Program-made: the position numbers and the translations under genes
From: a virus
Strand: one strand, 5' to 3'
DNA length: 40,195 bases
Virus record (IMG/VR): IMGVR_UViG_3300036830_000126
Location: 1-40,195 of that record
Notes under the pieces: model-generated
Told to the model about the DNA's origin: nothing
The model's database searches: none
What the model saw: only the letters and a program-made list of their open reading frames with translations
Shown: one piece after another, positions 1 through 40,195 of the stretch
How positions within the stretch are numbered: the first letter of the stretch is position 1
How the letters are laid out: every line of letters begins with the position of its first letter

Positions 1-127
1 TGTCGTGCGCGGCCGCGAACGCATTCGAGGCCGCATCGGCGGCCGACAGCCCCACCCCGGCCACCGGTGCCGCCGGCGCGGCCGCCGAGGCCTGCGGACG
101 GCCCTGGAGACCGCCCAGGACGCCCGC
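1..127. repeat. Terminal direct repeat, left copy
   Basis: Bases 1-127 are identical to 40069-40195. The gene entering from the right end continues in the same frame through this copy, so the two ends join into a circle. The exact length of 127 is a common maximum assembler k-mer. This suggests the repeat is an assembly overlap from a circular or circularly permuted genome and not a biological terminal redundancy (inference). Confidence 0.97.
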
Positions 128-700
128 CGCGCCCGCCGCCGCTTGCGCGACCCCCGCCAGCTTGCCGCCCGCCGTCGGCGCCGTAACGGTCTGTACGGCC
201 CCCTGCGCCGCGAATCCGGCGCCGCCACTGACTTGCATCGCCCGCTGGAGCGTCCGCACCGCCGGCAGCTCGAGAATCCCCTTGAGCGCCGGCAGGTTCC
301 GCGCGAGCCGTCCCTCCGGCCCCACGCCGGCGAGCGTCAGCGCCAGGCCGATCGGTGACGTGAACGACGCCGCGACGTCACCCGCGGCCCCCGTCGCCCC
401 CGCCACGAAGCCGAGGATCTGCGCGACGGTCCGCGAGCGATCGAGCGCCGGCTTGTCGAGATGCGCCGCGATCGCGTGTGCCGCGTCGGCGATCTGCGGA
501 ATGAGCGGCCGGTTGGCCCAGTTCCACGCCGCGCCGACGTCATCGACCAGGCCGGGCGCGTTCGTGGTCCGGAAATCGGGTTGATCGTGCGGCGCCGCCG
601 GCCCGGCCCCGTGTTGCGCCATGAGCGCATCGAGCGGATCCGGCGCGGCCGCCGGGTCCGCCCCGTGTTGCGCCATCAACGCGTCCAGGGGATCGGTCAT
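1..700 (-). CDS. Putative DNA-ejection (internal virion) protein, N-terminal part; gene crosses the contig join
   Basis: The ATG at 698-700 overlaps the TGA of the preceding gene (ATGA). The frame stays open to base 1 and continues at 40068-38321, giving 815 aa in total. This piece encodes residues 1-233. The extreme N-terminus carries a tandem duplication of DPLDALMAQHGA (residues 3-14 and 21-32, 18-residue period), also visible in the DNA as a diverged 54-base repeat. The rest is Ala-rich and helical. It is the last of four consecutive large, Ala-rich genes downstream of the neck genes, where P22-like phages encode their ejection proteins (gp7/gp20/gp16). The assignment rests on position, size and composition. 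I see no lysozyme or other catalytic domain in it. Confidence 0.8.
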   Translation of the reverse strand, partial: MTDPLDALMAQHGADPAAAPDPLDALMAQHGAGPAAPHDQPDFRTTNAPGLVDDVGAAWNWANRPLIPQIADAAHAIAAHLDKPALDRSRTVAQILGFVAGATGAAGDVAASFTSPIGLALTLAGVGPEGRLARNLPALKGILELPAVRTLQRAMQVSGGAGFAAQGAVQTVTAPTAGGKLAGVAQAAAGAAGVLGGLQGRPQASAAAPAAPVAGVGLSAADAASNAFAAAHD

Positions 701-2643
701 TTCCAGAGCCCCGCCGCTTTCGCCGACGCCACCGCGCGATCCGCGTCCGCCTGCGTCGGGAACGTATACGGCTTGCCGCTGGGTGTATAGACTGTCACCG
801 CTCGAGCGGCGCCAGGACCGGCCCCCGGCGCCGCGCCGAGCGTCATCCGCCCCTGAATCGTCTTGATCTGTTCCCCGATCGAGAGCAGCCGGTTGCCGCC
901 CTCCGTCTTGAGCGCCTCCACCGACGCCAGCATTTGCGCGACGGTCGCATTCGGATCGATCAACGCCTGCGCCTCATGCCGCGCGCTATCCGAGAGCACC
1001 GAGGCGCCCCCGCTCGCCGAGTTGATCAACTTCCCGTATTCGCTCTGCACCGAGGCGAGGTACGTCGCGATCGGCGACATCACCGGATCGCCGACGACCT
1101 TGGTTGTGAACGCGCGAAGCGGTTGATCGAGGATCGGCGATCCCGCCTCCGGCATCTTCTCGAGCGCCTTCGCGAGGAGCGCCGCGTTGCGATCCGCCGT
1201 CGCAATGTTGCCGGCCGCGGTATCGAATACCTTTTGTTGCGCCGTCAGGCTCGCTTTATTCGCATCGAAGAACGCCCGCAGCTGTGGAACGTCCATCCCC
1301 GACGAGGCCGAAATCGCGCCGACTTTTGCATCGAGCGCCGCCCGCTGCAGCGTCGCCAGTTGATCGGACCCGCGCGCTTGCTGCGGATACTTCCCGGTTT
1401 GGATCAGCGTCACGGCGTCCTGATACAGCCCGTTCGGTGTCCGCATGATCTGGCGATCCAGCGTGTTGCCGTCCGGGCCCGCCGGCCGCGAGTCATCGAG
1501 CGCCCACGCCGGCAGCTTGTCCGCGAGCCCGTTGCGCGCCGCGGCCGCGTCGTTGTGAATGATCACCGACGCCGGCGTGATCGCTTGGACCCGCGTCGCC
1601 GGGTTCTCGATCGGGTTCCCGCTTAGATCGGTGACTTTGCCGCCCGGCGCCGGATCGCGCAGGAGCTTCGTCCGCTTGCCATCGAGCAGCGCGTCGAACA
1701 TCTCGGTGCTTTTCGGCGTCGCCGGCGCCTGCGGCCGCATCACTTCGCCCGTGACCGGCGTCCCGTCCGCCTTGCGCCGGATCCCATCGGGCCCCGTATA
1801 GGACCCCTTGAACGCGTCCGCCGGATCCGGTTGCGCCGGGACGAGCGTCCGCGTCGGATCGTTCGGATCGACGAGCCGATCATCCTTGCCCAACTTGATC
1901 GGCGCCACCGTCGACCGCGCCGCCGCGCTCTTGAGCGCGAGCTCCGGATTCTCGACCACCTGCGCGAGGTACTGCGCGCCCTGCGCGTCCGTCATTAACC
2001 CGCCCTTCACCGCCGACGCCACGGCGACCGTCGCGTACGGCAGGTATGAGCCTGACGGATTCGCCTCGGTCGGTTTCCCGAGTTCGAGCACCCCCGACGC
2101 GAGCCGCGCGAGCGCGTTCGTCTGATGCTCCGCGTACACGCGCTGCGATTCGCGCGCCTGTAGGATCTGCGCGTTGATCGGCTCGAGGAGCCCGGCGATC
2201 GCCAACCGATCCGGCGCCTCCGTCGGCCCGCTCGCGCCGTTCGGCAGTGGCCCGCCGGCCTTTTTCGCCATGCCCTCGAGATTGAACGTGCCGTCGGGGT
2301 TGATCACGTCCGGATCGTTCATGAATCCGTTCACTTGCCGCCGCGTCGCCTCGAGCCGATCGGCCGCCGTCGCCGCGCGCTGCGCCTCCGTCAGCTGCAG
2401 ATCGCGGATCTGCGCCGCCTGCTCTTGCTGGCGCCCTTGGACGATCTGGCCCGGGATCCCCGCGGCCGCTTGCCCCACGGTTTGAATCGCGCCCGCCCAG
2501 GCCTGCCCCGACTGCAGCGCCCCTTGCGCCTGCGCGTTCCCGATGGCAATCGCCGCGCGCGCCCGCGCCGCGGGCCCGGCTTGCATCAGCTCGCCGATCG
2601 TCCCGACATACGGGTTCTGCCATTGCGTGTATTGAAACGGCAT
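697..2643 (-). CDS. Putative DNA-ejection / internal virion protein, 648 aa
   Basis: Large virion-type protein. The N-terminus is Ala/Gln-rich and probably helical, with a long Gln-rich stretch (residues about 30-110). The centre holds turns rich in Asp/Pro/Gly, and the C-terminus ends in a short Ala/Lys helix. It is preceded by the 315-aa gene with 9 bases between them and overlaps the next gene by ATGA at 697-700, so the set is translationally coupled. Position and size match P22 gp20/gp16-class ejection proteins. No specific fold is recognised, so the function is inferred from context. Confidence 0.75.
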   Translation of the reverse strand: MPFQYTQWQNPYVGTIGELMQAGPAARARAAIAIGNAQAQGALQSGQAWAGAIQTVGQAAAGIPGQIVQGRQQEQAAQIRDLQLTEAQRAATAADRLEATRRQVNGFMNDPDVINPDGTFNLEGMAKKAGGPLPNGASGPTEAPDRLAIAGLLEPINAQILQARESQRVYAEHQTNALARLASGVLELGKPTEANPSGSYLPYATVAVASAVKGGLMTDAQGAQYLAQVVENPELALKSAAARSTVAPIKLGKDDRLVDPNDPTRTLVPAQPDPADAFKGSYTGPDGIRRKADGTPVTGEVMRPQAPATPKSTEMFDALLDGKRTKLLRDPAPGGKVTDLSGNPIENPATRVQAITPASVIIHNDAAAARNGLADKLPAWALDDSRPAGPDGNTLDRQIMRTPNGLYQDAVTLIQTGKYPQQARGSDQLATLQRAALDAKVGAISASSGMDVPQLRAFFDANKASLTAQQKVFDTAAGNIATADRNAALLAKALEKMPEAGSPILDQPLRAFTTKVVGDPVMSPIATYLASVQSEYGKLINSASGGASVLSDSARHEAQALIDPNATVAQMLASVEALKTEGGNRLLSIGEQIKTIQGRMTLGAAPGAGPGAARAVTVYTPSGKPYTFPTQADADRAVASAKAAGLWK

Positions 2644-2652
2644 CGGGCCCCC

Positions 2653-3600
2653 TCACTGCAGCGCGGTGATCCGGTACTGCTCGTCGAACGTGTCGTTGCG
2701 GTTCGCCCGCCACATGTTGTACTGCTGCAGCCAGGTGTTGTAGTCGTACGACCGGTCCTGATCGGCCTCGTGCTGCCCCGCCTGCGCCTCCGTCTGGTAC
2801 GCCGTCATCTGCGGGGTAAACGCGTCGACCGCCCCGGTGTAGGCAATTTTGTAGGGATCGCTGTACTGGGTTTGGTAGTTCGTGTTGTACGTGTCGACGG
2901 CGCCGGCCCGGTTCGTCGTGTAGGTCTGTCGCCGGCGGTTGTCGACCGCCGAGAACTCCTGCGACGCGGCGTCTTGCCCGTAGTTGATGAAGTCCTTGAG
3001 CGTCCCGCCCGTGTTCGCCACGCCCCGCGCCGCGGCCGAATTGGTGAGCGACTGTAGCCCCGCGTTCACCCGGAACGTGTACGACGGATCGTCGTACAGA
3101 TCCGCCGCCGTCGTCGGCTGAAAATCGTCGTACGCGAACGCCGGCGGCGGCGTGTACGGCGGCGGGGTAAAGACCGGCGTGGGCGGCACGTACGCCGGGA
3201 CGGCGTACCCGTCGCCCGTATCGCGCATCGGCGTGGACGTCGACGGCGGCGGAATATCGAACGTGCCGACCGTCGACGTGGGCGCCGTCGACGTGGACGG
3301 TCCGGGCGACGTCGTGGTTGTCGGCGGCGGCGGCGGCGCCGGCGGCGCCGTGTCGCCCTGCCAGCCGAGCACATTGATCGCGCCCTGCCGCGCGTCGTCG
3401 TGCGAGAGCCCTTGCATGCGCAGGTTCTCGTACGCGATCTCGAGCTGCCCCGGATCGCCCTGCGTCACGCCGTGCTCTTTGCGCCACGCCGTCGAGAACT
3501 GCCGGACGTCGTTGATCTCGGCGTCCGTCCACGGCCACGACTGCGCCGGCAGCTGCGGCGGTGTCACGCCCTCGAGGTCGTTGCCGTATTCGTCGACCAT
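2653..3600 (-). CDS. Putative DNA-transfer (ejection) protein with Pro/Thr linker, 315 aa
   Basis: The ATG at 3598-3600 is preceded by an AGGGGG ribosome-binding site. Residues about 20-80 form an acidic/helical head. Residues about 84-150 are a Pro/Thr/Ser-rich linker. Residues about 170-315 contain the stretch NSAAARG followed by GGTLK and YGQDAASQE, a pattern I associate with virion DNA-transfer proteins of P22-like and related phages, then Tyr/Gln/Asn-rich helices. It lies between two other ejection candidates. Family membership is recalled from pattern, not searched. Confidence 0.75.
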   Translation of the reverse strand: MVDEYGNDLEGVTPPQLPAQSWPWTDAEINDVRQFSTAWRKEHGVTQGDPGQLEIAYENLRMQGLSHDDARQGAINVLGWQGDTAPPAPPPPPTTTTSPGPSTSTAPTSTVGTFDIPPPSTSTPMRDTGDGYAVPAYVPPTPVFTPPPYTPPPAFAYDDFQPTTAADLYDDPSYTFRVNAGLQSLTNSAAARGVANTGGTLKDFINYGQDAASQEFSAVDNRRRQTYTTNRAGAVDTYNTNYQTQYSDPYKIAYTGAVDAFTPQMTAYQTEAQAGQHEADQDRSYDYNTWLQQYNMWRANRNDTFDEQYRITALQ

Positions 3601-3612
3601 GTTCGCCCCCTG

Positions 3613-4506
3613 TCAGGCCGCAAAGTAATCGGCCACCGTGCGCCGCTGATACGGATCGACCGTGAGCGCCGGCGTGACCGGCGGCGTGATCGGCGTCGTC
3701 GCCGCGAGCGCCGCCGTCGGTTGATAGCCCGCGGCCCCGCCGACCGTACCCGGCGTCGTGCTCGAGGCACTCGCGCTCGAGGCGCCCGCACCCGTGCCCG
3801 GTTGCGGGATCCACACCGTCGGACTCGCGACGCGCGGATCGCCATCGAGCACCCGGACCGCTTGCCCGGTCGGCAGAATGATTTTCGATTGGTCGCCGCT
3901 CGTGTTCGGGTTCGTGATCGTGATCCCGGCCGCGCGGAGTTGCGGCTCGAGCGACAGCAACCCGGCCTGATCGAGCGGCCGCCCGCCCGTCAAGCTGTTA
4001 AACCACGCCTGATAGTCGCCATTCGCCACCGGGACCGCCGCCGCACTGGCGCCCGCGCTCGAGGCCCCCGGCGTCGTCGCGCTCGAGGCACCCGCCGCCG
4101 ACGGCACGCCCGCGGCGCCGCCGATCGTGGAGCGATAGTCGGGGATCTGCATCTCAGGAATGTCCCGTGCCGCCACGCCGTACCGGGACCCCAAGTCGTT
4201 GATCGACCGCGTGCGCGCCGCCGTCGTGTCGTTCTGGTAGACCTGCGCGGCCCGCCATTGGTCATAGTTGTTGTGCTGCGTCGTGTCCGCGTCGATCCGC
4301 GCCTGCGCCGCTTGCTCTTTCGTGAACGCGAGCGCGTCCGCCGCGGATTGCGACTGCAGATCGGCCGCATGGTTCGCCGCGCTCGTTTCCGAGGCCGCCG
4401 CGTCGCGGGCGGCGCCGCTCTGCTCATGCGCCGCATAGATCGAGGTGCCCGCGACCGCGCCCGCCCCGATGACCGTCGCGACCGCTGTCGCCGTTACGAC
4501 ACACAT
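3613..4506 (-). CDS. Putative virion membrane-interacting protein, 297 aa
   Basis: The start is ATG at 4504-4506, preceded by GGGAGGG about 4 bases upstream. Longer in-frame starts would run deep into the oxygenase gene and give Arg-rich nonsense. Residues 3-24 form a hydrophobic, Ala/Val-rich membrane segment, followed by an Ala-rich helical region (30-90) and Ser/Ala/Thr/Pro linkers. A compact domain at about 165-235 (WFNSLTGG, SLEPQL, ILPTGQAVRV) resembles a domain seen in virion proteins of other G+C-rich phages. The start overlaps the oxygenase gene end by 13 bases. It is the first of four ejection-type genes. A P22 gp7-like role is possible but unproven. Confidence 0.75.
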   Translation of the reverse strand: MCVVTATAVATVIGAGAVAGTSIYAAHEQSGAARDAAASETSAANHAADLQSQSAADALAFTKEQAAQARIDADTTQHNNYDQWRAAQVYQNDTTAARTRSINDLGSRYGVAARDIPEMQIPDYRSTIGGAAGVPSAAGASSATTPGASSAGASAAAVPVANGDYQAWFNSLTGGRPLDQAGLLSLEPQLRAAGITITNPNTSGDQSKIILPTGQAVRVLDGDPRVASPTVWIPQPGTGAGASSASASSTTPGTVGGAAGYQPTAALAATTPITPPVTPALTVDPYQRRTVADYFAA

Positions 4507-5174
4507 ACACCCTCCCTCAGCGATCCCGTCCCGAAGACCAGCTGAATCAGCCGCGCCCCGGCGCCGGTGCCGTAGTTGTCGAAGATCGCGCGCGAATGAA
4601 AACACGGCGCCGGAAAGAGCAGCAGCCGATTCGGGACCGCCGCGACCGTATGCCACGGTTCCCAGCGATCCGTGTGGCGCCAGTCTCGCCCCTCGTCGGC
4701 AAACTCGTTGGCGGTCATCGCCGTACTCGCCGCCGCGCCCGTGGCGCGATGGCGCCAAAACGTGGTGCCGTCGTCCGGCCGCGGATCGTCGGTGAGATAC
4801 AAGATCGCCGTCCAGTCGCCCATATCGCGATCGGTGTGGACGAAACTCGGCTCGACCTGCCCCGCCGGACTCTGGCGACAGATCGAGAGGCCCGGCACGG
4901 CCGCCGGACACCGCGCGCGGATCCACGCCGGCAGCGTCGGATCCGGACACGGCGCGATGCCGTGGAACACGACCGGTCCCATCGGCACGCTCGCGAACGG
5001 CAGGGCGCGCACCATCCGCTGATACGCGGGAAAGTCCGGAATGACCTCGTCAAACACCAAGAGCGCCGAAACGTCGACGCGCCCGCCCGGCGCCGCCACC
5101 GAATCAAGCGCCATCGCCCCAAGGCTCACACGCTCCCGACACGCCGCGGTGACCGTGGCCAAGTCCTGTGTCAT
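4494..5174 (-). CDS. Fe(II)/2-oxoglutarate-dependent oxygenase-like protein, 226 aa
   Basis: The start is ATG at 5172-5174, overlapping the acetyltransferase stop (ATGA). It carries the 2OG-oxygenase facial triad: H113-T-D115 within FVHTDRD and distal H183 in FHSR, with R198 positioned to bind 2-oxoglutarate. The jelly-roll pattern around these residues (AILYLTDD, GTTFWRH, LLLFPAP) is typical of prolyl-4-hydroxylase-like and DUF6445-like proteins. It probably hydroxylates a protein or small substrate, but the substrate is unknown. It sits among tail and ejection genes directly after a GNAT enzyme, so it may modify a virion or host surface component (inference). Confidence 0.85.
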   Translation of the reverse strand: MTQDLATVTAACRERVSLGAMALDSVAAPGGRVDVSALLVFDEVIPDFPAYQRMVRALPFASVPMGPVVFHGIAPCPDPTLPAWIRARCPAAVPGLSICRQSPAGQVEPSFVHTDRDMGDWTAILYLTDDPRPDDGTTFWRHRATGAAASTAMTANEFADEGRDWRHTDRWEPWHTVAAVPNRLLLFPAPCFHSRAIFDNYGTGAGARLIQLVFGTGSLREGVCVS

Positions 5175-5668
5175 CGCTGGACCCTCCGGGAATACGCGGT
5201 TTCGACAAACGCATACCCGAGCCGCTCGTAGAGCGCGCCGACGTCGGGCGTCGGCGCGACCATCTGCAGCCGCACGGCCCCGCGATCGATCGCCCAGGTT
5301 TCGGCCCGGCGCAGCAAGCGCAGCCCGACGCCGCGCGCCTCCGGATCGACCCACCAGAACAGCTCACCGCCGCACAGCTCGCCGGAGAGCACATGCGGAA
5401 AGATCAGCATGCCGATCATGCCGACCACCCGTCCGCTCCGCTCCGCGACCAGGACGAGCCCCGTCTCGAGCGTGATCAGGTGTTTGGCGAGGTGCGCCAT
5501 TTGCACCGGGTTGTCCGTCAACGACCCCGCGTAGGTCGAGGCGAGGAACCGCGCGCCCATCTCGACGAGCCGCGGGACGTCGCCGAGCGTCGCCTCGCGG
5601 ATCCCGTGCGACGGGGCCACCGCCGGCGGATCCTCGAGCTCCCACGCCGATCGCGCCGCAAACGCCAT
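5171..5668 (-). CDS. GNAT-family N-acetyltransferase, 165 aa
   Basis: The protein has the GNAT order: an early strand, the core VVGMIGMLIF strand, GGELFWWVDPE, then acetyl-CoA pyrophosphate loop ARGVGL (residues 111-116) with the following helix, and the C-terminal YERLGYAFVE motif (147-156). Length is normal for the family. The ATG at 5668 directly follows the TGA of a 17-codon open frame, and the stop overlaps the oxygenase start. Virion-region acetyltransferases occur in other podoviruses (recalled for Bcep22-like phages). The substrate here is unknown. Confidence 0.88.
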   Translation of the reverse strand: MAFAARSAWELEDPPAVAPSHGIREATLGDVPRLVEMGARFLASTYAGSLTDNPVQMAHLAKHLITLETGLVLVAERSGRVVGMIGMLIFPHVLSGELCGGELFWWVDPEARGVGLRLLRRAETWAIDRGAVRLQMVAPTPDVGALYERLGYAFVETAYSRRVQR

Positions 5669-5722
5669 TCAGACCGCCTCCCGCTTCATGCCTGCACCCA
5701 TTCCGGGAATCGCGGATCTCAT
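5669..5722 (-). CDS. Possible 17-aa translational-coupling peptide
   Basis: The ATG at 5720-5722 overlaps the previous stop (ATGA), and the TGA at 5669-5671 abuts the GNAT ATG. This tiny frame fills the gap exactly, encoding MRSAIPGMGAGMKREAV. It may only pass ribosomes between neighbours. No homology is expected at this length. Confidence 0.25.
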   Translation of the reverse strand: MRSAIPGMGAGMKREAV

Positions 5723-6195
5723 ACGCTCACCGCCTCGATCGCGACGCTGATCGTGTAGAGCATCGGGGTCGCGCCGACCGACGTGTACGCCACCGCGTAG
5801 GTGATCGCCGTCGCCGCGTCCGCCCGCACCAGCACGGATCCGCTCTGGACCGTCGTCGTCGTATTCCCGGTGACAGCGGGCGCCACCTGCGCGACGTTGA
5901 CCCCGGCGTCCGTGTTCGCGATCGTGACCGTCGCCTGGCTCGAGACCGTGGCCGCCTGCGTGATGCGCAGGACCCACGACACCCGATACAGGCCGAAACT
6001 GCCCTGTGAGAGCGACGTCGCCCCGATCGACGCGCCGTGATTCGCCACCGTGACCATGCGCGCCACGAGCGGTGCCCCCGACAGCCGCGCGACGATCGCC
6101 GTCGACAAGTACCGGTACCAGACCGGCGTGATCAACCGCGTGTCCGCGTCGACGACGGGATCACTATCGGGGAGCGGCTCGACGACCGTGGGCAT
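5719..6195 (-). CDS. Structural-type protein of unknown role, 158 aa
   Basis: The ATG at 6193-6195 overlaps the gp10-like stop by one base (TGATG). After a Pro/Asp-rich start and the segment TPVWYRYLS, the protein is almost wholly predicted beta strand, rich in Thr/Val/Ala, resembling fibre or decoration domains. Its placement between neck and ejection genes suggests a virion component. Not recognised beyond that. Confidence 0.75.
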   Translation of the reverse strand: MPTVVEPLPDSDPVVDADTRLITPVWYRYLSTAIVARLSGAPLVARMVTVANHGASIGATSLSQGSFGLYRVSWVLRITQAATVSSQATVTIANTDAGVNVAQVAPAVTGNTTTTVQSGSVLVRADAATAITYAVAYTSVGATPMLYTISVAIEAVSV

Positions 6196-7637
6196 CAGGC
6201 GACCGCCTGATCGTCGTTATTGAGAAACGCCCCCATGATCCGCCACGCGATCGGATCGCTCATCGTGACTTGTGGGACCCAGAGCCGCGGCGACCCGAGC
6301 CGCGTCCAAAACACCCGCTGGCGGTACTGCCCCATGCGGCCCGCGCTACACGGCCGCTCCGTCCCCCAGGTTTGCCCGCCGTCGTTGCTGGCCCGAAACA
6401 TCACCTGCGGATCGCTCCCCTGCCCGAGCACCACCCCGAGCCCGACCTCCATCGAGAGCTCGAAGCGCCCGATCGCGATCCGCTTGTTTTCGTTCACGAG
6501 CACCGGCCCGCGCCGCAGCCGCCGGATCGCCGTGCCGTCCGTCTCACTCCCGTACGAGACGTCCATGCTCGACACGATCCCGGTCGTGTCGTCGGCGGTG
6601 AGCTGCAGCCCGTTGGAGTAGCACCGCACCCGCGGCGCCCAGACGTCCCACGCGTTCGCCGCACTGTTCCACTTGCCCCGCTCCGCCCAGAGCTTCGTGG
6701 TCAGGTCATACGCCCAGGTGCCCGCGCCCGGAAACCGGATCACGTAGAAGACGTGCCCGGCGTCCTGATAACACAGCCCCTCCGCGTTCGTGATCCCGAC
6801 CGTCCGCGCGTAGCGCGCGATCGTCGTGTTGAGCTCCGGCGTGCTGATCGGGACCGGCTGATAGCCCGAGGCCATGACGACCAGGCCGGCGCCGTCGCGG
6901 TTTTTCGCGAGCCAGAACAACGCGCCGCCCGAGCCCGCGACGGAGAAATTCGCCGCGATGCCATACGGAATCGAGAGCCCGGACCGCGGAACAAACGGAA
7001 ACGGCGTCGCTCCCGAGTCGTACCAGATGTCGGTGGTCTGCTCGCCAAACAGCCAAATATCGGGCGCGTTGACCATCATCGCGCGCCACGGATCCGGCTG
7101 CTGACTGCGCAGCGCGAACTGTGTCGGATCCCACGTCGCGCCGTCGTTCGAATTGCTGATCGCGAGCTTGCCCGTGTTCGCGTTGAACGCGAGAAAGAAC
7201 GTATCCAGCATGCCGATCTGCGTCGCGTCGCCCGTGAGCACCTGCGTAAACGCATTGGAGGACAGGACATGCAAGTACGCATTGCCCCCGCTCGCGATCA
7301 GGAGCTGCCCGCCGGCGCCGTTACTGGCGATCTGCGCGAGGCGCATGTCCTGCGCGACCGCCCCGCGCGACGCAAAGGCCTTCGTCTGCGGGAAGAGTTC
7401 GTGATACGTCCCCCCGACGACGCCAAACGTCCGGCCCGCCATATCGAACAACGCCCGGCCGCCGATGTCCGGCACGGTGATGTGCGGGAGAAAGCCCGGC
7501 GTCGGATACAGCGCCGCCTGACTGGCGGCCCCCGGGGAGCTGATCGGCTCGACGTACAGGTTCATCGTCCGCTCGTTATCGGCAATCTTCGATTGCGACG
7601 GGTTCGAGCCGAAAATGAAGCCCGGATAGGCCGCCAT
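6195..7637 (-). CDS. P22 gp10-like packaged-DNA stabilisation (tail hub) protein, 480 aa
   Basis: The N-terminus (YPGFIFGSNPSQS, ERTMNLYVEP, then YPTPGF) is the pattern of P22 gp10-type proteins, which plug the portal and form the tail hub. The length matches the family (about 470 aa). The rest is a beta-rich repeated fold: GGRALFDMAGRTFGVVGG, WLFGEQTTDIWYDSG, and a C-terminal RASNDGGQTWG. It follows the gp4-like and fibre genes in the same operon. TGATG one-base overlaps link both ends. Confidence 0.85.
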   Translation of the reverse strand: MAAYPGFIFGSNPSQSKIADNERTMNLYVEPISSPGAASQAALYPTPGFLPHITVPDIGGRALFDMAGRTFGVVGGTYHELFPQTKAFASRGAVAQDMRLAQIASNGAGGQLLIASGGNAYLHVLSSNAFTQVLTGDATQIGMLDTFFLAFNANTGKLAISNSNDGATWDPTQFALRSQQPDPWRAMMVNAPDIWLFGEQTTDIWYDSGATPFPFVPRSGLSIPYGIAANFSVAGSGGALFWLAKNRDGAGLVVMASGYQPVPISTPELNTTIARYARTVGITNAEGLCYQDAGHVFYVIRFPGAGTWAYDLTTKLWAERGKWNSAANAWDVWAPRVRCYSNGLQLTADDTTGIVSSMDVSYGSETDGTAIRRLRRGPVLVNENKRIAIGRFELSMEVGLGVVLGQGSDPQVMFRASNDGGQTWGTERPCSAGRMGQYRQRVFWTRLGSPRLWVPQVTMSDPIAWRIMGAFLNNDDQAVA

Positions 7638-8251
7638 CAGAAGACCTCGAGCATGCGCGACGCACTCCCGATCGCGCCGCCGCCGACGTCATCGAGGAGC
7701 GGCGTATCATCGTCGGCCGCAAACCCGAGATAGCCCGCGCCGTACGTGGTGTCCGTCCGGGTGAAGATCGACGTCCACACGCCGGCCGCGAAGCGATACA
7801 GCGTCAGGACCCCCGCGACGTTCGCCCACCATAATTTGTCGCCGGCCGAGAATGTGAGCCCGCTCGCCGTGGCGCCGAGCTTCGTAAACGCCCCGCTATC
7901 GATCCGGTACGCGTCGATCGCATCGCTCCCGAGCGAGCTCGAGGTATACGGGTTCACCGCGTAGCCGGAGAGGCCGCCGGTGCCCGGCGCCTGCAGGTTC
8001 GAGAAGATCGCGATCCCGACGTCGGGATTCGCCCACTTCCCGGCCATCGTCAGGAAGAGCTCTTGATTCGCCGGAAACGACGTTTTCCAATAGCTCTCGG
8101 CCCCGGCGCCCGCCCGGCCGCGCGCCTGATTGCTCACCAGGCGCATCCCCGCATCGCCCGAGAAGATGCCCCCGAGCCAGCCCGGGCCCGCGAGCGGATC
8201 CTCATTCGCGCGGGTGAACGTATCGAGGACCGGCGTCGTCGGTGACGGCAT
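7637..8251 (-). CDS. Putative virion surface protein, lectin-like fold, 204 aa
   Basis: The start is ATG at 8249-8251, coupled by TGATG to the upstream stop. Motifs DTFTRAN, LAGPGW, WWANVAGVLTLYRF and a D-rich DDDTPLLDD loop are typical of concanavalin/LamG-like jelly-roll domains seen in secreted and tail-associated proteins. This suggests carbohydrate binding on the tail (inference). Not assigned to a named family. Confidence 0.75.
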   Translation of the reverse strand: MPSPTTPVLDTFTRANEDPLAGPGWLGGIFSGDAGMRLVSNQARGRAGAGAESYWKTSFPANQELFLTMAGKWANPDVGIAIFSNLQAPGTGGLSGYAVNPYTSSSLGSDAIDAYRIDSGAFTKLGATASGLTFSAGDKLWWANVAGVLTLYRFAAGVWTSIFTRTDTTYGAGYLGFAADDDTPLLDDVGGGAIGSASRMLEVF

Positions 8252-9405
8252 CAGGGTTCCTGCGCCACCGCGACGAGATCCCATTTCGTATCGGTCGAGT
8301 TGTAGAGCAGCCCGAGATACAGCGTTTTACTGATCACCGTCGTCGACGGCAGCGCCGGCCCGAGCGTCCGGTACTGCGTCCCGTAGCTGATCGCGCGCGC
8401 CGTCCCGTTGTCTTTGATCCGGATAATCAGCTTTTGCCCCTGCACCACGTTGACGACCGGCGTGGGGTTCGCGACCGTGAGGCCGGCGGCCTGCGCCGTG
8501 ATCACCACGAGGTCATCGGTATCGGGTGACGGCGTGACCGTTGCCGACGACGTGACCGCCTGCACCCGCGGCGTGATCTGTTTGTTCGTGAGGACCTGCG
8601 CGCCCGTCAGCGACGCTTTCGCCGCGAGGTCCGTCGTCAGGTTCGTGACGTCGCTCTCCGCGATCGCCGCATACGCCGGCGTGGCCGCGCCGTTGAGATA
8701 CTTCGTCGCGTCGCCCGGGCTTTTCGGTTGCAGCCCGTGTTGTGTCGACGTCGCATTGAGCGTCGTCACATCGGTCGGCGCCGCCAGTTCATCGAGCTTG
8801 ATCGCGTCCGAGCCGCCGCTCTTGTGGCTTGTCGCGTGCGCCGTCGGCGTCCGCGCGTCACTGAGCCGGCTATCGTTCCCGACCGCGGCCGTGTTCGCCG
8901 CCGTCCCGTAGACTTGCTGACTCCCGGTGAGCTTCGAGCCGGCATCGAGCCCGGCGTACCCGCTCGCCGCGTTTTTGTTCGCGAGCAGCTCGCGCAGGAG
9001 GACCGCCGTCGTCACCGCGGCCAGGTCCGCCGTCAGGTTGGTGATGTCGCTCTCGGCATGCGTGTGGACCGCGGCCGCCTTGCCCGCGAGGCCCAGCGTC
9101 AGCGTCGTGAGGTCCGTCGCGAGGTTCGCGACGTCGCCCTCGCCGATCGCCGCCGGCACATCCCAGGCGCCCGCCGTGACGTGCGCGTAGCCCGTCCCCG
9201 ACGGCGCCGCGCCGCCACTCCCGCCCGGCGCCCACTTCGCGCCGTTGATCGAGGTCGAGTCGCGCGTGAGCACGTACCCGTCCGGATCCGTCGGCGTATC
9301 GAGGAGCCGCGTCACCAGGTCGCGGAGCGCGTTCCAGTGCGTCGGCCCGAACTTCGTCAGGTCGACATTGGCGAACGTCGATCGAAAGAGCGTCGCGATC
9401 CCCAT
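8251..9405 (-). CDS. Putative tail fibre / trimeric virion protein, 384 aa
   Basis: The protein begins with a conserved-looking head (THWNALRDLVTRLL). It carries three copies of an ESDxTNLTxDLAA-type repeat (residues about 89-100, 118-129, 250-261), the motif SLTGAQVLTNKQITPRV and a beta-rich C-terminus. HTHAESD and LTNK motifs are hallmarks of trimeric phage fibre proteins. The gene is directly downstream of the gp4-like gene. It could be a side fibre or a neck appendage. Confidence 0.8.
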   Translation of the reverse strand: MGIATLFRSTFANVDLTKFGPTHWNALRDLVTRLLDTPTDPDGYVLTRDSTSINGAKWAPGGSGGAAPSGTGYAHVTAGAWDVPAAIGEGDVANLATDLTTLTLGLAGKAAAVHTHAESDITNLTADLAAVTTAVLLRELLANKNAASGYAGLDAGSKLTGSQQVYGTAANTAAVGNDSRLSDARTPTAHATSHKSGGSDAIKLDELAAPTDVTTLNATSTQHGLQPKSPGDATKYLNGAATPAYAAIAESDVTNLTTDLAAKASLTGAQVLTNKQITPRVQAVTSSATVTPSPDTDDLVVITAQAAGLTVANPTPVVNVVQGQKLIIRIKDNGTARAISYGTQYRTLGPALPSTTVISKTLYLGLLYNSTDTKWDLVAVAQEP

Positions 9406-10155
9406 CTATTCGGACCACCGCGACGCCTGCGCGCCGCCGCCGCCGCGCCCTTGCCGAGCCCGCGCGCGTCCCGCCCCGCCCGGAATCCCGCTGTCATTCG
9501 TGAACAACCGCGGAATCTCCGTATTCGCGCCGAACACGCGCGCCCGCGCCATGGCCGCATCCTTCGCGAGTTGCGCCGGGACCGTCTTTTCGTAGGGCGC
9601 CGCGACGCGCTCCGCCAACGTCTTTTGCAACATCGACCGGTAGCCCGGCGGGAGCGAAAACGTATCGGTAAGCGCGAGCTGATCGAGGACCTGCCGCACG
9701 CAGAACTCGATCGCGGCCGCCGTCGTCGGCCGCGGCCACCAGTTCAGCTCACCATTCGGCCAGAGCGGGTTATAGAAGACGTCCGACGGCTGCGGTCCGG
9801 ACGTCGCCGGCGTGCCGAGCGATTGGAACCACTGCCGATCCCGGACCGCGACATCGACCCAGAACGTCCCGACTTGGATCGCGCAGCTCTCGATCGTTTC
9901 CGGGCGTTGGGTGACGACGAACGTCCCGGAGGGCCCGATCGTGTGCGGATAGAGCCCGCCGACGAGCGTGAACGGGAGGAACACGTCGGCGTACACCGCC
10001 GCGCGCTCCGCGTTCAGCTCATCGAGCAGCGTGTTGAGCTCGCCGAGCATGTACACGGCATCGTCGGCGCCCATGACTTCGCCGGCCGCAAGCACGTTGA
10101 TCTCAAACAACGATTTTTCGCAGAGATCGCGCGTCGTGATCACGACCGGCGGCAC
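9406..10155 (-). CDS. P22 gp4-like tail accessory (head-completion) protein, 249 aa
   Basis: GTG start at 10153-10155, four bases after the previous stop, with an AAGGGC purine stretch upstream. The N-terminus (LCEKSLFEINVLAAGE, YMLGELNTLLDELNAER) and the YPHTIGPSGTF / QRPETIESC block fit the P22 gp4 (tail accessory factor) family, which extends the portal after packaging. Residues about 225-249 are a Gly/Arg-rich tail. The gene position after coat/decoration and before gp10-like agrees. Confidence 0.82.
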   Translation of the reverse strand: MPPVVITTRDLCEKSLFEINVLAAGEVMGADDAVYMLGELNTLLDELNAERAAVYADVFLPFTLVGGLYPHTIGPSGTFVVTQRPETIESCAIQVGTFWVDVAVRDRQWFQSLGTPATSGPQPSDVFYNPLWPNGELNWWPRPTTAAAIEFCVRQVLDQLALTDTFSLPPGYRSMLQKTLAERVAAPYEKTVPAQLAKDAAMARARVFGANTEIPRLFTNDSGIPGGAGRARARQGRGGGGAQASRWSE

Positions 10156-10159
10156 CGGC

Positions 10160-10438
10160 TTACGTGCCCTTCACCGGCGCCGGCGCGTTCGCCTCGTTCG
10201 CGTCGACGCACCAGCCCGCCGCGACCGCGGCCCGCGCCTCGGTCTCGTTCTCGACGCGCAGGTACTCGCCGCCCGCTTTGTGGAGGTGGCGCGGATACTC
10301 GAGCGTCATCAGCTCATCGCGGACCCGTCCGCGGAGGCCTGCGGCCGCCGCCGCCGTGCCGAGGTCCGCCGCCGGCGAACCCTGCGCGCCCTCCGTCTGC
10401 CCCCCGCCGCCCGTGTTCTTGTTGTTCCCTGTTCTCAT
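10160..10438 (-). CDS. Hypothetical 92-aa protein of the head-tail region
   Basis: The ATG at 10436-10438 has a good AGGAG site about 8 bases upstream, just after a probable terminator. The N-terminal third is Gly/Asn/Ala-rich and disordered. The second half (EYPRHLHKAGGEYLRVENETEARAAVAAGWCVDANE) reads like a small conserved phage domain in which a lysine/tyrosine patch is followed by an end-of-row EAxAAxAxGW motif. Function unknown. Confidence 0.75.
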   Translation of the reverse strand: MRTGNNKNTGGGGQTEGAQGSPAADLGTAAAAAGLRGRVRDELMTLEYPRHLHKAGGEYLRVENETEARAAVAAGWCVDANEANAPAPVKGT

Positions 10439-10456
10439 GGGAGAAATCTCCTGCAG

Positions 10457-10488
10457 TAAAAGGCCCGGAACGCCCCGCGCCCCGGGCC
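10457..10488 (-). terminator. Rho-independent terminator between head and neck genes
   Basis: On the minus strand GGCCCGG pairs with CCGGGCC (plus-strand arms 10482-10488 and 10462-10468, 13-base loop) and is followed by TTTTA. It lies after the decoration-protein gene and before the 92-aa gene, so it would reduce transcription from the abundant head genes into the tail genes. Confidence 0.65.
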
Positions 10489-10530
10489 GGCGTGAACATC
10501 ACCGCTACAGACATCCGGGCCCGACGTGTG

Positions 10531-10983
10531 TTAGGCGACCGCGGCCGCCGTCGACCCGAACCCGTACACCACCCACGCCTCGGATCCCGGCGTCACGTTG
10601 GTGCAGACCAACTTCAGCCGCTTCGCCGCGAGCGTCACGATCGTGAGCACCGGCGCGACGGTCGCGATCGTGGTCTTCGTGATCCCAGTGCCCAGGCCGA
10701 TCGTGAGGGTGGAGTCGCCGTAGTTCACGACGTCCAGATCGAACGCCGTGCCCACGGCGCAGCCCGGGATCGCCGCGCACAGCAACGCCGCCGTCGGCAA
10801 GGTCATCGTCTGCGCGTCCTGCGTATCGCAGAGCATGAGCCCGCCGAGGATCTGCGCCGCCGTCAACGTGACGACGCCGCCCGCCGTCGAGAGCACCTGA
10901 TTCGTCGGGACGACTTTGGGGAACACGAGCGAGGAAAAGTGCGGCATGCCGCGCGCCGGCGTGAGCGGTTGACTCATCGACAT
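10531..10983 (-). CDS. Putative capsid decoration protein, 150 aa
   Basis: Strong AAGGAG site six bases before the ATG at 10981-10983. The protein is Thr/Ala/Leu-rich and beta-predicted, with LTAAQILGGLMLCD, TMTLPTA and DLDVVNYGDSTLTI. This pattern is common in small proteins encoded next to phage coat genes and thought to decorate or stabilise heads. It directly follows the coat gene, separated by 99 bases holding nonamer repeats and a G+C-rich hairpin. Confidence 0.75.
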   Translation of the reverse strand: MSMSQPLTPARGMPHFSSLVFPKVVPTNQVLSTAGGVVTLTAAQILGGLMLCDTQDAQTMTLPTAALLCAAIPGCAVGTAFDLDVVNYGDSTLTIGLGTGITKTTIATVAPVLTIVTLAAKRLKLVCTNVTPGSEAWVVYGFGSTAAAVA

Positions 10984-11012
10984 ATAGGCTCCTTCAGAGC
11001 GAAAACGGGGTT

Positions 11013-11039
11013 TCTGCGAACTCTGCGAACTCTCAGCAC
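11013..11039. repeat. Nonamer repeat cluster between coat and decoration genes
   Basis: Three 9-base units in tandem: TCTGCGAAC, TCTGCGAAC, TCTCAGCAC. Near-identical triplets occur at 13000-13026, and related units at 26067-26104 and 33162-33285. The cluster is in the 99-base gap upstream of the decoration gene. A self-complementary CCGCCG/CGGCGG hairpin lies beside it (about 11052-11065). Confidence 0.8.
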
Positions 11040-11082
11040 AGGCCGGCGAGCGCCCGCCGCGCGGCGGACGCCCGGGACCCCG

Positions 11083-12330
11083 TTACGCCGTCGCGATCGC
11101 GACCGCGCACGCGTCGTTGTAGAAGGCGCCGAGCCCGATCATCCAGTCAAAGCGATTGATGAACCGCGACAGGTTGCCGTCCCATTCGCGGATGAACCGG
11201 ACCGCGATCCCGCTATCCGGATCGCGCTTCTGCGAGACGAGCTCGACACTCGAGGTTTTCGGTTCCTCGAGCTCGACGCCGACTAGCGCGAACGCATTGC
11301 GCTGCAGCGCCAGTTGCACCTGGCCCGTATGCGCCGTCGTCGGCGCCGCGGTGCCCGGCCACATCGTCAGCGTCGCGCCCGCGAGCGGGAGGGCGTCGAC
11401 GTTCTGATACTGCGAGGTGGGCCCGTACATCGCCGGCGAGAACGAGATCACCATCGACGACGAGGCGCCCGTCGCGGCCGCCGTCACGGTGAATGTTTTC
11501 GTCGCCGATCCGAACGTCCGCCGCGTCATCGGGTTGACCGGCAGCGAGGCCGCGACCGCGAACTTGTCGCCGACCTTGACCGTGTCACCCGTGGTACAGG
11601 TGAGCGTCATCGACGTGGCGCCGTCCGTCGGCGCCGTCGTGACCGTGACCGCGCCCGCCCACACGCCCGACGTGTGCCGAAACAGGCTCATGCTCTCGTA
11701 GAACTCGAACCCGTCGGACTCGCCGAGGATCCCCGTCCGCCACTGTTTCGAGAGTTGCTGCACCGGGTTGAAGTACGTCACCGCGGACTTTTTCAACACC
11801 CGCGCGAGCGCCGGCGTGATGATCATCGCGCGGTCCGCGTTGGGCGCCCCGAGCTCGTTCATCTTTTGCTTGGCGACGCCCGAGACGGAGTCGAAATCGG
11901 CCGGATCCGTCCCGAGGATCCCGCCCATCGACGCCGCGTACTGATAGGCAAACTGCGAGCAGGCGTCATCGATCGACTGTTGCGCGTACGCCATCGCCGG
12001 CTCGAGGATCTCCTTGCTGACCTTCTCCCGGCCGCGCGGGGCTTTGAGCGCCTGCTCCGCCGAATCCCAATCGAAGGCGATTTGAAACGGATCCAGAAAG
12101 GAGATGTTCGCGTGCAGCCGGTTGATCGCCTGCGGCTGATACGGCAAGCCGCGCGCGACGGTGAAGCGTTGCGGATACGGGACCCGGATCGAGTCGCCGA
12201 CGGGGTACTTGAGCTTGAACTCCTTGGAATAGTCCGTGTTGAAGAACTGCGACACGGCCCGCTTGTTCTCGAGGAGATCGAGACACTCCATCGCAAGCCA
12301 GTCGGCGTACTCGAATTGATTCCCGGCCAT
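11083..12330 (-). CDS. Major capsid (coat) protein, P22 gp5-like, 415 aa
   Basis: The N-terminus (residues about 1-120: ADWLAMECLDLLENK, RVPYPQRFTVARG, FQIAFDWDSAEQAL) and the overall size (P22 gp5 is 430 aa) fit the P22 coat-protein family with HK97 fold. Residues about 220-320 are a Thr/Val/Ala-rich beta insertion corresponding to the extra I-domain of P22 coat. A GAGG site precedes the ATG. It is directly downstream of the scaffold gene, the order seen in P22. Confidence 0.92.
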   Translation of the reverse strand: MAGNQFEYADWLAMECLDLLENKRAVSQFFNTDYSKEFKLKYPVGDSIRVPYPQRFTVARGLPYQPQAINRLHANISFLDPFQIAFDWDSAEQALKAPRGREKVSKEILEPAMAYAQQSIDDACSQFAYQYAASMGGILGTDPADFDSVSGVAKQKMNELGAPNADRAMIITPALARVLKKSAVTYFNPVQQLSKQWRTGILGESDGFEFYESMSLFRHTSGVWAGAVTVTTAPTDGATSMTLTCTTGDTVKVGDKFAVAASLPVNPMTRRTFGSATKTFTVTAAATGASSSMVISFSPAMYGPTSQYQNVDALPLAGATLTMWPGTAAPTTAHTGQVQLALQRNAFALVGVELEEPKTSSVELVSQKRDPDSGIAVRFIREWDGNLSRFINRFDWMIGLGAFYNDACAVAIATA

Positions 12331-12334
12331 AGCG

Positions 12335-13417
12335 TTACCTCAGTTGAGCCGCGCGCTCGCGGAGCCGTGCAGCCCGGTACGCGCTCACGTCGCCACTGGC
12401 CACCGCGCTCTCGACCGGATCGCCCGGATGGGCGGCCCGCGAGCCGAGCGTGACGGCCGGCGCCGGAGCGTCGGTGATGGTTTTTGGTGAGGCGGCCGCG
12501 TTCGCCGCCGCCGGTGAGAATTGCGTCTCAAGCCGCGCGAACTCGCGCAGGAGCGTGCGCCGATCGGGAGACGCGAGGAGTTTCGCCTTGATCGCTGGTT
12601 GCGCCGTGAGATGCTCGAGGACCTGCAGCGCGACCTCGGACCCGAGGATTTCGTCGGCGAGATCGTTCGCCGCCGTCGGTCGCTGCCCTTTCGCCATCGC
12701 GGACGCGCGCGTCTCGAGCTCGATCAGCTCTGGATCGATCCGCGCCATGACCACTGTCGGATCGCCCGCGGCGGTGATCTGCGCGTGGAACTTGGTCGCG
12801 CGCTCATGCGCGGCCGCCTGTTCCGCGGTCTGCGATTGCCGCATGCGATCGGTCGCCCGCTCCACTTCGCGATCGAAGCGAGTCAGGTACCGGAAGTAGT
12901 CGGCAGTCGACGCCTCCGGGTGCTTGGTGTAAAACGCGGCTTCCTCGAGCGCCGGGTGTCCGATGTCAACCGGGATACCCGTGGGACCCGCCGCCGCACT
13001 CTGCGAACTCGCCGAACTCTCAGAACCCGTCGCCGGACGGGCGGCCGCCGGCGTCGCCGTCGTGGTGCTCTTGAGCCGCGCGTTTTCGGCCTTGAGCGCC
13101 GCGATCGATCGTTCGTAGTCGTTGATCTGCTGCTGTCGTTTCGAGACGGTGCGCGGTTCGGGTGCCGATGTCGCCGGCGTCGTGCCCGGCGCGGCCGCGG
13201 TCGCCGGGTTCGCATCGGGATCGGCCTCCGTCTCAGTGGTGGCGGCCGCCCGCGCCTGCACCTCCGGTGCGCGCTCGTGTCGTCGCGCCTCGCGATAGGC
13301 CGCGACATCGCCCGAGGCAATCACGCGCTCGCTCGCCGTGGTGGCGATCGGACTCTCGGACGCCGGGCCCGGTTGCACAGACTGCGCGGGTGCAGTCGTC
13401 GACGCTGCAGCTTCCAT
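12335..13417 (-). CDS. Scaffolding protein, 360 aa
   Basis: Low-complexity, charged, helical protein located between portal and coat genes, as expected for a P22-type scaffold. A QQQINDYERSIAALKAENARLKS coiled-coil lies at about residues 94-116. A motif appears twice, near the N-terminus (ASGDVAAYREARRHERA, about 34-50) and at the very C-terminus (ASGDVSAYRAARLRERA, about 341-357). Residues about 130-142 (SESSASSQSAA) are encoded by the nonamer repeats at 13000-13026. Assignment rests on position and composition. Confidence 0.82.
   Translation of the reverse strand: MEAAASTTAPAQSVQPGPASESPIATTASERVIASGDVAAYREARRHERAPEVQARAAATTETEADPDANPATAAAPGTTPATSAPEPRTVSKRQQQINDYERSIAALKAENARLKSTTTATPAAARPATGSESSASSQSAAAGPTGIPVDIGHPALEEAAFYTKHPEASTADYFRYLTRFDREVERATDRMRQSQTAEQAAAHERATKFHAQITAAGDPTVVMARIDPELIELETRASAMAKGQRPTAANDLADEILGSEVALQVLEHLTAQPAIKAKLLASPDRRTLLREFARLETQFSPAAANAAASPKTITDAPAPAVTLGSRAAHPGDPVESAVASGDVSAYRAARLRERAAQLR
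13000..13026. repeat. Nonamer repeat cluster inside the scaffold gene
   Basis: Units TCTGCGAAC, TCGCCGAAC, TCTCAGAAC in tandem, the same order and almost the same sequence as 11013-11039. Here they encode a Ser/Ala linker. Confidence 0.7.
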
Positions 13418-13641
13418 CAGTCACCCGCACGCGTCACCCGGCCGCGTGGTGCATCCGTGAATCGAGGGATCCCACGAAACAAAATGGCGCGGCCCGCGGC
13501 CCTGAACGAGTCAGGGTTGCGAACACACGCCATCTGTTCGTGTGATCCTTGTCGTCGTCGCGCCGGTGGATGACTCCGGGGTTCGGGTTGCAATCCCTAG
13601 CGACGCCGTGAGGAGCGTTCAGCGACTACGGCACCATGTCG
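13418..13641. other. Gap between scaffold gene and the 84-aa gene
   Basis: 224 bases with no convincing gene in any frame. They contain a small GGGATTGCAACCC stem-loop and an imperfect G+C-rich inverted repeat near 13490. A minus-strand promoter for scaffold and coat could lie here, but I see no clear -35/-10 pair. Confidence 0.5.
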
Positions 13642-13896
13642 TCATCCTTCAAGATCGCCGATCGGTTCGAGGAGGATCGCGCGCGCGCGCGCCGCCTGCG
13701 CCGGATCGGGATCGAACAGGCTCCGCGTTGACTCGGCGAGCGCCTCGAGCACCGCCGGTGCGATGATCAGCGCGTCCCCGATCGGGACCTGCAGCGCCGC
13801 GAGCTCCTGCGCGCACGATCGACACAGGCCCGGCCCGCCACACCGCGCCACCAGGCCATCAAGCCGCCGCCGCACATGACCATGCCCGCCGATCAC
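13642..13896 (-). CDS. Small Cys-containing protein downstream of portal, 84 aa
   Basis: GTG at 13894-13896 overlaps the portal stop (GTGA). The protein has a C-x5-C-x2-C cluster (CGGPGLCRSC, residues about 19-28), possibly metal-binding, then a helical, Ala/Leu-rich half. Function unknown. Confidence 0.65.
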   Translation of the reverse strand: MIGGHGHVRRRLDGLVARCGGPGLCRSCAQELAALQVPIGDALIIAPAVLEALAESTRSLFDPDPAQAARARAILLEPIGDLEG

Positions 13897-16169
13897 GCGC
13901 CCGCCTCCGGCGCCGGCGCCGCGGCTTGCGCCTCGAGCGCCTGTTGATGCCCTTGCGCCATCAGATCGGCGTCCTGTACGCCCTGCTGATCGCCCTGCTC
14001 GAGCGCCTGCGCGTGCGCCTGGCGCCCCTGCTCGAGCGCGTGCGCGTGCGCGAGCGCCGCCATCCCGACGTCATGCGCAGCCGCGTGCCGAGCCGCCGCA
14101 TCGTCCGCCGCGATCTGCTGATCAAGCGCGATCGATTCTTCGTGGAGCTCGAGCGCCAGATCGGCCGATTGCTTCGACGCCGTGATGCGCGCCGCCTCGA
14201 TCTTCGCCGCGTTGTCGGTGATCGTTTTCCAGTGCTGGAAATCGAGTTCGAGCGTTTTGATCCGGATCTGCCCGTCGATCTTCACTTGGTCGCTGTCGAC
14301 CTGTTTCTGGAGGTCCGCCGCGACTTGCTGCAGCTTTTGCAGCTGCCCGTGCAGCTCGCCGAGCTGCTGCTGTGCCTGCCGCGGATCGACCTGGCCCTTG
14401 TTCTTCGGCGCGATGGTTTCGGCCATCTCATCGCCGATCGGCCCGAGGTTTTTGAGCCGGATCGACGACGCGATCAGCTCCGCCGCTTTCTGCGGCCCGA
14501 CGACCTGCGCGAGCTGCGGATTGCCGATCACCTGATCCGCAAAATCGCTCGCCGCTTCCCGTTCGCTATCCTTCTTCGGCCCGACGGAGATCGTCACGTC
14601 GTGCTCGCCCTGCGCGGTATCAATATGCGCCGGCAGTCCCTCCGGATTGCGCCCCGCCGGATCGTTGATCCGCACGATCTGCGGCTGATCCTTCAGGTCG
14701 CGGATCGACGTGTCGCGCGCCGTGTCGTAGTACAGCGGGATACATTCGTCGAGGATCGCGCCGGCCCGCGTCACGCCTTCGTCGTGGTGATCGACGAAGT
14801 GAAACGATCCCTTTTGCGCCGTGTCCTCGATCTGTTTCAGCGCGACGCCGGATTTATCGTTGTGCCGTTGCGCCGCCGATGGTAAGGGCGAGGCGCCGAT
14901 CGCCGCCTGAATCGCCCGCCGCGCCCCCTCCGCGCCAATCTCGAGCTCTTGGATCGGCGGTTCGTAGGGTTGCCGCGTCGGCGGCCCGAGCCCGCCCTCC
15001 GGTTGATGCGGGGTTTTCGTCAAGTACTCGATCACCGCCACCGGCACATTCAGCGAATCGGCGAGCCGCTGCAGGTTGGCCGCGTCGAGCTGCCCCTTGG
15101 CGACGAAATAGGGGAACTTTGGCGTCATGCCGACGAGTTCCGCCTGACAGGTCCGGTAGTAGCAATACAGCAGGAACGGATCGCGCGCGAGGCGGATCAT
15201 GCTGAGGAGCACGCGTTGCGCGCGCCCCGCCGCGTTCTGCAGGTAGATCACTTTCCCGTAGCAGCACACGAAGGGAATCGACGGCCCGAGCCATCGCGTG
15301 CGCTGCAGGATCTCGACGCCGTTGGTGAGGTACTGCCACACGTGCATCGGCGTGATCGACCGCGATTTGAGGATTTGATCCGCCGAGGGGGCATGCCCGT
15401 TGATCGCGTCCTCGAAGATCTCGATTGGTTGCGGGTTGGGATCCTGCGCGGTCCGCGGGCCGGGTTTCAGCAGGAGCAGCGTCCGCTTGGCCTGCGGTTC
15501 CTTCGTCCAGTACTCCGCGAGCCGTAGACTGTCGCCGGCGATCCAGCTCCGCGACGATTGAATCGTGGCGTGATCGAAGTTCCGGATCGTGGCGTCCGGG
15601 AACTCCCGCGCGAATTGCTTGAGCCCGCGCCGTTCCTCGTAAAACAGGAAGCTCAGATCCTTGCCATCAGTGCGAATGTGGTCCGGATCCGGCGTCACCA
15701 GGTCCGGGTTGACCACCGGCTCGATCACCAGCTCTTGATCGAAGCCCTTGTCGGGAGAGCAGTACTGCGCCTTGATCCGGAGATAGCCGTACCCGCGCTG
15801 CACGGCGTTTTCGAGCATCGTCGTGTACGCCTGTTGCGCGTTGCTCTGGTACTCAATGTCCCGGATCTTGCCCTGCCGAAACTTGGCCGTCGCGTCGTTC
15901 GCCCCGTTGCCGCGAGGCGTGACGGTGATCCCCCGTTTATTGCTCCGGACGTCGTTGATCACCTGATTGGTGTATTGCCCGAGCTCATCGAGCGAGAGGC
16001 ACGGCCGCCCGTTGTCGTCGCGCTGATCGCGGTCCTCTTTCGGCCACGGATCGCCCGACACCGCGCGCATGTCTTTCGCGCCCTCCTCGCGAATGTCGGC
16101 CCATTGCGAGGTCGCGTCGGCGTAGCGGTCTTTCAGTTCCTCGAGGATGTCGTCGTCGGTGCGCGGCAT
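13893..16169 (-). CDS. Portal protein, P22 gp1-like, 758 aa
   Basis: Length and sequence fit the P22-type portal (725 aa in P22). N-terminal segment with DPWPKEDRDQRDDNGRPCLSLDEL and YTNQVINDVRSNKRGITVTP; central wing/stem region with RGYGYLRIK and PDPDHIRTDGKDLSF; C-terminal barrel of Gln/Ala-rich helices with QLGELHGQLQKLQQVAADLQ and repeated Ala-His-Ala-Gln helices. I chose the ATG at 16167-16169, which overlaps the upstream stop as TGATG. A TTG one codon earlier is the alternative. Lies downstream of terL and upstream of scaffold/coat. Confidence 0.93.
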   Translation of the reverse strand: MPRTDDDILEELKDRYADATSQWADIREEGAKDMRAVSGDPWPKEDRDQRDDNGRPCLSLDELGQYTNQVINDVRSNKRGITVTPRGNGANDATAKFRQGKIRDIEYQSNAQQAYTTMLENAVQRGYGYLRIKAQYCSPDKGFDQELVIEPVVNPDLVTPDPDHIRTDGKDLSFLFYEERRGLKQFAREFPDATIRNFDHATIQSSRSWIAGDSLRLAEYWTKEPQAKRTLLLLKPGPRTAQDPNPQPIEIFEDAINGHAPSADQILKSRSITPMHVWQYLTNGVEILQRTRWLGPSIPFVCCYGKVIYLQNAAGRAQRVLLSMIRLARDPFLLYCYYRTCQAELVGMTPKFPYFVAKGQLDAANLQRLADSLNVPVAVIEYLTKTPHQPEGGLGPPTRQPYEPPIQELEIGAEGARRAIQAAIGASPLPSAAQRHNDKSGVALKQIEDTAQKGSFHFVDHHDEGVTRAGAILDECIPLYYDTARDTSIRDLKDQPQIVRINDPAGRNPEGLPAHIDTAQGEHDVTISVGPKKDSEREAASDFADQVIGNPQLAQVVGPQKAAELIASSIRLKNLGPIGDEMAETIAPKNKGQVDPRQAQQQLGELHGQLQKLQQVAADLQKQVDSDQVKIDGQIRIKTLELDFQHWKTITDNAAKIEAARITASKQSADLALELHEESIALDQQIAADDAAARHAAAHDVGMAALAHAHALEQGRQAHAQALEQGDQQGVQDADLMAQGHQQALEAQAAAPAPEAGA

Positions 16170-16444
16170 CAAATCGCCTTGGTGAAGACCCGATCCAGGT
16201 GCGCGCAGCGCAAGGTAAATCCGCCGTCGGGGTTCGTGAGCCGTTCCATCGGCGTGCCTTTACAGCCGGGTTCTTCGCATCGCAGCAGCAGCGTCACGTT
16301 GTGCTCACCCAACCGGGCGATCACCCGGTTGAGATCGCGGACTTCCTGCCATGGCCACACCTCGCGGCCGCGGCTCACCGCGTCCGGGACGATCAGCCCC
16401 GACGCCCGCTCTTTCCAGTAGCTCTCCGGCGGCCGCGGACTCAC
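16169..16444 (-). CDS. Hypothetical 91-aa protein before portal
   Basis: GTG start at 16442-16444 overlaps the upstream stop (GTGA). The protein contains WKERASGLIVPD, a helix EVRDLNRVIARLGEHN and a C/C/C cluster (LRCEEPGCKGTPMER, TLRCAHLDRVF) that looks like a small zinc-binding site with His. It probably binds nucleic acid or protein. No named family recognised. Confidence 0.75.
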   Translation of the reverse strand: MSPRPPESYWKERASGLIVPDAVSRGREVWPWQEVRDLNRVIARLGEHNVTLLLRCEEPGCKGTPMERLTNPDGGFTLRCAHLDRVFTKAI

Positions 16445-16620
16445 TCGGCAAGCTCCGGATCGGGTTCCTCGAGCGTGTCCGTGATGTCACAGAGCGCGAG
16501 CAGGTCATATGCCCCGTCAGCAATGCCCCCGCGGCTGGCAGCCACGCCGCCAGGCGCGATCCGACACCGGCGGACGCTCTGACGCCACCGGCGCGATCGA
16601 AGTGGCCTACACGGGCCCAT
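16441..16620 (-). CDS. Small hypothetical protein, 59 aa
   Basis: Open frame from ATG at 16618-16620 to TGA at 16441-16443, overlapping the next start as GTGA. The N-terminal half is basic (RSRRWRQSVRRC) and the C-terminus acidic (CDITDTLEEPDPELAE), which reads as real coding. It fills an otherwise empty gap in a tightly packed operon. No clear ribosome-binding site. Confidence 0.5.
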   Translation of the reverse strand: MGPCRPLRSRRWRQSVRRCRIAPGGVAASRGGIADGAYDLLALCDITDTLEEPDPELAE

Positions 16621-16641
16621 GTGCGGGCCAGGATGGAAGAG

Positions 16642-16869
16642 TCAGCGCCGCCGGCGCAACTGACGGAGGTAGGAATCGACCAGCGGCCGCCCCAGGAACG
16701 ACACGAAGACGAACCACGGGCCGGCCGCCCGCCCGTCCTTGTCAGTCGCCTTGTAGACCTGCAGCGTCAACGGCCCGAGCTTCACGCCGCGCTGGGTGGG
16801 CGTCGACCACCGATACACCCGCCACCAAACGTAATAACGCCGATGGGCGGTGGCCGCTTCGTCGTCCAT
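16642..16869 (-). CDS. Hypothetical 75-aa protein
   Basis: Start ATG at 16867-16869, 13 bases after the previous stop. Aromatic-rich (YYVWWRVYRW, GPWFVFVSFLGRP), ending in a basic RQLRRRR tail. Possibly a small beta-barrel protein. Unrecognised. Confidence 0.65.
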   Translation of the reverse strand: MDDEAATAHRRYYVWWRVYRWSTPTQRGVKLGPLTLQVYKATDKDGRAAGPWFVFVSFLGRPLVDSYLRQLRRRR

Positions 16870-16882
16870 GTGTAACCGGAGG

Positions 16883-17128
16883 TCACACCGGTTTCGCGCC
16901 CGACAGCGCCGCCTGCCGCCGAGCAAACAGCGGACAGCCGACATCGTGGAGGAACGCGGCACCCCGCCAGCCCGCGACCCGATCGCGGTAATAGTCCTGC
17001 CGCTCCGTACACTCCGGACACGACACCGTGACGGCGTTCGCGTGCTCGACCACCACGAGCCCGAGCCGGCGGCATCGATCCGGCACCGTGTCCGCGCGCA
17101 TCACATGCAGGAGGAGCGGCCCGCTCAT
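16883..17128 (-). CDS. Small zinc-ribbon-like protein, 81 aa
   Basis: The ATG at 17126-17128 overlaps the previous stop (ATGA). It has CPEC (residues about 37-40) and, further on, HDVGCPLF, giving a possible C2HC metal site. Function unknown; one of many small zinc-ribbon proteins in this genome. Confidence 0.7.
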   Translation of the reverse strand: MSGPLLLHVMRADTVPDRCRRLGLVVVEHANAVTVSCPECTERQDYYRDRVAGWRGAAFLHDVGCPLFARRQAALSGAKPV

Positions 17129-17472
17129 GTGGCCTCCGGATGGCCCGTGAGGATCCGCTCCGACGCCGCGCGCCGCTCGAGCGCCTCAATGTCGGGTTTC
17201 TGCAGCAGCAGCCCCCGCGGCACCCAGGCCGGCGGATACGCGAGCTCCGTAAAGGCGACCTGCCCGCCCGGATTACAGCCCGCCCGATGCGCTTTCGCCG
17301 TCGCCGCGCCGATCCACTCCGCCCCGTCCGCGGCCGCGGGGAATCGCAGCGCGATCAGCCCGCAGATCGCCGCCGCCTCCCCGTCGTCGACGTCGATCAC
17401 ACACGCGCCGAGGAATTGCTCCCCCTCCGGCCGTTGCGCATCGCAGAACGAGAGCCAGAACGTTTTGACCAT
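17125..17472 (-). CDS. Conserved phage protein of the FFWLSF/NPGG type, 115 aa
   Basis: I chose ATG at 17470-17472, which has AAGGGG six bases upstream; an in-frame GTG six codons earlier is less likely. Motifs TFWLSFCDAQRPEGEQFLGACVIDV and CNPGGQVAF match a short protein family recalled from many phages of G+C-rich hosts. Its function is unknown to me. Confidence 0.75.
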   Translation of the reverse strand: MVKTFWLSFCDAQRPEGEQFLGACVIDVDDGEAAAICGLIALRFPAAADGAEWIGAATAKAHRAGCNPGGQVAFTELAYPPAWVPRGLLLQKPDIEALERRAASERILTGHPEAT

Positions 17473-17483
17473 CAAGAACCCCT

Positions 17484-17744
17484 TCACCACTCCGCAAGGA
17501 GCTGCTCCCCGCGCAGCTCACTGATCAACCGGCGCAATGTGTCGCGTTGATGCTCCGGCCGCATGCGGCCGCCGAACAGGCCGATCCCCCGCATCTCCTC
17601 GAGGATGGCATCGAGCGCCGCGCGGCCTGCTGGCGTCACGTCCTCGCCAATCCCGGGCGCCGTCCGATAGCGTTCCGGCCGCGCCTGCAGCCACACCACA
17701 CGCGCCGCATGGCGCTTGCCCGCCCCGCCGCGTCGGATCAACAT
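17484..17744 (-). CDS. Hypothetical 86-aa protein
   Basis: Basic N-terminus followed by two predicted helices (AALDAILEEMRGIGLF, RDTLRRLISELRGEQLLAEW). Between terL and portal in the late operon. No family recognised. Confidence 0.65.
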   Translation of the reverse strand: MLIRRGGAGKRHAARVVWLQARPERYRTAPGIGEDVTPAGRAALDAILEEMRGIGLFGGRMRPEHQRDTLRRLISELRGEQLLAEW

Positions 17745-17757
17745 GCCCCGCTCCTGT

Positions 17758-17853
17758 TCACCATCGCCGCACCTCCGCGACCAGGTGCACGAGCAGACAC
17801 CCCGCCGCGATCGCCGCGACCACGATCCACGCCAGCGTCACCCACACACACAT
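17758..17853 (-). CDS. Small membrane protein, 31 aa
   Basis: An ATG at 17851-17853 preceded by GGGGG starts a peptide that is almost all one membrane helix (WVTLAWIVVAAIAAGCLLVHLVAEV). The frame is open to an ATG at 17955 (65 aa), but that start abuts a 14-bp hairpin and lacks a ribosome-binding site. A holin-like or other membrane role is possible. Confidence 0.5.
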   Translation of the reverse strand: MCVWVTLAWIVVAAIAAGCLLVHLVAEVRRW

Positions 17854-17956
17854 CGAGGCCCCCGCGGGATTCAAGGTTTCGCCGACCCTGCCGATGATCG
17901 GAATGTGCGGCCGCGACGCGCCGCCGTTGTCATAGCCCGGGGTTGCTCCACCCATC

Positions 17957-17992
17957 GGGATCGCCCGGACAGACCACCGTCCGGGCGATCCC
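17957..17992 (-). terminator. Long perfect hairpin after terL
   Basis: Perfect 14-bp stem, GGGATCGCCCGGAC (17957-17970) against GTCCGGGCGATCCC (17979-17992), with an 8-base loop. It begins 9 bases after the terL stop. No T-run follows on the minus strand, so it may be a processing or attenuation structure, or a packaging-related site, and not a classical terminator. Confidence 0.5.
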
Positions 17993-18001
17993 TATTTGCC
18001 C

Positions 18002-19510
18002 TCATCCCCACTTCGATCGCGCCGCCGGCGGCCTCGGCGCCGCCATCGTCACCGGCGCGACCGATTGCGCAAACGTCAACAGAAACGCGTCCGAGTCATC
18101 GGGCGAGGCCTCGCCCCGTGCTTGAATCGACGCCTTCGACTCGATCACGAGCTTTCCGCTTTGGTTCAGGTGAAACCCCGCCAGACACAACTGATCGCAT
18201 AGCTGATCCTCATCGGGAATCGACCCGAGCAGCAGCCAGTGCTTGCCCTGCGCGTGCATGAACGCGCGCATGTTGAGTTGATGCGGATCGGGACTGTCGC
18301 CCCCGAAATTCACCTCGAAGACGTTCGTGTGCCCGAGCGCCTGCAGGCGCGCGACGATCGGCGCCCCGAACGCCGCATCGACGAACAGCGCCGCCAGCTG
18401 GTGCCCCGGCCGTCGATCGGTGAGCAGCTCCGCGCAGATCGCGACCCGCGCCGAGCGATCGGGATCTTTGTCGCCCGGCATCCGGATCGGTTCCCGCACG
18501 CGCCCATCGAGCCCACGCCGGAACCGGATCACGTTCCAGGCCTTGCCCCCGCCGGACACGTCGAACCCCGCCACGAGCGGATCATCGGGGAGCGCCCGTT
18601 GCACCCGATGCCGCGCCGCGTCGACGCGCCCCTTATCGATGTACTGGAGCTCGGACGCCGCCGGCGGGAGCCCGAGGACCCGCACCTTGACGAAGTCAGA
18701 CTCAAGCCCGTAATCGGCGATCCATTGGGCGATCAGTTCCTTGTTGGTGAACCGCGAGGTTCGCCCGTCGACGCGCCGATGGTTCCACCGCGCCGCCTTC
18801 GACCCGAAGCAGACCTTGTAGAACTCGCCCGTGTTCCGGACCGGTTGCCCCCAGGCGAAGATCATCGGCTCGCCGTCGGTCAGGCCGCCGTACGCCGTCG
18901 TCCACACTTCGTCGGGTACTTCGCTCGCCTCATCGAAGACGTACCCGGACGTCGACCGCTTGGCATGTTGGCCAGCGAAGGCCTGCGCGTTCTGCTTTTT
19001 GCAGGTTTGGATCTGACACTTCCACGTGTCCGGGAAGTCTTTCGAGTAGATGCCGCCCTCCATCACGTCGAACCACGGCGCGGTGATGGAGAGCTTTTTC
19101 CAGAACTTGATCGCCGGCCAGGTCCGCGCCTCGAGCTGCGTGTACGTGCCCGCCGTGACGGTCAGATCGCAGTGCGGCCGCGTCGACATGATGAAGTCGA
19201 CGATCCAGCCGCCTTGCGCCGACTTGCCGGTCCCGTGGCCAGAGGTTTCGGCCATCATGATCGGCATCACCGGCTTTTCGCCATCGAACGCGCGTTTCCG
19301 GATCTCCTCGCCGAGCGACTCGAGGAACTCTTTTTGATTGTCATCGGGCCCGAGCTCGCGCTCGAGCGGCCCGGGTTCGCCCCACGGATACGCGCCCATG
19401 ACGAACCGCAACGGATCCGCGTAGCAGCTCCCGACGAACGCCTCGATCTCCGCTTCGATCGTCGCAGCCGTCGGCGCGATCGTCTCAGCCGCGACGCCGC
19501 GCCGTTTCAT
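18002..19510 (-). CDS. terL: Terminase large subunit, 502 aa
   Basis: Packaging ATPase/nuclease. Walker A SGHGTGKS at residues 90-97, Walker B YVFDEA with D193/E194, a coupling region near 210-225, and a C-terminal RNase H-like nuclease with acidic residues D317 (GFDVSGGG), D378 (FVDAAFG) and D471-D474 (DDSDAF). Start ATG at 19508-19510 overlaps the 35-aa gene stop (ATGA). The terS-like gene is about 1 kb upstream in the same operon. Headful or cos packaging cannot be decided from this sequence alone. Confidence 0.95.
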   Translation of the reverse strand: MKRRGVAAETIAPTAATIEAEIEAFVGSCYADPLRFVMGAYPWGEPGPLERELGPDDNQKEFLESLGEEIRKRAFDGEKPVMPIMMAETSGHGTGKSAQGGWIVDFIMSTRPHCDLTVTAGTYTQLEARTWPAIKFWKKLSITAPWFDVMEGGIYSKDFPDTWKCQIQTCKKQNAQAFAGQHAKRSTSGYVFDEASEVPDEVWTTAYGGLTDGEPMIFAWGQPVRNTGEFYKVCFGSKAARWNHRRVDGRTSRFTNKELIAQWIADYGLESDFVKVRVLGLPPAASELQYIDKGRVDAARHRVQRALPDDPLVAGFDVSGGGKAWNVIRFRRGLDGRVREPIRMPGDKDPDRSARVAICAELLTDRRPGHQLAALFVDAAFGAPIVARLQALGHTNVFEVNFGGDSPDPHQLNMRAFMHAQGKHWLLLGSIPDEDQLCDQLCLAGFHLNQSGKLVIESKASIQARGEASPDDSDAFLLTFAQSVAPVTMAAPRPPAARSKWG

Positions 19511-19614
19511 TTCTCGCCCATCCCGCGCGCGATCACGAAGATCAGCCAACACAGGGCCAGGCCCACGATCAAGACCGCTTCGGGCATCGTGAGCCGCTCG
19601 AGGCCGGGAATCAT
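19507..19614 (-). CDS. Small single-pass membrane protein, 35 aa
   Basis: ATG at 19612-19614 overlaps the upstream stop and its TGA overlaps the terL start, both as ATGA. After a short polar N-terminus, residues about 12-28 are a membrane helix (AVLIVGLALCWLIFVIA) followed by RGMGEK. Coupling at both ends supports it as a real gene. Function unknown. Confidence 0.65.
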   Translation of the reverse strand: MIPGLERLTMPEAVLIVGLALCWLIFVIARGMGEK

Positions 19615-19829
19615 AGCCGCACCACGAACCGCCGCGGCACCGGGATCCGGATCGTCGTGCCCTTCGGAAATTCCTGATCGAGCGTGAACGGGATCACGTC
19701 ACCGACGGCCCCGTAGATCCCCGCGAGCTCGATCCGCATCGCGCGGTTTTCTCGCGCCAGCCTCCGGACCGCCCGCAGGAGCTCCGCCCGTGACAGCCCC
19801 GCCAGCGGCCGCCGCCGTTTGAGCGTCAC
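19611..19829 (-). CDS. Hypothetical 72-aa protein
   Basis: GTG at 19827-19829 overlaps the upstream stop (GTGA). Basic helical N-terminal half (LSRAELLRAVRRLARENRAMR, coiled-coil-like), then a beta segment (GTTIRIPVPRRFVVRL). Possibly DNA-binding. Not recognised. Confidence 0.65.
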   Translation of the reverse strand: MTLKRRRPLAGLSRAELLRAVRRLARENRAMRIELAGIYGAVGDVIPFTLDQEFPKGTTIRIPVPRRFVVRL

Positions 19830-20032
19830 GACGCCCACCGGCCGCGATAGCCCTTGAGCGCCGCCCGCGCCTCGCCCTGTAGGTTCTCGTACGCCATCTC
19901 GAGCGACTCCTCATACGAGAGCCCGTACTGCTTTTCGGCCGCGCGCCGCAGCTGTTCCGGACGCATGTACTTCGTAATGCGCAGCAGTGCGAACCGAAAG
20001 CGCGCCTCGTAATCGACCCGCGGCTTGCTCAC
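19826..20032 (-). CDS. Hypothetical 68-aa protein
   Basis: GTG start at 20030-20032, GTGA overlap. Mixed helix-rich sequence (ARFRFALLRITKYMRPEQLRRAAEK, SYEESLEMAYENLQGEARAALKG). Between terS and terL; unrecognised. Confidence 0.68.
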   Translation of the reverse strand: MSKPRVDYEARFRFALLRITKYMRPEQLRRAAEKQYGLSYEESLEMAYENLQGEARAALKGYRGRWAS

Positions 20033-20280
20033 TTGTCCGCCTTGCCGCGTGGCGGATAGCTGCGTTTCATCTCCGGCAGATCCGGCCAGGTCGCCTCGAC
20101 GACCGGCCCCGTGAGCGGCGCCGCGAGCTCCGGATCGACCGCCATCAGCGCCGCGTAGACCGCCAGGACCGTGTGCCGCAGCCGATCCCGCGCCGGTTCG
20201 CTCAGGTCCGCATACGTCCGCGTCGTCTCTTCGCCCGCCTGCAGCGCCGCCGCCACCGCGTCGACATCAGGAAGCACCAT
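20029..20280 (-). CDS. Hypothetical 83-aa protein
   Basis: ATG at 20278-20280, 12 bases after the previous gene. Mostly helical with an Ala/Leu-rich centre (RHTVLAVYAALMAVDPEL). Linked to its neighbour by GTGA. No family recognised. Confidence 0.66.
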   Translation of the reverse strand: MVLPDVDAVAAALQAGEETTRTYADLSEPARDRLRHTVLAVYAALMAVDPELAAPLTGPVVEATWPDLPEMKRSYPPRGKADK

Positions 20281-20292
20281 GCCCCGCCCCCT

Positions 20293-20502
20293 TCACCAGA
20301 AGTCCCCCGGATCGTCGTCGAGTTCAATCTCCGCGACGTCCGCCACCGCCACCGCGATCCGCTCGCTCCCCGACGTCCGCCACATCACCACGTCCACGCC
20401 CGTGCAAACCAGCGGCAGTCGCACGCCGCCGATAATCAGCGTGCGCCCCCGCGTCCGCAGCGACAACCGCACCGTGACCGTCTCACACCCCGGCTCGATC
20501 AC
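20293..20502 (-). CDS. Hypothetical 69-aa beta-rich protein
   Basis: GTG at 20500-20502 overlaps the terS stop (GTGA). Alternating Val/Thr/Arg strands (VTVRLSLRTRGRTLIIGG, GVDVVMW, IAVAVADVAEIELDDD). No Cys motif. Function unknown. Confidence 0.65.
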   Translation of the reverse strand: MIEPGCETVTVRLSLRTRGRTLIIGGVRLPLVCTGVDVVMWRTSGSERIAVAVADVAEIELDDDPGDFW

Positions 20503-21032
20503 GAGGCCGCCGGTAGATCCCCGACCCGCCGCCGCGCCGCCACCAGGCGCGCGACCCGCGCCTCCGCCGTGACGTCTTTCAGTTCGATCTTGTCGACGAG
20601 CAGCCCGAAGTGCTTCGCGAGCAGCTCGAGCGCCTTCACCTTGTCCCAGAACTTGATCTTGTGGACGAGATCCGTTTTGCCGTCGCCCGCCTCGACGTTC
20701 TTGATCACCGCCTCGAATCCCGCGAGACAGCTCCGCGCTTTCGCCGGCAGCTTCGCGATCTGTTTCAGCTCGCCTTTTGCCGTCCAGAACGACCCGGGAT
20801 CGCAGAACCCGATCCGCCCGAGCTCACCGATCACATGCGCCGCCTCGATCCCGGCGGCCTCGAGCGCGCGCGCTTCAGCCTCGCGCCGGGCCCGCGTCTT
20901 TTTCGTCTGGTAGCCTTTCGGCATCCCCGCGCCCGGCCGCTTGCCCCCCGCTGTCGTCGCGCCGGGTTTTTTCAAATCTTTCAAACGGCGCCGAGTCACT
21001 GCCGGCGCGTGTGCCGACCGCTTGCGAGCCAT
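20499..21032 (-). CDS. terS: Terminase small subunit-like protein, 177 aa
   Basis: The N-terminus is basic (RKRSAHAPAVTRRRLKDLKKP, GGKRPGAGMPKGYQTKKTRARRE), fitting a DNA-binding arm. Then a helix and the segment FWTAKGELKQIAKLPAKARSCLAGFEAV, and a C-terminal KIKFWDKVKALELLAKHFGLL, a motif I associate with terminase small subunits. The gene opens the packaging operon. A GAGGGGG site lies before the ATG, next to an 8-bp perfect hairpin (21042-21060). Confidence 0.85.
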   Translation of the reverse strand: MARKRSAHAPAVTRRRLKDLKKPGATTAGGKRPGAGMPKGYQTKKTRARREAEARALEAAGIEAAHVIGELGRIGFCDPGSFWTAKGELKQIAKLPAKARSCLAGFEAVIKNVEAGDGKTDLVHKIKFWDKVKALELLAKHFGLLVDKIELKDVTAEARVARLVAARRRVGDLPAAS

Positions 21033-21086
21033 TCGGACCCCCTCGCGCGACGCGCGCGAGCGTCGCCTTTGCCATCCGGAGCTTGA

Positions 21087-21422
21087 TCATTCGCCCTTCT
21101 CGAGCCGCAACAAGCGGCGCCGCAGCACCCGCAGCGCCAACGTGCGCCGCAACGTGATCCCCGTCCGATGGATCCGCAGCGATCGTGCGCGGAGCCCCAT
21201 CGCCGCCGCAACCGCACTGAGTCGCACGCGTTCCGCGAGCAGCGCCCGCACGTGCCGCCGCGCTTCCTGCGGACTGACGATCGATCCGAGCCGCACACGC
21301 CCCGCGCGCCGATCGGCCCGCCAGTCGCGCATGTACTGCGTATTCGCCGCGGTGCACGGCGGACAGCGACAGCCGGCGTGATACGCGGCCCGCTCGCCGT
21401 GTCGGCGATCGCGGTCACGCAT
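21087..21422 (-). CDS. Phage DNA-binding-type protein with HGxRAxYxxGCRCxxC motif, 111 aa
   Basis: The start is ATG at 21420-21422. The N-terminus has HGERAAYHAGCRCPPCTAANTQYMRDWRA, a pattern common in actinophage and proteobacterial phage proteins. The C-terminal half looks like a helix-turn-helix (SAVAAAMGLRARSLRIHR). Likely a transcription regulator or terminase-associated DNA-binding protein at the head of the late operon. Highly Arg-rich. Confidence 0.7.
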   Translation of the reverse strand: MRDRDRRHGERAAYHAGCRCPPCTAANTQYMRDWRADRRAGRVRLGSIVSPQEARRHVRALLAERVRLSAVAAAMGLRARSLRIHRTGITLRRTLALRVLRRRLLRLEKGE

Positions 21423-21644
21423 GGCGAGAGAGGACGTCACCGGGCAGCATGACGCCCTCCGTCTGTGGCGGGATCCAATGGGAGCGCAGCGACGCGCATA
21501 GACCGGCGTGAACGTTCCTAGCGTGCCGCCGATCGCGCCGCGTGCGCGCGCGCCGCCCGCGAAAACATGACAAAGGGTGTGAAACCCGCACCGAGATCGC
21601 CCCCTAGAATCGAGCAAATCGACCGATTCTTGAGGGGTTACTGC
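21423..21644. promoter_or_regulatory. Divergent control region between late and PAP2 operons
   Basis: 222 bases separate the leftward late operon start (21422) from the rightward HTH gene (21645). The frame of the HTH gene is open upstream to 21567. TAGAAT (about 21605-21610) could be a rightward -10, but the -35 at the right spacing is poor. I see no strong leftward promoter. Confidence 0.45.
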
Positions 21645-21929
21645 ATGGCGATCGAGCCCGTGCCCATGGAAGAACGTTTGCTAGAAGTGTCGTCCGTCGC
21701 CCACCGCTTGAGCGTGTCGCGTGACTACGTGTACGCGCTGATCCGCGAGGGACATCTGCCCGGCCATCGGTTGCCGAACACGCATTGGCGGGTGAAGTAC
21801 ACCGACCTGCAGACGTTCATCGAAGCCACACGGCGGCCCGCCGTGCCACGCCTGCGGACGGGCGATCACGCAGACCCCGCGCCGCGGCCCACGGGTGTCT
21901 CTGCGATCGCCCGTTCTCGGACCCACTGA
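21645..21929 (+). CDS. Excisionase/AlpA-like helix-turn-helix protein, 94 aa
   Basis: I chose ATG at 21645, preceded by GAGGGG at a good distance. Residues about 11-55 form a MerR/excisionase-type HTH: LLEVSSVAHRLSVSRDYVYALIREGHLPGHRLPN, then WRVKYTDLQTFIE. The C-terminal third is disordered. First gene of a plus-strand operon. It may be the excisionase, though it lies 10 kb from int. The 73-aa HTH protein at 30382 is the other candidate. Confidence 0.8.
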   Translation: MAIEPVPMEERLLEVSSVAHRLSVSRDYVYALIREGHLPGHRLPNTHWRVKYTDLQTFIEATRRPAVPRLRTGDHADPAPRPTGVSAIARSRTH

Positions 21930-21945
21930 CGAAGGACCCGCCCGA

Positions 21946-22206
21946 ATGGCTGACAAGCCGAGCGTTGGCCGCACCGTGCACTATGTCGCGTATGGCACCC
22001 CCGGCGGAGAATTCCCCGCCGGCGTCTGTCGCGCCGGCGTGATCACCGAAGTCGGGATCCCCCTCGGGACGACCACGACGCCCGACGTGCACGATCGCAT
22101 CGGGATCATGGTCGCAAACCCCACCGGCCTGTTCTTCAATCGCGGCATTCGCTACGACGAGGGCAAGGCCCCTGGCACCTGGCACTGGCCCGAGCGCACG
22201 CCGTGA
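21946..22206 (+). CDS. Conserved phage protein (HYVAYGTPGGE / PTGLFFN type), 86 aa
   Basis: ATG at 21946 with GAAGGA upstream. Contains HYVAYGTPGGEFPAGVCRAGVITEV, VANPTGLFFN and APGTWHWPE, a small conserved family recalled from many actinophages and soil phages, function unknown. The stop overlaps the next GTG (GTGA). Confidence 0.75.
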   Translation: MADKPSVGRTVHYVAYGTPGGEFPAGVCRAGVITEVGIPLGTTTTPDVHDRIGIMVANPTGLFFNRGIRYDEGKAPGTWHWPERTP

Positions 22207-22655
22207 TCACCGGCACGTATCGGCGGTACCGCGCCCTCGCCAACCGCCTGCCGCTCCTCGTCACGAAACAACGCCGCCTCGCGGCCCGGATCGCCACCGT
22301 CGCCGACGACGTGCGCGACGAGAAGGATCTCCGCGCCAAGATCGACGCGCTCCTGATCCGCGCCGGCCTCGCGAAAGGCGATTTCGTGACGTGCGCCGGG
22401 TACGACGTCCGCCACAACGAACGCGACGGCCAGCAGTCGATCAACGAGACGACGTTGACGGTCCTGCTCATGACGGAAGGGATTGACGCCGAGCTGATCG
22501 CGCGCGTCATCACCGCCGCGACCGACACCGCCGAGACCGCGAAGTTTGCGACCGTGACGCCGAGCAAAGGCGCCACGGTGCGCCAGCCCCCAGTACGCGG
22601 GCGCCGCACGCCGCCGGCGCGACGGCGCTCGCCCTCCCCCTCGAGGAGCACATGA
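22203..22655 (+). CDS. Conserved phage protein, 150 aa
   Basis: GTG start overlaps the preceding stop (GTGA), and its own stop overlaps the next ATG. Helical N-terminus with an acidic/basic mix, then GDFVTCAGYDVRHNERDGQQSINE and TAKFATVTPSKGATVR, resembling a phage family recalled from other genomes whose function is unknown to me. C-terminal 20 residues are Pro/Arg-rich. Confidence 0.75.
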   Translation: MITGTYRRYRALANRLPLLVTKQRRLAARIATVADDVRDEKDLRAKIDALLIRAGLAKGDFVTCAGYDVRHNERDGQQSINETTLTVLLMTEGIDAELIARVITAATDTAETAKFATVTPSKGATVRQPPVRGRRTPPARRRSPSPSRST

Positions 22656-23284
22656 CCACGAGCGCCCCGATCGTCCCCAACCGATCCGACATCGTCAGCG
22701 CATGCTGTACCGCGCACCCGCACGCGTTCCCGCCGGGCGCGTTGAACGACCCGGCCCGGCTGAAACTCTTGCAGACGGTGATCGTCCCGGCCCTCGATCA
22801 GGCCGATCCCGGGCGCTGGGGTGTCCTCACGAAGACCGACCAGCCGATCGACGGCGGGTACGTCATCCCGTGCGATATCGCCGCGTACCGGTACCCGACC
22901 GGCCAGGTCGCGACCGTGGACGTGTTGACCGCGACCGGCGCGAATTGGCAGGTCCAGGCGTACGTCGACAACGACGCGTGGGTGTGGACCGCCGTCGACG
23001 TCCCCGCGCCGGCGACCGATCCGAGTGAACCCGTGTGGTACGCCCCCGATCAGCCAATCATCGGCGTCGCCGAGCTCCCGCCCGAAATCGTCGCGACCCT
23101 GATCCCGCAGCCGTCCGGCCAATGGGTATTGATTGATGGGACCGGCGCGATCGTCAGCGTGCAGCCCGACGGATCGCGGGAGTGGCGAAACGCCGTCGGC
23201 CCGTGGGAACTCGCCGACCGCGCGACCGCGTTGATCTATCGCGGCGCCGGCCCCACCTACATCGTGATCGTGCGGCCGCGATGA
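22652..23284 (+). CDS. Conserved phage protein, 210 aa
   Basis: ATG at 22652 overlaps the previous stop. The N-terminal domain (TAHPHAFPPGALND, LKLLQTVIVPALDQADPGRWGVLTKTD, YVIPCDIAAYRYPTG, VDVLTATG) is a pattern common in phages of G+C-rich hosts, often near lysis genes. The C-terminus is Pro-rich with a beta domain (QWVLIDGTGAIVSV). Function unknown. It may have a role in entry, lysis or the virion. Confidence 0.75.
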   Translation: MTTSAPIVPNRSDIVSACCTAHPHAFPPGALNDPARLKLLQTVIVPALDQADPGRWGVLTKTDQPIDGGYVIPCDIAAYRYPTGQVATVDVLTATGANWQVQAYVDNDAWVWTAVDVPAPATDPSEPVWYAPDQPIIGVAELPPEIVATLIPQPSGQWVLIDGTGAIVSVQPDGSREWRNAVGPWELADRATALIYRGAGPTYIVIVRPR

Positions 23285-23775
23285 CCCCCCGTCGCGCGCT
23301 CGAGGCGTGCGCGCTGATCGTCACGCTCGCGACGCCGGCCGCCGCCCAGGTCGGCCCCGACACGCCGATCCGTAACGCCGTCCGCCTCGAGTCGCCAACC
23401 GCGCGCACCGCTGCCGATTGGTTGTCGACCGGCCTGGTGATTGCCTCGCTTGTCCTCCCGTGCGCCGTCCTCAATCGATCGTGGCGGTGCGCCACAAATC
23501 AAGCCCTCCAGGTCGGGACCGGTATCGTGACCGCGGAAGTGACGAAGCACGTCGTGCATCGCACGCGCCCGAACGGCCACGACAATAAGAGCTGGTTTTC
23601 TGAGCACACCATGCTGGCGTGCCTCGGTGATTTGCAGTCGACCGTGTTCGCGATCTGCCCCGCCGTCGGCCTACTCCGCCTCGAGGCCGATCAACACTAT
23701 TCAACCGACGTCGCCGGCGGATTCGCGGCCGCCGTCCTGATCCATACGACGGTCGGACGCTGGCGCCGGCGCTAG
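23281..23775 (+). CDS. Secreted PAP2-superfamily phosphatase-like protein, 164 aa
   Basis: ATG at 23281 overlaps the upstream stop. Residues 1-23 are a signal peptide (hydrophobic core ALIVTLATPAAAQ, Ala-x-Ala cleavage). The PAP2 signature is nearly complete: K89-x6-R96P97, S107-E-H109 where the family usually has SGH, and R133-x5-H139-x3-D143. PAP2 enzymes dephosphorylate lipid phosphates, including undecaprenyl pyrophosphate. A phage version could disturb cell-wall lipid cycling or assist lysis (inference). It converges with the early operon. Confidence 0.87.
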   Translation: MTPRRALEACALIVTLATPAAAQVGPDTPIRNAVRLESPTARTAADWLSTGLVIASLVLPCAVLNRSWRCATNQALQVGTGIVTAEVTKHVVHRTRPNGHDNKSWFSEHTMLACLGDLQSTVFAICPAVGLLRLEADQHYSTDVAGGFAAAVLIHTTVGRWRRR

Positions 23776-23778
23776 GGT

Positions 23779-24033
23779 TCACCAGACCTCGAGCGATCGC
23801 GCCATGTCCCGCAGCTCCCCGGCGATCGCTTTCGCGCGGCCGCGCTGTGTCGCGTACAGGTCCCCGTCGAGCCGCCCGATCACTTCGTAGGTGGTAAAGC
23901 GCATCGAGCAGCCCGTGCACCGGCGCCGGCGCCGGATCTCCGTGCCCTCGAGGTTCGCCCGCGTATCGATCACCCGCACGGCGCGAGAGCCGCACCCGGG
24001 ACAGACGAACCCGTGATGCTCGTGATCGCTCAG
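23779..24033 (-). CDS. NrdR-like zinc-ribbon protein, CTG start, 84 aa
   Basis: Zinc ribbon with C11-x2-C14 (CPGC) and C39-x2-C42 (CTGC), and the typical NrdR run [19 protein letters not shown]...MRFTTYE. The ATP-cone domain of NrdR is absent. To include the first CxxC, translation must begin at CTG 24031-24033, which overlaps the preceding stop as CTGA, the same spacing as other genes here. The first normal start (GTG at 23979) would lose half of the zinc site. Last gene of the early operon, converging on the PAP2 gene. Confidence 0.78.
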
Positions 24034-24380
24034 TGCGCCCCCCGCTCGAGTTCGCGCGCCTTCTCGAGCAGCACCGCCGCAAGCGTCCGCGCGTGCGCCG
24101 CCGGCAACGCCAAAAACGCCACCGGCTTCCCGAATTCAAACCGCACGACGCCCTGCGATCGATCGGCCGCGATCGCCACCGAGAGCTCGCCCTCATCGTC
24201 CGGATCAAGCTTCCCGTACGGAAATGCCCCCGTCGGGCCCACCACGCGCGTCGTCGACGCGCCGAGCGCATAGACGCGGCAGAGCACCGGATACCCCACG
24301 CCGTTCTGGAACGCGAGGCGCCGCAACTCTTGGCGCACCGCCGAGGGAATGTCGGCGTCGACCACGTCAGCCACGATCAC
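24030..24380 (-). CDS. Hypothetical 116-aa early protein
   Basis: GTG start at 24378-24380. Motifs [25 protein letters not shown] and [19 protein letters not shown] read like a small alpha/beta domain. The N-terminal MIVADVV lies in a duplicated gene boundary shared with the gene at 24367-24666. No named family recognised. Confidence 0.72.
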
Positions 24381-24666
24381 CCACTACTCGCCGCGCCGCG
24401 CAGGGGATACACACTTTCATCGGCGCCCGCGGCATATGCGGCCGATGCACGATCGCCCGCCGGCAGTCGTGACACCACGTCAAGACATCCTCCGCGGGAT
24501 AGTGCGACGGCGGGAACCCGCACACCACCATCCCGGCCCGCTCCGCCCGCGTGACGTCGAGCACGGCCACGCCCGCCGGCAGCGCCAGGCCGCGCGCGCG
24601 CAGGTCCTCGACCACGCCCGGCGTCACCCCGAACACCAGGGCCCGCCCGGCGTCAGGCACGATCAC
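24367..24666 (-). CDS. Small CxxC-containing early protein, 99 aa
   Basis: GTG at 24664-24666. Residues 1-40 (MIVPDAGRALVFGV, LRARGLALPAGVAVLDV) form a small alpha/beta unit. C-terminal Cys pairs (WCHDCRRA and KVCIPCAARR) look like a zinc-binding site. The stop overlaps the next gene by 14 bases within the duplicated boundary element. Confidence 0.72.
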   Translation of the reverse strand: MIVPDAGRALVFGVTPGVVEDLRARGLALPAGVAVLDVTRAERAGMVVCGFPPSHYPAEDVLTWCHDCRRAIVHRPHMPRAPMKVCIPCAARRVVGDRG

Positions 24667-24708
24667 CCACCAAGCGCCGCGCCGCGCAGGGCATACACAC
24701 TTTCATCG
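24652..24708. repeat. Duplicated gene boundary, copy A (other copy 24366-24422)
   Basis: About 57 bases here are repeated with few mismatches at 24366-24422. In each copy the minus strand reads as the end of a zinc-finger-type protein (KVC-x-PCAARR-x-VGDR) followed by GTGATCGTG, the start of the next gene. In copy A the upstream gene is missing and only a stub of its end remains. Confidence 0.8.
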
Positions 24709-24724
24709 TCCAAATCGGTCATCG

Positions 24725-25171
24725 TCACCTCGGAGCGCCGACGCGGGCCAAGACCCGATGCACCCGCCACCGCTCGCCCGGCTCGAGCCGCGCGTACGCC
24801 CCGTACTTGCGCAGCGCCTTTTTCGTGACCCGCGGCGCCGCGCGAAATGCCTCGACCAACCGCAGCGCGATCCCGTGGTTGCGCAGCGCCTCGAGCTTAC
24901 TCGTCGCCCGCGCCTGATAGTCATCGAACGGCCCGCCGAAGACCATCGTTTCCCAGAGCAGCGGCGGCCCGTTTTCGAAGAATCGGTAATCCAATCCAAG
25001 AAAGACCGTCGAGACCCGCTGGCGCGCACCGACCGCGGTCTGGAGCACGATGCGCTCGCGGTCGCGTTCCATCCATGCGGCCCACTCGAGCAGCGACGCG
25101 GCTTCGGGTTCGCCCTCCTCGTTGAGGATCCAGAACTTGCCATGCGCCCACTGATCGGCCTCGAGGTTCAC
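24725..25171 (-). CDS. Conserved phage protein (TVFLGLDYRF type), 148 aa
   Basis: GTG at 25169-25171 overlaps the previous stop (GTGA). Contains RVSTVFLGLDYRF, PPLLWETMVFGGPFDDYQ and a basic C-terminal region (VTKKALRKYGAYARLEPGERWRVHR). The first part matches a family recalled from many phages, function unknown. Confidence 0.75.
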   Translation of the reverse strand: MNLEADQWAHGKFWILNEEGEPEAASLLEWAAWMERDRERIVLQTAVGARQRVSTVFLGLDYRFFENGPPLLWETMVFGGPFDDYQARATSKLEALRNHGIALRLVEAFRAAPRVTKKALRKYGAYARLEPGERWRVHRVLARVGAPR

Positions 25172-25347
25172 GACACCTTCGCCCCGCTCGCCTCGAGCCG
25201 CTCTTTCAGCCGCATGATCTCGGCACTCGCGATCCCCTTCACGTACGCCCACTCGTGCGCCTGTAGCCCCGCCGGCGGGGTGTCGGGCGCATTCGCCAGC
25301 CGATCGATCATCGCCTCGAGCCCCGCCGCGATCTGTGCGCGCGTCAT
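25168..25347 (-). CDS. Hypothetical 59-aa early protein
   Basis: ATG at 25345-25347 overlaps the upstream stop (ATGA). Helix-rich, with a Glu/Lys-charged C-terminus (EIMRLKERLEASGAKVS). The GTGA at its end couples to the next gene. Unrecognised. Confidence 0.65.
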   Translation of the reverse strand: MTRAQIAAGLEAMIDRLANAPDTPPAGLQAHEWAYVKGIASAEIMRLKERLEASGAKVS

Positions 25348-25625
25348 GTCGGCCCTTTCCATCGGTCGACTCGATAGAACGCCTCCGCCGTGCCCTGGCC
25401 GCGTGACCACGCGTACCCGACGTCAGAGGTTTTCACGAGCGGCTCGCCGTCGAGCGCCCGCGGCATCGGGAGCGGCCACTCGAAGCACTCGCCGATCGCG
25501 AGCTCGCCGAACGTCAGCCCCGGCCCATGCGCGAGGATCTGATCGACCGCCCCCTGCGCCCGCCGGCCGCGCGCCACGAACCCCGCGACATCGCCGAGCG
25601 TGACTAGTGCCGCGTTTCTGCCCAC
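25344..25625 (-). CDS. Conserved phage protein (FGELAIGECFEWP type), 93 aa
   Basis: GTG at 25623-25625 with GGAGG upstream; it overlaps the previous gene by 22 bases. Contains LTFGELAIGECFEWPLPMPRALDGEPLVKTSDVGYAWSRGQGTAEAFYRVDRW, resembling small phage proteins that may bind nucleic acid. Family recalled, function unknown. Confidence 0.65.
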   Translation of the reverse strand: MGRNAALVTLGDVAGFVARGRRAQGAVDQILAHGPGLTFGELAIGECFEWPLPMPRALDGEPLVKTSDVGYAWSRGQGTAEAFYRVDRWKGPT

Positions 25626-25894
25626 GGGCCCGCCTCCAGCCGGATACCTTCCTGCAACAACACCTGCGCGAAGCACCGCACGAGTGCCGCCGCGCCTTGC
25701 TGCCGCGTCGGAAACTGCCCCAACGATCGACTCGCCCACCAGGTCGCCACCGCCGCCAATACATGCAACGGCGCATCCTCCGGCGCATCCTCCGGCAGCG
25801 TTGGCGCCTCCGCCACGCCCTCGCGCAGTAGCGCATCGAGCCGCGCAAACGTCGCGAGGCAATGCGGACACGGATCGGCCTCGAGCCGGTTCAT
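25604..25894 (-). CDS. Small CPHC-containing protein, 96 aa
   Basis: ATG at 25892-25894 overlaps the previous stop (ATGA). N-terminal CPHC (residues 9-12) could bind metal, but no second Cys pair is near. The rest is helical, Ala-rich, with an acidic APTLPEDAPEDAPLH stretch. Unrecognised. Confidence 0.68.
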   Translation of the reverse strand: MNRLEADPCPHCLATFARLDALLREGVAEAPTLPEDAPEDAPLHVLAAVATWWASRSLGQFPTRQQGAAALVRCFAQVLLQEGIRLEAGPWAETRH

Positions 25895-26442
25895 AGCGCC
25901 TCCAGATCCGTCCGCCGGATCTTCCAACCGACATGCCACTTGCCATCAGGACCCCGCCACCGATCCCGATCGGCCCGCAACCGCCCATCGGCCCGCGCAC
26001 GGCGCAGAAAGCCGACGGACCACCCCGACACCGCGGCGGCGTCCTCGAGCGTCAACACGAGCGACTTCTCAGCACTCGCCGAAGTACTCGCAGACTTCTG
26101 CGACTGCAGCCACTCGAGCAGCGCCACGAGCTCGCCCGACACCACGGGACGCGGCGCGAGCGCCACCGGGTCGGCGCCCTCCGCGACCACCGGCGCGAGC
26201 CCACCCGAGGCCGGCCCCAGGACCGTCACCGGCCGCACCGGCCGGCGTTCCGCGGCGAGCTGCAGCGCCCGTGCCCGCTCATACACCCGGACCTTGGGCC
26301 CGCCGTCAGGACGCCGATACAGGCGCCCGGGGAGCGTCCCCTCCTTGTCGAGCTGTTCGATCGTTTTCGTGCTCACGTCGAGCAGCCGCGCCGCTTCGCG
26401 TTTCGTGACGATCTCGGCACCGGGCACCCGCTGGAGCGTCAT
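25891..26442 (-). CDS. Two-domain helix-turn-helix DNA-binding protein, 183 aa
   Basis: ATG at 26440-26442 overlaps the upstream stop (ATGA). N-terminal HTH of the excisionase/MerR kind (residues about 11-50: TKREAARLLDVSTKTIEQLDKEGTLPGRLYRRP) and a similar second HTH at the C-terminus (LEDAAAVSGWSVGFLRRARADGRLRADRDR). An Ala/Pro linker between them includes SASTSASAEKS, encoded by nonamer repeats at 26067-26104. Likely a transcription or replication regulator that contacts two DNA sites. Confidence 0.78.
   Translation of the reverse strand: MTLQRVPGAEIVTKREAARLLDVSTKTIEQLDKEGTLPGRLYRRPDGGPKVRVYERARALQLAAERRPVRPVTVLGPASGGLAPVVAEGADPVALAPRPVVSGELVALLEWLQSQKSASTSASAEKSLVLTLEDAAAVSGWSVGFLRRARADGRLRADRDRWRGPDGKWHVGWKIRRTDLEAL
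26067..26104. repeat. Nonamer repeat cluster inside the two-domain HTH gene
   Basis: Units TCTCAGCAC and TCGCCGAAG in tandem, then TCGCAGAC and TTCTGCGAC in opposite orientation. They are related to the clusters at 11013, 13000 and 33162. Confidence 0.6.
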
Positions 26443-26843
26443 GACGGCCACGATGTGCCCCGTGTCCCTTGCCGGATCTCCCGCAGATCCATCAACGCGC
26501 GCCCGCGCGCCTCCGGCCCGAGCCCGAGCCGCGCGAGCAGCGTCGACAAGATTTCGTCCGACGTCGCCGCCTCCGCCGCCTCGAGCAACATCAACCCGAC
26601 CTCGCGCGCTTTTTTGACGTCCATCTGCACCACCTGATCGTTGACGGTCAGTTCCACATTGCCGCGCTGCGAGGTATGGCCGAACCCACTGGCTACCGTG
26701 ATCGCGTCGCCGACATCGACCCGCGGCCGCATGGTCAAGATCCGCTCCGCCGTCAGGCGAAAATCCTCGATCAGTCGTGGCGATGCCTTGAGCGTCTCGA
26801 GGATCGCGAAGACTTCGTCAAGCACCAGGATCGGCCGCGCCAT
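26439..26843 (-). CDS. Conserved phage early protein, 134 aa
   Basis: ATG at 26841-26843. Segments GDAITVASGFGHTSQRGNVELTVNDQVVQMDVKKAREVGLMLLEAAEAATSDEILSTLLARLG resemble a small beta sheet plus helical hairpin seen in other phage genomes. No Cys motif. Function unknown. Confidence 0.72.
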   Translation of the reverse strand: MARPILVLDEVFAILETLKASPRLIEDFRLTAERILTMRPRVDVGDAITVASGFGHTSQRGNVELTVNDQVVQMDVKKAREVGLMLLEAAEAATSDEILSTLLARLGLGPEARGRALMDLREIRQGTRGTSWPS

Positions 26844-26855
26844 CGATCACCCCGT

Positions 26856-27095
26856 TTAATCGAACGGCAACCGCAGCGCCGCGGCCGCCGTCGCCGCGAG
26901 CGCCCGATGCGCCCGGCAAAAATCCTGATCCGGCGGCACGTGGATCCGGCAGCGCGCGCAGATCGGCACGTCACACCCGCGCGCATCACACAGCCAATCC
27001 GCCCACTCTCGGCAATGCGTGCACCGCACGCGGCGCCGCCGCGGCCCGCAGAGGATCGCCACACCGTCGCCGAACGGCACGCGATGACACGCCAC
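26856..27095 (-). CDS. Multi-Cys zinc-ribbon protein, 79 aa
   Basis: GTG at 27093-27095 chosen because GGGGG lies five bases upstream and it follows the previous stop by 2 bases. Contains CHRVPFGDGVAILCG, then CTHC, LCDARGCDVPICARC and DQDFCRAH: four Cys/His clusters in a pattern of small phage zinc proteins (recalled). Probably nucleic-acid binding. Confidence 0.72.
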   Translation of the reverse strand: MACHRVPFGDGVAILCGPRRRRVRCTHCREWADWLCDARGCDVPICARCRIHVPPDQDFCRAHRALAATAAAALRLPFD

Positions 27096-27097
27096 GG

Positions 27098-27220
27098 TTA
27101 CCCCCAAATCGACCAGTACACCCACACCCCGAGGCCGATCAGCGCCGCGAGCCCGCCGAGCACCGCCGCGCCGACCGCCACGCGATCGCGAAAATCCGCC
27201 TGCCAGCCGTCGCCACTCAT
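27098..27220 (-). CDS. Small membrane protein, 40 aa
   Basis: ATG at 27218-27220 overlaps the preceding stop (ATGA). Residues about 15-38 form one membrane helix (AVLGGLAALIGLGVWVYWSIW). Lies among soluble early genes. Function unknown. Confidence 0.6.
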   Translation of the reverse strand: MSGDGWQADFRDRVAVGAAVLGGLAALIGLGVWVYWSIWG

Positions 27221-27423
27221 GTGAGACGACGCGACGGGTGGCGCCACTCGGCCACCAGCGCCGATCTTCCGCGCGCCGTGCGCATCAGGCGATCGACATC
27301 CGCGCACGACGAGCACAGCGTGTGATCCGCATTGACCCACGAACAGCCCTCATCGCAGCCCGCCCGATCCGTACAGCGACACCAGCGACAGACCCCGCGC
27401 CGCTCGCGGATCGTGATCGTCAC
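27217..27423 (-). CDS. Small zinc-finger protein, 68 aa
   Basis: ATG at 27421-27423, ATGA overlaps at both ends. CRWCRC, GCDEGCSW and CSSC form a paired-CxxC zinc site like small Cys-rich phage proteins. A short basic helix follows. Function unknown. Confidence 0.72.
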   Translation of the reverse strand: MTITIRERRGVCRWCRCTDRAGCDEGCSWVNADHTLCSSCADVDRLMRTARGRSALVAEWRHPSRRLT

Positions 27424-27668
27424 GGCTCGTTCTTCGGGCCGGTGCGTCCACCTATAAAGCTGACGCTGAATTCATAGTGCCCGACCGCCAACCGCCGGAC
27501 CGTGACGCCTGGCGCCCGCGCATCCCCGCGAATCTGTGGATTGCCCATCACGATCGGCTGCCACCCGACCGTCCGCAGATACCGGTTGATCTCGAGAAAG
27601 AGGCGCCCGGCGGGATCGCGTCGCATCTTCGCGAGTCGCTGTTTCTCCCGCGCGCTCAGTTTCTTCAC
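27420..27668 (-). CDS. Hypothetical 82-aa early protein
   Basis: GTG at 27666-27668 overlaps the upstream stop (GTGA). Basic helix MKKLSAREKQRLAKMRRDPAG, then FLEINRYLRTVGWQPIVMGNPQIRG and a beta C-terminus VRRLAVGHYEFSVSFIGG. Possibly nucleic-acid binding. Unrecognised. Confidence 0.7.
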   Translation of the reverse strand: MKKLSAREKQRLAKMRRDPAGRLFLEINRYLRTVGWQPIVMGNPQIRGDARAPGVTVRRLAVGHYEFSVSFIGGRTGPKNEP

Positions 27669-28106
27669 TTCACGCCCTCCGACGCCGGCCCGAGCGCCCG
27701 CGGCATCCGCCCGCTTTGGTACGACTCCGCGATCTGCGGCGCGATGATCTGCGCGACCGTTTGATCGTTCGGCATGACGATTTGCGCGAGGAAGGCGTTT
27801 TCAAACGTCTCGATCGCGTTTTCGCACGATTCGAGCTTCGCCTTGATGACCAATAGCAGCGCCCGCCACCGTTGCCGCTCCGCCTTGGCGAGCTTCTCGC
27901 CCGTGCCGAGCTTTTTCGGATCCGGCAGCGCGATCACAAAGCGGACGACGCGATCGTGCAGCCGGAATTGCACGCGCGCTTCGAGCTTCTCGTAAATCGG
28001 TCGCGGTGCCGTACTGCCGCGCCTTGTGCTGCTCGAGCAGCCGCTCGATCTCCGCGCGCGACTGCGCGACCGGCACCCGCGTATCCTCCGCATAGAGCCG
28101 CGCCAT
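27665..28106 (-). pseudogene. Conserved early phage gene split by a frameshift
   Basis: The first 36 codons from ATG 28104-28106 (coupled by TGATG to the upstream gene) encode MARLYAEDTRVPVAQSRAEIERLLEQH. The remainder of the same family (EARVQFRLHDRVVRFVIALPDP, AKAERQRWRALLLVIKAKLESCENAIETFE, FLAQIVMPNDQTVAQIIAPQIAESYQSGRMP) reads in the +1 frame to 27665. The join lies around 27990-28010. Before and after it, the other frame is Arg-rich nonsense. Homologous phage proteins (recalled) are continuous. It could be an assembly error, a mutation, or a programmed shift. Confidence 0.7.
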
Positions 28107-28288
28107 CAGGCGCCCGCCTGGCGCTTCGGCGCCCCGCGACGGTCGCCGCACACGCCGCACGTTTTCTTGCCCGGCCGCGCGTCGCGAATGGTACAGACGC
28201 CACACACGCCCTCGAGCCGCGCCGCCGTGCGCCGCTCGCGCATCGTCGCCCGCCACCGGCGCCGTTGATGGTCGATCGGCGTGCTCAT
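28106..28288 (-). CDS. Small zinc-finger protein, 60 aa
   Basis: ATG at 28286-28288 overlaps the initiator stop (ATGA). Basic helix (RRRWRATMRERRTAARL), then CGVC and CGVC separated by 14 residues, a treble-clef-like zinc pair. Common beside phage replication genes. Probably nucleic-acid binding. Confidence 0.75.
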   Translation of the reverse strand: MSTPIDHQRRRWRATMRERRTAARLEGVCGVCTIRDARPGKKTCGVCGDRRGAPKRQAGA

Positions 28289-29193
28289 GATCCGCTCGAC
28301 CGCTGTGCGAGCCGCCGATCCCACACGGTCATGTAGTCGTGATCGAGCGCGCCCGTGCCCGCGCCATTGATGCGCCGCGGCGCCGCGCCGCCGAACCGCG
28401 CCGCAAATGCCGTCCGCCAAAACTTCAACGGCTCCTCGCCGATCGGCCGCGCCGCCGGCAGCGCCTCGAGCGTCTCCGCGTAAAACGTGCGCAACCGTGC
28501 GGCCCGCCGCGAGACCGGCCCACCGAGCGCCTTTCGAAATTGCTTATGGAGAAACCGCGGCACGCAGATCCGGCCGCAAAAACTGTGTGCCGCATGGTCC
28601 GGATCCCGGACCGGTCCGAGCACCAGCGGCAACCGCGGCGCCGTGTCGACTTTCGCCCCCGCCACGGCCGCGGTTAGGGGTGAAGCCGGCTTCACCTCTG
28701 CGCCGTGTACCGCTCGCGCGCGCGCGTCGTACGTGTGTGTACGTGGAGGATCTAGTGGAGGATCGGGTGAAGCCCACTTCACCCCTGGCGCGCTCCACTT
28801 CACCCCTGGCTGGGGTGAAGCCGGCTTCACCCCTGGCGGTGATCCGCCCACAAAGGCCTCGGGGCTTTCGCCCCCCAACGGGAGTAAGACGGTGTGGGGA
28901 TCCGACGCCCGAAACGGCGGCCGCGCCGGCAGCTGATCGACCAGGAGCCGGTAGTGCGCCGGGAAATGTTGGGTCGCGGGTTTCACGATCGCGAAAATCT
29001 GCATACGTAGCAATTCCTTCACGTGCACTTGCACCTGCCGGCCACTGACCCCGCGCAAATACGCCACTTGGTCGACCGCCGGCCACATCCGGTATCCGGC
29101 CTCATCCGCGAACGACGCAAAGACGACGGCCGTAAATTTCAGATCGGGAGACAACGCCGACTCGAGCACCGCTGACACGAGCTGCCCACTCAT
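28285..29193 (-). CDS. Replication initiator-like protein with in-gene origin, 302 aa
   Basis: The N-terminal winged-helix/HTH domain (residues about 15-85: LKFTAVVFASFADEAGYRMWPAVDQVAYLRGVSGRQVQVHVKELLRMQ) matches phage O-type/initiator HTH domains. The linker (about 105-175) holds four 7-residue repeats, GVKPASP, GVKWSAP, GVKWASP, EVKPASP (121-127, 130-136, 137-143, 166-172), encoded by DNA palindromes. The C-terminal domain (RICVPRFLHKQFRKALGG, FYAETLEALPA) is likely for oligomer or helicase-loader contacts. The layout parallels lambda O. No helicase gene is seen, so a host helicase is probably used. Confidence 0.78.
   Translation of the reverse strand: MSGQLVSAVLESALSPDLKFTAVVFASFADEAGYRMWPAVDQVAYLRGVSGRQVQVHVKELLRMQIFAIVKPATQHFPAHYRLLVDQLPARPPFRASDPHTVLLPLGGESPEAFVGGSPPGVKPASPQPGVKWSAPGVKWASPDPPLDPPRTHTYDARARAVHGAEVKPASPLTAAVAGAKVDTAPRLPLVLGPVRDPDHAAHSFCGRICVPRFLHKQFRKALGGPVSRRAARLRTFYAETLEALPAARPIGEEPLKFWRTAFAARFGGAAPRRINGAGTGALDHDYMTVWDRRLAQRSSGS
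28679..28874. other. Probable replication origin: palindromic iterons within the initiator gene
   Basis: Three inverted repeats GGTGAAG/CTTCACC: 28679-28696 (core CCGG), 28766-28783 (core CCCA) and 28812-28833 (22 bp perfect, core CCGG). An extra half-site lies at 28796-28810. The direct unit CTTCACCCCTGGC occurs at 28778, 28798 and 28825. Two smaller hairpins follow (GGCGG/CCGCC 28835-28848; GGGGC/GCCCC 28861-28874). Origins lie inside the O gene in lambdoid phages. The linker repeats of the protein are the coding cost of these sites. Confidence 0.68.
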
Positions 29194-29408
29194 CGCCCCG
29201 CCCGCGGCCGACGCGTACGGTTGAGGCGGTCGGCGCTGTCAGGCGTTCCTCGATACACTTCCGCATTGGACCTCTGATATAACCGTGAGCGGCTCACACA
29301 CACACTCCGAGCTCGGGACGTTCGCACACGCGAGGCGCTGGCCGCGAAGCGCGGTGTTGAACGTCCTGCTTTTATAGGGTTCGGTTCGTTCGATCGTCGG
29401 CCGTCACG
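29194..29408. promoter_or_regulatory. Gap upstream of the initiator gene with a perfect palindrome
   Basis: 215 bases without a gene. A perfect 13-bp palindrome GTGAGC-G-GCTCAC lies at 29285-29297, and a CCTATAAA element occurs on the minus strand near 29370. This could hold an operator and a leftward promoter for the initiator and downstream early genes, but the -35 is weak. Confidence 0.5.
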
Positions 29409-29555
29409 TTAGCGTCCTTTCCCGTCCCGAAATTCACTCACCCACCGCTGCGACACATGCGAGGCGTCGCGTCGCCGTCGCCAGCCGCGCACGCCGTGCA
29501 CGATAGCCCACTCGACGAGCCCCAAGCCCGCGGCCACGCCGAGCACGATCCACAC
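29409..29555 (-). CDS. Small membrane protein, 48 aa
   Basis: GTG at 29553-29555 preceded by a GGCGGG purine stretch and one base after the previous stop. Residues 2-21 form a membrane helix (WIVLGVAAGLGLVEWAIVHGV) followed by a basic tail (RGWRRRRDASHVSQRW). TAA at 29409-29411. Plausible but short. Confidence 0.5.
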   Translation of the reverse strand: MWIVLGVAAGLGLVEWAIVHGVRGWRRRRDASHVSQRWVSEFRDGKGR

Positions 29556-29556
29556 G

Positions 29557-29928
29557 TCACCCGCCCGCCTTCAGACTGGCCTTTATGCGGTCGGCGATCG
29601 CGAGCATCTCCACCGTGACGCCGCATTTCGCGCACGCGTTCGACCCCAGGAACTTGTGATCGCAGTACAGCATCCGGATCTTGCGTCGATGGTCCGCGAG
29701 CACGTGCCGCTGCTCGAGCGGCAGCTCCGCGTATTCGCCATCACGCAGGATCCGCAACGTGCGATCGGCGGTGAACGTCAACAACCCCCCGCAGCGAATG
29801 CACACCGACAGATCGCCCTCACGCGGCGGATCCCCCGACTCCAGATCGGAGTGCGCATCGATCACATGGCCGCACAGCGGACACGCCTCCGCCGGTCGCC
29901 GCGTGACGAACCGATCGAACTCGTTCAA
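29557..29928 (-). CDS. Double zinc-ribbon protein, 123 aa
   Basis: TTG start at 29926-29928, overlapping the upstream stop (TTGA). Cys pairs CPLCGHVIDAH, CIRCGG, and CDHKF...CAKCG give two zinc sites flanking ILRDGEYAELPLEQRHVLADHRRKIRML. The sequence reads as a nucleic-acid-binding early protein. The ATG version (29964) would add an Arg-rich tail. Confidence 0.7.
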   Translation of the reverse strand: MNEFDRFVTRRPAEACPLCGHVIDAHSDLESGDPPREGDLSVCIRCGGLLTFTADRTLRILRDGEYAELPLEQRHVLADHRRKIRMLYCDHKFLGSNACAKCGVTVEMLAIADRIKASLKAGG

Positions 29929-30170
29929 TCCGGCACCTTGCCGCCGTCGTGCGCGAGGCGCCACGCCCGCATCGCCACCCGCACGCGACGCGCGTCCTCG
30001 AGCTTGTCGGTGTTGACGCCGGCCCGCTCCGCCGCGCGGATCCAGTCGTCGACGGCCGACGTCGCGAACACGTCCCGCGCCACCAGCACAAACACCGGTT
30101 CGTCATCCGCCGACTTACCGAGGCATCCCTCGCCGCGCGCCGTCGCGTCGAGCACGTCCGCCTTCGTCAT
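29925..30170 (-). CDS. Conserved phage protein (CLGKSADDEPVFVLVARD type), 81 aa
   Basis: ATG at 30168-30170, ATGA overlap. Contains CLGKSADDEPVFVLVARDVFATSAVDDWIRAAERAGV and ARRVRVAMRAWRLAHDGGKVPD, a family often recalled from proteobacterial phages, function unknown. Confidence 0.75.
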   Translation of the reverse strand: MTKADVLDATARGEGCLGKSADDEPVFVLVARDVFATSAVDDWIRAAERAGVNTDKLEDARRVRVAMRAWRLAHDGGKVPD

Positions 30171-30385
30171 CGATCGATCACCTCATCGAGCAGCGCGACC
30201 AGGTCCGCGATCAGCGCCGCTTGTTCCTCGCGCAGGACGCGCGCGATCGCGTCGCGGCATCGCTGATCCAACCCCGGCAACGTCAGCAGAAAAAACCCGA
30301 TCTTCGCAAACTTGAGCTCGACCGCGCGCGCGCCTTGGCGCACGCGATCGGCGTGCCGATCGTCGGCCACGACGGACCGGCTCAC
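30167..30385 (-). CDS. Hypothetical 72-aa early protein
   Basis: GTG at 30383-30385, GTGA overlap. Helical (DQRCRDAIARVLREEQAALIADLVALLDEV) after a basic segment. No family recognised. Confidence 0.65.
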   Translation of the reverse strand: MSRSVVADDRHADRVRQGARAVELKFAKIGFFLLTLPGLDQRCRDAIARVLREEQAALIADLVALLDEVIDR

Positions 30386-30603
30386 CCCAGCGCGCCCCGC
30401 TTCCGACCGAAGATTCGGACCGGCTCGTCGCGATCGAGGTACGCCTGAACGGCCTTGCGCGAGTAGCGCCGCGGCCCGATCCGCGGGACGAGTTCCCAGC
30501 GATCAAATTGGCCGCGCGCTTGGTATTTGAAAAAGGTCGACACGCCGAGCTGAAGGGCCGCGCGTAACTCCGCCGGCGTCATCGCCGCATCGGGCGGGCT
30601 CAT
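30382..30603 (-). CDS. Helix-turn-helix DNA-binding protein, 73 aa
   Basis: ATG at 30601-30603 overlaps the upstream stop (ATGA). MTPAELRAALQLGVSTFFKYQARGQFDRWELVPRIGPRRYSRKAVQAYLD is an AlpA/excisionase-like winged HTH. Close to the lysogeny switch. Candidate excisionase or early regulator. Confidence 0.75.
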   Translation of the reverse strand: MSPPDAAMTPAELRAALQLGVSTFFKYQARGQFDRWELVPRIGPRRYSRKAVQAYLDRDEPVRIFGRKRGALG

Positions 30604-30821
30604 GCCGGAACCTCGACGTCGGCAAAGATCTCTTCAATGGAGACGCCGAACTCCGCCGCGATCGCCTGCGCCTTTTCAAGCGACGGTCGGCGGGTGCCCT
30701 TTTCGATGGAGCAGATCGACGCCCGATTGAGACCGACGCGTCGCCCGAGCGCCTCCTGCGTCATTTCGCGGGCGCGGCGGAGCTGGCGAAGCCGAAGGAT
30801 GACCTTGGCCTTTTTACGCAT
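30600..30821 (-). CDS. XRE-family regulator, Cro-like, 73 aa
   Basis: Classic HTH_XRE: residues about 12-66, LRQLRRAREMTQEALGRRVGLNRASICSIEKGTRRPSLEKAQAIAAEFGVSIEEIF. First gene of the leftward early operon, divergent from another HTH gene across a 72-base control region. The Cro-like role (lytic side) is inferred from position. Near-leaderless transcript: predicted -10 ends 10 bases before the ATG. Confidence 0.85.
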   Translation of the reverse strand: MRKKAKVILRLRQLRRAREMTQEALGRRVGLNRASICSIEKGTRRPSLEKAQAIAAEFGVSIEEIFADVEVPA

Positions 30822-30829
30822 AGATGCGT
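30816..30829. promoter_or_regulatory. Operator palindrome at the Cro-like gene start
   Basis: Perfect inverted repeat ACGCAT-AG-ATGCGT overlapping the ATG and the expected transcription start of the leftward gene. A bound regulator would block its own transcription or translation. Confidence 0.55.
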
Positions 30830-30830
30830 C

Positions 30831-30859
30831 ATATTACACGTACCTTTTGTTGTCTACAA
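30831..30859 (-). promoter_or_regulatory. Leftward early promoter
   Basis: TTGTAG (30859-30854, minus strand) and TAATAT (30836-30831) with a 17-base spacer. The ATG of the Cro-like gene begins about 10 bases after the -10. Confidence 0.65.
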
Positions 30860-30880
30860 GCGAATTAATGTGCGTATAAT
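30850..30880 (+). promoter_or_regulatory. Rightward repressor promoter
   Basis: A perfect TATAAT at 30875-30880. The best -35 is TTGTCT (30850-30855) at 19 bases or GTCTAC at 17. It overlaps the leftward promoter, so the two compete. The ATG at 30894 is about 13 bases after the -10, giving a very short leader. Confidence 0.55.
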
Positions 30881-30893
30881 CGTCTCCTGATAG

Positions 30894-31271
30894 ATGCAGC
30901 TCGTTGAAGCGTTTACGTCACCTGATGCTCACGTCACACTTCCGGTGGCTGTGGACATCAATTGGCACATTGGAGACGTGATCCGGCGGCTACGCAAGCG
31001 GCACCGGGGGATGAATCAGACCAAGTTGGCCGCGAAGGTGGGCGTCAATAAAGCCACAATCGTCCGCGCCGAGCAGGGCGACCCAAAGGTCAGTCGCGAT
31101 ACCTACATCAAGATCGCGGCAGTGCTGGGAACAAAGCTCGCCGTGCTCGAAATGGAGGCAGCGCGCCTAGAGCCAGATCCGGAAAAAGAGCCGCGTCAAC
31201 TCGACGCCACGCCGACTGACCAACCCTCGGGGGAAGCCGCGCCGACAAAACGTCGGCACACCGCGGGATGA
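30894..31271 (+). CDS. XRE-family repressor-like protein, 125 aa
   Basis: HTH_XRE at residues about 27-78: IGDVIRRLRKRHRGMNQTKLAAKVGVNKATIVRAEQGDPKVSRDTYIKIAAVLG. The N-terminal 20 residues are atypical; a GTG at codon 20 could be the true start. C-terminal 40 residues are charged and disordered, without a LexA-like cleavage domain. Divergent from the Cro-like gene and upstream of int, so a lysogeny repressor role is likely (inference). Confidence 0.8.
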   Translation: MQLVEAFTSPDAHVTLPVAVDINWHIGDVIRRLRKRHRGMNQTKLAAKVGVNKATIVRAEQGDPKVSRDTYIKIAAVLGTKLAVLEMEAARLEPDPEKEPRQLDATPTDQPSGEAAPTKRRHTAG

Positions 31272-31323
31272 TGCGGCTCGTCGTGGACAACACCGTCGAA
31301 ATTGACTAACGGGCCCCTGACAC

Positions 31324-31599
31324 ATGACCGATGAACCGAAGGAACCGACGCTTGCAGAGTTGTACACGTTGATTCGGTCGCTCTACGGGCGCCATCAGGA
31401 TCTCAGCGTGCGGATCGACAGCGTGCGCGTGCTCTGCGAAGCGGCGGGTGTGTTTTCACACGATCACTTTGAAGCAATGGTGGCAACGCTCCAGGCGCGT
31501 GGAGACGAGGGCGCCCGATCAGCGCTGGCACATCTTCAGCCCGAACGGATCGAATGGATGCGTCGAATTCTGCAAGCACACGAGGGAGATCCGCAATAG
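31324..31599 (+). CDS. Hypothetical 91-aa protein between repressor and integrase
   Basis: ATG at 31324, no clear ribosome-binding site. Helical, acidic/basic alternation (LAELYTLIRSLYGRHQDLSVRIDSVRVLCEAAG, RSALAHLQPERIEWMRRIL). Between repressor and int, so it could have a regulatory role. Unrecognised. Confidence 0.6.
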   Translation: MTDEPKEPTLAELYTLIRSLYGRHQDLSVRIDSVRVLCEAAGVFSHDHFEAMVATLQARGDEGARSALAHLQPERIEWMRRILQAHEGDPQ

Positions 31600-31667
31600 G
31601 GATCGCGAACCAGTCAATCGCCATGCCTCCAGTCTCGCGCCGCTAATCGAGAAAACGCAATCATCCG

Positions 31668-32813
31668 ATGGGCTCCGTGTTTCGTCAGAAGACGACGCGC
31701 AAAGACGGCCGCGTCGTCGTGCGTCGCAACTGGATGATGAAGTACTACCGGAACGGCCGGCCCATCATCGAAAGCAGCGGGACCCCGCTCAAAATGAAAG
31801 CGCAGCGGATCTGCAACGACCGCGAGACCGACAGCGGCCGCGGGCTTCCCGTCGGCGCGGCCGTCGGCAAGATCCGCTTTGACGCCGCGGCGGCCGACCT
31901 CGAGGCGGACTACAGCACGAACGGCCGGCGGTCGCTCGCCGCCGTGCAACGCCGGCTCACCCTGCACCTGCGCGTCGCCTTCGGCGGCTGGAAACTCGCC
32001 GACCTGACCACGGTCGATGTCCGGGCGTACACCGCCCGCCGCCTCGCCGCAGGCGCCGCCGTCGGCACCGTCAACCGCGAGCTCACGATCCTGAAGCGGA
32101 TGTTCACGCTCGCCGTGCAAGGCGGGAAGCTTCTCCACCGGCCACACATTCCGCTGTTGCAGGAATCGAACGTCCGCGCCGGGTTTTTCGAGCGCGAAGC
32201 GTTTGAGAGCGTCCGCGCGCATCTCCCCGCCGCGCTACAGCCCGTCGTGACGTTCGCCTACATCACCGGGTGGCGCATCGACAGCGAAATCCTCCCGCTC
32301 GAGTGGCGGCATGTCGATCTCGAATCGAACGAAGTCCGCCTGGATCCGGGGACGACCAAAAACGACGACGGGCGCGTCTTCCGCCTCACGAGCGAGCTAC
32401 GGGCGGTGCTCCTCGACCGGCAGCGGGCGCGGGACCAACTCGCCGCGCGTGGCCTGATCTGTCCGCGCGTGTTCGTGCGCCTGGTCGCCAAGGGCCGCGG
32501 CGGGACCAAGTACCCGAAGGCGATCAAGCGGTTCAACAAAGCCTGGAAAACCGCCTGTCGCCTCGCGGGCCAGCCCGGGAAGATCCCGCACGACTTTCGA
32601 CGCACGGCGATCCGCAATATGGTCCGCCGCGGCGTCCCCGAACGCGTCGCGATGCAGATGACCGGCCACAAAACCCGGTCCGTCTTCGAGCGCTACAACA
32701 TCGTGAGTCCGGGGGATCTGTCGGACGCCGCCCTGAAGCTAGACGGCCTCGGCGCGGGTAGCACCGCGGGTAGCACTGACGCGGCCCCACAGCTCCGCCT
32801 GCCCTGGACCTGA
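31668..32813 (+). CDS. int: Tyrosine-family integrase, 381 aa
   Basis: Catalytic residues R203 (TGWRIDSE), K231, H308-x-x-R311 (HDFRR), H334 (TGHKT) and Y343 (ERYN) all present in family order. The N-terminal 60 residues are basic with a probable arm-binding role; residues about 68-160 are the core-binding SAM-like domain (FDAAAADLEADY, TVNRELTILKRMF). It inserts the phage at the attP that follows directly. The last codons (AGSTAGST) overlap the left arm-site pair. Confidence 0.95.
   Translation: MGSVFRQKTTRKDGRVVVRRNWMMKYYRNGRPIIESSGTPLKMKAQRICNDRETDSGRGLPVGAAVGKIRFDAAAADLEADYSTNGRRSLAAVQRRLTLHLRVAFGGWKLADLTTVDVRAYTARRLAAGAAVGTVNRELTILKRMFTLAVQGGKLLHRPHIPLLQESNVRAGFFEREAFESVRAHLPAALQPVVTFAYITGWRIDSEILPLEWRHVDLESNEVRLDPGTTKNDDGRVFRLTSELRAVLLDRQRARDQLAARGLICPRVFVRLVAKGRGGTKYPKAIKRFNKAWKTACRLAGQPGKIPHDFRRTAIRNMVRRGVPERVAMQMTGHKTRSVFERYNIVSPGDLSDAALKLDGLGAGSTAGSTDAAPQLRLPWT
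32755..32776. repeat. Left integrase arm-type sites within the int 3' end
   Basis: Two GGGTAGCAC units at 32756-32764 and 32768-32776, 12 bases apart, embedded in the int C-terminal codons. The identical pair occurs beyond the core at 33004-33025. Confidence 0.72.
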
Positions 32814-32830
32814 AAAAACCGGAAGGAATT

Positions 32831-32876
32831 TGGAGGCGCCGCCCGGATTTGAACCGGGGGTGGAGGTTTTGCAGAC
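32831..32876 (-). other. attP core: 3' half of tRNA-Cys(GCA)
   Basis: On the minus strand these 46 bases read as the 3' half of tRNA-Cys: anticodon loop CTGCAAA (GCA), anticodon stem 3' strand, T-arm CCCGG-TTCAAAT-CCGGG, acceptor CGGCGCC, discriminator T and encoded CCA. The 5' half of the tRNA is absent: no matching acceptor strand (GGCGCCG) lies at the proper distance. This is the expected shape of an attP core that restores the host tRNA upon integration. Located 17 bases after int. Confidence 0.9.
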
Positions 32877-32993
32877 CATCCGGCCGCGCGCATGGCGGGT
32901 CGTTTTTCGGCCTGAAATCGCGTCGTGCGGCGTAAGCCCGACCGCTTGTGACTCTACGAAACTCTACGGTTTTCCTCGGAAATCTACCCCGTG

Positions 32994-33146
32994 TCATTCG
33001 GCACGGGTAGCACCGCGGGTAGCACAAAACCGCTGCGGACGGTCGACCACGTCGGCCATCTCGGCGCCGATCGGCCCGAGGTTCTTCGATCGAATCACGG
33101 CCGCAATCGCGCGGCACCGCGCATCGTCGTCGATCGCCGGGAGCGG
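32994..33146 (-). pseudogene. Fragment resembling the portal C-terminal region
   Basis: The minus strand reads RAIAAVIRSKNLGPIGAEMADVV, closely matching the phage's own portal segment ELIASSIRLKNLGPIGDEMAETI (coding DNA near 14408-14480; nucleotide stretch CGCCGATCGGCCCGAGGTT is shared). No ATG precedes it; a GTG at 33098 would give 34 aa. Its end contains the right arm sites. Probably a relic of a portal-like gene left near attP. A chance short match cannot be excluded. Confidence 0.35.
33004..33025. repeat. Right integrase arm-type sites
   Basis: GGGTAGCAC at 33005-33013 and 33017-33025, same orientation and spacing as the pair on the int side of the core. The paired sites around the tRNA core define the attP arms. 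Confidence 0.72.
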
Positions 33147-33161
33147 CCTCTGAGACCCCGG

Positions 33162-33285
33162 TTCGCAGACTTCGCAGACTTCGCAGACTTCGCAGACTCG
33201 CGCGCGTCCGTCAGAGGAGCACCCGATCGAACATCTGCGAAGTCTGCGAAGGGCCCGGCGCGATCACGTCGCAGACTTCGCAGAC
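33162..33285. repeat. Nonamer repeat array beside attP
   Basis: Eight units of TTCGCAGAC: four perfect tandem copies at 33162-33197, two in inverted orientation at 33234-33250, then two direct at 33268-33285 (the first reads GTCGCAGAC). The rest of 33026-33263 holds no gene other than the portal-like fragment. The array's right end overlaps the 3' codons of the gene at 33264. Confidence 0.82.
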
Positions 33286-33476
33286 TCGGCGGCCGCCGGC
33301 GTGACTGGCCACCGCGCGAGGATCAGCACCCCAGGCGCGTACGGGCCGAGCGCGGCAATGTGTTCGTCGGCCGGATGGTCAGGCGGCCGCGTGCAGTACC
33401 ACGCGACCAGCTGCGAACCGTCGGGATCTGGACGTTGCGCCCCGCAGAGCCACCGCCGCACCGTCTCAGACGCCAT
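33264..33476 (-). CDS. Hypothetical 70-aa protein
   Basis: ATG at 33474-33476. WLCGAQRPDPDGSQLVAWYCTRPPDHPADEHIAALGPYAPGVLILARWP has a Cys/His pattern (C, C, H, H) typical of small actinophage-like proteins. Its last residues are encoded by the nonamer repeats. Downstream of the nuclease in the same operon. Confidence 0.7.
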   Translation of the reverse strand: MASETVRRWLCGAQRPDPDGSQLVAWYCTRPPDHPADEHIAALGPYAPGVLILARWPVTPAAAESAKSAT

Positions 33477-33505
33477 CGGGCGATCCTACTCGCCCGCGAA
33501 CCCCA

Positions 33506-34387
33506 TCACCGGGTCGCCGCCGCCGCCGGGAACGGCACCACCCGCGACGCCGCGGCCGCCACGCGAGGCGCTCGAGGCGCTCGAGGAGCGCGCACCGCTC
33601 GAGCGTCCGACCTGCGCGCCGCTTCCTGTGCGTCGCTCCACTGCCAGACCGTTTTGACGCCGAGGAACACCGGGAACAAGTCGATCACCGACGGGACCGG
33701 CTTGATCTCCATGACCGGATCGCCGATCACTTTCGGCAGCCGCACGATCAGCCCGCCCATTTCCGGATAGCCCATCTCCCGCGCCGCCACCCGGTACGCG
33801 GCATTCTGTAACAGCGCCTCTGGATACACCGCCTTGCCGGTCTTGAAATCGAGCGTGACGAGCTGGCGGCCGCGATTGACGTTGATCCGCGCCATGAGAT
33901 CCAACGTGCCCGCGTAGCCGTGGAGCTTCGAGAACACCACGCGCTCGATCAACACCGGCTTGAGCTGTACCGACTCCGCCCACTGATCGAAGACCTTAAA
34001 CCCGTGCTGCGCCTCCGCGCTGACGACCGGCTCCGGGCCCGCCTCGGCACGCAGCCGCACACGGAGCACCCACTCGATCAACTTGTGGATCTCGCTGCCC
34101 AGGTCGCCCGCTTGCTCGAGCAGCCGCTCATGCGCCCGCACGGGCCCGAGCTTCGCGAGCAGCGTCGAGAGGTACGCTGCCCGCGGGAGCTGCGGCCGCA
34201 CCGTTTGCGCCGCCCACTCCGCGTAGAGATCCGCGGCCGCCTCCGACACCGCGGCCCGCTCTTTGTTGGCCGCCCACGGCACCAAGGCCGGTTTGTTGAT
34301 GGCTTTGAGGATCGTCGTCACCGACGGATAGCGCGCCCCGTCGATCAGGTAGAACCGCCGCCCGTCCGCGTGATCTTCGCGCGTCAC
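33506..34387 (-). CDS. PD-(D/E)XK nuclease, RecB/Cas4-like, 293 aa
   Basis: GTG at 34385-34387 overlaps the upstream stop (GTGA). Motifs: G-x2-IH with H101 (GSEIHKLIE), D163 (GTLDLMARI), D180-F-K182 (LVTLDFKTGK) and Q194-x3-Y198 (QNAAY), the order of RecB/Cas4 nucleases. The C-terminal tail is Ala/Arg/Pro-rich. Likely a phage exonuclease for recombination or DNA processing. It is encoded with the MPNLNDIFPS-type protein, a recurrent neighbour of such nucleases. Confidence 0.88.
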   Translation of the reverse strand: MTREDHADGRRFYLIDGARYPSVTTILKAINKPALVPWAANKERAAVSEAAADLYAEWAAQTVRPQLPRAAYLSTLLAKLGPVRAHERLLEQAGDLGSEIHKLIEWVLRVRLRAEAGPEPVVSAEAQHGFKVFDQWAESVQLKPVLIERVVFSKLHGYAGTLDLMARINVNRGRQLVTLDFKTGKAVYPEALLQNAAYRVAAREMGYPEMGGLIVRLPKVIGDPVMEIKPVPSVIDLFPVFLGVKTVWQWSDAQEAARRSDARAVRAPRAPRAPRVAAAASRVVPFPAAAATR

Positions 34388-34722
34388 GCGACACGCCCCG
34401 ATCCCGCCGCCGGTACCGGTTGGACCCGCACGACCGGAAACACGTCCTTCCCGAACGTGTCTGTCGTCGCCATCAGCCGCACGCGCACGCCGATCCATTG
34501 CTCCGTCGCCTCAGAGCCCGCGATCTTGGCGATCGCCTGTGCGTTCGTTTTGTTGAGCAGTAGGCCTTTTTTCTTGCCGACGAAGTACGCGACCGCTTTG
34601 CGCTCGCGCGTGCGCCCCATCACCTCGAGCTCGACCCGCGCGATCGTGACCGTCGGCGAGCCGCCTTGCAGTTCGTGCGCCTTCAGGAAGCGCGACGGGA
34701 AAATGTCGTTCAGGTTCGGCAT
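34384..34722 (-). CDS. MPNLNDIFPS-type conserved phage protein, 112 aa
   Basis: ATG at 34720-34722, sharing one base with the upstream TAA. Begins MPNLNDIFPSRFLKAHEL, then VTIARVELEVMGRTRERKAVAYFVGKKKGLLLNKTNAQAIAKIAG, a conserved phage family usually beside recombination nucleases (recalled). It could be an OB-like or nuclease-partner protein. Biochemical role unknown to me. Confidence 0.8.
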   Translation of the reverse strand: MPNLNDIFPSRFLKAHELQGGSPTVTIARVELEVMGRTRERKAVAYFVGKKKGLLLNKTNAQAIAKIAGSEATEQWIGVRVRLMATTDTFGKDVFPVVRVQPVPAAGSGRVA

Positions 34723-34922
34723 TACGCCACCGCCTTTGCCGCGTCGGCCGACGCCGAGGCCTTCGCCATCCGAAGCTCGGTCACCGTCGCCCAGGCCGCG
34801 CGCCGATCCGCGCACGGATCGCACACCGTGGCCACGTCATCGGCCCGCGTCACGTACTCGCCCCCGCAGTCGTCGCAGAGCCCCGTCAGGAGATCGTCGC
34901 GGTTGTCGTCGTAGGGGTTCAT
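34722..34922 (-). CDS. Small zinc-ribbon protein, 66 aa
   Basis: ATG at 34920-34922, ATGA overlap with the upstream gene. CDDCGGEYVTRADDVATVCDPC is a clear four-Cys zinc ribbon (two CxxC pairs), followed by an Ala-rich helix. Function unknown; in the nuclease operon. Confidence 0.75.
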   Translation of the reverse strand: MNPYDDNRDDLLTGLCDDCGGEYVTRADDVATVCDPCADRRAAWATVTELRMAKASASADAAKAVA

Positions 34923-35200
34923 TTCGCGCCCCCTTTCCGCCACGAGGGACAGCCAGCCGCGAACCACCGCACCGACCGCGCCGGCCGCGCGAGATCCGGT
35001 TGACGGCCCCGCCGCCGCGGCCCCACCGGCGGAGGCGCCGCCGGATCGGGCGGACAATCCTCGAGCCGCATCCCGTAGTGCCGATAGGCATGCACCGCCT
35101 CGGCGTAGAGCGTGGTGTCGGTCAGCTCCGGGTGGAGCCGACGCAGGTAGGACGTGATCGCGCAGAGATGATCGACGACGGTGTGAGCACGGACGACCAT
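34919..35200 (-). CDS. Hypothetical 93-aa protein, first of nuclease operon
   Basis: ATG at 35198-35200, no ribosome-binding site seen. Helical start (HTVVDHLCAITSYLRRLHPELTDTTLYAEAVHAYRHYGMRL) then a Pro/Arg-rich tail. No recognised family. Confidence 0.55.
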   Translation of the reverse strand: MVVRAHTVVDHLCAITSYLRRLHPELTDTTLYAEAVHAYRHYGMRLEDCPPDPAAPPPVGPRRRGRQPDLARPARSVRWFAAGCPSWRKGGAK

Positions 35201-35352
35201 GAGGAGGGCCTTTGCTGTCGACGCGGCCCCCGTGCGCTATGCTGCGGGAAGCCCGTTGACCGGTTGCTGCGGTTGCCGGGTGAGGCGTCGTTCGGTGTTA
35301 GTAGCACCGGGCGGCGCCGCTTTCTTCTGACCTAAGAAGCATCTCACATACC

Positions 35353-35425
35353 GGGTAAGTAGTCAAGCGGCAAATCGCCCCCAGGATAAATAATCCGTAG
35401 CTCATCCTACGCTTAGGGTGTAAGC
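35353..35425. promoter_or_regulatory. Operator-like repeats in the divergent control region
   Basis: GGGTAAG at 35353-35359 and TAGGGTGTAAGC at 35414-35425. The latter recurs with one mismatch as TAGGGGGTAAGC inside the DUF4160 promoter spacer (35626-35637). The region also holds an AT-rich block and a GGAT/ATCC inverted repeat (35384-35396). Promoters for the leftward nuclease operon and the rightward 57-aa gene probably lie here. Confidence 0.5.
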
Positions 35426-35432
35426 TTTGAGC

Positions 35433-35606
35433 ATGCCGCCACGCCTCCCGCCCGACGTCGCCGAATACTTTCGAACGCAAGGTAAACGCGGCGGGTCGAC
35501 TGCCGCCGCTAATATGACCGCCGCCGAGCGGACTGCTAGAGCACGCAAAGCCGGACGCGCGTCGGCGGCGAAGGTCAGGGCTGCGAAGAAAAAGCGCGCG
35601 GCCTAG
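35433..35606 (+). CDS. Small basic protein, 57 aa
   Basis: ATG at 35433, TAG at 35604-35606. Begins PPRLPPDVAEYFRTQGKRGGS, then Ala/Arg/Lys repeats (AAERTARARKAG, AAKVRAAKKKRAA). Similar small basic proteins with an LPPxVxxFFxxxGxxGG start are recalled from many bacteria and phages. Possibly DNA-binding. Preceded 8 bases upstream by the TAGGGTGTAAGC element. Confidence 0.65.
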   Translation: MPPRLPPDVAEYFRTQGKRGGSTAAANMTAAERTARARKAGRASAAKVRAAKKKRAA

Positions 35607-35616
35607 CCGATTCGTG

Positions 35617-35646
35617 TTGACAACATAGGGGGTAAGCGCGTATACT
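35617..35646 (+). promoter_or_regulatory. Sigma70-like promoter of the DUF4160/DUF2442 operon
   Basis: TTGACA (35617-35622) and TATACT (35641-35646), 18-base spacer, the strongest promoter in the window. The spacer contains TAGGGGGTAAGC (operator candidate). The GTG of the first gene lies 8 bases after the -10, so the transcript is probably leaderless. Confidence 0.8.
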
Positions 35647-35653
35647 CTCTTCA

Positions 35654-35917
35654 GTGCCCGAGATTAGCCGCTTCCTGGGAATTGTGATTCAGATGTTTTT
35701 CCGCGAGCATGGCGTCCCCCACTTCCACGCGGTGTACGGCGAGTATCGCGCGTCATTCGCGATTGCGACACTGGAGCTGCTCGAAGGGGAACTCCCCCGC
35801 CGCGCCCGCGTGAGCGTCCTCGAATGGGCGTCCGACCATCGGATCGAGTTGCTGGCAAATTGGGACCGGGCGCGCGCGAACGAGTCGCCCTTGGTGCCGA
35901 TCGCGCCGCTGGAGTAG
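35654..35917 (+). CDS. DUF4160-family protein, 87 aa
   Basis: GTG at 35654. Starts MPEISRFLGIVIQMFFREHGVPHFHAVYGEYRASFAIATLELLEGELP, the DUF4160 pattern (PHFHAxYxxYxAxxxI). In bacteria it is usually followed by a DUF2442 gene, and the pair is listed among possible toxin-antitoxin systems. Toxicity has not been shown here. Transcription starts within a few bases of the GTG. Confidence 0.85.
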   Translation: MPEISRFLGIVIQMFFREHGVPHFHAVYGEYRASFAIATLELLEGELPRRARVSVLEWASDHRIELLANWDRARANESPLVPIAPLE

Positions 35918-35922
35918 CCCGT

Positions 35923-36225
35923 ATGGCTCGCGTCAGGATTCAAAGCGTAGAAGTGTTGCCCGGCTATCGGCTCCGGCTCGGCTTGAGCGATGGACGCACA
36001 CTGGACCGGGACTTTGCGGAGGAACTCATGGGGCCAACCGCCGCGATCGGCCCGATGAACGCCCCGCTACAGGATCCGCAGTTCTTCGCCCAAGTGCGCG
36101 TGGATCCCGACCTGGAAACGGTCGTGTGGCCGAACGGCTACGACATGGACCCCGACGTGCTGATCTGGGGCGTCGACGCGGAGGGGAACCTGCTCAAACC
36201 GGCGGCCGATGCCGTGAAGGCGTGA
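35923..36225 (+). CDS. DUF2442-family protein, 100 aa
   Basis: ATG at 35923, 5 bases after the DUF4160 stop. VEVLPGYRLRLGLSDGRTLDRDFAEELMGPTA, LQDPQFFAQVRVDPDLETVVWPNGYDMDPDVLIWGV is the DUF2442 pattern (LxVxFxDGxxxxxDxxxLL, FxxVxxDxxxxTVxWPNGxDxxPDxL). Partner of the upstream gene; candidate antitoxin or regulator. Confidence 0.88.
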   Translation: MARVRIQSVEVLPGYRLRLGLSDGRTLDRDFAEELMGPTAAIGPMNAPLQDPQFFAQVRVDPDLETVVWPNGYDMDPDVLIWGVDAEGNLLKPAADAVKA

Positions 36226-36227
36226 CA

Positions 36228-36479
36228 ATGGCCAACGACATCCAGGACGTCGAAGCCCTCCGCGCACGCATCCGTGTGCTCGAGGACGTGCTCGGCGAAG
36301 CGTATCAATTCGCGGGAGCGGTGGGCGCCCCCGTGCGCGTGCTCGACAACTTGGCCGCGGCGCTCGCCGGCGATCCCTTACCGATCGCGTCCTTTCTCCC
36401 GATCGCCGCCGACGAATGCGACGAGGTGCACGATCTCCGCGATCGTCTCGATCGCGTCCGCCTCGCCGCGGCAGGCTGA
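36228..36479 (+). CDS. Hypothetical 83-aa protein
   Basis: ATG at 36228, 2 bases after the DUF2442 stop. Helical, with a hydrophobic centre (RVLEDVLGEAYQFAGAVGAPVRVLDNLAAALAG) and acidic C-terminus. In the DUF4160/DUF2442 operon. Unrecognised. Confidence 0.65.
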   Translation: MANDIQDVEALRARIRVLEDVLGEAYQFAGAVGAPVRVLDNLAAALAGDPLPIASFLPIAADECDEVHDLRDRLDRVRLAAAG

Positions 36480-36487
36480 GGCCGACA

Positions 36488-36649
36488 ATGACGGCGGGTG
36501 ACGCCTATCGCTGCCCCCGGTGCCACGGCACGCATGTCGTGGAGCAACCGTATGCCGATCGATCGACCGCGGAGCGATCGCACCTGTACGTGACGTGTCA
36601 GGGCCAGCGGTACTTTGTCGGACAGGTGACTCTTCCGCGGGAACGGTGA
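36488..36649 (+). CDS. Small CPRC-type protein, 53 aa
   Basis: ATG at 36488. CPRCHGTHVV (residues 9-18) and a later Cys (YVTCQGQRYF) suggest a partial zinc ribbon. Last gene of the operon, converging with the late module. Function unknown. Confidence 0.6.
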   Translation: MTAGDAYRCPRCHGTHVVEQPYADRSTAERSHLYVTCQGQRYFVGQVTLPRER

Positions 36650-36656
36650 ACCGGTG

Positions 36657-37043
36657 TCAGGAGACGCTGTTTTTGCGCGGCGTCGGCTCCCGCGCCGGCC
36701 GCCGGCGATCGATCCCGTTCCACGGCGCCGACTCGAGCCGATGACCGATCGCCCGCAAGTCATTCGAGAACGTGCTCACCAAGGTGGAGAACTCGCGATC
36801 GTGCTGCGCGATGATCGAGCCGAGCGATTCCCTGAAGTCTTTGCGCTGGTCCGTCGACACCTGATCGTGATGCGCGACCATTTCCGTCACCATCGCATCG
36901 CGCCGCACCATCCAATCGGACAGCTGCCGATCCTTATCGGGCAAGTGGCGCAGCAGCAGCCACGCGAGCACGAGCCCGAGCAGCCCCGCGCCGACCCATC
37001 CCGACGAGCCCCCGAGCGACGCCGGATCCGACCCTGGCGGCAT
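36657..37043 (-). CDS. Membrane-anchored coiled-coil protein (possible lysis protein), 128 aa
   Basis: ATG at 37041-37043, 3 bases after the tail gene. Residues about 16-33 form a membrane helix (VGAGLLGLVLAWLLLRHL), then a charged coiled coil (DRQLSDWMVRRDAMVTEMV, QVSTDQRKDFRESLGSIIAQHDREFSTLVSTFSNDLRAIGHR) and a basic tail. Distal end of the late operon. Such proteins occur downstream of tail genes and may be a holin or spanin-like protein. No lysis motif proven. Confidence 0.7.
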   Translation of the reverse strand: MPPGSDPASLGGSSGWVGAGLLGLVLAWLLLRHLPDKDRQLSDWMVRRDAMVTEMVAHHDQVSTDQRKDFRESLGSIIAQHDREFSTLVSTFSNDLRAIGHRLESAPWNGIDRRRPAREPTPRKNSVS

Positions 37044-37046
37044 GCG

Positions 37047-38306
37047 TTACCCCTCGATCCAGCCAGCCAGCCCCGCCTGTCGTTCGGTCGCGAGGCTATT
37101 CGTGCCCGCCCACGTGTTCGTGCTCGAGCCGTCGCCCTTTTCCAGCCAGGTGTAATAGTGGCGACCGATCGCGGGCATCTTGCGCAGGCTCGCCGCCACC
37201 TGCGCCCAGGTCGTGACCGTCGAGATGTACATACCGATCTGCCCGCTCACCATCGCCGTCGTCGAGTCCTCGCCGATCCCCGCGGCAATGCTCGTATCCG
37301 CGACGCTCGAGCGCGCGAGCGCGATCAGGTGCACGTCAAGCGGGACTTCCGCGATCCCGACCACGACATCGACCTGATTCGCCGTGGCCCCATTCGCTTG
37401 CCGAATCGTCGCCGTGTTGTAGCTCCAGGTCGCCGTCGTCTCGAGCCGCTGCAGGGGGCGCCGGACCCGGTGCGCGTAGTTGAAGACGTACCGCTTGGCG
37501 AGACTGTCCTCGGTCTGCCCCGCCACCCCGGTGGTCCGAAACGTCCCGATATAGCGCCGCGTGAGCTGCCCCGATTTGCTCAACACGCCGTCCTGCAGCG
37601 CGAGCGCCGTCGCCCGGACGGCGTCATTCGTCCAGATCTGCGTTTCAAAGGTCGGGACGGTCAACGTATCGACCGCGAACACGTCATAAATCGATCCCGT
37701 CGTCGCTGGGACCGTGATCGCCGTCTCCGTCAGCGTGCGCAGGTTCCATTGCGTGCCGTCATAGAGCGCGATCCGGTTGCCCTGATACGGCGTGACGTAG
37801 ACCGTGGTCGCCGCCGTCACGTCCGCACTCGTGATCGGCACGCCCGACGTCAGCGTGAGCCGACAATCCGCGGTGTTCACCGCGACGGTCGGATTCGCCG
37901 TGCCCGGAATCGCTGCCACGCCGTCGATCGTGCGAATCGTCGCGCCGTTGCAGACGCCCGCGGTGCCCGTCGCGTCCTGCAGCACGAACTTGTACGAGAC
38001 GCCCGTCGCGAGATAGGCCGCCCACCGGCCCGCGGAATCCGCCGTGATCGGATTCGCCGCCGGGACCGTCAACCCGACGTCGGTGTACGTCGTGACCGGC
38101 GTCGTCGTGCCGCTCAAGTACGTACAGACTTTCGCGCCCGAGACGGGGTTGCCGTTACTGTCGAGCACCGTTTGATACAGCGCCGGGACGAGCGTCCCCG
38201 TGGCGGCCCGGCCGCCCCGCTGCAGCAGCAGTACCCCGCCCACAATGAGGATCGCGATCGTGACTGACCGCGCCCACGTCGCCATCACCGCCTTGTGCTT
38301 GATCAT
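37047..38306 (-). CDS. Tail fibre/spike-like protein with N-terminal membrane anchor or signal, 419 aa
   Basis: Start ATG at 38304-38306, preceded by AAGGAC. Residues 14-28 are strongly hydrophobic (SVTIAILIVGGVLLL) after basic residues, a signal peptide or anchor unusual for a phage fibre. Then a tail-fibre head domain: PALYQTVLDSNGNPVSGAKVCTYLSGTTTPVTTYTD, NPITADSAGRWAAYL, YKFVLQDATG. The C-terminal half is beta-rich. It may be anchored in the host membrane during entry or lysis, or be a secreted enzyme-like protein. Same operon as the ejection gene, 14 bases after its stop. Confidence 0.8.
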   Translation of the reverse strand: MIKHKAVMATWARSVTIAILIVGGVLLLQRGGRAATGTLVPALYQTVLDSNGNPVSGAKVCTYLSGTTTPVTTYTDVGLTVPAANPITADSAGRWAAYLATGVSYKFVLQDATGTAGVCNGATIRTIDGVAAIPGTANPTVAVNTADCRLTLTSGVPITSADVTAATTVYVTPYQGNRIALYDGTQWNLRTLTETAITVPATTGSIYDVFAVDTLTVPTFETQIWTNDAVRATALALQDGVLSKSGQLTRRYIGTFRTTGVAGQTEDSLAKRYVFNYAHRVRRPLQRLETTATWSYNTATIRQANGATANQVDVVVGIAEVPLDVHLIALARSSVADTSIAAGIGEDSTTAMVSGQIGMYISTVTTWAQVAASLRKMPAIGRHYYTWLEKGDGSSTNTWAGTNSLATERQAGLAGWIEG

Positions 38307-38320
38307 GGGGTTTGTCCTTC

Positions 38321-40195
38321 TCAGCGTTCTGTTGGCGCCGCAGCCGCCGCCCGCGGGACCGCGACCGGGATCCCCGCCGCTTTGGCCGCGTTCGCCACTG
38401 CTGCCCACCCGGCCATCGTCTGTAATTGTCCGGGCGCCAATCCCGACGCCGGCAGCGTCGGCAGGTTTGCGCCCATCCCCGCAAGCCGCGTGAGCAGCCG
38501 CACGCCCGCCGGCGTATACAGCAACTTCGCCATCGGCCACGCGACCACCGTGGACGCCACGTTGAACACGTTATTGACCGCCGCCGTCCCGGAGGGATTC
38601 GGGTTTTCGTGCAGCCGCTTCGCGAGCAGGAAAAAGCTGTCGAGCGCCTCGCGTTGGCCTGGCGCCGAAAACAGAATCTGCTTCGTTTCCGGCGTGAGCT
38701 TGCGCCACTCGGCATAGAGCCGATCGGCGTGATCGAACCCGCTCCGCTCGCCCGCCAGATCGAGCCATTCATCGAGCTTCGCGCGCGCGATCTTCGGGAT
38801 CTCGGCCGGCGTCATCTCTTGCACCCGCCGCAGCAACGGGAGCCCGGTGTTTTTCGGCGCCGTCAGCTGCCGGTACGCCGTATCCGGGTTTTCGTGGAGT
38901 TCCTCGAGGATGCCGAGCGCCTGATGTTTCGCGATCGTCGCGAGCCGACCCGTCTCGAGCGCCGACACGGCATCTGGACCCGCCCGCGCCACCGCGCGAT
39001 CGACCGCGGCACTCAGCGGTTTGATCGCCGCGGCCGCCAGGCTTTGCCCTTGCGTGCGCAGCTCCGGCCGATCGGCCCGCGCCATCGTTTTCAGATCCCC
39101 GAGCGCCGCGTCGACGATCGAGACCGGCGCAATATCCGGCCCGTTCATCAGCCGATCCAGCGCGGTCAGCGCCTGCGCCTTGCCGCCCTGGAGCGGGACG
39201 AGCTCCGCCTCGCGTCGCAGCCGGTCATACAGCGGTTGCAAAATCTGTTTCGGGACCTCGAGCGACACCGGCAAGCCGACGCGCGCCGTCCCCCCGAGAA
39301 TCGGCGCCCCCGGATCGAGCAGCGGGCCGGAGAGCTGCCCCGAGCGGGACAGCCGGTCCTGCGCGACCGTGAACGCGCCGCGGCTCGCGTTCGTCCACTC
39401 GCCCGTGTCGAGCGTTTTCGCGATCGCTGATTGGACCGCGTCGCGGCTCATATCCGCCGTGCCCGGCGCCGCCTGCAGGATGTCGTGATAGACCGCCGCG
39501 CCGGCGCCGCCCGTCCCTTCCACATGCTCGAGGCCGCCGCCGTAGCGCGTCGGGCGGAGCAGGTAGGGTGTATACGGTTGCGCGTCGAGCTCCGCCTCGA
39601 TCTGCCGCATCGCCATCAGTTCCGGCATCGTCGGCCCGCGGCCGCCGACCGTGTTCGCCCAGGCTTGGATCTCCGGGTTCGCGTCGCTCACGGCGCTTTC
39701 GACCCCCGTGGTGAGCTTGCTGAGGATCGAGCGGAACGCGTTCGAGCCCGCCGGCGCCGTGTGGACCGTTTCCACATGCCGCGGATCCGCCTCGATCGCC
39801 CGGAGTGCGTCGTACCCTTGCGTCGCCGCGGTATCGAACGTGCGCGCGGTGCCCTTCAACGCGTCCTGCACGCCCAGGCCGGCGCCCTCCGGCGCCATCG
39901 TGTCCGGGTGGACGTCCGCCGCGAGCTCGCCGCCCGTGCGCGTCAAGGCCGCTTGCGTGTCCCCGATCGCCCGCTGCCCGATGCCCTCACCCCCGATCGA
40001 GTTGAGGACGCGCTTTTGTAGCGCCCGCGCCGTCCGGGATCCGAACGTCGTCGCCGCATCGAGTGGGATGTCGTGCGCGGCCGCGAACGCATTCGAGGCC
40101 GCATCGGCGGCCGACAGCCCCACCCCGGCCACCGGTGCCGCCGGCGCGGCCGCCGAGGCCTGCGGACGGCCCTGGAGACCGCCCAGGACGCCCGC
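38321..40195 (-). CDS. Putative DNA-ejection protein, C-terminal part of the 815-aa gene
   Basis: Continuation of the gene starting at 700; unique codons run 40068 to 38321. Helical, Ala/Leu/Arg-rich: TAATQGYDALRAIE, PAGSNAFRSILSKLTTG, LPVSLEVPKQILQPLYDRLRREAE, KLDEWLDLAGERSGFDHADRLYAEWRKL. A late hydrophobic stretch (VFNVASTVVAWPMAKLL) may meet a membrane. Resembles P22 gp16/T7 gp16-class internal proteins in size and composition only. Confidence 0.8.
   Translation of the reverse strand, partial: AGVLGGLQGRPQASAAAPAAPVAGVGLSAADAASNAFAAAHDIPLDAATTFGSRTARALQKRVLNSIGGEGIGQRAIGDTQAALTRTGGELAADVHPDTMAPEGAGLGVQDALKGTARTFDTAATQGYDALRAIEADPRHVETVHTAPAGSNAFRSILSKLTTGVESAVSDANPEIQAWANTVGGRGPTMPELMAMRQIEAELDAQPYTPYLLRPTRYGGGLEHVEGTGGAGAAVYHDILQAAPGTADMSRDAVQSAIAKTLDTGEWTNASRGAFTVAQDRLSRSGQLSGPLLDPGAPILGGTARVGLPVSLEVPKQILQPLYDRLRREAELVPLQGGKAQALTALDRLMNGPDIAPVSIVDAALGDLKTMARADRPELRTQGQSLAAAAIKPLSAAVDRAVARAGPDAVSALETGRLATIAKHQALGILEELHENPDTAYRQLTAPKNTGLPLLRRVQEMTPAEIPKIARAKLDEWLDLAGERSGFDHADRLYAEWRKLTPETKQILFSAPGQREALDSFFLLAKRLHENPNPSGTAAVNNVFNVASTVVAWPMAKLLYTPAGVRLLTRLAGMGANLPTLPASGLAPGQLQTMAGWAAVANAAKAAGIPVAVPRAAAAAPTER
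40069..40195. repeat. Terminal direct repeat, right copy
   Basis: Identical to bases 1-127; see the left copy. Removing one copy leaves 40068 bp. Confidence 0.97.

Follow-up and report, generated by a model that had tools for sequence, protein, structure and literature searches.

The interval 32756-33025 is almost certainly the complete phage attachment site (attP) of a temperate Acidobacteriota phage, which is used by the phage's own tyrosine integrase of the two-site lambda/P2 type. The DNA studied comprises positions 1-40,195 of the IMG/VR record IMGVR_UViG_3300036830_000126, read on one strand, and this whole 40,195-nucleotide stretch is called the window in the following. Our analysis established the unintegrated state of the genome, the host tRNA, and the geometry of the site, and it provided out-of-sample pairs of attL and attR junctions with matching arms. 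The original prediction that the window contains a complete attP from which the integration site and the host tRNA can be derived is therefore supported, and relatives carry arm pairs in corresponding positions.

The phage genome and its integrase

The first 127 bases of the window are repeated in direct orientation as its last 127 bases, and structural genes for the portal, the major head protein, the terminase, and head closure are present. As judged by this terminal repeat and the structural genes, the window represents an entire phage genome in the unintegrated state. Since the repeat marks a whole genome that is not integrated, its attachment site should be an intact attP and not an attL or attR junction. 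When phage records were queried for similar DNA with an 8-kb piece, no useful match was obtained, and the best homologues of the integrase in named phage records were about 30% identical over part of the protein only. Since no named phage possesses a close integrase, the phage group is new to the named records.

The int gene (31668-32813, plus strand) encodes a tyrosine recombinase of 381 amino acids that is matched by the profiles Pfam PF00589 (E=5e-16) and PHROG integrase (E=8e-43). Its catalytic set consists of R203, H308, R311, H334, and Y343, the columns of which are invariant in 21 relatives, and lambda Int, Tn1549 Int, Cre, and XerA were identified as structural counterparts of its AF2 model (pLDDT 83). 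Hence, both the catalytic residues of tyrosine recombinases and their fold with a core-binding SAM-like domain are present; SAM-like Pfam models match most members of the Int family (best E 1e-7). Residues 1-66 form a putative arm-binding domain that is confidently modeled by AF2 as strand-strand-strand-helix; the isolated domain gave no significant Foldseek or profile match. A search for an excisionase gene adjoining int did not find one.

Layout of the attachment site

Seventeen bases separate the end of int (32813) from a tRNA-derived block starting at 32831, just as had been stated beforehand. This block, the attP core (32831-32877, minus strand; minus-strand sequence GGTCTGCAAAACCTCCACCCCCGGTTCAAATCCGGGCGGCGCCTCCA), is the 3' half of a tRNA-Cys(GCA) from the anticodon loop to the encoded CCA, as judged by its identity to relatives and host tRNAs. 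The original prediction had named the correct tRNA, which intact host genes corroborate, but the 46 bases that it gave for the block have to be corrected to 47. An identical 47-mer core is found in two relative phages and in the locus L010. The crossover is predicted to fall into a 7-bp overlap, CTGCAAA, that corresponds to the anticodon loop (32868-32874, minus strand). We infer the exact cleavage positions from the anticodon loop, where different attPs start to be identical to the tRNA, and from the duplicated tRNA halves of five integrated elements, which begin at this loop or just before it.

The 9-mer GGGTAGCAC is present in exact form at four places only in the 40 kb (32756, 32768, 33005, and 33017), all on the plus strand, and the start-to-start spacing is 12 in each of the two pairs that flank the core. 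We predict these copies to be arm-type sites. The left pair is located inside int, with its outer copy at 32756-32764 and its inner copy at 32768-32776 (centers 111 and 99 bp from the predicted crossover, respectively); the right pair is composed of an inner copy at 33005-33013 and an outer copy at 33017-33025 (138 and 150 bp from the crossover). The inner left position is repeated in relatives that carry other motifs. Pairs on both sides of the core with one orientation and 12-base spacing, the left one inside int and encoding the peptide AGSTAGST, had been proposed from the outset, and each of these features was confirmed; the peptide is part of a low-confidence, probably disordered tail of the AF2 model. 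A single base distinguishes the 28-nt arm block on the left from that on the right (96% identity). At one mismatch, two further matches to GGGTAGCAC appear, which represent background since 5.2 are expected at that threshold. The site thus shows repeated arm sites on both sides of a core shared with attB, as is typical of an attP of the lambda/P2 type, and the five integrated elements agree with this assignment out-of-sample.

In the mechanism that we propose, the catalytic and core-binding domains of Int would act on the tRNA-Cys 3' half, with strand exchange in the anticodon loop at CTGCAAA, and the small N-terminal domain would hold the direct-repeat arm sites on either side of the core. 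With this domain bound to the arms, Int would consequently connect the arms to the core within a folded intasome, and the reverse reaction would probably engage an excision factor. Since the 3' half is present in attP in its entirety, integration would restore the host tRNA; int would then adjoin the rebuilt tRNA and point toward it, and a second copy of the half would come to lie at the far end. The left arm would reside within int only for the reason that it has to keep a set distance from the crossover and that the int frame happens to extend across it.

Isolated tRNA halves next to int are likewise seen at the ends of prophages, and decayed int copies adjoin tRNA-Cys in L015, L022, and L025, so that the block might be viewed as the attL or attR junction of an integrated prophage or of a decayed island. 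We consider this highly improbable: the record represents a whole phage genome, with its terminal repeat and structural genes, the tRNA 5' half is absent from the window, in which ARAGORN did not detect any whole tRNA, and arm pairs flank the core on both sides, whereas integrated elements have one set per end. The terminal repeat and the two-sided arms led us to reject a junction in favor of attP.

It is also very unlikely that the repeats bind an excisionase or a repressor of int in place of the integrase. Paired direct repeats near att sites can be excisionase sites, and the Cox site of P2 adjoins its P' arm; however, the repeats on both arms match the positions of annotated Int sites of P2 (+106/+117), and similarity of the motifs tracks N-domain identity in one of two treatments of the data (see below). 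Furthermore, a better excisionase candidate is available in the direct repeat ACTCTACGAA/ACTCTACGGT with 10-bp spacing (32951-32969, plus strand). We therefore rejected the view that GGGTAGCAC primarily represents excisionase sites and retained integrase arm sites. The repeat at 32951-32969 itself is a candidate accessory site for an excisionase or a host bending factor, and similar repeats are present in L028 and L029. A search for further conserved elements among the attPs yielded nothing but brief AT-rich words resembling TTAGGAAA, the location of which varied.

Two other repeats were noted in the vicinity. Just to the right of attP (33164-33284), five exact copies of CGCAGACTTCGCAGA are found, four on the plus strand and one inverted, and a copy with one mismatch is also present at 11013-11027; these repeats are candidates for iteron-like or regulator sites. 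A 35-bp stretch beside attP (33052-33086) recurs with 91% identity in the portal gene region (14419-14453).

Relatives, host tRNA genes, and integrated elements

Two phages with integrases 95% and 77% identical to that of the window phage retain both core and arms. Relatives with 50-65% identical integrases keep the tRNA-Cys core and possess their own arm motif on both sides; the motifs of relatives are GGGGACAA, GTAGCCAC, AGCCACAC, ATGGGCA, CGCTAACC, GGTAACC, and GCGCTACCC. In convergent tRNA-Cys attPs with clear pairs, the center of the inner int-side arm lies 99-101.5 bp from the anticodon crossover, despite the fact that the motifs mostly differ, and L029, with one diverged arm copy, conforms to this geometry when measured by hand (98 and 110). 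For relatives that use other tRNAs, the distance is mostly 100-125 bp. A clear pair together with an identified core or tRNA is available for 28 loci; the pair is inside int in 22, spans the stop codon in two, and lies outside in four. Where int is displaced (L036, L088, and L148), the pair remains near the core and does not move with int; the arm is thus a part of attP across which the int frame merely happens to extend. We also compared the best tandem repeat in the int tails of 60 non-redundant integrases with dinucleotide shuffles (p<0.05): the repeats surpassed the shuffles in 33 integrases (3 expected), and their spacing was 11 or 12 bp in 31 of these 33.

These data bear on the notion that the GGGTAGCAC pair in int is a low-complexity coding repeat (AGST twice), to which the downstream match would be related by chance or by an unrelated duplication. 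The peptide is indeed repetitive and lies in a tail of low model confidence. However, the exact 9-mer is restricted to its four places, many relatives have the same arrangement at fixed positions but made up of other sequences, and the pair stays by the core in the three loci with a displaced int. On the grounds of this comparative geometry we rejected such an origin, the probability of which we deem negligible, and regard the pair as attP arm sites.

The core is reversed relative to int in L035-L037, and since the L037 arm is almost the reverse complement of the window arm, attP seems to have been turned as a unit. L086 and L088 possess the turned arrangement as well, together with a variant tRNA-Cys core, and in the tree the turned loci are placed in two separate subclades within the tRNA-Cys clade. 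In L030, L031, L033, and L082, the int frames extend into the tRNA half, and the Int end KFGGAARI with its stop codon is read from the antisense of the tRNA-Cys 3' end. L038 exhibits the same arm layout at 4098-4377, with GGGGGGCG pairs on both sides and no recognizable tRNA core between them, and may use a non-tRNA target.

A search of the genome collection for the 46-mer of the core detected only 17 stretches, almost all of them acidobacterial; 15 of the 17 record titles name Acidobacteria, Terriglobia, or Luteitalea. Intact tRNA-Cys(GCA) genes matching the core, for which a search of bacterial genomes had been suggested, account for 16 of these stretches (15 of the 16 shown with tRNA-Gly(GCC)), and the remaining one, L024, is a lone tRNA half. 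L012 and L025 are titled Bifidobacterium breve and Acidimicrobiia, yet carry the acidobacterial-type tRNA-Gly/tRNA-Cys pair; these genomes may be mislabelled or mixed. As was likewise anticipated, relatives or remnants of int adjoin tRNA-Cys in host genomes (L015, L022, and L025). At L015/L041/L144, two related integrase copies follow one another behind a single tRNA-Cys, and a further exact copy of the tRNA half separates them; they represent stacked integrations that are both decayed. No lysogen of the window phage itself was found in the genomes searched. The likely host phylum of the phage is the Acidobacteriota of soil and groundwater.

Five elements of 8-16 kb with related integrases (L133, L134, L137, L140, and L148) reside in acidobacterial genomes and occupy five tRNAs (Ser, Arg, Val, Leu, and Cys). 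Each sits between an intact tRNA and a second copy of its 3' half that is 93-100% identical, and the duplicated halves start at the anticodon loop or its first neighbors; in L148, the tRNA-Cys 3' half is found in exact form at either end of the element, in agreement with the proposed integration site. Each element possesses a private arm motif that is found both at attL (roughly +103 to +136) and at attR (roughly -115 to -154). This is the pattern predicted for integration via such an attP. The tRNA is rebuilt in all five, as in temperate phages that target tRNA genes; the elements are relatives, not the window phage, and are possibly satellites or remnants. Related elements at other sites had been put forward as an observation that would speak against the original prediction, and they do exist among distant relatives, which use tRNAs Leu, Arg, Ser, Val, Lys, Pro, or SeC; members of the close int clade use tRNA-Cys wherever the core was found.

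With the rest of the protein allowed for, similarity of the arm motifs correlated with identity of the N-domain when aligned columns only were considered (partial r=0.28, p=0.001) and did not do so when gaps were counted (r=0.07, p=0.19). Since the positive result fails when gaps count, the coupling is only suggestive and does not serve as main evidence.

Known systems and implications

The best PDB sequence match of the Int profile is the integrase structure 5c6k, which we take to be P2 Int. Phage P2 (NC_001895) has direct-repeat arm pairs on both sides of its core as well. Its record marks the P' arm inside int, where we located two TGTGGACAC repeats with 11-bp spacing in the int 3' end, at +106/+117 from the core center, which essentially agrees with +99/+111 in the window. 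P2 differs in its arm motif, in a core that its record does not mark as belonging to a tRNA gene, and in a far arm that is much closer (-57/-68 versus -138/-150). The integrase of lambda is a heterobivalent tyrosine recombinase with core and arm sites, as is predicted for that of the window; the window Int model aligns with the full-length lambda Int structures 1z1g and 1z1b, and in the lambda record an annotated binding site (27814-27854) and the 3' end of int (27812-28882) overlap. The lambda core is not known to be tRNA-derived, its P' arm has three sites at +59, +69, and +80, and its P sites are of mixed orientation.

The mycobacteriophages Pixie and Tweety have related integrases and the same core with different arm sequences, paired 11-bp arm repeats flank the core in Cluster K1 phages, and N-domain residues of mycobacteriophage integrases have been proposed to set arm specificity (PMC3203893). 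These attPs resemble that of the window in their tRNA or tmRNA core and in paired arms on both sides (PMC3203893). In K1 phages, attP lies 5' of int and the host phylum is a different one, whereas in the window attP lies 3' of int with an arm inside it. Integrases of prophages that reside in tRNA genes are comparable in general; for example, KplE1/IntS at argW has the 3' part of a tRNA at attL, arm sites, and int beside attL; its att site overlaps the int promoter, in contrast to the location at the int 3' end in the window (PMC2951348). Literature linking arm-type sites with tRNA-Cys was not found. Arms inside int, the novelty of which had been implied originally, are already known from P2 and lambda, as are differing arms with the same core, and the system is of the lambda/P2-type integrase-attP kind; none of the known mechanisms needs revising.

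The integration site, the likely host phylum, and the arm sequence of the integrase were obtained from raw sequence, and the computational checks are all in agreement. About 40 integrases of relatives make up a natural series in which the DNA itself reveals the arm sites; this series could help to decode DNA recognition by the arm-binding domain and to build integration vectors for Acidobacteria. It is possible, although we are doubtful, that attB, the crossover, and the arm positions are fixed in this Int family, with the arm sequences and the N-terminal domain diversifying together. If this were true, elements at one tRNA gene would be mutually non-interfering, and an arm located inside int would ensure that lock and key are inherited together on a single DNA segment.
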